This document shows positions 1 to 37,404 of a stretch of 37,404 nt of DNA, in pieces. Source of the DNA: Gammaproteobacteria bacterium (lineage in GTDB: Bacteria; Pseudomonadota; Gammaproteobacteria; S012-40); the NCBI GenBank assembly GCA_919902765.1, contig CAKKRP010000060.1:1-37404 (forward strand), given 5' to 3'. The first letter of the stretch is position 1, and each line of letters starts with the position of its first letter. The translations under genes and the position numbers were made by a program. A model generated the notes under the pieces. That model did no database searches and was not told where the DNA came from. It worked only from the letters and a program-made list of their open reading frames with translations.

Positions 1-250
1 CTTCCGCATCGAGATTGATTCGCCATTCTTCCATCGCTCTGACACGTTTTTCATAGCGGTGTAATTTTTCGCCCAAACCATAGGCCGCATCGTACAAGCC
101 TTTGATTTCGGCCCGCAACTGATCCGCCTGCGCACTTGAACGTCGACTTGCTTCATGCAATTGTTGGCGCGACAAAAACACCATGAGCGAAGATGCCACT
201 ACCGCACATGCCAACATTGCATTAATTAGTATTAACCATTCTGCTTCCAT
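1..250 (-). CDS. DUF2802-type protein, 3' end cut by window edge
   Basis: The reading frame opens with an ATG at 248-250 and stays open for 83 codons to the window edge, so the C-terminus is missing. A single N-terminal membrane helix (about residues 5-25, rich in Leu, Ala and Val) is followed by a charged, coiled-coil-like stretch (about residues 28-80) with an AEIKGLYDAAYGLGEKLHR core. Position directly after cheW and this N-terminal helix plus coil layout match the DUF2802 proteins found after cheW in Pseudomonas-type chemotaxis operons. The molecular function is not known to me. It lies 37 bp after the cheW stop and is probably the last or next-to-last gene of the operon. The family call rests on context plus partial sequence. 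Confidence 0.7.
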   Translation of the reverse strand, partial: MEAEWLILINAMLACAVVASSLMVFLSRQQLHEASRRSSAQADQLRAEIKGLYDAAYGLGEKLHRYEKRVRAMEEWRINLDAE

Positions 251-287
251 TTTTAACACCCTCTAAAAAAGTTTTGGAATAAGCGGT

Positions 288-764
288 TTAACGTCCGCCT
301 AAATCCTTCAACTCTTCATTGCCCAATAGTTTCCTGACATCAACCAAGATTAATAAATCATCTTGCCGGCTGGTCACACCCAAAATATATCTTGAATTGT
401 CGTCCCCGCCTAAAGACGGTGGCGTGTCTATCGCCGATGCCTCGACATCGATCACTTCTGCCACACTGTCTACCAACATACCCAAAACATGGTTGTCTAC
501 TTCCACGATGACAATTCGCGAGCTATCGGTGTTTTCAACCGGTGGCAGACAAAAGCGCTTACGCGTGTCTATCACGGTTACCACATTGCCACGCAAATTG
601 ATGATACCCAAGACATAATCGGCAGCGCCAGGAACCGGTGCAATATCGGTGAGACGCAAGACTTCGCGTATGCGCACCACGTCTATGCCATAAACTTCCT
701 CGCCCAAGCGAAAAGTCACCCATTGGGTGGCTGATTCCATCAATTCCTTTTTCGCTTCCGCCAT
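288..764 (-). CDS. cheW: Chemotaxis adaptor protein CheW
   Basis: A 158-residue single-domain CheW couples chemoreceptors to the CheA kinase in cytoplasmic arrays. The CheW core is clear: the TFRLGEEVYGIDVVRIREVL segment (about residues 17-36), the NLRGNVVTVIDTRKRF segment (about 56-71), and GMLVDSVAEVIDV (about 95-107). Length is normal for the family. It is the second CheW-fold gene in the operon, separated from the upstream parP-like gene by 162 bp, which could hold its own promoter, although I see no convincing sigma box there. A weak AGGT ribosome site lies about 10 bases before the ATG. It shares the operon with CheA, CheB, CheY and CheZ, so it probably serves this array. Confidence 0.95.
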   Translation of the reverse strand: MAEAKKELMESATQWVTFRLGEEVYGIDVVRIREVLRLTDIAPVPGAADYVLGIINLRGNVVTVIDTRKRFCLPPVENTDSSRIVIVEVDNHVLGMLVDSVAEVIDVEASAIDTPPSLGGDDNSRYILGVTSRQDDLLILVDVRKLLGNEELKDLGGR

Positions 765-926
765 AGTTAAATCAACCTATCATGCCTGGTGTATCCTTCG
801 TGTAAAGCCGCAAAGTGGCTATATTCTCTGAGCCGCAAATAAGCCATCTTTCGAAAGCCATCCGCCGGTGCCAGCCGTCGCTACGAGATATATAACGCAA
901 CCCGCGTTATAGTTATGTAGCATGTT

Positions 927-1586
927 CTATACCACGACATTATTTTCGACCACTAGCTTATCCAATTCTTCGGTGTCCAAGATTGCACAAAGATGTTGTC
1001 GTACCGTCCCGTGTAACCACCGGCGCCTGCTATTATTCCCGCGCCAAGCGACGTCGGTCGCGGATAGGGTCATCACCTTGTCGATGGTATCCACGCCCAC
1101 GCCAAACCGTCCATCGGCCGTGACGATGACTTTGGTAATGCGCGATGCAGGCGGCCTAACTGCAAGCGCGCGAAATTGCGCGGGTAATACTAGAAAATAG
1201 GGATCTATTACCGGCGTCAGACGACTTTGAAAAGACACGGTACCCACCCACCAATCCGGCGCGCCGGCACGGGGCGGCACCCACGCACCCCCGGTATCGA
1301 CCAGCCCAAACATATCCCTGACAGGAACCGCCATCGACAATTCACCGGCCGTAAAGCGGACTACTTGAAATGCCTGTTGCGCCCAGGGCGGAAGACAGCG
1401 AGAAACATTGGCGGTGCGCGCATCATGTTTAATTTCCGCCGCAAATTTTTCTTGTTCGGCGCGTGTATTGTGTGTGTTGGCGCCCGCTTCCGCCAACAAC
1501 GAATTCAGATAGTCGCCTACCACGTTACGAAAATCGTCTATATCGGCACCGGGTTCTAGAGATTTTTTGTGTGTCGAATCGCTCAC
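927..1586 (-). CDS. parP: ParP-like CheW-domain protein (array formation)
   Basis: A 219-residue protein whose last about 140 residues form a CheW-like domain (FQVVRFTAGELSMAVPVRDM near residue 73, GTVSFQSRLTPVIDPYFLV near 114, FGVGVDTIDKVM near 160). Its position between a ParA-type ATPase gene and cheW is exactly that of parP in Vibrio and Pseudomonas. There ParP uses a CheW-like AIF domain to hold CheA in polar arrays and binds the ParC ATPase. The N-terminal part is short (about 70 residues) and lacks the long proline-rich region of Vibrio ParP. The start is GTG at 1584-1586, overlapping the stop of the ATPase gene (GTGA), with a GAGAGG ribosome site 8-9 bases upstream. The ParP identity is inferred from domain plus order; a plain second CheW-like adaptor is the alternative. 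Confidence 0.8.
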   Translation of the reverse strand: MSDSTHKKSLEPGADIDDFRNVVGDYLNSLLAEAGANTHNTRAEQEKFAAEIKHDARTANVSRCLPPWAQQAFQVVRFTAGELSMAVPVRDMFGLVDTGGAWVPPRAGAPDWWVGTVSFQSRLTPVIDPYFLVLPAQFRALAVRPPASRITKVIVTADGRFGVGVDTIDKVMTLSATDVAWRGNNSRRRWLHGTVRQHLCAILDTEELDKLVVENNVVV

Positions 1587-2362
1587 GCCGAGACCCTCTC
1601 TTGGATAGCCTCTATATTACGAATGTGTTCCACGAGCAACGCATAAGCAAGCGCACCTTTGCTCTTTTCCGCCATATAGGCAACTGGCAAATGATTTTTA
1701 CTAGCCTCCCGCAAATAGGTGTCTTCGGGTATCACGCCGTCCCACACTAGGGCGCCATAGCGACTGCGTAGTTGCTGCAAGGCCTCAACCCCGGCCCGCG
1801 TGCGTCTATCATACATGGTAGGCACAATCAGCGTGTTTACTTCGCGGCGCAGAGATTGTTTAACCATCTGCAAGGTATGCATCATGCGATCTAAACCACG
1901 CAAGGCCATCACTTCTGTTTGCACAGGTACTACTAAACGATCGCATGCCGCAAGGGCGTTGACCATTAAAATGCCCAGCACCGGCGGACAATCGACAATA
2001 ATATAATCGTATCGCTGCTTTAACGCGGTCAATGCATCGCGCAATACTAAACCCTTACCGGGTTGCGCACCTAGGTGCTTGTCTAGCGTCACCAATGCAC
2101 TGGACGACGCCAAAATATCTAATAACGGGATCTGTGTGGACGAAATTAAATCTTTGGTCTGCGTTGCCCCCGTAAATAACCGATATACGTTTTTCTCTAT
2201 CGTTTCAACATCATATCCAAAATACGCAGTTAACGATCCATGCGCGTCGAGATCCACCGCCAAGGTGCGGCGCCCTTGCTTGGCAAGAAACCCGGCAAGA
2301 TTTACCGTCGTGGTGGTTTTTCCAACGCCGCCCTTTTGATTAGATACCGCGATAATGGCCAT
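1583..2362 (-). CDS. parC: ParA/Soj-family ATPase, ParC-like chemotaxis array positioning
   Basis: A 259-residue ParA/MinD-type ATPase with the deviant Walker A motif KGGVGKTTT near residues 10-18, the switch segment AVDLDAHGSLTAYFG (about 36-50) and the Walker B-like DYIIVDCPPVLG (about 118-129). Soj-like genes in this operon position encode ParC, which recruits chemotaxis clusters to the flagellated pole. This is not topoisomerase IV subunit ParC and not the chromosomal ParA, because no parB is adjacent. Its stop overlaps the GTG start of the parP-like gene, and it begins 16 bp after the motD stop. The family call is certain; the ParC role is inferred from gene order. Confidence 0.85.
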   Translation of the reverse strand: MAIIAVSNQKGGVGKTTTTVNLAGFLAKQGRRTLAVDLDAHGSLTAYFGYDVETIEKNVYRLFTGATQTKDLISSTQIPLLDILASSSALVTLDKHLGAQPGKGLVLRDALTALKQRYDYIIVDCPPVLGILMVNALAACDRLVVPVQTEVMALRGLDRMMHTLQMVKQSLRREVNTLIVPTMYDRRTRAGVEALQQLRSRYGALVWDGVIPEDTYLREASKNHLPVAYMAEKSKGALAYALLVEHIRNIEAIQERVSA

Positions 2363-2378
2363 GCTAACCCTCGAATTT

Positions 2379-3212
2379 TCAATGACCTGGTGACAGCGTT
2401 GGTGTCACCGTTGGCGCAGGCGCCGCCGCTGGACCCGCCAGTTCTCGTTTAACAGACAAATCTTGCGCCAATATGGCCAGTACCACACGACGATTTTTTA
2501 CCCTACCTGTTTCTGTTGCATTGTCGCCGGTAGGACGAAACTCTCCATATCCTATCGCCGCCATGCGCCTGGGCTCGACACCGTTTTCCATAAAAATATG
2601 CACCACACTGGCCGAGCGAGCCGCCGATAAATCCCAATTGGATCGGAACAAATCCGTGTGTATGGGCTGCGAGTCCGTAAACCCTTCCACATTGATAGGG
2701 TTCGGAAACCGCCGTAAAATAGCCGCCATTTCGCGCAATACAGGTTGCGCGCGTGGCGCAAGTATGGCGCTCCCGCTATCAAATAATATACTGGTATTCA
2801 TTTCCACTTCCAGCCAGTTATTTTCATTCCGCACCTTAACCAAATCTTTGTCTATCAATCCCGCCATCGCAGCCTCTATCTCGTTAGCCATTTGTTTTAA
2901 GTTCAACCGCGAATTGGCATCGGCTTGCACATCTAAACGCGCGTCCGCCACGCCTGCGCTGGGATTTTGATCTAGCATATTGCTTTCTTTAGGACGTTTT
3001 ATATCGCCCACCTGTACGACCTTGAGTGATCGCGGCTCGGTCTGAAAGGCGGCTATCATGGAGTCCGATAAATCTTTATATTTTCCTTCGTTTACAGAAG
3101 ACATGGCATACAACACGACAAAAAACGCAAATAGTAGAGTAATAAAATCCGCATAGGAAACCAACCATCGTTCCAGATTCTCATGCTCTTCGTGTTTCTT
3201 TTTTTTGCTCAC
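2379..3212 (-). CDS. motD: Flagellar stator protein MotD (MotB family)
   Basis: A 277-residue MotB-type stator subunit. One N-terminal membrane helix contains the proton-carrying aspartate in SYADFITLLFAFFVVLYAMS (Asp22). A plug/linker follows, then an OmpA-like peptidoglycan-binding domain (about residues 135-250) with NVEGFTDSQPIHTD and the NRRVVL end motif. The C-terminus is a short Ala/Pro tail. It forms an inner-membrane ion channel with MotC, encoded 10 bp upstream. This is the second stator of the genome; the other (motAB) lies at 25.1-27.0 kb. In Pseudomonas MotCD supports swarming and high-load swimming; whether that holds here is inference. Confidence 0.92.
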   Translation of the reverse strand: MSKKKKHEEHENLERWLVSYADFITLLFAFFVVLYAMSSVNEGKYKDLSDSMIAAFQTEPRSLKVVQVGDIKRPKESNMLDQNPSAGVADARLDVQADANSRLNLKQMANEIEAAMAGLIDKDLVKVRNENNWLEVEMNTSILFDSGSAILAPRAQPVLREMAAILRRFPNPINVEGFTDSQPIHTDLFRSNWDLSAARSASVVHIFMENGVEPRRMAAIGYGEFRPTGDNATETGRVKNRRVVLAILAQDLSVKRELAGPAAAPAPTVTPTLSPGH

Positions 3213-3222
3213 ACAGTGTTTC

Positions 3223-3963
3223 CTAAGTGACGTAGCCTTTTAATTTTAATTCGATATTACGCGGGTTATCCCCTTCCGCAATGGAAATGATGCCTTCTAT
3301 CACCATAGAACGCACTTTCAATTGCTGTTGAACTATCGACTTTAATTTGCTGGCCAGTGGAATCAGAATCAAGTTTGCCATACCTACGCCATATACCGTG
3401 GCGACGAATGCGGTTGCGATCCCCGCGCCCAGTGTCGTAGGGTCCGCGAGATTTTCCATCACGTGTATCAAACCCATCACCGCGCCGATTATTCCTACGG
3501 TTGGCGTATATCCGCCCATGGCTTCATATAATTTCGCTGCGCCCAAATCCGCCGCTTCGCGTTGCTCCATTTCCACTTCTAATATTCCACGTATTGTATC
3601 GGGCTCGCTGCCATCCACTAACAACTGCAACCCCTTCTTCGCGAACTGATCCTTCTCTTTATCGGCGACGCCTTCCAATCCTAGCAGGCCCTCTTTGCGC
3701 GCGATTTGGCTCCAATTAACGATTTTTTTTATCAACTCTTCTGTTTGTTGGGTCGGCGGAAACACCGCCCACATCAACATCGAAACCGCACGTTTAAACA
3801 TCGGCATGGGCGCTTGAATCAACACCGCGCCTAAGGTACCGCCGCCCACAATCAATAACGCCGGCAAATTTCCTAATGAACTGGCGTGTCCGCCTTCCAA
3901 GGCCTGACCCAGCAACAACATGCCTATGCCCGTGATCAAACCGGCAATAGTCAGCATATCCAT
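3223..3963 (-). CDS. motC: Flagellar stator protein MotC (MotA family)
   Basis: A 246-residue MotA/TolQ/ExbB-type channel subunit with four membrane segments: residues 1-20, about 31-50, and two in the C-terminal half (GGYTPTVGIIGAVMGLIHVM and the AGIATAFVATVYGVGMANL region). The cytoplasmic loop between helices 2 and 3 is rich in charged residues that would contact FliG. Its ATG overlaps the cheB stop region (cheB ends at 3963), and motD follows after 9 bp, so cheB-motC-motD are probably translated as a unit. Length fits MotC/PomA-type proteins. Confidence 0.92.
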   Translation of the reverse strand: MDMLTIAGLITGIGMLLLGQALEGGHASSLGNLPALLIVGGGTLGAVLIQAPMPMFKRAVSMLMWAVFPPTQQTEELIKKIVNWSQIARKEGLLGLEGVADKEKDQFAKKGLQLLVDGSEPDTIRGILEVEMEQREAADLGAAKLYEAMGGYTPTVGIIGAVMGLIHVMENLADPTTLGAGIATAFVATVYGVGMANLILIPLASKLKSIVQQQLKVRSMVIEGIISIAEGDNPRNIELKLKGYVT

Positions 3964-5123
3964 TAGCTAGTGCCCTGCGCTAGGTGTAAGCCAATGTCGG
4001 TTAAATTGAGTACGCAATCTACAATGCCGGCTTGGGCAACTGCCGCAGGCATACCGTAGACCACACAACTTGCTTGATCCTGCGCCCAAATCTTCGCACC
4101 TAGCGACTTCAGCTTTTTAGCGCCCTCACGTCCGTCAGCGCCCATGCCTGTTAAAACGATTGCCAGCACATGCCCGCCAAACACATCGGCGACAGAGCTA
4201 AAGGTAATATCTACACAAGGTTTGTAGGTCTGCCCGGGCGCACTTTCTTCAATTTTAATAACTGTTTCACTACCCGATTTAAATATCCGCATTTGTTTGC
4301 CGCCTGGCGCGAGATATGCGGTGCCGGCGCGCAATATATCGCCATCGGCGGCCTCTTTTACCTGAATTTTTGATATTTGATTAAGTCTTTGCGCAAATGC
4401 CGCAGTAAACGCACCGGGCATATGTTGAATGAGGAGAATAGGTTTGGAAAACGTTTCTGGCAATTGAGTCAACACCGATTGTAGCGCCACCGGGCCACCC
4501 GTCGATGTCCCTATCACCACTGCGCTAACAGCGCTTAAATCTATACCTAGAGAAGTCCTTTGGCGCGGTTCCGGTTCTGCAGGGTGTGGCGCCGACACTT
4601 TGTCTGGCGCACTGCGTACCGTTTCCGCTGGCGGCTTAGGCGTTTTAACCTGAGATACAGGCTTTTTATTAAATATTGGAACAATATGCACCGGAAGCGG
4701 TGTCGGCTTTACGAGCGCCTTTCTGCCATGCATCCCTATTTCTCGCACTTTGTCCCTAAGCATTTGCTTAGCTTCGTTATGGTCGCTGGATATATCTTCA
4801 AATCTTTTCGGCAAATAATCCACCGCCCCCGCTTCCAATGCCTCGAATGTCGCTTTGGCGCCTTCCATAGTCAGTGATGAGAACATCAAGATGGGCACCG
4901 GCGCCGCCGCCATGATTTTTTTCACTGCGGCAATGCCATCCATCACCGGCATTTCAATGTCCATGGTAACCACATCGGGTTTGAGACGTAACACTTTTTC
5001 TACCGCCTCCAAACCATTTTGCGCCGTGTCTATCACTTGGATCTGACTATCGCCGTTGAGTATTTCGGCGATTCTACGTCTGAAAAATCCGGAGTCGTCG
5101 ACAATGAGCACTTTTACCGCCAT
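3963..5123 (-). CDS. cheB: Chemotaxis methylesterase/glutamine deamidase CheB
   Basis: CheB removes methyl groups from chemoreceptors during adaptation. The N-terminal receiver domain (1-125) has the acidic pair VDD at 8-10 and the phospho-acceptor Asp55 in TMDIEMPVMDG. A Pro/Lys-rich linker (about 135-192) leads to the esterase domain with the Ser-His-Asp triad: Ser207 in GTSTGG, His234 in LIQHMPG and Asp330 in GMGADGREG. All three catalytic residues are present, so the enzyme should be active. A strong GGAGG ribosome site precedes the ATG. It starts 9 bp after the cheA stop. The methyltransferase cheR is not in this window. Confidence 0.96.
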   Translation of the reverse strand: MAVKVLIVDDSGFFRRRIAEILNGDSQIQVIDTAQNGLEAVEKVLRLKPDVVTMDIEMPVMDGIAAVKKIMAAAPVPILMFSSLTMEGAKATFEALEAGAVDYLPKRFEDISSDHNEAKQMLRDKVREIGMHGRKALVKPTPLPVHIVPIFNKKPVSQVKTPKPPAETVRSAPDKVSAPHPAEPEPRQRTSLGIDLSAVSAVVIGTSTGGPVALQSVLTQLPETFSKPILLIQHMPGAFTAAFAQRLNQISKIQVKEAADGDILRAGTAYLAPGGKQMRIFKSGSETVIKIEESAPGQTYKPCVDITFSSVADVFGGHVLAIVLTGMGADGREGAKKLKSLGAKIWAQDQASCVVYGMPAAVAQAGIVDCVLNLTDIGLHLAQGTS

Positions 5124-5132
5124 ATGACCTCC

Positions 5133-7172
5133 TCAATGCCGCCGCGCATACTTGCGTATAAGACCGGGGATATCTAATATCAACGCGATACGCCCATCCC
5201 CCGTAATCGTCGCACCTGCCAAACCAGGCACGCCGTGCAACAGCGATCCCAACGGTTTTATCACCACTTCTTCCTGACCAATCAATTGCTCAACGACAAA
5301 TCCCACTTTGTGATTTCCCACATTCACAACGACGACATGCCCGCGATCCATTTGTTGACCCTGGCCTGCGTTTCCGACCAACCAATTCCCAAGAGGATAT
5401 ATCGGCAAGGCCTTTTCACGAATCATTATCACTTTTTGACCATCTATACTTTTAGTTTTCGTTAGATCCAAATTGAATATCTCGTTCACGCTCACCAGCG
5501 GAAAAGCGAATATCTGCTCGCCCAAAAGCACCATTAGCGTGGGCATGATCGCCAATGTGAGCGGTACTTTGATGATAATTTTAGTGCCTTCACCCTTTTT
5601 CGACTCAATATCGACCGTACCATTTAATTGTGTAATACGTGTCTTAACGACATCCATACCGACACCGCGACCCGATATGTCGGAGATCTCCTTTTTTGTA
5701 GAAAACCCGGGCGAAAATATCAAATTAAAACACTCTTTTTCCGTCAATCGACCTGCGGCGTCTACGTCCATGATCCCTTTTTCAACGGCCTTGGCGCGTA
5801 AAAACGCCGGATCCATACCGCCGCCATCGTCGATAATTTTTAATAAAATATGATCGCCCTCTTGTTCCGCCGCCAATAGCAACCGGCCAGCACGTGGCTT
5901 TCCCGCCGCTTCCCTGATACTCGGCAATTCGATACCATGATCCACGGCATTACGCACCAAATGAACCAGCGGATCGGCAAGCGCCTCAACGAGGTTTTTA
6001 TCTAAATCCGTTTCCTCACCTTGCATATCCAATATAATATCTTTGTCCAAATGCCTCGCCAAATCGCGCACCACACGTGGGAAACGCCCAAATACTTTTT
6101 TAATGGGTTGCATGCGCGTTTTCATTACCGCCGTCTGAAGATCCGCCGTAACCAAATCTAAGTTACCTATCGCTTGCGTAACCTCTTCGTTGCCTAAAGC
6201 GCTTTCAAGAGTGACTAAGCGATTGCGCACCAGCACTAATTCACCGACCATGTTCATTATGTCGTCCAAGCGCTTGGTATCCACCCGCACCGTCGTTTCC
6301 GTCTGTGTGTCCGATGCACCACCTTCCGCTTTTGCTTCTGTTTTTGGGGCGGAGGTCTTAATAGGTGCGATAGGTTTAGGCGATTCGTGCGCAACCGGCG
6401 GTACGATTTTTGGCGTCTGTACCGATGTAGATGCCGCCCCTTGGCGTGTTGGCACCGCAGTAACCGGCGTGGGAGCCTTTTGGCCCTGCAATTTATCTAA
6501 TAGATTTTCGAATTCCGCTTCGGTAATTTCTTCTCCGGGTTTGGCCAACGGCTTTACCGCCTCGGCGGTTGGGCCTTTTCCTCGGCCATGCAAATTGTCC
6601 AATAGATTTTCGAATTCCGATTCCGAGATTACCTCGCCATCCCCAACAATTTCTTGTTGTATGGATTGCATCACTTCGGCAATATCTTGGTCGCTGACTC
6701 CCGCGCCCGCAATGCTTTGTTGCAACGGCGGCGCAGTAATGCTCGCGTTTGCGCCAGCCCCCGCTTGCGGCGCCGGCGCGACCAATTGACCGCTCAGTAA
6801 GTCCTTAAGTTGTCCGACGAGCGTGCGATCTGCGGCCTGCGGCTCGGCACCGCCGCGTACCGTATTGAACATAATATTTAGCGAATCTAACACGCGCAAT
6901 ACCACATCCATTAGATGTGCATCTACATTGCGCTCACCTTGCCGGAGTTGATTGAATACATCTTCTGAAACATGGCATATCTCAACCATACTGGTGAGAT
7001 TCAAGAAACTCGCGCCGCCTTTTATAGTATGAAATCCGCGGAATACAGCGTTCAACAATTCTTTGTCATCGGGTTGTTTTTCAAGCGTAACCAATTGCTC
7101 GCCGAGTTGTTCGAGAATTTCCCCGGCTTCAACTAAAAAATCCTGTAGTATTTCATCATCAGCGTCGAACAA
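5133..7172 (-). CDS. cheA: Chemotaxis histidine kinase CheA
   Basis: A 679-residue CheA. The Hpt (P1) domain carries His48 in FHTIKGGASFLN. P3 dimerisation is around 295-355 (MNMVGELVLVRNRL), the ATPase P4 around 355-540 (NAVDHGIE, GGGMDP, GRGVGMDVV) and the CheW-like P5 at the C-terminus. No classical P2 domain is recognisable between P1 and P3. Instead a long Ala/Pro-rich linker (130-290) contains two near-identical short motifs, ISESEFENLLDNLHG (about 182-196) and ITEAEFENLLDKLQG (about 216-230), which resemble the CheY-binding peptide of FliM and CheZ. No ATG is available; the start is TTG at 7170-7172, supported by AAGGA 8 bases upstream and by an in-frame stop just before. Confidence 0.96.
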   Translation of the reverse strand: MFDADDEILQDFLVEAGEILEQLGEQLVTLEKQPDDKELLNAVFRGFHTIKGGASFLNLTSMVEICHVSEDVFNQLRQGERNVDAHLMDVVLRVLDSLNIMFNTVRGGAEPQAADRTLVGQLKDLLSGQLVAPAPQAGAGANASITAPPLQQSIAGAGVSDQDIAEVMQSIQQEIVGDGEVISESEFENLLDNLHGRGKGPTAEAVKPLAKPGEEITEAEFENLLDKLQGQKAPTPVTAVPTRQGAASTSVQTPKIVPPVAHESPKPIAPIKTSAPKTEAKAEGGASDTQTETTVRVDTKRLDDIMNMVGELVLVRNRLVTLESALGNEEVTQAIGNLDLVTADLQTAVMKTRMQPIKKVFGRFPRVVRDLARHLDKDIILDMQGEETDLDKNLVEALADPLVHLVRNAVDHGIELPSIREAAGKPRAGRLLLAAEQEGDHILLKIIDDGGGMDPAFLRAKAVEKGIMDVDAAGRLTEKECFNLIFSPGFSTKKEISDISGRGVGMDVVKTRITQLNGTVDIESKKGEGTKIIIKVPLTLAIMPTLMVLLGEQIFAFPLVSVNEIFNLDLTKTKSIDGQKVIMIREKALPIYPLGNWLVGNAGQGQQMDRGHVVVVNVGNHKVGFVVEQLIGQEEVVIKPLGSLLHGVPGLAGATITGDGRIALILDIPGLIRKYARRH
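6486..6629 (-). repeat. Duplicated EFENLLD motif inside cheA linker
   Basis: Two copies of a 14-residue acidic/Leu motif lie 34 codons apart. At DNA level a 19-base string is identical at 6499-6517 and 6601-6619, so the copies probably come from a local duplication or are under tight constraint. The motif resembles the CheY-docking ends of FliM and CheZ. Confidence 0.8.
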
Positions 7173-7206
7173 CGTTGCAATCCTTGTAAAACATTAACAA
7201 CCACCG

Positions 7207-7950
7207 TTAAAACCCAAAACTGGCTAACAGAGCGTCTACCTCATCCTGACCTTTCACCGCTGTGCTCGATTCCAATCCCGGTACTTGCGGCCCCGCCAAT
7301 TCATCCTCCTTGGATTTCTCGGCTGCTGTAGGGGCGCGCTTTCCACCGGCGAGCTTGATTAGATTAACCAAATTCTTTTCCACTTCATCTACCAATTTGA
7401 TAACTTTCTTAATAATCTGACCGGTCAAGTCCTGAAAATCCTGCGCCATCAAAATATCCTTCAAGTGTGTCTCCACCGAAACGATATCGTTATTTCCCGA
7501 GGAGAAATATCCTCCTACGCGCTTTCCGAACTCCTTAAACTCTTCAGGTTTCATTTCCTTTTTAATAAATCGATTCCATTCCATCGCCAGCACCCCCGAC
7601 ACCTCGATCAACGACGCGCATAACGGCAAGGCGGCCTCCACGGCATTCAGAGTGCGCGTTGCAGATTGGTCCGTCATGTCTATCACACGCTCTAACCGTA
7701 CGCGCGCATCCGGTATGTCTTCCACCGCCATTGACGCTATCCTATCGTCGAGCATAAAATTCTTCAATGCTTCATGTAATTCACGCGTTAATTTACCTAG
7801 CTCCTGAAAAAGATAGGATTCACGCAAACCCGCCATATTCAATAAGATAATATCCGCATCATCATGCCTGTCTTGCTCTAAAGCGGAAACCAAATCCCTG
7901 GCCAGATTCAATCTCGCTACCTGATAATCAACCGCCTCATTTTGCTCCAT
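7207..7950 (-). CDS. cheZ: CheY-P phosphatase CheZ
   Basis: A 247-residue helical phosphatase that removes phosphate from CheY-P. The catalytic helix motif QDFQDLTGQIIKKV is present; Asp174 and Gln178 correspond to the acid/amide pair that orients the attacking water in the E. coli enzyme. The last 14 residues (GQDEVDALLASFGF) form the CheY-binding C-terminal helix, joined by a flexible linker (about 203-230). The gene follows cheY by 15 bp and precedes cheA by 34 bp. Length is slightly above the E. coli protein, as in Pseudomonas. Confidence 0.95.
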   Translation of the reverse strand: MEQNEAVDYQVARLNLARDLVSALEQDRHDDADIILLNMAGLRESYLFQELGKLTRELHEALKNFMLDDRIASMAVEDIPDARVRLERVIDMTDQSATRTLNAVEAALPLCASLIEVSGVLAMEWNRFIKKEMKPEEFKEFGKRVGGYFSSGNNDIVSVETHLKDILMAQDFQDLTGQIIKKVIKLVDEVEKNLVNLIKLAGGKRAPTAAEKSKEDELAGPQVPGLESSTAVKGQDEVDALLASFGF

Positions 7951-7965
7951 GATAATCGCTGTATC

Positions 7966-8361
7966 TTATATCTTGGTCGCATTGATACGTTCGAAAATTT
8001 TATCTATTTTCTCCTTGAGCGTCGTCGCCGTGAACGGTTTTACAATATATCCGTTCACTCCGGCCTCCGCCGCTTCGACGATCTGTTCGCGTTTTTGCTC
8101 GGCCGTCACCATTAAAACCGGCAAGGTTACTAAATTTGGATCTGCGCGTACATTTTTTAGCAATTCTATGCCTGTCATGCCGGGCATATTCCAATCGGTA
8201 ATTAAAAATTCATAAGCACCCGCCTTTAACATAGGCAGCGCTTTATTACCGTCATCCGCCTCATCGACATTCCCATAGCCCAAATCGCGCAATAGGTTTT
8301 TGATGATACGCCGCATCGTCGAAAAATCATCGACGATCAATATTTTCATGTTCTTGTGCAA
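7966..8361 (-). CDS. cheY: Chemotaxis response regulator CheY
   Basis: A 131-residue single receiver domain that, when phosphorylated, binds FliM and changes flagellar rotation. The acidic pair (Asp11, Asp12), the phospho-acceptor in [10 protein letters not shown] (Asp56), the switch Thr in VTAEQKR and Lys in IVKPF are all present. The start chosen is TTG at 8359-8361, because GGAGGT lies 6-7 bases upstream. The internal ATG at 8347-8349 (giving MKILIVDD) would sit 18 bases from that site and has no better one. It is the first gene after a 211-bp gap holding a sigma28-like promoter, so it probably leads the cheYZAB-motCD-parCP-cheW transcription unit. Confidence 0.95.
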
Positions 8362-8407
8362 GGTGTGACCTCCATAGATAGCTTCGTCACTGGCACTCTA
8401 GCCCTAT

Positions 8408-8434
8408 ATGTCGCCAACTGCGGGTAAATATTTA
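8408..8434 (-). promoter_or_regulatory. Sigma28 (FliA)-like promoter upstream of cheY
   Basis: On the minus strand TAAA at 8434-8431 is followed, after 15 bases, by GGCGACAT at 8415-8408. The consensus is TAAA-N15-GCCGATAA; the -35 core and spacing match and five of eight -10 positions match. Transcription would start near 8400, about 40 bases before the cheY start. FliA control of chemotaxis genes is established for Pseudomonas and Vibrio; its use here is inferred. Confidence 0.55.
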
Positions 8435-8463
8435 GCGGGACAAATGAATTAGAGTCTATGTAT

Positions 8464-8553
8464 CATCAATTCCCTTGATGCTCCGGGCGGAACCTCGGCT
8501 TGCCATCACTGGTGCCCTCCGGGTATCGTCTTGATTGAATTTTTAGAGGTTCC
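8464..8553. repeat. Intergenic inverted repeats between fliA and cheY
   Basis: A perfect 8-bp inverted repeat (GGAACCTC at 8489-8496, GAGGTTCC at 8546-8553) frames about 49 bp. Next to it is a small perfect hairpin (CATCAA at 8464-8469, TTGATG at 8475-8480, five-base loop). No T-run follows, so this is not a normal intrinsic terminator. It may be the remnant of a small mobile repeat. Confidence 0.4.
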
Positions 8554-8572
8554 CTATATAGCTAATGTCCGC

Positions 8573-9304
8573 CTACGGCTTGTTCCAATGCGCCATCCGC
8601 GCCTGTAGACGTACTACCGCTTGGCTGTGTATTTGACAGACACGCGATTCGCTGACGCCTAAAACCTCGCCGATTTCCCTCAAATTCAATTCTTCTTCAT
8701 AATATAACGCCATCACCAAACGTTCCCGCTCCGGCAGGCTGGCAATCGCCTCCGCTAAACTACGTTTAAAATCATCGTGCTGTACGCCGTCCAACGGTCC
8801 CATCTGATGCGAGGCATAGGTTTCCATGAAATCGTCATCGCCAACACCCATGTCTTCATAGCTCAATACTCTATAACCTATGCCGTCTTGTAAGACTTTG
8901 TGGTATTCACCAAGTGAGATTCCCAATTTGTCTGCGACTTCCTGATCACGCGCGTCGCGGCCGGTTTGATGTTCGATGGTGCGTATCGCCTCAGCGACAA
9001 CGCGCGCCTTTTTATGCACTGAACGCGGAGCCCAATCACTGCGCCGTATTTCGTCTAACATGGCGCCACGTATACGAATGCCCGCATATGTTTCAAAGCT
9101 CGCGCCCTGCGTAGCGTCATAATTGCGCGATGCCTCCAGCAATCCTATCATACCGGCTTGAATCAAATCATCACGCTGAACGCTGGGGGGAAGCCGGCTA
9201 ATTAAATGATAGGCAATGCGCTTTACCAATGGACCGTGTTTATTGACAATCTCATCGTCCGTCAGTGCTTGTTGGCTCTCAGCATATGCAGCGAGTCCGT
9301 TCAT
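8573..9304 (-). CDS. fliA: Flagellar sigma factor FliA (sigma28)
   Basis: Sigma28 directs RNA polymerase to late flagellar and chemotaxis genes. The protein is 243 residues from the ATG at 9302-9304. I chose this start because it overlaps the fleN stop as ATGA and gives the normal FliA length; an upstream extension of 30 residues has no family match. Sigma region 2 is seen as LVKRIAYHLISRLPPSV and YDATQGASFETYAGIRIRGA with DEIRRSDWAPRSV. Region 4 is EEELNLREIGEVLGVSESRV near the C-terminus. The anti-sigma factor FlgM is not in the window. Sigma28-like promoters in front of cheY and motA are likely targets. Confidence 0.95.
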   Translation of the reverse strand: MNGLAAYAESQQALTDDEIVNKHGPLVKRIAYHLISRLPPSVQRDDLIQAGMIGLLEASRNYDATQGASFETYAGIRIRGAMLDEIRRSDWAPRSVHKKARVVAEAIRTIEHQTGRDARDQEVADKLGISLGEYHKVLQDGIGYRVLSYEDMGVGDDDFMETYASHQMGPLDGVQHDDFKRSLAEAIASLPERERLVMALYYEEELNLREIGEVLGVSESRVCQIHSQAVVRLQARMAHWNKP

Positions 9305-10137
9305 ACCGTTACCTCCGCAATTCCTCGACTCGCCCTGATCAACCGCTCGACAAAAAACTCCAAATGCCCTGCGGCCGCCATAGGCAATGGCCATTTAGCG
9401 GCACGGGTAGCAAGATTCTTAAATCCCAATGCAGATTTACTACGCGGATAGGCTTCGACTACACAGCGTTGTTTTTGAAGGGCCTTTCTAAGATTTTCAT
9501 CATAGGGGACATGCCCTATGTATTCCAAACGTATATCCAAGAATTTATATGCGGTACGCGCCAATTTTTCGAATAGCTCCCGGCCATTGGCGCCGGTTTG
9601 AACCATATTGGAAAGAACTTTGAAACTCTGGATGTCCTGAGCTTTATGCAACAGCTTGATTAATGCGTATGCATCTGTGAGCGCAGCAGGCTCGTCGCAG
9701 GTAACGATAATCACGTCTTGAGCGGCCTTGCAGAAGTGGCCGATATTGCGGGCGATTCCCGCCGCCGTATCGACGATTAACACATCTAAACTAAGCGATA
9801 GTTCGCTGAACGCCTGAATAATTCCGGCGCATTCAATGTCACTCAAATCGGCCATGAACTGCAAGCCGGATCCTCCTGGAATGATATAAATCCCATGCGG
9901 ACCGCGAATCAAAATATCGGTCAATGAAACGATACCTTGCATGACATGGGAAAGATTATGTTTTGGATATATACCGAGCATAATATCGACATTAGCAAGC
10001 CCCAAGTCGGCGTCTAAGATGCAAACGCTTTTTCCTTGCAACGCGAGCGCAACCGCTAGATTCACCGATACATTGGTCTTTCCTACTCCGCCCTTACCAC
10101 CGGTCACTGCAATCGTTTTCACTGGGGTAGCGCTCAC
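9301..10137 (-). CDS. fleN: Flagellar number regulator FleN/FlhG (MinD-like ATPase)
   Basis: A MinD/ParA-type ATPase that limits flagellar number by acting against FleQ and FlhF. It is 278 residues from a GTG start at 10135-10137, which has AAGGAC 7 bases upstream; this gives the usual length of about 280. An upstream in-frame ATG would add 33 unrelated residues and run back into flhF. Visible motifs are GGKGGVGKT (residues 13-21), DADLGLANVDIMLGI and DVLIVDTAAGIA. The stop overlaps the fliA ATG. The flhF-fleN-fliA order is typical for polar flagellates. Confidence 0.94.
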   Translation of the reverse strand: MSATPVKTIAVTGGKGGVGKTNVSVNLAVALALQGKSVCILDADLGLANVDIMLGIYPKHNLSHVMQGIVSLTDILIRGPHGIYIIPGGSGLQFMADLSDIECAGIIQAFSELSLSLDVLIVDTAAGIARNIGHFCKAAQDVIIVTCDEPAALTDAYALIKLLHKAQDIQSFKVLSNMVQTGANGRELFEKLARTAYKFLDIRLEYIGHVPYDENLRKALQKQRCVVEAYPRSKSALGFKNLATRAAKWPLPMAAAGHLEFFVERLIRASRGIAEVTV

Positions 10138-10169
10138 GGTAATTGTCCTTTTAATCGACCTAATTATAC

Positions 10170-11576
10170 TTAGCGTTCTTCCACATATTGCGCAAACCCG
10201 CCTGCCATCAGCTCCACAGTTTCCTTTTCCATCCACTGCTTATTTTGCTTCCACAATGTGTAGGCCTGCTCGACAATTTGGGTCGGCTCCGCACGATGTA
10301 AATCTTCCGGGACACGTTGACCGTCCGCCAGATATACCAACGGTAGCTTCTGCGTAATCAGTTCACTGAGCGCCGCCCCCATTGCAGATGTCTCGTCTAA
10401 TTTCGTCAAGATAACTCCACTCAAGCGCCGCGGCTGAAAGCGTTGGATGGTTTCACGCAATACCGCATTGGTCACATTTGCAGCCAACACCAGACATGTT
10501 TTAATGCCCGCCGATTCTTCGTTAAAAAATCCTCCCAGCTCATCAATTCGGCCATCACGTTGTCCTATGCCGGCGGTGTCCAATAACACGAGTTTTTTGC
10601 CATAATTTTCTTTCAATATTTGTTGCAATTCTGCGGCGTTGCCGGCGGTTCTTGCGGGTACCCCGAGAATTCTGCCGTAAATCTTTAAATTCTCATGGGC
10701 ACCGATTCTGTAGTTGTCCAAGTTAACCAACGCGAGTTGGTTTTTGCCGTGCCTCAAGACGAATTTCGCCGCCAATTTTGCTATCGTTGTCGTTTTACCT
10801 ACCCCGGTTGGCCCTACCAACGCCACGACGCCCCCGTTATCCAATAAATCCCCCGGATACACGCTTAACCATTTTGAAATTAATATCATCGCGTGGGGCA
10901 AAAGTTGGTCCCCGTCGCGATTTGACAACCCTGAAAACACCCGCCGGATGACCTGGGGAGAAAAGGACATTTCTAAAAGATTTTTTAGCAATTCGTGTTT
11001 CGCCGGTTCCGCGCGTATCGCATCGGCGATGGTATTTGAGGTTAGCTGTGCTTGAATCAGGCTACGCAGGCTCTGTAGCTCTGACTTTACTTGATCGAAT
11101 ATTTCGCGTTGTTCAAAAAATGTGGGTTGTTCGCCCCTGGCGTCTTGCGCTACCGTATCGGAATTCGCCTTTTCATTTGCATAGACTGAATTATTTCGCG
11201 GCATTATATCCTGTTCATCGTTCAGCGTCGCGCCAGACACCGATTGGCGCACCGTTTCTTTTTTTACTCGTTGGGTATTTGTTTGCGGTGCAAGTTTTTT
11301 CGGGCGCACATAAACTTCGCCTTCGTCAGCGCCCTCATCATCTACGCTATGACTCAAAGTATCGCGCGCAACGGTTTCTTGGAGGATTTTACCGCCGACG
11401 ACTTTATTGGCTTGTTTACTTTGCGCGATTTCTTCCGCTTCTTCTATCGCAACTATAATTTCCACGCCTTCGGCGGTAGTCTTATTTCCAACGATGACGG
11501 CATCCGGGCCGATTCGATCTCGGACCAAACTCATTGCTTGGCGCATGTCCGGCGCGAAAAATCGCTTTAACTTCAT
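10170..11576 (-). CDS. flhF: Flagellar placement GTPase FlhF (SRP family)
   Basis: A 468-residue SRP-type GTPase that sets the polar site of flagellar assembly. A basic N-terminal B domain (MKLKRFFAPDMRQAM) and a long, poorly conserved linker (about 50-160) come first, followed by helical N and GTPase G domains. G-domain motifs are the P-loop GPTGVGKTTT at 255-264, DTAGIGQRDGR near 338 and TKLDETSAMG near 394. A catalytic-type Arg/Gln region follows DTAG. The ATG at 11574-11576 has only a weak, distant TAGGG ribosome site. It lies 57 bp after the flhA stop and 32 bp before the fleN start. Confidence 0.95.
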   Translation of the reverse strand: MKLKRFFAPDMRQAMSLVRDRIGPDAVIVGNKTTAEGVEIIVAIEEAEEIAQSKQANKVVGGKILQETVARDTLSHSVDDEGADEGEVYVRPKKLAPQTNTQRVKKETVRQSVSGATLNDEQDIMPRNNSVYANEKANSDTVAQDARGEQPTFFEQREIFDQVKSELQSLRSLIQAQLTSNTIADAIRAEPAKHELLKNLLEMSFSPQVIRRVFSGLSNRDGDQLLPHAMILISKWLSVYPGDLLDNGGVVALVGPTGVGKTTTIAKLAAKFVLRHGKNQLALVNLDNYRIGAHENLKIYGRILGVPARTAGNAAELQQILKENYGKKLVLLDTAGIGQRDGRIDELGGFFNEESAGIKTCLVLAANVTNAVLRETIQRFQPRRLSGVILTKLDETSAMGAALSELITQKLPLVYLADGQRVPEDLHRAEPTQIVEQAYTLWKQNKQWMEKETVELMAGGFAQYVEER

Positions 11577-11633
11577 GTGTTACATGCCCTACACAATAAT
11601 ATTTACGCCACCCCAACACCGCCTTGTATCTCA

Positions 11634-13730
11634 TCAACGGCCTACCGTCGTAACAATTTTTACTTGTTTGTTAGACGGAATTTCGTTGTACGCGATAACA
11701 TGCAGATTTGGAATTGACCTTTTGGCAAAATGCGCCAGCATCGGCCGTATCGCCGCTGACACTAAAAGCATCGCCACTTGCCCAGCCGCTTCTACCCGCT
11801 GAACCGCTTCAATTAACGCAGTATGCAAACGGTCGGCAAGTCCAGGTTCTATGGAAATTCCACCTTCATCCACTACGCTAACACTCTGCTGCAAAATCTG
11901 TTCCAGTGCCGGATCCAGCGTTATCACCGGAATTTGTTCCGCCAAGCCGTTGAAATGTTGAATGATAGATCGGCTTAGCGCCACGCGCACCACGGCCGTC
12001 AGGTATGCGGCATCTTTACTTTTTATCGCTTTTTCGGCCATCGTTTCGACGATGGTGCGCATATCGCGTATCGGCACGTTTTCTTCCAATAAGTTCTGCA
12101 ATACACGCACAATCGTGCCGATAGAAACGGTGTCAGGAACCAAGCCCTCTAACAATTTTGGCGCTGTTTTGGCCAAATTGTCTAACAATTGTTGCACTTC
12201 CTCACGGCCTAATAATTCATGCGCATGTGTTTGTAGTAATTGACTTAAATGTGTCGCGATGACGGTGCTGCAATCCACCACGGTATAGCCCAGTGTGGAG
12301 GCTTGATCGCGCAAACGTCCTTCCACCCAGATCGCGGACAATCCAAACGCCGGATCTATCGTACGTATACCTTCTAGCTCACCGTACACCTGACCTGGAT
12401 TGATCGCCAAATCACGGTCTGGATAAACCTCCGCTTCTGCGATAGGAACACCGTGCAGCGTAATGCGATACGCGTTGGGTTTGAGCTCCAAGTTATCTCT
12501 GATATGCACAGAGGGAAAAAGAAAACCGATGTCTTGCGACAATTTTTTGCGCACACCTTTAATTCTCGGCATCAATTGCCCGCCTTGTGCGCGATCTACC
12601 AATGAAATAAGCCTATAACCTACTTCCAAACCTATGCGATCGACGGTGCCGATATCTTCCCAAGAAGGCTCTGACTGTGCGACAGGCGCCGGTGCTTCCG
12701 CCTTAGGCGCGACCGGCTTAATCGCGGCTAGCCTCCGTCGTTTATACAACTGCCAAGCGCCAAACCCGAGAACGCTGGAAAGCAATAAAAATGGAAGATT
12801 CGGCATGCCGGGCACCAAGCCTAGTCCGCCGATAATGCTCGCGGTTATGACCAGTGAACGAGGATTCGCCACCAATTGCGCCGTCATCTGCCCACCCATG
12901 TCTTGTTCGGAAGACACCCGCGTGACGATGATGGCGGTCGCGGTAGATAGTATTAACGACGGGATTTGCGCAACCAATCCATCGCCTATTGTTAACAAGG
13001 TGTAATTCGTCAATGCATCTGAAAACGATAAGCCATGCTGCATGGTACCGACCGATATACCACCTATTATATTTATAAATAAAATCAATATTCCCGCCAC
13101 CGCATCCCCGCGCACGAATTTGCTCGATCCATCCATGGAGCCATAAAAATCGGCCTCGCGCATCACTTCCTGACGCCGCATTTGCGCCTCCACTTGGGTG
13201 ATAGCACCGGCGTTTAAGTCGGCATCTATGGCCATTTGTTTGCCTGGCATAGAATCCAACGTAAACCGCGCGGACACCTCGGATACGCGCCCCGCGCCCT
13301 TGGTGACCACCACAAAATTGATAATGACCAATATCGAAAATACCACCAAACCTACCGCATAATCACCGCCGATGACAAACGCGCCAAAGGCCTCAATCAC
13401 GCGCCCCGCCGCGTCTGTACCTTCGTGGCCATGCAATAACACGACACGTGTTGAGGCGATATTGAGCGAGAGTCTGAGCAATGTAGCCAGCAATAAAACC
13501 GTCGGGAACGATGAGAATTCCAAGGGCCGGTTGACATAGACGGCGGCCAATAAAACGACCAGCGACAGAGCGATGCTAAATGTAAACGCCAAATCCAACA
13601 CCATGGGTGGCAATGGCAACACCAACATCGACAACATGCCCAAGACCGCCAACGGCGCGCCCAGACCTTTTAAAATTGCGTCCCTGACTGACTTCCAAAT
13701 GTTTACCGGGACTCCAACCAATTCCGCCAT
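11634..13730 (-). CDS. flhA: Flagellar export gate protein FlhA
   Basis: FlhA forms the nonameric ring of the flagellar type III export gate and couples export to proton flow. From the ATG at 13728-13730 the protein is 698 residues, normal for the family. That start has AAGGAG 8 bases upstream, whereas the longer frame (22 extra residues) has no such support. The N-terminal half has about eight membrane helices, with the conserved cytoplasmic FHIPEP-type loop (DSMPGKQMAIDADLNAGAI) near residue 175. The C-terminal half is the cytoplasmic docking domain for chaperone-substrate complexes. An 87-bp gap separates it from flhB; no sigma54 or sigma28 box is convincing there. Confidence 0.95.
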   Translation of the reverse strand: MAELVGVPVNIWKSVRDAILKGLGAPLAVLGMLSMLVLPLPPMVLDLAFTFSIALSLVVLLAAVYVNRPLEFSSFPTVLLLATLLRLSLNIASTRVVLLHGHEGTDAAGRVIEAFGAFVIGGDYAVGLVVFSILVIINFVVVTKGAGRVSEVSARFTLDSMPGKQMAIDADLNAGAITQVEAQMRRQEVMREADFYGSMDGSSKFVRGDAVAGILILFINIIGGISVGTMQHGLSFSDALTNYTLLTIGDGLVAQIPSLILSTATAIIVTRVSSEQDMGGQMTAQLVANPRSLVITASIIGGLGLVPGMPNLPFLLLSSVLGFGAWQLYKRRRLAAIKPVAPKAEAPAPVAQSEPSWEDIGTVDRIGLEVGYRLISLVDRAQGGQLMPRIKGVRKKLSQDIGFLFPSVHIRDNLELKPNAYRITLHGVPIAEAEVYPDRDLAINPGQVYGELEGIRTIDPAFGLSAIWVEGRLRDQASTLGYTVVDCSTVIATHLSQLLQTHAHELLGREEVQQLLDNLAKTAPKLLEGLVPDTVSIGTIVRVLQNLLEENVPIRDMRTIVETMAEKAIKSKDAAYLTAVVRVALSRSIIQHFNGLAEQIPVITLDPALEQILQQSVSVVDEGGISIEPGLADRLHTALIEAVQRVEAAGQVAMLLVSAAIRPMLAHFAKRSIPNLHVIAYNEIPSNKQVKIVTTVGR

Positions 13731-13817
13731 GCGCGATACTCCTTGTATTCTCGATATATTTACACAACCACACCCCACCCAATACTGATTGTGCAAACGG
13801 CTGGGCGAGTGTAGTTA

Positions 13818-14957
13818 CTATTTTTCTTCGACCTCAAATTCTTTCGGTATTTCTATGTCATCCATGTTGGCGTTTTTAACTTTTTCATAACCATGCCGAC
13901 GCCGCAAGTCGAACACATACGCCAATACTTTTGCCACCGCGTGATACAATCCTGCGGGTATTTCATGATCAATCTCGACTGAATGATATAACGCGCGTGC
14001 CAGCGGTGCAGCGCGCAAAACCGGCACTTGATGTTCCGCCGCAAGTTCCCGAATGATTTGCGCTACAAAGTCTTTCCCTTTGGCAACCACCTTTGGCGCG
14101 CGTTGATTGCGTTGATCATACGCCAAGGCGACGGCGTAGTGCGTAGGATTGGTGATCACCACGTCCGCCTTTGGAACCGCCTGCATCATGCGTTTTTTAA
14201 CCGCTTCGATTTGCGCCCTACGTATGCGCGAGCGGGTTTCCGGACTACCCTCCGATTGCTTATATTCGTCCTTGACTTCCTGCTTAGTCATACGCATTTC
14301 GCGGCGGAAATTCCATATTTGAAATGGCACGTCCACCGCCGCCAAAATCACTACGCTCCCTGCGAGTAATAAAAATAACCATGTGCTTAGTTCTCCGGTT
14401 GCCGCCAACGCCACCTCAATCGGCATACGCCCTAAGCCGAGTATTTCCTCTCGTTTATGCCATATCGCCCATCCGGACAACGACGCTAAGATAATAAATT
14501 TTAACAGGGATTTCGCTAACTCCATCAGCCCCTGCATGCCGAAAACGCGTTTTATCCCCTTTAATGGGGAAATTCTGTCCCACTTGAAACCTAGAGATTC
14601 TGTAGAAAAATTCCAGCCGCTTAGTAAGATCGAAGATAAAATTGCGACCACAAACAACAACAACAAAAACGGCGCTATCACCAACAAGGTGTCTGTCACT
14701 TGGGTGGTCAGGGACATTATTTGAAAATTCTTGTCAAAAATAGCCGCACGTTCGATCACTAACCCGCCGCGAATTATTTTTGACAACCCGTCTATCAATG
14801 AACTTCCTGCCAGGGATATAAATGATGCGGCGCCTAACATAAGTAGGAAATTGTTTAATTCTTTCGAGCGTGGAATTTGTCCACGCTGGCGCGCATCCGA
14901 CAATCGTTTACCGGAAGGGTCTTCCGTTTTTTCTGTACCATCTTGATTTTCTGCCAT
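13818..14957 (-). CDS. flhB: Flagellar export switch protein FlhB
   Basis: A 379-residue export-gate protein that switches substrate specificity from rod/hook to filament. Four membrane helices lie between about residues 35 and 210. The cytoplasmic domain carries the self-cleavage motif NPTH at 270-273 within DVVITNPTHYAVAL, where cleavage occurs between Asn and Pro in this family. The N-terminus (TEDPSGKRLSDARQRGQIPRS) is typical. The start lies 1 bp after the fliR stop (which ends at 14959), so the two are tightly coupled. No defect is seen. Confidence 0.96.
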   Translation of the reverse strand: MAENQDGTEKTEDPSGKRLSDARQRGQIPRSKELNNFLLMLGAASFISLAGSSLIDGLSKIIRGGLVIERAAIFDKNFQIMSLTTQVTDTLLVIAPFLLLLFVVAILSSILLSGWNFSTESLGFKWDRISPLKGIKRVFGMQGLMELAKSLLKFIILASLSGWAIWHKREEILGLGRMPIEVALAATGELSTWLFLLLAGSVVILAAVDVPFQIWNFRREMRMTKQEVKDEYKQSEGSPETRSRIRRAQIEAVKKRMMQAVPKADVVITNPTHYAVALAYDQRNQRAPKVVAKGKDFVAQIIRELAAEHQVPVLRAAPLARALYHSVEIDHEIPAGLYHAVAKVLAYVFDLRRRHGYEKVKNANMDDIEIPKEFEVEEK

Positions 14958-14958
14958 T

Positions 14959-15735
14959 TTAGCTCACTTTTGTAATTTGTTTTAACACATTTATGGCTTC
15001 AAATAGATAGGTCTGAAACTGAACTAGCACAGTCGATAGAGTGAATAATATGGCGAAAAGACCGACAAAAATATAGATGGAAAATCCGATTGAAAATAAG
15101 TTTATTTGAGGCGCCGCCCTGGACATGACACCCATCGCGACGTTGACCAAAAAAAGCGCCGCGACAGCGGGCAACGCAACCAATGTTCCGCCGCTAAATA
15201 TTTTTCCAGCCCACTCGATCAACGACCAGTACGCGGACAGTTCCGGCCCTTTTTCTGCAACAGGTAATGTCTTAAAACTCTCGACAATAATGTTCAAAAC
15301 CAGCAAATGACCGTTCATCACTATAAATAAAAGTGTTACTATAAAGCTGAAAAAAAGGCCTAGTGTCGCTGACTGTTCCCCATTGATTGGATCTATCATC
15401 GTAGAGAACCCTAAGCCCATTTGGATTGCGATGAATTGCCCGCCGACCATAAATATCGCAATGAGTATTTGCATGGCGAGTCCGCTCGCGATTCCAATCA
15501 ATACTTGATGACCCGCCACCAACACCCCTTGGATAGAGACTGGATCGATGGATGGAACCGGGGGCAACAATGGCACCACCATTAGGGTACACCCCACACT
15601 CAGCAAAACTCGTACTTGCACCGGAATAAAGCTGGATCCAAACACCGGCATGACCAAAAACAACGCGGAAATGCGTATAAACGGCCACAAATAAGCGCCG
15701 ACCCATTGCACTACCTCGGCGCTGGTGATAAGCAT
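14959..15735 (-). CDS. fliR: Flagellar export gate protein FliR
   Basis: A 258-residue integral membrane protein with about five to six hydrophobic segments, ending in the conserved VGLFAILFTLSTVLVQFQTY region. With FliP and FliQ it forms the helical core of the export gate. A basic/polar break (FSTMIDPINGEQSATLG, about residues 118-134) matches the FliR conserved loop. It starts 3 bp after the fliQ stop. Confidence 0.95.
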   Translation of the reverse strand: MLITSAEVVQWVGAYLWPFIRISALFLVMPVFGSSFIPVQVRVLLSVGCTLMVVPLLPPVPSIDPVSIQGVLVAGHQVLIGIASGLAMQILIAIFMVGGQFIAIQMGLGFSTMIDPINGEQSATLGLFFSFIVTLLFIVMNGHLLVLNIIVESFKTLPVAEKGPELSAYWSLIEWAGKIFSGGTLVALPAVAALFLVNVAMGVMSRAAPQINLFSIGFSIYIFVGLFAILFTLSTVLVQFQTYLFEAINVLKQITKVS

Positions 15736-15738
15736 TTT

Positions 15739-16008
15739 TTATCCTATCAAATGCGGAATATCATGAAACATGCGTGATATATAATCTACCAAGGTGGCGA
15801 GCATATAGGGACCTGCGATAGTTAACGTGGCCAGCGTCACCAATAATTTAGGAATAAAACTGAGGGTCATTTCATTTATTTGGGTCGCGGCCTGGAACAT
15901 GCTGACGGCGATACCCACCACTAATGCAGGCAGCAAAATTATACCTAACAATATCAACGTAATATGTATCGTCCCTTGAAATATATCGAGCACGGATTCA
16001 GGCGTCAT
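15739..16008 (-). CDS. fliQ: Flagellar export gate protein FliQ
   Basis: An 89-residue protein of two membrane helices (about 15-40 and 50-75) with the FQAATQINEMTLSFIPKLL loop between them, diagnostic for FliQ. Four copies wrap around the FliP-FliR core of the export gate. Length is exactly that of the family. It lies 9 bp after the fliP stop. Confidence 0.95.
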   Translation of the reverse strand: MTPESVLDIFQGTIHITLILLGIILLPALVVGIAVSMFQAATQINEMTLSFIPKLLVTLATLTIAGPYMLATLVDYISRMFHDIPHLIG

Positions 16009-16017
16009 GACGATTAC

Positions 16018-16764
16018 TCATAGATAAAAACTTGAAGCGAGCGTACCCATTACCAACGTCCAACCATCAACTAACACAAATAGCATTATTTTAAACGGCA
16101 ATGACACCATCATCGGTGACAACATCATCATACCCATCGCCATCAACACGCTGGCGACAACCAGATCTATCACTAGAAATGGAATATAAATTAGAAATCC
16201 TATCTGAAACGCCGTTTTCAACTCACTCGTGGCGAACGCGGGCATTAAAATAGAAAACGGCACCTTGTCCGGCCCCTCTATATCCGGCAGCCCCGCTATT
16301 TTTCCAAATACTTCGATATCGGACTCGCGCACTTGATCTAACATAAATCGTTTTAGCGGTTCGCGCGCCCGGCTTACGGCCTCCCCGAATTCGATTTTTT
16401 CCGCCATATACGGCGTCACCGCATCGGCATATATTTTATCAAACACGGGTGTCATGATGAAAATCGTCAAAAATAGGGCCAGGCCTATCAGCACATGCGT
16501 CGGTGGCGCCTGCATCAGACCGATGGCCTGGCGTAGGATAGACAACACAATGATGATGCGCGTGAAGGCGGTAAGCATCAGCAAACCTGCCGGCAGCAAC
16601 GTAATCGCCGTCATCAGCGCTAAAATTTGCAAGGTCAGCGTGAATGTTTGCGCCCCGCCTTTACCTGTTGTCACGGTGATGGCGGGTATACCGGCGGCCG
16701 CTTCTATACTGGGCGCAGCGAAAAAAATAATAATTCCAATAATATATTTCCAATTACGTTTCAT
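16018..16764 (-). CDS. fliP: Flagellar export gate protein FliP
   Basis: A 248-residue export-gate core protein. A cleavable signal peptide (about residues 1-24, ending IEAAAG) is followed by four membrane helices. Family blocks are LLPAGLLMLTAFTRIIIVLSILRQAIG, of which only the centre is quoted (FTRIIIVLSILRQAIG), then PPTHVLIGLALFLT, and MGMMMLSPMMVSLPFKIMLF. Five copies with FliR and FliQ form the export channel. The ATG overlaps the fliO stop (ATGA). Confidence 0.96.
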   Translation of the reverse strand: MKRNWKYIIGIIIFFAAPSIEAAAGIPAITVTTGKGGAQTFTLTLQILALMTAITLLPAGLLMLTAFTRIIIVLSILRQAIGLMQAPPTHVLIGLALFLTIFIMTPVFDKIYADAVTPYMAEKIEFGEAVSRAREPLKRFMLDQVRESDIEVFGKIAGLPDIEGPDKVPFSILMPAFATSELKTAFQIGFLIYIPFLVIDLVVASVLMAMGMMMLSPMMVSLPFKIMLFVLVDGWTLVMGTLASSFYL

Positions 16765-17183
16765 TCGCCGTCTCGCTGCCGCAAACTTTGCTTCAATCGC
16801 GCTGAAAAGCTTTCTATAGGGGTAATAGGAGAAGGCTGTACCGGCGTGCTCATCACATGCAGGGTATTGACACTACCGGACCCTACACCCAAAACCAATT
16901 GCACATCACCGACCTGTATGAGCACCGCACGTTCGCGCTGGCCCAAGGAGACGCCTCCCAGTATTTTTATGACCTGCGTAGGCGCGCTAAAGCGTTGGTA
17001 GCGCCGCGCAAACCAGGCGATCCCGGCGATGAATAACAGCGTGATCAGTAACGCGAAAAGAACCTTTAAAAACGTCATTGTCGCGCTCGGTGGCGCAGGC
17101 GCTACCGGCTCCATTGATTGCGCCAACAGCGTCCCCTGCCAGGCGGTCAAAATCAACACCGTTGTTACGCTTCTAAAGGTCAT
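16761..17183 (-). CDS. fliO: Flagellar export protein FliO
   Basis: A 140-residue FliO, which helps assemble the FliP ring. It has a probable signal peptide (1-22), one membrane helix (about 39-59) ending in AWFARRYQRF, and a small cytoplasmic domain with LGGVSLGQRERAVLIQVGD, the most conserved FliO block. The C-terminal tail is variable. Both ends overlap neighbouring genes (ATGA with fliN upstream and fliP downstream), so translation is coupled. Confidence 0.93.
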   Translation of the reverse strand: MTFRSVTTVLILTAWQGTLLAQSMEPVAPAPPSATMTFLKVLFALLITLLFIAGIAWFARRYQRFSAPTQVIKILGGVSLGQRERAVLIQVGDVQLVLGVGSGSVNTLHVMSTPVQPSPITPIESFSARLKQSLRQRDGE

Positions 17184-17572
17184 TTTAGTTTTCTAACCCG
17201 CTCGGCGGCGCTAATGACATCGGTGAGCCGTATACCGAATTTTTCGTTGACGACCACCACTTCGCCGTGCGCAATCAGGGTTCCGTTGACGATGACATCC
17301 AACGGCTCGCCCGCCAAACGATCCAATTCCACTACCGACCCCTGATTAAGTTTTAGCAAATTACGTATACTGATATTTGTGCGACCGATCTCCATGGCGA
17401 TGATGACCGGTATATCCAGAATCATATCTAGATTTACGTTCTCACCACCGGTATCGTCTTCTTCCAATACCGGGAGATTCGCGGGTGTCGCCGCTTGTTC
17501 GGCTCCGGCCTCCTCCAAGGCATTCGCCCATTCGTCAGCTAGATTTTCGTCATTTTTATCCGGTTCGGCCAT
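17180..17572 (-). CDS. fliN: Flagellar C-ring protein FliN
   Basis: A 130-residue C-ring/switch protein. The C-terminal SpoA domain (about 50-130) contains ILDIPVIIAMEIGRTNISIR and GEVVVVNEKFGIRLTDVIS. An acidic N-terminal extension (1-45) is as in other gammaproteobacterial FliN. With FliM it forms the rim of the C-ring and helps dock export substrates. It follows fliM after 24 bp. Confidence 0.96.
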   Translation of the reverse strand: MAEPDKNDENLADEWANALEEAGAEQAATPANLPVLEEDDTGGENVNLDMILDIPVIIAMEIGRTNISIRNLLKLNQGSVVELDRLAGEPLDVIVNGTLIAHGEVVVVNEKFGIRLTDVISAAERVRKLK

Positions 17573-17596
17573 GCATGTACTCCAATGATTTTTGTG

Positions 17597-18643
17597 TTAC
17601 TTCGGCACATTGCCGGCCGCAGAATGTGGCGACTGCGCGCGCGACGATTTGGTTTCTCCGCTGCCAACGCCTAGCTTTACATTTTCAGCTATTTTTAAGG
17701 CCTTGTTACCGTTAGATTGGCCATATGCGCAACGAAATATCGGCACACCCTCGGCGCGCGCGGTCACGTATTTGCCCATTTCTATAGGAATAATGTCACC
17801 GATTTTAAGATCGCGTACATCACGTAATTTGAGGGTAGTGGTGGTTAAAATCGCAGTAATACCTAAATCCGCATCGAATACTTCTTCGCGCAATGCCTGG
17901 GTCCAACGTTCGTCCATTTCGACATGATCGCTCAACACGCCCGCGTCCAATAGTTCGCGGATAGGCTCCAGCATGATATAAGGCATAGTGATGTGAAAAT
18001 CTCCGCCACCACCGTCTAATTCTATGTGAAACGAACTGACCACTACGACATCGCTGGGACTTACGATATTCGCAAAATGCGGATTGACCTCTGAACTCAT
18101 GTATTCGAATTTTACTTCTAGCACCGGCGACCACGCCTCTTCTAAATCCAAAAACGCCTGATTCAATAGATTTTGAACGATGCGCAATTCGGTTTGGGTA
18201 AACTCGCGGCCTTCGATTTTCATGTGGAAACGCCCTTCTCCACCGAAATAATTATCCACCAGAATGTAAACAAGCTTAGGATCAAACACAAATAACACTG
18301 TCCCCCGCAGCGGATCCATTTTTACGATATTCAAACTGGTCGGGACATATAATGAATGCACGTATTCCGCAAATTTCATCATTTGTACGCCATTGAGAGA
18401 GATCTCTGCGTTGCGACGCAATTTGTTGAATAGGCTAATGCGGAAATGACGGCCAAATCGCTCGTTAATCATTTCCAGCGTAGGCATGCGCCCACGCACG
18501 ATGCGATCTTGTGAGGCAAAATCGTAGGATGTTACGTCGGTGTCGAGCGCGCCCCCTGCGGCGCCTGTCTCTACATCACCGCTGGAGACGCCGTGTAATA
18601 GGGCGTCGATTTCATCCTGCGACAATAGATCATTCACGGCCAT
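17597..18643 (-). CDS. fliM: Flagellar switch protein FliM
   Basis: A 348-residue C-ring protein that binds CheY-P and sets rotation direction. The N-terminal CheY-docking peptide LSQDEIDALLHG is at residues 7-18, followed by a Gly/Ala linker, the CheC-like middle domain (about 45-235, with RFGRHFRISLFNKLRRNAEI) and the SpoA C-terminal domain (about 245-320). It starts 4 bp after the fliL stop. A C-terminal Ser-rich tail is unremarkable. Confidence 0.96.
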   Translation of the reverse strand: MAVNDLLSQDEIDALLHGVSSGDVETGAAGGALDTDVTSYDFASQDRIVRGRMPTLEMINERFGRHFRISLFNKLRRNAEISLNGVQMMKFAEYVHSLYVPTSLNIVKMDPLRGTVLFVFDPKLVYILVDNYFGGEGRFHMKIEGREFTQTELRIVQNLLNQAFLDLEEAWSPVLEVKFEYMSSEVNPHFANIVSPSDVVVVSSFHIELDGGGGDFHITMPYIMLEPIRELLDAGVLSDHVEMDERWTQALREEVFDADLGITAILTTTTLKLRDVRDLKIGDIIPIEMGKYVTARAEGVPIFRCAYGQSNGNKALKIAENVKLGVGSGETKSSRAQSPHSAAGNVPK

Positions 18644-18647
18644 GGGC

Positions 18648-19178
18648 TTACTGCATCACAATGCTATTAAAGAACGCGCCTTCGACGATTTTTTTGCCGG
18701 TTTCCGCCTCTAATATTTTTTGCACTTCTTCTAGGGCCGCCGCGCGCAGCCGCTCCTTACCTTCATTTGCAGATAGACCTTCTACTGTCTGAGTACTCAG
18801 CAATAACACCATTGCATTGCGTATGGCCGAGTTGTGTGTTTTGATGACCTCTGCGCCTTTTTCTTCGCGCGTCATCACATCCATACGCACTTGTAAAAAG
18901 CGCATACGTCCACTGGTTTCTTTGATGTTGACAACAAAGGCGGGTTCTAGTGGGACATACACAGCAGGTTTTTGCTTGTCTTTGTCTTTCGCGGCGTCGG
19001 CGCCCGCAGGGTGCGCGCCGGGGGGGCTGAGCATCCCGGTGGATTTCAGCATGGCGAACGTGAGACCCATACTGATAAACACCAATAGCAATACACCCCC
19101 CACGATAAGGAGTATCATTTTCATTGATGAACTGGATTTTGGGCCGTCTTCCTGCGCTGCTTCTTCCGCTTCCGCCAC
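18648..19178 (-). CDS. fliL: Flagellar basal-body protein FliL
   Basis: A 176-residue inner-membrane protein that surrounds stators and stabilises them. An acidic cytoplasmic N-terminus is followed by one membrane helix (about 21-45), a Pro/Lys linker and a periplasmic stomatin-like FliL domain (PLEPAFVVNIKETSGRMRFL; QKILEAETGKKIVEGAFF at the end). The start is GTG at 19176-19178 with AAGGA 8 bases upstream. It is the first gene downstream of a strong sigma54-like promoter and begins the long fli/flh operon. Confidence 0.94.
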   Translation of the reverse strand: MAEAEEAAQEDGPKSSSSMKMILLIVGGVLLLVFISMGLTFAMLKSTGMLSPPGAHPAGADAAKDKDKQKPAVYVPLEPAFVVNIKETSGRMRFLQVRMDVMTREEKGAEVIKTHNSAIRNAMVLLLSTQTVEGLSANEGKERLRAAALEEVQKILEAETGKKIVEGAFFNSIVMQ

Positions 19179-19216
19179 TGTGATATTCCTTCACTACCAA
19201 GAGATACTCAAGCGGT

Positions 19217-19232
19217 AGCAAAGCATATGCCA
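19217..19232 (-). promoter_or_regulatory. Sigma54 (RpoN) promoter upstream of fliL
   Basis: The minus strand reads TGGCAT, five bases (ATGCT), then TTGCT, against the consensus TGGCAC-N5-TTGCW. Only one position differs and the GG-N10-GC spacing is exact. Transcription would start near 19206, about 28 bases before the fliL GTG. FleQ/FlrA with RpoN drives this operon in Pseudomonas and Vibrio; the activator gene is not in the window. Confidence 0.78.
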
Positions 19233-19303
19233 CGGAAATGCAGACAGATGTCGAACTAAATCAGCACGTTGGAGGGTGTAATTTTACATGTGACGGAAAA
19301 CTG

Positions 19304-19337
19304 GCCTTTTCCCGTGCGCCGTAGCGACGGGAAAGGC
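19304..19337 (-). terminator. Hairpin after the yjfB-like gene
   Basis: A stem of about 11 bp (GCCTTTCCCGT with ACGGGAAAAGGC, one bulge) and an 11-base loop lies 25 bp after the stop of the yjfB-like gene, followed by CAGTTTTCC on the minus strand. The short T-run makes it a plausible but weak intrinsic terminator that would insulate the fliL promoter. Confidence 0.5.
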
Positions 19338-19361
19338 TAAAACGCACGCAACAACGTCTAT

Positions 19362-19565
19362 CTAAACCCGAAAATCGACATTTCGCCCCATGTGCGAGGG
19401 ATTTTTACTACCCCCACCGGCATGCGCGGCGCTGTCTAATAATTTTACGGTATTTTCCTGCACGTTATCGTTGGCCTTTTTCTCGGCCCATATGGCGGTA
19501 CTATCCCCTATTTTAGAGGCGCTCGCCATCGCTGTCGTCATACTTGATACACCATTCACGTCCAT
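19362..19565 (-). CDS. YjfB-type putative motility protein
   Basis: A 67-residue protein that starts MDVNGVSSMTTAMASASK and ends GRNVDFRV. Small proteins of the YjfB motility family share this design: an MDV start, an Ala/Ser-rich amphipathic helix, a central Lys-rich helix and a terminal GxNVD(V/I) motif. Function is unknown, and the link to motility in the family is by gene neighbourhood. GGGGGT lies 5 bases before the ATG. It stands alone between an RpfE-like gene and the fliL promoter. Identification rests on the two end motifs, without a database check. Confidence 0.65.
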   Translation of the reverse strand: MDVNGVSSMTTAMASASKIGDSTAIWAEKKANDNVQENTVKLLDSAAHAGGGSKNPSHMGRNVDFRV

Positions 19566-19670
19566 AACTTACCCCCTTTGGTGGGTAGCTTGCTCATCTG
19601 TTAGCGTCCCTTGGGTGGCGGCTCTACAGGCAAGCCGGTCAAAATTGCGTAGCGTGTCACACCGCTAACG

Positions 19671-20591
19671 CTACCACAGACCCCACCGCTTGGGCCGCCA
19701 GCGGCCACTGGCGCCGTCGGCGAATATAAAATTTATTGCATGCTGCCCCTGCGTGGTCACGAGATGCGACAATTTATCTAAGAAATCAATATCTAACACC
19801 TCTTCCTCGCGCCCTTGTGGCAGGCATTGTCCAAGTATAATCAGGGTGTTACCACGCGGCAGTGCCCTATCGAGCACGTGGGCCAGCGGCATGGCGCGCG
19901 TTCCCTGCCATACACACAGTAGCGTGGCGATCGCATCGTCGGCATAGACATTAGTCCACGCGGCGGTTGATGCGGTAATTGCTCCCTCACCCCACAACCA
20001 CCATGCATTCGCCACTTGGCCTAACCCAACATTCCCCAATTTATTAGGCCGCATATCAAGGTGCATCAGCATTTGTAATTCGTTAAATATCTGTTGCCAG
20101 ACGCGTTGTTGCGGCCCGCACGGCCAATAGCCGCGAATGTCTTGTTTCCAGGCCCGCCACCACGGTTCAGTCGTCAAGCCCAAGGGCTGATCAGCCCTGA
20201 TGAGCACTCGGCCCTCTAGGGTAGAGGCTACCTGCCATCCCAAGGGCGCTATGAGTCCGGTAAGCGCCTTTAAAAAAGGGGCACCAAGATCTTGGGGTAC
20301 CTGTGGCTTGCCGTCTAAAATCAAGGTGTCGCGCCCAGGGCTAAGGCGCACAGGCTCTAAACACGCCCAATGTTGCGCGTCGTGTGCGACCAAACCTTGT
20401 TGACGGGCCATCAGCGCCGCCCACGGAATGTGCGCCCCCCCGAAGAGCGATGCTAGACGATCCGGTGGCGCAAGTGGCGAACCCGCCGGGGTTGCGGCAA
20501 CTCGCTGCAATATACGCTGCCATGGCGGCGTAGCCTGTTCGAATAGTGCCGAACGCGTGTGTTGTGGGAAAAAAATAATGGTCTGCCTCAC
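19671..20591 (-). CDS. RpfE/COG4255-like conserved protein
   Basis: About 306 residues from a GTG at 20589-20591. An ATG 35 codons further upstream (20696) is possible, but it would extend into the region used by the divergent xseB gene. The centre has NVGLGQVANAWWLWGEGA and the C-terminus has FADGASGRWRPKRWGLW. These blocks resemble proteins labelled RpfE or cofactor-independent phosphoglycerate mutase-like (COG4255), in which an NSLWLWGxG motif and a Trp/Arg-rich end recur. The molecular function of that group is not established. The protein is rich in Trp, has no membrane segment and no signal peptide. Start site and family are both moderately sure. Confidence 0.6.
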   Translation of the reverse strand: MRQTIIFFPQHTRSALFEQATPPWQRILQRVAATPAGSPLAPPDRLASLFGGAHIPWAALMARQQGLVAHDAQHWACLEPVRLSPGRDTLILDGKPQVPQDLGAPFLKALTGLIAPLGWQVASTLEGRVLIRADQPLGLTTEPWWRAWKQDIRGYWPCGPQQRVWQQIFNELQMLMHLDMRPNKLGNVGLGQVANAWWLWGEGAITASTAAWTNVYADDAIATLLCVWQGTRAMPLAHVLDRALPRGNTLIILGQCLPQGREEEVLDIDFLDKLSHLVTTQGQHAINFIFADGASGRWRPKRWGLW

Positions 20592-20791
20592 ACTACTCTC
20601 TACTCGGACGAAGACCGTGCCATTGTTGCAGTTGCGATGACCCGTCGCAAGCCGATACCTCTCCCTGCTGCTGCCCGCAAGTGGCCGCCATTGCATACGA
20701 CACTAGGCATATTTAGGCGCACGCTACTAGGTTTAATACCCCTACTCCGGTATCATATGCCAATCTTGTTAACTCGCTGATTGCAACGCTA

Positions 20792-21016
20792 ATGATTGAT
20801 TTTGAAAAAAGCCTTGCCGAATTAGAACAACTCGTGGCGCAGTTGGAAAAAGGCGACCTGCCTTTAGAGGCGTCATTGACGGCCTTTGAACGTGGTGTCA
20901 CCTTGGCCCAACAATGTCAAGCGGCGCTCAAAGAAGCGGAGCAACGGGTCAATATCTTGGTCCAAAAAAATGGTCAAATCGATGTACAACCCTATAATGA
21001 ATCCGACACAGAATGA
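20792..21016 (+). CDS. xseB: Exodeoxyribonuclease VII small subunit
   Basis: A 74-residue small helical subunit of exonuclease VII, which degrades single-stranded DNA together with XseA (not in the window). The family pattern FEKSLAELEQLVAQLEKGDL, with LEASLTAFERGVTLAQQC and EAEQRVNIL, covers almost the whole protein. It heads the xseB-ispA-dxs cluster, a common arrangement in gammaproteobacteria, and overlaps ispA by about 20 bp. Confidence 0.95.
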   Translation: MIDFEKSLAELEQLVAQLEKGDLPLEASLTAFERGVTLAQQCQAALKEAEQRVNILVQKNGQIDVQPYNESDTE

Positions 21017-21905
21017 CACTTTCAAGCACTACGCGACAACGCTACAGGCGCGCGCAGACGCCGCATTAGAGCGCTGGCTGCCCGCCGCCGAGCGTGCGCC
21101 CATCTTGCTCCACTGCGCCATGCGTTACGCGGTTTTAGGTGGTGGCAAACGCATTCGTCCGGTCTTGGTATACGCCACGGGCGATGCGCTAGCGGTGCCC
21201 TTGACGCAATTGGATGGCCCGGCCGCGACGGTAGAAATCATCCATAGTTATTCGCTGGTCCATGACGATTTACCCGCCATGGACAACGATGACCTACGGC
21301 GTGGCCAACCAACCTGTCACAAGGCCTTCGATGAGGCGACCGCTATTTTGGCGGGCGATGCCTTGCAGGCGCTGGCGTTTTATATTCCCGCCGTAGACCC
21401 GGCGATGCCCGCTGACCCCGCAATCCGTATCGCCATGATCGCCTTGATCGCCGAGGCCAGTGGCTCTAACGGCATGGCCGGCGGCCAAGCGATAGACCTT
21501 GGCGCAGTAGGACACTCACTAAATCTTGCCGAACTCGAAGCAATGCATTCATTTAAAACCGGCGCATTGATACGCGCCAGTGTCGGTTTAGCCGCCCTGT
21601 GTCGCCCGGATCTCTCGACCCATGAGCGCCAGTGTTTAGATGACTTTGCGCGCAACATCGGCTTGGCCTTCCAAGTGCGTGATGACATTTTAGACGTCGA
21701 GGGCGAGACTAACGTCATTGGAAAACCGCAGGGATCGGACGTGGCGCGCAACAAGCCTACCTATCCCGCGATATTGGGGATGGAAGGGGCCAAAAAGGCC
21801 GCACAATGCTTACATGAACAAGCCCTCGCAGCCCTCATAAATTTTGATAAAAAGGCCGATATGTTACGGTGGCTATCGCATTATATTGTGCATCGTAACG
21901 CCTAG
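20997..21905 (+). CDS. ispA: Farnesyl diphosphate synthase IspA
   Basis: An all-trans short-chain prenyl transferase (302 residues) that makes farnesyl diphosphate from isoprenyl units. The first Asp-rich motif is DDLPAMDNDD (residues 90-99) followed by LRRGQPTCH. The second is VRDDILDVEG near 230. GGGKRIRPVLVYATGDAL is the substrate-binding block near 48. The ATG at 20997 lies inside the end of xseB; an ATG five codons earlier (20982) is an equal candidate, since neither has a clear ribosome site and translation is probably coupled to xseB. A longer frame further upstream is only a shadow of xseB. Confidence 0.94.
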   Translation: MNPTQNDTFKHYATTLQARADAALERWLPAAERAPILLHCAMRYAVLGGGKRIRPVLVYATGDALAVPLTQLDGPAATVEIIHSYSLVHDDLPAMDNDDLRRGQPTCHKAFDEATAILAGDALQALAFYIPAVDPAMPADPAIRIAMIALIAEASGSNGMAGGQAIDLGAVGHSLNLAELEAMHSFKTGALIRASVGLAALCRPDLSTHERQCLDDFARNIGLAFQVRDDILDVEGETNVIGKPQGSDVARNKPTYPAILGMEGAKKAAQCLHEQALAALINFDKKADMLRWLSHYIVHRNA

Positions 21906-22005
21906 GGCGGCCGGGTCGCCGGTTTGCATACAATAACCTACTACTTGCGCCAAACTCGATAAACAGTCATTATTGGCGGCTTAAACCGCGCTGGGTTGAG
22001 AAGTT

Positions 22006-23901
22006 ATGACCGAAATAGGTCACTATCCTTTATTAGAGCAATACGACACGCCCGAGGCGTTGCGCCGCTTACCCGAGGCCCAACTGCCGGAGCTTGCGCA
22101 AGAATTACGCAATTTCTTGATCGAATCCGTATCCCAAACCGGGGGGCATTTGGCTGCCGGTTTGGGCACCATAGAACTGACGCTGGCCTTACATTATGTG
22201 TTTCAAACCCCTGAAGACAGGCTGGTGTGGGACGTAGGCCACCAGAGTTATCCACACAAAATAATGACGGGTCGCCGTAAAAACATGCACTCGTTGCGGC
22301 AACGCCATGGCATATCGGGCTTTCCCAAACGCAGTGAGAGCCCTTTTGACACCTTTGGCGTAGGCCATTCCAGCACCTCTATTAGCGCCGCCTTAGGCAT
22401 GGCCTTGGCCGCCAAACAGCAGCAGAGCGACCGCAAGATTGTCGCCGTCATCGGCGATGGCGCATTAACGGCGGGGATGGCCTTTGAGGCGTTGAATCAC
22501 GCGGGAGACTTGGACGCCAATCTGTTGGTTGTGCTCAACGACAATGATATGTCGATATCGGAAAATGTCGGCGGCATGTCTAATTATCTGGCCAAGATAT
22601 TATCCGGCAAGCTGTATTCTTCCGTACGCGAGGGCTCCAAAAAAGTCCTGCGCCGTATGCCTTCGGTGTGGGAACTCGCCCGTCGCGCCGAGGAACATGT
22701 CAAAGGCATGGTCATACCCGGCACCTTATTTGAGGAGCTGGGATTTAACTACATAGGCCCTATCGATGGCCACGACCTGCCTGCCTTGGTCAACACGCTC
22801 GGCAATATCAGATCGCTCAGTGGCCCCCAATTTTTACATGTCATAACCAAAAAGGGCAAGGGTTATCCCCCTGCGGAAGAAAATCCGTGTGAATATCATG
22901 GCGTCACACGTTTTGACCCCAAAACCGGTACGCTACAACGTAGCAAAGGTGCTGTCACCTATACCGAAGTCTTCGGCAAGTGGCTATGCGATATGGCTGA
23001 ACGCGACCCGCTGTTGATGGCCATTACCCCCGCCATGCGCGAGGGGTCGGGCATGGTCGAATACTTCCAACGCTTTCCAGAGCGCAGCTTCGATGTCGGC
23101 ATCGCGGAGCAGCACGCCGTCACATTGGCGGCGGGACTGGCCTGCGAAGGGCTCAAACCAGTGGTCGCCATTTATTCCACCTTTTTGCAACGCGCCTATG
23201 ACCAGTTGATCCATGATGTCGCCATCCAAAATCTGCCGGTGCTCTTCGCCATTGACCGCGCCGGTTTGGTAGGGGCCGATGGGGCCACCCATGCCGGAAG
23301 TTTTGATCTCAGTTTTATGCGCTGTATACCAAATATGCTGATTATGGCGCCCACCGACGAAAACGAATGCCGACAAATGCTCTATACCGGATATATGCAC
23401 ACCGGCCCGGCCGCCGTGCGCTACCCGCGCGGTCGTGGCCCTGGGGTTGAAGTGCAGAATACAATGGAAAGCCTGCCCGTGGGCAAGGCCGAGCTACGCC
23501 GTCAAGGTCATAGCATCGCCCTGCTCGCCTTCGGGAGTATGTTGGCCCCCGCCTTGGATGCCGGTGAGCAATTGGATGCCACCGTCATCAATATGCGCTT
23601 TGTCAAACCCCTGGATATCGACACCCTCTTGGCCGCCGCGCGCGACCATTCCTTGATCGTCACGATCGAGGAAAATGCAATCTACGGGGGTGCCGGCAGC
23701 GCCATTAATGAGGCCCTGGCCAAAATAGAAAATGTCCCTGCAATCATTAACTTGGGCCTGCCGGATCGGTTTGTAGATCATGGTGTGCATGAGCAATTGT
23801 TGGCGGACTGCGGCTTGGACGCCAAGGGCATCGTGGCCACCGTTCATCACTATATTGCCGCCTGTACTGCCCCAGTACTGGCAAACTCCATAAATTCCTA
23901 G
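22006..23901 (+). CDS. dxs: 1-deoxy-D-xylulose-5-phosphate synthase
   Basis: A 631-residue thiamine-diphosphate enzyme that makes DXP from pyruvate and glyceraldehyde 3-phosphate, the first step of the MEP pathway. Motifs are [16 protein letters not shown] near 75, the TPP-binding [20 protein letters not shown] through NDNDMSIS near 152-185, the catalytic Glu in [17 protein letters not shown] near 371, and the C-terminal domain with [13 protein letters not shown]. Length is normal. It lies 100 bp after ispA; that gap holds nothing I recognise. The short GAG before the ATG is a weak ribosome site. Confidence 0.96.
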
Positions 23902-23920
23902 TATACTAGTCAAGATTTAT

Positions 23921-24304
23921 ATGGCACCTCGTTACACCCTTAAGATCGTTACGGACTTTGCCGCCGCCCATACCCTGCGCGGCTATCCAGGGGATTGCAG
24001 CCGCATGCATGGCCACAATTGGAAGGTGGAAGTTGAAGTCGTGGCCCATGCGCTAGACGCCTATGGGATGGGCATGGATTTCAAGGCGATCAAGCATGGG
24101 GCCAAGGATGTCATAAACGAGCTTGACCACCGGTATCTAAATGAGCTTGCGGCTTTCGAGCGCGTTAACCCGACGGCGGAGAACTTGGCCTTATTTCTTT
24201 ACCAAACCATTGGCCATAAGCTGAATGCACCTGGGGTGCGTGTCAGCGCGGTCACCGTTTGGGAAACCGAGCGCGCCTGCGCCCGCTATAGCGAGGATGA
24301 ATAA
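23921..24304 (+). CDS. queD: 6-carboxytetrahydropterin synthase QueD
   Basis: A 127-residue PTPS-family enzyme, probably converting dihydroneopterin triphosphate to 6-carboxytetrahydropterin for 7-deazaguanine (queuosine) synthesis. Zinc ligands His17, His30 and His32 and the catalytic Cys26 are seen in [29 protein letters not shown] and [10 protein letters not shown] are the other family blocks. The Cys four residues before HGH fits QueD rather than a PTPS-III type. It starts 19 bp after dxs and is followed directly by folE2. Confidence 0.9.
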
Positions 24305-24305
24305 A

Positions 24306-25094
24306 ATGTCGAACACAGACGAGATGGCAGACGTACAAAATAGCGCGGATGTGCGTCGCATAGCGATAGATAAAGTGGGCATCAAAGATATTCGTCACCC
24401 CGTGCGCGTACAAGACCGCACCGGCGGCGAACAACATACGGTCGCCACATTTGCCATGTATGTCGATCTGCCGCACAATTTTAAAGGCACGCACATGTCG
24501 CGCTTTGTGGAGATACTCAACAATCACGAGCGTGAAATCACCGTCAAATCATTCAAAGATATGTTATTTGAAATGGGCGAACGCTTAGAGGCCAAATCGG
24601 GGCATATCGAAATGCGTTTCCCGTATTTCATCAATAAAACCGCGCCTGTGTCCAAGGTACAAAGTTTGATGGATTACGAAGTCACCTTTAACGGCGAGAT
24701 CCGCAATGGGCAAACGTCCTTAACCATACGCGTCGTCGTGCCGGTGACCAGCTTGTGCCCGTGCTCCAAAGAAATTTCCAAATATGGCGCGCACAATCAA
24801 CGCTCGCATGTCACGATTACCGCCACCACTCAAGACTTTGTGTGGATAGAAGAATTAATCGAAATCGTCGAGCAAGAGGCCTCCTGCGAATTGTATGGCC
24901 TGCTCAAACGCCCGGACGAAAAATACGTTACTGAACGCGCCTATGATAATCCTAAATTTGTAGAAGACATGGTGCGCGATGTCGCCGCGCGTTTGAACAA
25001 AGACAAACGCATCTCGCGTTATATTGTCGAATCCGAAAATTTCGAATCCATACACAATCATTCCGCCTACGCGATGATTACGCAGGCCAAATAA
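24306..25094 (+). CDS. folE2: GTP cyclohydrolase FolE2 (type IB)
   Basis: A 262-residue GCYH-IB enzyme that converts GTP to dihydroneopterin triphosphate for folate and 7-deazaguanine synthesis. Family blocks are [39 protein letters not shown], and the conserved Cys pair in [20 protein letters not shown]. The ATG at 24306 has GAGG 10 bases upstream; ATG 24297 is possible but its ribosome site would be adjacent to the codon. It begins 1 bp after queD. The stop ends at 25094, touching the motB stop from the other strand. Confidence 0.95.
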
Positions 25095-26075
25095 TTATTT
25101 GGGCGCGAGCGTTTCCGGCGGCGCAGGCGTTCCCGGCGGCGCGGGTGGAGCGGAACGCACCACCTGCGATCCCGACATGATAGTCGCGGCGTCCTTGACC
25201 AAACGATGATCCGTCCCCTGCCCGCTTTCTTCGCGCTGGATGCGCTGCGCCGCCTCTTGAGTCAACACCACTATACTGGTGCGCCGGTTCATCGAGTCCA
25301 ATGGCTGTTCCGGTTTATACAACACAGTTGACGCCAGCCCGACCACGCGCGCGAATTTGTCTATGGGGTAACCCATCATCGCCATTTCACGGCGCGCGGC
25401 ATTGGCGCGATCCACAGACAGCTCCCAATTGCTATAATCGGGTCGCCCCATATATGCAACGGCATCGGTATGGCCCGTAATACTGACCTTATTGGGCAGC
25501 GGACTCAAAGACTTGGTGATTTCGCGCAGCATGGTGCGCATATAGGGCTTTACATCCGCGCCGCCCGAATCAAACATCGGCCGATTGTCCTTATCGACCA
25601 ATTGTAAGCGCAGGCCTTCGCTGGTCATATCCATAATCAATTGATCTTTGAATGCGGTCAGCGTTGGATTCGCTTTAATCGCCTCCGCAATAGTTGCCTT
25701 AAGTTGCTCCAGGCGTTGCTTATCCTCAGCAAGTTTTTTTTGCTTATCTTGCAACGAAACTTCTTCCTCTTCGGTAAGGCTTGTTTCGTCTAGTTTGCGA
25801 TCGGCAATGACGCCGGAGCCCTTAACCTCGCCCGCGCCGCCGCCCTCTACCAAGGTGCTACCGGGGGCACGAAAATATTTGGCGACGCCGTCTTTTTTAT
25901 CGCCGGGCAAATTGTTTAACAACCACAATAACAAGAAAAACGCCATCATGGCGGTAACAAAATCGGCATACGCGACCTTCCAGGAGCCGCCGTGGTGCCC
26001 TCCGGCCACTTTTTTGATGCGTTTGACGATGATGGTCGGACCACTTGTGGCATTTGCCGTCGGTTTACTCGCCAT
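25095..26075 (-). CDS. motB: Flagellar stator protein MotB
   Basis: A 326-residue MotB. The N-terminal helix has the proton-binding Asp38 in SWKVAYADFVTAMMAFFLLL, preceded by a basic cytoplasmic tail (IIVKRIKKVAGGHHGG). A coiled-coil linker (about 90-130) leads to the OmpA-like peptidoglycan-binding domain (SITGHTDAVAYMGRPDYSNW near 199; NRRTSIVVL near 265). The C-terminal tail is Pro/Ala-rich. It follows motA after 54 bp and converges on folE2 with no intergenic base. Confidence 0.95.
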   Translation of the reverse strand: MASKPTANATSGPTIIVKRIKKVAGGHHGGSWKVAYADFVTAMMAFFLLLWLLNNLPGDKKDGVAKYFRAPGSTLVEGGGAGEVKGSGVIADRKLDETSLTEEEEVSLQDKQKKLAEDKQRLEQLKATIAEAIKANPTLTAFKDQLIMDMTSEGLRLQLVDKDNRPMFDSGGADVKPYMRTMLREITKSLSPLPNKVSITGHTDAVAYMGRPDYSNWELSVDRANAARREMAMMGYPIDKFARVVGLASTVLYKPEQPLDSMNRRTSIVVLTQEAAQRIQREESGQGTDHRLVKDAATIMSGSQVVRSAPPAPPGTPAPPETLAPK

Positions 26076-26129
26076 TGACCTGCCTACCTTTAAATTTTGA
26101 GCGCGCGCATGCTGATAAAAATCACCGTA

Positions 26130-26987
26130 TTACGGCTTCTTCTCCTTCAGAAATTTCTCCAATTCACTGAAGGAGGGCCGGTCATGCTCTAAAATGACCT
26201 TGCGCGCGAATTCGACGGACATTTGCGGGCTGTAGCCGTTGATGTTGGCCAAGATTCCCGCCTTAATCACCTCGAGATATTTGCTTTCTACTATGGCCTT
26301 ATGCTCCATCGCGTGTCCCAGCGGACCGACAAAGCCGTAGGCCAATAAAATACCCAAAAACGTGCCTACCAAGGCCGCTGCGACTTTAGCGCCGATGACC
26401 TCAGGGCCATCGGAAATGGACATCATGGTGATCACCACGCCCATCACCGCCGCCACGATGCCAAACCCAGGCAAGGCGTCGCTGATACGGGTCAACGCCC
26501 CGCCGGCCTCGCGGCGTTCTTCTAAGGCCAATTCCAACTCCTTTTCCATCATGGCCTCCAATTCATTGGAATTGGCCGCACCGCTCACGACTAAACGCAA
26601 ATTATCCGTTAAGAATTCTACTGCGGCGTGATCCTGGCTAAATACCTTATATTTTTTGAACAGTGGACTTTTGTCAGGCTCTTCCAAGTGTTGTTCTAAC
26701 GCCATCACGCCGTCTTTACGCGCAATTGAGAAAACTTCAAAGAGCATGGCCAACAGTTCCATATAGGCCGGTTTACCGTACTTACTCCCTTTCAGCAGGC
26801 CCAGTAATTCGCTAACCACACTCTTAATCACAGACATAGGATTAGCGATGACAAACGCGCCTGCGGCCCCGCCACCAATGATAAGCAACTCCGGCGGATG
26901 CCAAAGCGACGCCAGTTCACCCTCCGAAATGACGAATCCCCCAAGTACACAGAGGAGAACAATCAGAATACCCGCGATAATTTTCAT
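26130..26987 (-). CDS. motA: Flagellar stator protein MotA
   Basis: A 285-residue MotA with four membrane segments (about 1-22, 30-50, 168-190, 200-222). The cytoplasmic loop contains AFFEVFSIARKDG-like and EVMEKELELALEERREA-type charged stretches that contact FliG. GFGIVAAVMGVVITMM and the LAYGFVGPLGHAMEH block are characteristic. A sigma28-like promoter lies about 50-80 bases upstream. With motB it is a complete stator set, separate from motCD. Confidence 0.95.
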   Translation of the reverse strand: MKIIAGILIVLLCVLGGFVISEGELASLWHPPELLIIGGGAAGAFVIANPMSVIKSVVSELLGLLKGSKYGKPAYMELLAMLFEVFSIARKDGVMALEQHLEEPDKSPLFKKYKVFSQDHAAVEFLTDNLRLVVSGAANSNELEAMMEKELELALEERREAGGALTRISDALPGFGIVAAVMGVVITMMSISDGPEVIGAKVAAALVGTFLGILLAYGFVGPLGHAMEHKAIVESKYLEVIKAGILANINGYSPQMSVEFARKVILEHDRPSFSELEKFLKEKKP

Positions 26988-27037
26988 GGCAAATTACACG
27001 ATCCCTCGTAGCGCCTCGCTCAAGCGACATGTCACCC

Positions 27038-27065
27038 ATATCGACAGGCCGGTCGCCAAAGTTTA
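27038..27065 (-). promoter_or_regulatory. Sigma28 (FliA)-like promoter upstream of motA
   Basis: The minus strand reads TAAACTTT (27065-27058), 12 bases, then GTCGATAT (27045-27038). The consensus is TAAAGTTT-N11-GCCGATAA; seven of eight and six of eight positions match, with a spacer one base longer. Transcription would begin near 27028, about 40 bases before the motA ATG. Confidence 0.65.
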
Positions 27066-27136
27066 CCCCTGCCATTGCATCGCTTTTTATGTCACAATCG
27101 CCCCCCGGAACACGGGGCTCAGGGCAACGCGCAAAC

Positions 27137-27167
27137 GCCGGCCCTAACGCCCTATATAGGCGTCGGC
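27137..27167. other. Compound hairpin in the motA/ccp divergent region
   Basis: GCCG...CGGC encloses ACGCC-CTATATA-GGCGT (stem 27147-27151 with 27159-27163). It lies 54 bases before the cytochrome c peroxidase ATG. It could be a leader hairpin or an operator in the shared divergent promoter region; no regulator site is recognised. Confidence 0.4.
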
Positions 27168-27221
27168 TTAGTTTTAGGGTGGCCAGCGCCACCTGCCGAT
27201 TAAACTCGCTTAAGGTTGAAA

Positions 27222-28268
27222 ATGCAACATTACCTGTTTTTGTTATTGCTGTTGTGCGGCGCGCCATCTGCGTGGTCGTTTGACATTTTGCAAGCGTTAC
27301 CGAAAACCGCGCCTGCGCCACAGGACAACCCGCAAACCGCCGCCAAAATAAATCTGGGAAAAACGCTTTTTTTTGACCCCAGACTGTCCGCCGATGGCGG
27401 TTTAAGTTGCGACGACTGCCACCAATTGGCGGGCGGCGGCGAGGACAAAGGCACATCCCAAGGCCGTAGCCAACGCAAGTTAAAACGTTCTGCGCCTACG
27501 CTATGGAATGTTGCGTTTCAAACGGTGTTGTTCATGGACGGGCGCGCCACCAGCTTGGAGCTACAGGCCGCTGAACATTTGCTAGACCCTGCGGTAATGG
27601 CCTTGGCGACGGAAGAATCCTTAGTCGCGCGATTATCGAGCATGCGTGGCTATCGTGAATTATTTCGGCAAACATTTGGCGATGACACCATCAGCCTATT
27701 GCGCACCACGCAGGCGCTCGCGAGCTTCGAACGCACACTGCTAACACCCAACAGCGCCTTTGATCGTTACATTAAAGGCAAAAAAAAGGCCCTCACCGAA
27801 CAACAAAAACGCGGCTTGACACTGTTTGACGAGCGAGGCTGTTTGTCCTGCCATTTCGGCGTCAATTTCGCCGGACCGGCGCCTGGCCCCGCGATCGGCA
27901 TGGGCGAAGGATTTTATGAATTGTTCCCCAACCACCTGGGCAGCGAATACGACCAAAAATACGCCCTCGCAGATGACCTAGGGCGCTACAACGTGACCCA
28001 AGACCCAGGGCACAAATACATGTGGCGAGTACCTATTTTGCGCAACATCGCCCTCACCGCGCCGTATTTTCACAATGGATCGGTGAACACCTTGGAAGAA
28101 GCCGTGCGCATCATGGCCAAGACACAGTTGCGCCTACAACTAAACGACACCGACAACGCGGATATCGTCGCGTTTTTGCAAAGTTTGACCGGCGAACGCC
28201 CGCAAATCACGCTACCGCAACTGCCCAGCACGCCGGGTTATACGCCGTTGCCGACGCGCAATCGTTAG
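27222..28268 (+). CDS. Di-heme cytochrome c peroxidase
   Basis: A 348-residue periplasmic di-heme protein of the CcpA/MauG group that reduces hydrogen peroxide with electrons from c-type cytochromes. The signal peptide is residues 1-19 (cleavage after APSAWS). Heme c motifs are CDDCH (63-67) and CLSCH (about 205-209). GKTLFFDPRLSADG and FHNGSVNTLEEAVRIM are typical peroxidase blocks. The ATG at 27222 has TAAGG 6 bases upstream, preferred over a TTG two codons earlier. It stands alone on the plus strand, followed by a GC-rich hairpin. The exact subgroup (peroxidase or MauG-like) is not settled by sequence alone. Confidence 0.9.
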   Translation: MQHYLFLLLLLCGAPSAWSFDILQALPKTAPAPQDNPQTAAKINLGKTLFFDPRLSADGGLSCDDCHQLAGGGEDKGTSQGRSQRKLKRSAPTLWNVAFQTVLFMDGRATSLELQAAEHLLDPAVMALATEESLVARLSSMRGYRELFRQTFGDDTISLLRTTQALASFERTLLTPNSAFDRYIKGKKKALTEQQKRGLTLFDERGCLSCHFGVNFAGPAPGPAIGMGEGFYELFPNHLGSEYDQKYALADDLGRYNVTQDPGHKYMWRVPILRNIALTAPYFHNGSVNTLEEAVRIMAKTQLRLQLNDTDNADIVAFLQSLTGERPQITLPQLPSTPGYTPLPTRNR

Positions 28269-28284
28269 ACCACGCTTATGACCT

Positions 28285-28303
28285 CCCCCTTTGAAAAAGG
28301 GGG
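28285..28303 (+). terminator. GC-rich palindrome after ccp
   Basis: A perfect stem of 8 bp (CCCCCTTT with AAAGGGGG) with a 3-base loop, followed by GATGGAGGGGGA, lies 16 bp after the peroxidase stop. It can act as a terminator hairpin but has no T-run. It resembles a CCCCCTTT-type repeat dispersed in many bacterial genomes; a related palindrome is at 34165-34188. Confidence 0.5.
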
Positions 28304-28355
28304 ATGGAGGGGGATTCGTCGGCGGAGTGTTAAAAATGGTTGATCAAAATTGCGC

Positions 28356-28829
28356 TTAAATCAGCAGCATTATTTCGTAATTTATCAACAGCAAATAAAA
28401 TGCGAAGGTACCCCACAATACATGCGCGCCGTTAAAATATCGAAATACGAGAAAGCGCTTATGTAACAGCGCCACCACAAGACATACGGCGGTGAGCACA
28501 TATTTTACGGCGAAAAAAACCCGCACATCCGTTTCTAATAATACACGCATCACCGGGTTGAGCTCGGCACCGCCGCGCCCTAGAATAATTAACGTCATAA
28601 ACGCATCTGCAACACACAACAAAATGGTCGTCACTATCAACGCAAAAAACAGCGGTTCATGGTGATCGACTAAAATATTATGACGCGGATCGGCGTCTCT
28701 GCGCACCTTGGCGCGGCGGCGTGACAACACGGCGGCCCACAGGGTGCGCGCATATTTACGCCGCCGCTCTGCGGGGGCCGCACGGCGCTCTTGCGCGCGG
28801 TGTCGGGTTGCGGAAATTCGCGTATGCAT
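28356..28829 (-). CDS. DUF5658-type membrane protein
   Basis: A 157-residue protein with an Arg-rich cytoplasmic N-terminus (about 1-48) and three to four membrane segments (about 60-80, 100-122, 130-155). The block ADAFMTLIILGRGGAELNPV is typical of DUF5658, in which an Asp/Thr-containing helix is followed by Gly and E(L/A)NP. Function of the family is unknown. The ATG at 28829 is preferred over a preceding GTG. It is the last gene of a minus-strand cluster, 93 bp after the Nudix gene. Confidence 0.65.
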   Translation of the reverse strand: MHTRISATRHRAQERRAAPAERRRKYARTLWAAVLSRRRAKVRRDADPRHNILVDHHEPLFFALIVTTILLCVADAFMTLIILGRGGAELNPVMRVLLETDVRVFFAVKYVLTAVCLVVALLHKRFLVFRYFNGAHVLWGTFAFYLLLINYEIMLLI

Positions 28830-28922
28830 CACGTTTTTAGCGTCTTCTAACGCGTTATTTTCAAGACGTTGCAGATGGATGTATCCCTAAAACGTGACCT
28901 GTATCACACCCATGAGACGCCA

Positions 28923-29357
28923 TTATCTCAATGGCGCGACCGCGCCGTGGTCTCGATATCTGAAATAATCTTCTAAAATCAGCGCGTGGTCAAAAGCTAA
29001 GGATTTAGGAATATCTTTACGCAGAAAAATTCCGACGTTTTTGGCGTCGTCCGCCGCGTGCGGGTCGCCGCCGGCCTGCGCGACATACACCAAACTAATG
29101 GTATGCCCGCGCGGATCGCGTGCGGCCGCAGAATAACAACCCAATAACGCGATCAAGCGCACCTGCAAACACGTTTCTTCCGCCGCCTCGCGTATGGCCG
29201 CGTGTTCAACCGTCTCACCCACATCGACGAATCCACCGGGAATCGCCCACCCAAATGGCGGATTGCGTCGTTCTATTAACACAATCGGGCGCTCTGGACG
29301 GTCGATCAATTCGATGATGGCATCTGCGGCCACCGGCGGGGTGATAGGTACGGGCAT
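28923..29357 (-). CDS. Nudix hydrolase
   Basis: A 144-residue hydrolase of nucleoside-diphosphate-linked compounds. The Nudix box runs from Gly42 through Leu64: GFVDVGE, seven residues, then REAAEETCL. All metal-binding glutamates are present; the usual Gly near the end is Cys63. The substrate cannot be read from sequence, although ADP-ribose or similar dinucleotides are common for this short type. It follows the trypsin-like gene after 5 bp, so the two are probably co-transcribed. A small hairpin (GCCATT/AATGGC, 28919-28935) overlaps the stop. Confidence 0.88.
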
Positions 29358-29362
29358 AGGCC

Positions 29363-30190
29363 TTACACAAAGCCTTTTTCGCGCAAATAGGCATACACGA
29401 CTTCGACCACCAGGTGGGCGTGTATCACCACGCCGATATTGACCGTTTGCTGACCCGGCCGTTGATAGAGGTCTGCCAATGGCGCTAAATTCGCCCCTTC
29501 GTGTGGATCGCGATGATAATAATTGGCGGCTGCTAAGATGCCTAAAAACAACAGTGATTCAGCATTTAAATTATTCCTATCGCGCTGTAAAAACACCGGG
29601 CTGCCCGCTAATCCGGGATGGATTGCGATATCGACTAAACTATGGCGTTGACCGCCCCAAGCGATGCGTCCCGGCGTCGCCAAGTTGCCGCGCCTGATCA
29701 CCGGCAAGATATGTTTAGGGTCCCACACCGCCGATAAATAACCGACCAAAACGACATCTTCTACGCTGAGCGAACCGTTCAACTCATCTTCCGTCAGCAA
29801 GGATTCCGCGCCTATGGTTTGAAAATACGTGGGCACGCCGGATTCTTCTATATGTTTTACAAAGGGCACGAACGGCGTAATGGCGAGATCCACGTCCACC
29901 CCTGGGTGGGCAAACCACAATTTATCAAAATTATCGATATCCAGTGTATAACCCTTGTCCAACAAGGGCGCACCGCGCGACTCTTGAAAAAAGGTCACAC
30001 GCCCGCTCTGCGCGTTCATCACAGCGCTGTGGGTCGTCACTAAAAACGGATATTTATTTTCTTCCACTTCCAGCTCGAACACCACGCCCGTAGCGGCGCG
30101 ACGCTTGCCCAGCGCATCATCGGTTTCGATGTGTACAGTGCTGAACATGAGTTGCTCAAGATAATTTTTAACGACAAATGTATTAGTCAT
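29363..30190 (-). CDS. Trypsin-fold protein lacking catalytic residues (pseudoprotease)
   Basis: A 275-residue protein of a trypsin-like peptidase fold. Blocks are the His-region [12 protein letters not shown] (about 47-58), the Asp-region [13 protein letters not shown] (about 95-107) and the Ser-region [14 protein letters not shown] (about 189-202). Active relatives have LVTNRHV and HPGxSGSPVF. Here the His position reads Ser (a His is displaced by one) and the nucleophile Ser is Ala, so the protein is probably catalytically dead, although the Asp is kept. No signal peptide is seen, so it is probably cytoplasmic. ATG 30190 is chosen; an upstream TTG is unlikely. The downstream Nudix gene is 5 bp away. 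A structural or binding role is inferred. Confidence 0.6.
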
Positions 30191-30247
30191 ATACCACAAC
30201 AGCGCCACACCGATGTTTACACACGCGCAGGGCAAACGTTAATAAAA

Positions 30248-31156
30248 TCAAGCCATCGCCTGCAACCATAATAAATATATCATTGGCTGCATTCCCACCA
30301 CCCAGGCTGCAAAATAAATTGACAATGTACGCTCTTTTTTGATTAATGAACGTACTATAAATACGCTATCGGCGCAACAAAACGCCAACGAAGCATATAA
30401 TGCAGAGGCAAACAATACGGCCGCCAAGGTTTGTAAATCCACACCCGCCTCGGCCAAGGTGACATCGCCGATCACCCACTCGCTGAAGAAAAATATACCG
30501 CTCAATACCATCGCTATCGCGAGAAACCCCCACGGCAGGATTTCCACTCCTGGGAGCGGTCGTGTTTTTTTTCGCTCATCCCCATAGGCCGTGATCTGCG
30601 ACAGCACGTCTGCGCCGTGTTTCAAGCTGTTATCCACCTGCTGCGCCACCTGTTCTAGGGTGGCTTTAATTATTTTCTCAAACTGTTCTTGCCGGTCTTG
30701 CGCAGCGCCATCTCCTCGCCCCGCATATTCCACATGCATGGTTTCCAATTGTATCCTACGTCTACATAGAGCGCCAATCTCGGCCATCCAGTGTTGCCAC
30801 ATTAATAGGGCGTTTAATAAGTCAGGCCGCGCTTCCAGGGCCGCGCTGACACGCGCATGGTCAAATTCGGGCAGGCGCACTATCCAACCTGCGGGAATCA
30901 GCGCCAAACGCTTGCGCCCTTCCAACCATGGCCGCAGCACGAGCGTCTGCGCACGGGACAATTCCTGTAATTGCAGACGCAGTATCGCCACCGCGAGGGC
31001 GATATCCTCGATTTGTTTGTGCAGGCGCTGGCGATAATCTTTTAACCCTTGATAGCCGAAGGCCGCAGCAGAGCCCGCAAACGCCGCCAAGGCCATAGGC
31101 CATAACGCGTTAAAGGTGTTAACGAGCCAAAATAACGCTGCTTGCAAGTGGTTCAT
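30248..31156 (-). CDS. Membrane protein of unknown family, four helices plus coil
   Basis: I do not recognise this 302-residue protein. One membrane segment near the N-terminus (about 10-34) is followed by a long soluble helical domain (about 36-200) with many Leu, Gln and Arg residues, probably coiled coil. Three membrane segments close the protein (about 208-228, 243-268, 277-300). An Arg-rich CRRRIQLETM stretch and KIIKATLEQVAQQVDNSLKH lie in the soluble part. It begins a minus-strand cluster with the pseudoprotease gene 57 bp downstream. The codon use and length look like a real gene. A link to the neighbours is by position only. Confidence 0.75.
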   Translation of the reverse strand: MNHLQAALFWLVNTFNALWPMALAAFAGSAAAFGYQGLKDYRQRLHKQIEDIALAVAILRLQLQELSRAQTLVLRPWLEGRKRLALIPAGWIVRLPEFDHARVSAALEARPDLLNALLMWQHWMAEIGALCRRRIQLETMHVEYAGRGDGAAQDRQEQFEKIIKATLEQVAQQVDNSLKHGADVLSQITAYGDERKKTRPLPGVEILPWGFLAIAMVLSGIFFFSEWVIGDVTLAEAGVDLQTLAAVLFASALYASLAFCCADSVFIVRSLIKKERTLSIYFAAWVVGMQPMIYLLWLQAMA

Positions 31157-31207
31157 AGATGCACATCATGACTAGGGGCGGGCCGCCACCTTATCAAACG
31201 GCAAATT

Positions 31208-33913
31208 TTATACCACGCGTCGGCGATAACGGCGTCTTAGGCGTTGCATCCCGACCCATAACAATAACGCCATCCCCCCTACCCCGTCCGCGCCCCAGCG
31301 CGAAGAAGAGGATGGGTAGGCCACTTCAACCTGCATCGCCACGCGATTATTGGCGGGCGTGGGATCGGCGAACAACCCGCCTACGCCGAAATTGACTTGG
31401 TAAGCGCCGCTAAAACTGGGTGTGACGGTGACGCTTGCGGCGACCGAGTTCGCACCGGTAAACGGGCAGCTATAAAAATTATCGAATAACACGCAACCGG
31501 TAAGCGAAGATGTCGCGTTCGCATTGCTTTCAGGCAATTCTACCCATAACCTAGGTCGATCATCTGCGGCAACCAACGAATTGGTAAGCGTAATATTAAA
31601 AGTGATGCTTGCGCCCAATTGAATATTGGGGGAACTCGCCACACCCGCCACTGCGAAATCCACTAGATCGGCATTCGCCTCATCCCATACGACCATCCAC
31701 CCATCGCGCGTACCTTGCAACGCGGAACCACTCACCGTCGCGGCGGCATCGGCGCTCTCCGTGCCGCCCACCGCAACCCATTTTTTCCCCTGATTCGCCA
31801 AGGCGACATCATAAAAAAAATCGACCCCCGCACCGCCCATAAAAGTGCTGGTCGCCAGCGTTAAAGGCGTCTCAACCGTCGCGTCATAAACGAAGCGTGC
31901 GAGAAAGCCATCGCTTTGCCGTACCAACGATTGCGCCGCGTTTTTTAATAAAAAATCAGACGAGGCCGTGTGCCCGGCGACTATCAAATCGAACGTAGTC
32001 CCGTTGGACAACGGCCAAACCGCTAAGGATTCCGCATTATCTGCGGAACTGCCGCCGAGGGTGGAAGAAAATAACAATTGACTCCCTGATGCGTTAAACC
32101 CGGCCACGAATGCGTCATAATCCTCGCTCGTTCGCCCAGGCCGATTCGGCTGCGCGGTGATCTCCGGTATTTGTTTGTAGAGTGGAAAAGACCTCAGCGC
32201 AGGGTCACCTGCCGGGAGCGGGGTTCCTGCCGTCAACGGCGCCAATCCCGATTGAGTCGCGCCGGTTAGAAATATATTGATGCCGCTCACCCGCACACGC
32301 GACGCCAATTCATCCCGCGACCCGCCTAAATAGGTCGTAAAATTGATCGTATAACTATTGAGCGCACCTTGCGCCCATTGAGTCAAAAATGCATCTCGGC
32401 ATGGAAACGCCGCCCCTTGATCGGCGGATAAGCCACCCTTGGCGCAGGTACCGCCTGCAAATGATTTATAACTATAGGTTGACTTAGCAGGTTTACCGAT
32501 ATCTGCAGAATTTGTATGCCCGGCTAAATAAATATTGCCGCTGTTATCGACGTCCAAACTCACCCCGTAGTCATCGCCCGAGCCGCCGAAACGAGTGGCA
32601 AATGCCACACCCCAGGTCGCGCCGGTCGGATCTCTGATGTTATCTTCGAATATCTTCACTACAAACGCATCAAGCTTCTTTGGAGTGCTCGATAAAGGGT
32701 TGAATACCTTAAAATCAGAGGAATCGCTGGTGCCTGCCACGTAAATATACGAGTTATTATAAACAATGGCGCGCCCCGCCTCTTTACCGCCGCTGCCATA
32801 ATAGGTGGAATTTATCAGCACTAAGTTGTTATCAAAACTTGCAACAAAGGCATCCGGCGCCACCACCAGGCCGCTAATGGCGTCACGGCCTATGGAGGCT
32901 TGCGGAGGCGTGTTTCCCCGTATAGGGAAATCGTCGGAAAGGGTAGAGCCGGTGATATAAATTCTGCCTGACCCAGGGTCTATCGCAATCGCATGCCCGG
33001 CATCTTCATCGTTGCCGCCTAAATAGGTCACTAGGTCAGTAACGCCTGTAGTTACATCAATCTTAGCCACAACTACGTCGCGTTTTTTTGCATAGGCGAG
33101 CAACGGAGCGGATAAATCCGCCGAGGTGGTCGTGCCCACCACATAATATTTCGTTTCCCCCACACCCACCGCGATACCCTCAATCGCCTCGCCGCCACCC
33201 CCTCCTATGAACCTTGCCAGACTTACCTTGGGATCAATGACCGTAGGCACATCCGCACGCTGACCACGCATTGCGATGCCCCAACTGCCGTCTTTGTGCT
33301 TAACGAAATGTCCTTGCACCGGCACACGTCGATCATTCAATAATTGATAGATGTACGGCGCATGATGTTTCCACTGCGTGGTACCGGCCTCCACCACTAA
33401 CTCGCCTTGTGCATTTAACCAGCTACGCTCCGCACCACGTAAGCGCATGCGTATCGCCGCCGCCGAGGCCCCAGGCGCAACCACCCAATCGTATTCCACG
33501 GATTCGCCGTCCAACCTGAAGACCATGTCTATACCTGGATATACTTGGCGGTAAATAACGCGTTGAAAGGTGGGCGCGACGATGGATCGCCGCCCGCGAT
33601 AATAGCGGTGTACGCGCGTCAAGCGCCCTAGGCCCTGCGGACGCACCCTATGGCCACCTAATAATTCGATGGCCACCTCGCGATCTTGCATCCGCCATGC
33701 GCACGACGCATCGCCACACAACACCGCATAATTGGGCGCGCGTACTACGTATTGGATAGTGGTCGCGGCCTGCCCCCGATTGGCTTCGAACACGGGAGAA
33801 ATCGAGGGTGTAACGGCCGCGCTCGCCGCTGCGCTCCAAACCATGAGCGATATGAGTGCCGTTATGGTCCGGCACCGGCGTGCAACTGCAACCAGGAAAA
33901 TGTTTATAATCAT
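31208..33913 (-). CDS. Secreted SBBP beta-propeller protein with sorting-like tail
   Basis: A 901-residue exported protein. The ATG at 33911-33913 has TGGAG 7 bases upstream and gives a signal peptide of about 34 residues (ending AAASAA); longer frames lack a ribosome site. The first about 230 residues have the FEANRGQ-type domain common before SBBP repeats. Repeats with a (F/Y)LGG or FGGSGDD start and an IY(I/L)(T/A)GxTxSxDF end recur at least five times, forming propeller blades. A DUF11-like beta domain follows (about 770-880). The C-terminus is SSSSR, Gly/Gly, a hydrophobic stretch and an Arg cluster, like GlyGly- or PEP-CTERM sorting tails. Surface location is inferred. Confidence 0.8.
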   Translation of the reverse strand: MIINIFLVAVARRCRTITALISLMVWSAAASAAVTPSISPVFEANRGQAATTIQYVVRAPNYAVLCGDASCAWRMQDREVAIELLGGHRVRPQGLGRLTRVHRYYRGRRSIVAPTFQRVIYRQVYPGIDMVFRLDGESVEYDWVVAPGASAAAIRMRLRGAERSWLNAQGELVVEAGTTQWKHHAPYIYQLLNDRRVPVQGHFVKHKDGSWGIAMRGQRADVPTVIDPKVSLARFIGGGGGEAIEGIAVGVGETKYYVVGTTTSADLSAPLLAYAKKRDVVVAKIDVTTGVTDLVTYLGGNDEDAGHAIAIDPGSGRIYITGSTLSDDFPIRGNTPPQASIGRDAISGLVVAPDAFVASFDNNLVLINSTYYGSGGKEAGRAIVYNNSYIYVAGTSDSSDFKVFNPLSSTPKKLDAFVVKIFEDNIRDPTGATWGVAFATRFGGSGDDYGVSLDVDNSGNIYLAGHTNSADIGKPAKSTYSYKSFAGGTCAKGGLSADQGAAFPCRDAFLTQWAQGALNSYTINFTTYLGGSRDELASRVRVSGINIFLTGATQSGLAPLTAGTPLPAGDPALRSFPLYKQIPEITAQPNRPGRTSEDYDAFVAGFNASGSQLLFSSTLGGSSADNAESLAVWPLSNGTTFDLIVAGHTASSDFLLKNAAQSLVRQSDGFLARFVYDATVETPLTLATSTFMGGAGVDFFYDVALANQGKKWVAVGGTESADAAATVSGSALQGTRDGWMVVWDEANADLVDFAVAGVASSPNIQLGASITFNITLTNSLVAADDRPRLWVELPESNANATSSLTGCVLFDNFYSCPFTGANSVAASVTVTPSFSGAYQVNFGVGGLFADPTPANNRVAMQVEVAYPSSSSRWGADGVGGMALLLWVGMQRLRRRYRRRVV

Positions 33914-34133
33914 AGTGTTACTCCATCTTGCCCGTGTCATAGCAGGCCCTGCCGCCTCAAGATATTTAGGCATATGCCGACATTGTAGCCACAGTCTAGG
34001 CGTCGGACTGATGGTCAATGATACCTAATTTTCGGCGTTATTAGTTCTATACGGCAAAAAATCATGGCCCTGACAACCCGATGCTAGATATTTCAGCTTA
34101 AGCTTTACCAGCGATGCTAAGGAATTCGTACCC

Positions 34134-36566
34134 ATGACGGACAACGTACTCCTCGAATTACCGACCCCCCCACGCTCCAAAGGGGGGGCTGATTTTGACA
34201 ATCGACACCCGGAAGATGTCAAACTCTGTCTGATCAACGGTCAACAAATTTACGGCAAATTATTACATTTCAGCATCGATCTCGGCGCGCTGACGATTTC
34301 CGTCAAAGATGGCCACCACGCGACCGGTGAGCACCATCCTTCGGCAAAAGAGGCCGCCCACTCGACCGCCACCGAATATCGAATGACGGACATAAAAAAT
34401 CTGCGCTTGTTAGAGTCGCGCCAATTCACGCCCGCAGGGAATTTTCTTGTAGGCATGGAAGCGCAAACGGAGCTGCCCGATCGCCAAGAATATGAACTCG
34501 ATTACATCGATGGCACCAAAGAAATCGGCGAAACATTTGGATTTATTACGGACCAAAACGGCCTGCATTTATTTATAGCGCAACCCTTTAGTAAATATCT
34601 GCATAGCTTTATCCCCTTGCAAGCGCTACAAGATTACCGTATCGGGCCGCAACTTGGGCAAATGCTCGTCGATACCGATGCCCTGAGTCAATTTAATTTA
34701 GAGCAAGGCCTGCAAAAACAAGAAAATTTGCGTCAGAAAAAGATCGGAGAATACCTCACCGCCAACGCGATCGTGTCGGTTGAACATCTCCAAGCCGCAC
34801 TGTCGCGCCAGGGCATTTCGCCGGTCATGAAACTCGGCGAGGCCTTGTTACAAGATAAAATAATCACGCAAGAACAACTCGAACAGGCCCTCGTCGCGCA
34901 AAAAAAAGATCGCACGCAACCACTCGGCGCGATATTGATCGATTTGGGATTCGTCACCGATGAAGTTATCAAACGCACCCTCGCCGCGAAGCTGGGCATC
35001 CCTGTCGTAGACTTGCCGAAGTTTACTATCGCCCCCGAAGTCATAGATAAAGTGCCGGAGCACATCGTACGCAAACACAATGTCTTACCGTTGTGTATCT
35101 ACAACTCCAAATTAGTGGTTGCGACGGACGATCCTATACACCGTGGCCCCATTGAGGATTTACGCTTTCATACCAAGATGTTCATCGAACCGGTGATGGC
35201 GCGTAGCGAAGACATTGCAACGGCCATTAACACTTATTACGGCTCGCGCATAGGCATGTTGGCAGAGGCGCTAGATGCCGGGGAAGGCAACGATTCGTTG
35301 GATATTTCAGAAATCGACGATTCAGACAACACCTTGGTGCGGTTGGTCAATAAAATGATCATCGATGCGTACGAACAAGGGGCCTCGGATATACACGTCG
35401 AGCCCTATCCGGGCAAACAACGCACGATAATTCGGTTTCGTAAAGACGGCGACCTCCAATCCTATGTCGATGTGCCCAATAGTTACCGCAATGCCCTTAT
35501 CTCACGCATAAAAATCATGTGCAACTTGGATATTTCCGAGCGTCGCAAACCGCAAGATGGAAAAATTAATTTTCGTAAGTTCGGACCGTTGGATTTGGAA
35601 TTGCGCGTGGCCACCATACCCACGGCGGGCGGGTTGGAAGATATCGTATTACGCCTGCTGTCAAGCGGCGAGCCCCTGCCCATGGATAAATTAGGCTTGA
35701 GCGAAAACAACTCCAACGGTATTAAAAAAATCATTGCTAAACCCTATGGATTGTTTTTGGTATGCGGCCCCACGGGATCGGGTAAAACCACGACCCTGCA
35801 CTCGATATTAGGCGAATTAAATCGCCCGGATTTGAAAATTTGGACCGCTGAAGACCCCATAGAAATCACCCAACGGGGGCTACGCCAGGTGCAAATCAAT
35901 AATAAAATCGATGTCACCTTTGCCAATGCGATGCGGGCATTCCTGCGTGCCGACCCCGACATCATCATGGTCGGTGAAATGCGCGACGAGGAAACCGCGC
36001 GTATCGGCATAGAGGCCTCGCTCACCGGTCACCTGGTGTTCTCCACCTTGCACACCAACAGCGCGCCAGAGAGCATCGTACGCCTACTCGATATGGGCCT
36101 GGACCCATTCAATTTCGCCGACGCCTTGCTGGGCGTGCTGGCGCAACGTTTGGCCAAACGCCTGTGTCCAAAATGCAAGGTAAGCCACGCGGCCAGCGAC
36201 GCCTTATTACAAGAATACGCCGAAGAATATCTATTGGAAACTCAGGGCACGACCCCGCAGCAACATGCGGAATTGGTGGCGGGATGGAAAAAAACATTCG
36301 CCAACGCGCAAGGCGAAATAACGCTCTATCGCCCGGCCGGCTGCGATGAGTGCGGCAACACCGGATACAAGGGGCGCTTCGGTGTACACGAGCTGTTGGT
36401 GGGCAGTGAAACCGTGAAAGATCTCATACACCAGCGCGCCAAAGTCTCGCAAGTGTTCGACGTCGCGATGCGCGAGGGTATGCGCACCTTAAAACAGGAT
36501 GGAATCGTTAAAATGCTGAAAGGAACGACCGACATAGGACAAATACGCGCCGTATGTATCCGATAA
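34134..36566 (+). CDS. GspE/PilB-type secretion ATPase with MshEN repeats
   Basis: An 810-residue ATPase of the type II secretion/type IV pilus family. A beta-rich N-terminal domain (about 28-180) is followed by three motifs of the MshEN type (starting near 202, 231 and 262: K(I/L)GE-L...I...L..AL..Q), then the ATPase core. Walker A GPTGSGKTTT is near 545, the Asp box WTAEDPIE near 570, Walker B DPDIIMVGEMRD near 605 and the His box STLHTNSAPE near 638. Zinc cysteines are CPKC (about 678) and CDEC (about 737). It is longer than PilB or GspE. No pilus or secretion partner is adjacent. AAGGA lies about 10 bases before the ATG. A C-rich palindrome encodes PTPPRSKGG in the first 20 residues. Confidence 0.88.
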   Translation: MTDNVLLELPTPPRSKGGADFDNRHPEDVKLCLINGQQIYGKLLHFSIDLGALTISVKDGHHATGEHHPSAKEAAHSTATEYRMTDIKNLRLLESRQFTPAGNFLVGMEAQTELPDRQEYELDYIDGTKEIGETFGFITDQNGLHLFIAQPFSKYLHSFIPLQALQDYRIGPQLGQMLVDTDALSQFNLEQGLQKQENLRQKKIGEYLTANAIVSVEHLQAALSRQGISPVMKLGEALLQDKIITQEQLEQALVAQKKDRTQPLGAILIDLGFVTDEVIKRTLAAKLGIPVVDLPKFTIAPEVIDKVPEHIVRKHNVLPLCIYNSKLVVATDDPIHRGPIEDLRFHTKMFIEPVMARSEDIATAINTYYGSRIGMLAEALDAGEGNDSLDISEIDDSDNTLVRLVNKMIIDAYEQGASDIHVEPYPGKQRTIIRFRKDGDLQSYVDVPNSYRNALISRIKIMCNLDISERRKPQDGKINFRKFGPLDLELRVATIPTAGGLEDIVLRLLSSGEPLPMDKLGLSENNSNGIKKIIAKPYGLFLVCGPTGSGKTTTLHSILGELNRPDLKIWTAEDPIEITQRGLRQVQINNKIDVTFANAMRAFLRADPDIIMVGEMRDEETARIGIEASLTGHLVFSTLHTNSAPESIVRLLDMGLDPFNFADALLGVLAQRLAKRLCPKCKVSHAASDALLQEYAEEYLLETQGTTPQQHAELVAGWKKTFANAQGEITLYRPAGCDECGNTGYKGRFGVHELLVGSETVKDLIHQRAKVSQVFDVAMREGMRTLKQDGIVKMLKGTTDIGQIRAVCIR
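34165..34188 (+). repeat. C7/G7 palindrome inside the ATPase reading frame
   Basis: Seven C residues (34165-34171), a 10-base loop and seven G residues (34182-34188) form a strong stem about 30 bases after the ATPase start codon. It resembles the dispersed hairpin at 28285-28303 and reads through in frame. Confidence 0.7.
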
Positions 36567-36732
36567 AATTAAAAGCGCGCAACACTAGCGTCCCTGCCCG
36601 CATGCGCGCATTGTTGGAATTGATTTCCTTCCTTGGTAAAAATATCGGACTAATATACTCGGATTATTGGAAGGAACCACTTTCTAGCGGATGCGGCTGC
36701 AAGAATTATGAATACAACACGCGACGCTGACA

Positions 36733-36752
36733 ACCTGTAAAGAGTTACAGGG
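36733..36752 (-). promoter_or_regulatory. Lux-box-like palindrome after luxR
   Basis: ACCTGTAAAGAGTTACAGGG has 7-bp perfect arms (CCTGTAA/TTACAGG) around AGAG and agrees with the 20-bp Vibrio fischeri lux box (ACCTGT...TACAGG) at 13 of 20 positions, including nearly all of the outer bases. On the minus strand a CATAAT -10-like hexamer (36710-36705) lies so that the box would be centred about 44 bases before the start (near 36698), the normal spacing for LuxR-activated promoters. No T-run follows the palindrome, so it is not an intrinsic terminator. Confidence 0.55.
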
Positions 36753-36779
36753 TGTAGAGATCGAAAAACCGCCGCTTTG

Positions 36780-37346
36780 TTAATTAAGCTGCAATAATCC
36801 CATGCGGGCGGCGTTGGCCACCGCCTGAGAGCGGGTCGATGCCCCTAATTTAGACATCGCATTTTGCACGTGATAGGTGACCGTGCGCTGACTAATCGCC
36901 AAAATACGAGAAATTTCCCAACTGGTTTTGCCGGCGAGTATCCACTGCAAAATTTCGCGCTCGCGTCCTGTTAGGTCCACAACCGCGCGTCCACTGCGCA
37001 TGCGCGCCGCGCAACGCGTCAATGCCGCATGTAGGTGTGGAATAACCGCACGCAATACCACAAAATTATCAGACTGCAAGGCCGCTGCATTGCCTAAAAA
37101 TGAAAATAAAGTCATTGCGCCGATGTGCTCGCAACGCCAGCCCAAGGTCATTCCCTGATGCACGCCAAATGCCCAACTCGCCTGCACCAATCCAGGCGGC
37201 GCATTTTGATGTGCATCGGTGTAGGTTTGCGATAAGAGTGTCGCTTGATGCGTGGATAAACAATCGGTTAAATCGGTGCCTAAGGCGACGCTGTTGATTA
37301 AATAGTAGTATTGCAATTGATCGAATAGCGCGGCGGCATTCACCAC
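36780..37346 (-). CDS. LuxR-type transcription regulator, 5' end doubtful
   Basis: A 188-residue protein. The C-terminal LuxR helix-turn-helix (about 122-185) is intact: LTGREREILQWILAGKTSWE, EISRILAISQRTVTYHVQNA and LGASTRSQAVANA. The first about 115 residues look like the autoinducer-binding domain (LFDQLQYYYLINS near the start; ASWAFGVHQGMTLG; VIPHLHAAL before the linker). The start is a GTG (37344-37346) without a ribosome site, and an in-frame TAA lies 21 bases upstream, so about 20 residues of the usual N-terminus are missing. The typical Trp/Tyr/Asp ligand residues are also not evident. It may be 5'-truncated or degraded. A signal synthase gene is not present in the window. Confidence 0.75.
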   Translation of the reverse strand: MVNAAALFDQLQYYYLINSVALGTDLTDCLSTHQATLLSQTYTDAHQNAPPGLVQASWAFGVHQGMTLGWRCEHIGAMTLFSFLGNAAALQSDNFVVLRAVIPHLHAALTRCAARMRSGRAVVDLTGREREILQWILAGKTSWEISRILAISQRTVTYHVQNAMSKLGASTRSQAVANAARMGLLQLN

Positions 37347-37404
37347 CGGCCCAGGGCTGTCCCATTAAAAATTCTGATTCAATATAAATTGTAGAGATGC
37401 GTTT

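Follow-up and report, generated by a model that had tools for sequence, protein, structure and literature searches.

A conserved lux-box-type palindrome downstream of a luxR gene probably controls a small RNA of about 134 nt, which we predict on the minus strand at 36565-36698 of the window. The window is the whole of contig C60 (37,404 nucleotides) in a 3.3-Mb, 157-contig genome (G000). The best overall explanation of the locus, to which we give an even chance, is that a LuxR-type protein activates this RNA and that the RNA probably titrates CsrA. The comparison of the locus rests on two genomes, G000 and G001, a gammaproteobacterial MAG of the same genus; a LuxR search across the species genomes recovered the same locus in the G001 record alone.

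The palindrome, ACCTGTAAAGAGTTACAGGG (36733-36752, without strand), starts 27 bp past the luxR stop codon (36780-36782, minus strand). It has the form of a lux box, an inverted repeat of 18-20 bp with CTGT...ACAG arms at lux spacing: its half-sites, CCTGTA-N6-TACAGG, equal the V. fischeri lux box ACCTGTAGGATCGTACAGGT in arms and spacing (PMC4444344), and its core is similar to the cep box consensus CTGTAAAAGTTACCAG (PMC1766932). A whole-genome pattern scan for CCTGTAA-N3-5-TTACAGG found one place in 3,304,039 bases and none in the reversed control, and 0.011 places were expected genome-wide for the exact N4 form from base composition. With one mismatch allowed, CTGTAA-N4-TTACAG occurred at 8 places in the genome versus 11 in the control, so degenerate matches are uninformative and only the exact site stands out. 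The results confirmed that the palindrome is real and beyond chance; the sequence-only reading had asked whether it would score above the genome background, which it does in the exact form and not in the one-mismatch form. A further site, CCTGTCAAGTTTTACAGG, lies upstream of a DUF3579 gene (G000:C155:4925-4942; L109 1500-1519) and is a possible second target of the same regulator; a site of this type was not found in G001 by exact pattern.

A promoter scan of the window placed a predicted -35 hexamer, TTGTCA (36728-36733, minus strand), against the box with a one-base overlap, and a predicted -10 hexamer, CATAAT (36705-36710, minus strand), after a 17-nt spacer, with 10 of 12 consensus matches. 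Together with the single exact place in the genome, this bears out the earlier description of a 20-bp lux-box-like palindrome with a minus-strand CATAAT. Relative to the predicted start (~36698), the box is centred at about -43 to -45 and overlaps the -35, as in class II promoters, where the site is centred near -42.5 and overlaps the -35. This spacing, calculated with the predicted start, is kept in G001, in which the -10 reads CATACT and lies exactly 23 nt from the box, as in the window, although the sequence between has diverged. The palindrome could instead be the site of another regulator with a LuxR-type HTH, such as GacA/UvrY, and the RNA a Csr RNA under the Gac control that is usual for such RNAs. 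TGTAA/TTACA half-sites are also found in GacA sites, but those sites are wider than a lux box and lie far upstream, whereas here the half-sites have lux-box spacing (CCTGTA-N6-TACAGG), the box overlaps the -35 and luxR is adjacent. We consider this the remotest of the readings.

The conservation of the box was assessed against the divergence of its surroundings. The neighbouring ATPase gene is 72% identical in DNA between G000 and G001, and its third codon positions (last 200 codons) are 44% identical, indicating that neutral (synonymous) sequence is saturated. Two blocks survive in the spacer between the ATPase gene and luxR, namely the box and positions 36565-36613. The conserved core of the box (36730-36755) keeps 22 of 26 bases in G001, a value reached by none of 2000 random sequences (maximum 19), so the palindrome is conserved in a relative with the same luxR, as the sequence-only reading had anticipated. 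G001 keeps the ATPase/luxR arrangement with an intact luxR. Because of extra sequence between the box and luxR, about 900 bp separate its luxR from the ATPase gene; the box and the hairpin described below remain together. An element of about 230 bp with terminal inverted repeats CCTAGAAACGGC is found between the box and luxR in G001 (L059 3138-3367); a single copy of the CCTAGAAACGGC 12-mer is present in G000:C51, between luxR and luxI. The ATPase orthologues of three other genera of the family have no luxR beside them, and the downstream regions of more distant LuxR homologues, among the loci recognised, showed no comparable box.

The arrangement resembles a luxR-luxI tandem, and one option raised from the sequence was that luxI had been lost from it. 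The box would then be a relic promoter, belonging to a luxI that once stood between luxR and the ATPase gene and was deleted. Such tandems do occur in the family (G004). However, no luxI stands beside the box-linked luxR in G000 or G001, nor at the orthologous ATPase loci of the three other genera, and G001, with the same layout, keeps the box, the -10 and the hairpin at a divergence at which a relic would have decayed. Both genomes also keep a luxI elsewhere, in G000 on contig C51 beside a different luxR, and its upstream region carries a different conserved block, ATAGATATCCTGTCCTGACAGATCTGACAGTATGG. The loss of luxI from this locus was therefore not upheld, and a relic is very unlikely. The C51 luxI (L003 3717-4473) has a perfectly conserved 35-bp upstream block with a tra-box-like CTGACAGATCTGACAG; it is convergent to an AHL-type luxR and adjoins a phosphopantetheinyl-transferase-like gene.

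Over 50 nt, the second surviving block (36565-36613) shows 92% identity between the window and G001. Read as minus-strand RNA, it forms a 13-pair hairpin followed by UUUUAAUUUU. The hairpin (36575-36609, minus strand) has the hexaloop AGGGAC closed by a C-G pair and is followed by TTTTAATTTT; its fold energies are -18.5 and -23.7 kcal/mol in the two genomes, and all of its pairs are kept in G001. Two pairs differ between the window and G001 and both still pair, one changing from U.G to G-C on both sides and the other from G.U to G-C. In the window, three pairs are of the G.U wobble type when read on the minus strand and would be mismatches on the plus strand, making the minus strand the better candidate for the hairpin. 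The promoter and terminator scan of the window, which considered simple stems with loops of 3-8 only, did not report this hairpin.

From the positions of the promoter and the terminator-type hairpin, the predicted RNA would start near 36698 and end in the U-tract at 36574-36565; roughly 130 bp separate the start from the end of the ATPase gene. That gene encodes a GspE/PilB-type secretion ATPase (T2SSE, MshEN; 34134-36566, plus strand) and is the convergent neighbour; positions 31208-34018 encode a large protein that looks secreted and carries DUF7948 and SBBP beta-propeller repeats. The conserved box, -10 and terminator-type hairpin on one strand, with no conserved reading frame, point to a small-RNA gene. 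An ORF of eight codons in the hairpin block (ATG CGC GCA ... TAG) was considered and rejected: its third positions vary no more than the others, the substitutions maintain pairing instead, and no Shine-Dalgarno sequence is suitably placed. A covariance-model search of 36400-36900 against Rfam gave no match up to E=5, and no copy of the RNA was found elsewhere among 13 genomes of the family besides G001. As an alternative to luxI loss, the sequence-only reading had proposed a small RNA or an antisense RNA that extends into the ATPase gene. The conserved promoter and the conserved minus-strand hairpin favour the small RNA, over the antisense RNA as well as over a lost luxI; since the predicted RNA would end at the ATPase stop codon, it would not be antisense to the ATPase coding region, and the antisense proposal was not supported.

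The minus-strand hairpin could simply be the luxR terminator. The whole spacer would then be an ordinary one between convergent genes, with a bidirectional terminator shared by the two genes, and the palindrome would be a LuxR-bound site or a second hairpin without an RNA of its own. The convergent layout agrees with this, the minus-strand U-tract suits the end of a luxR mRNA, and the window palindrome can itself fold at about -10 kcal/mol. However, no U-tract follows the palindrome, and the changes inside the box in G001 break its inner pairs without compensation, so the box fits a protein-binding site rather than a stem. The spacing to the -10 is kept across a diverged spacer, the box and hairpin stay together in G001 despite the inserted element that separates luxR from them, and terminator loops require no conservation. 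We therefore regard an ordinary convergent spacer as unlikely, though clearly less so than a luxI relic, and retain the small RNA as the preferred reading.

The predicted RNA carries two motifs of the CsrA/RsmA type. Taken together with its closing pair, the hexaloop has the sequence CAGGGACG and matches CANGGANG exactly (36596-36589, minus strand); CANGGANG is the Rsm-binding motif (PMC6849547). Upstream, CAAGGAAG (36628-36635, minus strand) also matches CANGGANG and is replaced by CACGGAAG at the homologous place in G001; the first base of the motif lies 22 and 23 nt before the hairpin block, respectively, inside otherwise diverged sequence. The two CANGGANG motifs are thus at matching positions in both genomes, about 30-31 nt apart. 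Among dinucleotide shuffles, at least two CANGGANG motifs arose in 0.005% for the window RNA and 0.025% for the G001 RNA, figures that apply to a motif spotted post hoc, after the hairpin was seen. Shared gapped 8-mers in the variable part were at chance level (2 seen versus 1.9 expected).

SELEX showed that CsrA prefers GGA in a six-nt loop, one CsrA dimer bridges two sites 10-63 nt apart, and McaS and GadY act with at least two CsrA sites (PMC7652899). Antagonists of Csr/Rsm proteins carry at least two CANGGANG or ANGGA sites, preferably in hexaloops; two such sites were found in both genomes, one of them in a hexaloop, and both genomes encode csrA (PF02599 in G000 and G001). Given two conserved motifs at a bridgeable spacing and an encoded CsrA, the predicted RNA most likely acts by titrating CsrA. 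In the predicted window fold, UUCCUUCC pairs with every base of the upstream motif's GGA, the stem is longer than is typical of a CsrA hairpin, and the predicted RNA holds just 3-4 GGA, few for an RNA of the CsrB/RsmZ type. If the RNA exists, we put its binding to CsrA at slightly under an even chance.

The small RNA driven by a lux-type promoter could also work through base pairing, as Hfq-dependent RNAs do, instead of titrating CsrA, the conserved hairpin segment being its seed or only its terminator. The same promoter and terminator evidence applies to such an RNA, and the LuxR-type-regulated Lrs1 of P. aeruginosa depends on Hfq (PMC3460626). Against it, the conserved loop matches the CsrA consensus exactly, with the second copy standing in the same place in both genomes. 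A base-pairing RNA is a possibility we rate at about one chance in four's worth of credence, below CsrA titration.

The luxR gene of the window (36780-37351, minus strand) is the C-terminal part, about 190 codons, of a gene for a LuxR-type regulator with a GerE HTH, and the end of an insertion sequence (37352-37404, minus strand; terminal TTTAATGGGACAGCCCTG) forms the contig end. These last 53 bases recur at more than 12 other contig ends, with the shared TTTAATGGGACAGCCCTG and one of two outer sequences. Many copies of this TTTAATGGGACAGCCCTG-ended element, which makes a 10-bp target duplication, are present in the genome and are probably a main cause of its assembly breaks. The N-terminal part of luxR lies at a terminus of contig C110, where it borders the opposite end of the same element, and the 10-bp target-site duplication GGCCGGTGGT (37342-37351, minus strand) has its other copy there. 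Joined at one GGCCGGTGGT copy, the flanks give a single open frame resembling the intact G001 protein, and C110 and the G001 contig both carry tRNA-His, tRNA-Arg, tRNA-Pro and pnp beyond luxR. The joined flanks, the target duplication and the shared context indicate that luxR is interrupted in this genome. The luxR that had been placed beside the box is indeed there, but as a C-terminal fragment whose splitting by an insertion sequence had gone unnoticed. The box may consequently lack its regulator here, and the circuit in this genome may be inactive or may be under the control of another LuxR.

The GerE (LuxR-type) DNA-binding domain (PF00196) scored 71 bits. A profile search found no match to the autoinducer-binding domain PF03472 in the intact G001 LuxR; the C51 LuxR matches PF03472 at 1e-25. 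The conserved W, Y, D and W of the autoinducer-binding domain are the ligand-contacting residues. When the G001 protein was aligned with CviR, its nearest solved relative, one Y was kept and the W, the D and the second W were replaced, so that the LuxR of this locus looks like a LuxR solo. An AlphaFold model of the LuxR was too poor to use (mean pLDDT 45.8).

In the mechanism we propose, the box would be the activator site of a minus-strand promoter of the class II type, driving an untranslated RNA of ~134 nt from ~36698 to the hairpin and U-tract just short of the ATPase gene. The gene directly preceding the box on the same strand most likely encoded the ancestral activator, a LuxR-type protein, giving a layout of luxR, box and small RNA in place of luxR, box and luxI. 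The RNA would most likely bind CsrA through both CANGGANG sites, of which one sits in the 3' hairpin's hexaloop, and so free mRNAs from CsrA control while the regulator is active. With luxR cut by the insertion sequence, the promoter is probably uninduced here or served by another LuxR. That a LuxR without AHL-binding residues switches on a two-site CsrA-titrating RNA from a box beside its own gene, replacing luxI, also requires the adjacent LuxR to be the activator, and we accordingly hold this full combination only tentatively, as less probable than its parts.

LuxR-type control of small RNAs, and of the Csr system, is already known, and the locus is a variant of these. Lrs1 and Lrs2 of Pseudomonas aeruginosa are LasR-dependent small RNAs and likewise have a LuxR-type (LasR) binding site in the promoter (PMC3460626, PMC6739362). 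Unlike the predicted RNA, Lrs1 lies upstream of pqsA and not beside lasR and works with Hfq, and the parts of these sources seen describe no CsrA-site layout. CsrB, RsmY/RsmZ, McaS and GadY share with it the hexaloop GGA with CANGGANG, two sites, a short RNA, a terminator-type hairpin and the presence of CsrA (PMC7652899); the predicted RNA differs from the Csr/Rsm RNAs in its few GGA, the lux-type box in its promoter and the lack of an Rfam match. In the rhlR-rhlI and cepR-cepI tandems, too, the promoter that follows luxR has its -35 overlapped by a lux-type box, whereas here luxI is missing and the predicted output is a short RNA. LuxR-type regulators reach the Csr system in SdiA, through uvrY, and in ExpR of Pectobacterium, which directly controls rsmA (PMC3376562). 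The ExpR target is the rsmA gene, activated without AHL via an expR box (PMC3376562), whereas here it would be an antagonist RNA. A literature search of incomplete coverage gave, among its 15 best matches, no paper linking a lux box to rsmZ, rsmB or csrB.

The links known so far between LuxR-type regulators and Csr are mostly indirect. If the proposed mechanism is true, a LuxR solo would here act on the Csr system directly at the level of transcription, and a LuxR-type signal would reach global post-transcriptional control by a short route. An orphan lux box beside a luxR without luxI could then mark a small-RNA gene that gene-based annotation has missed.
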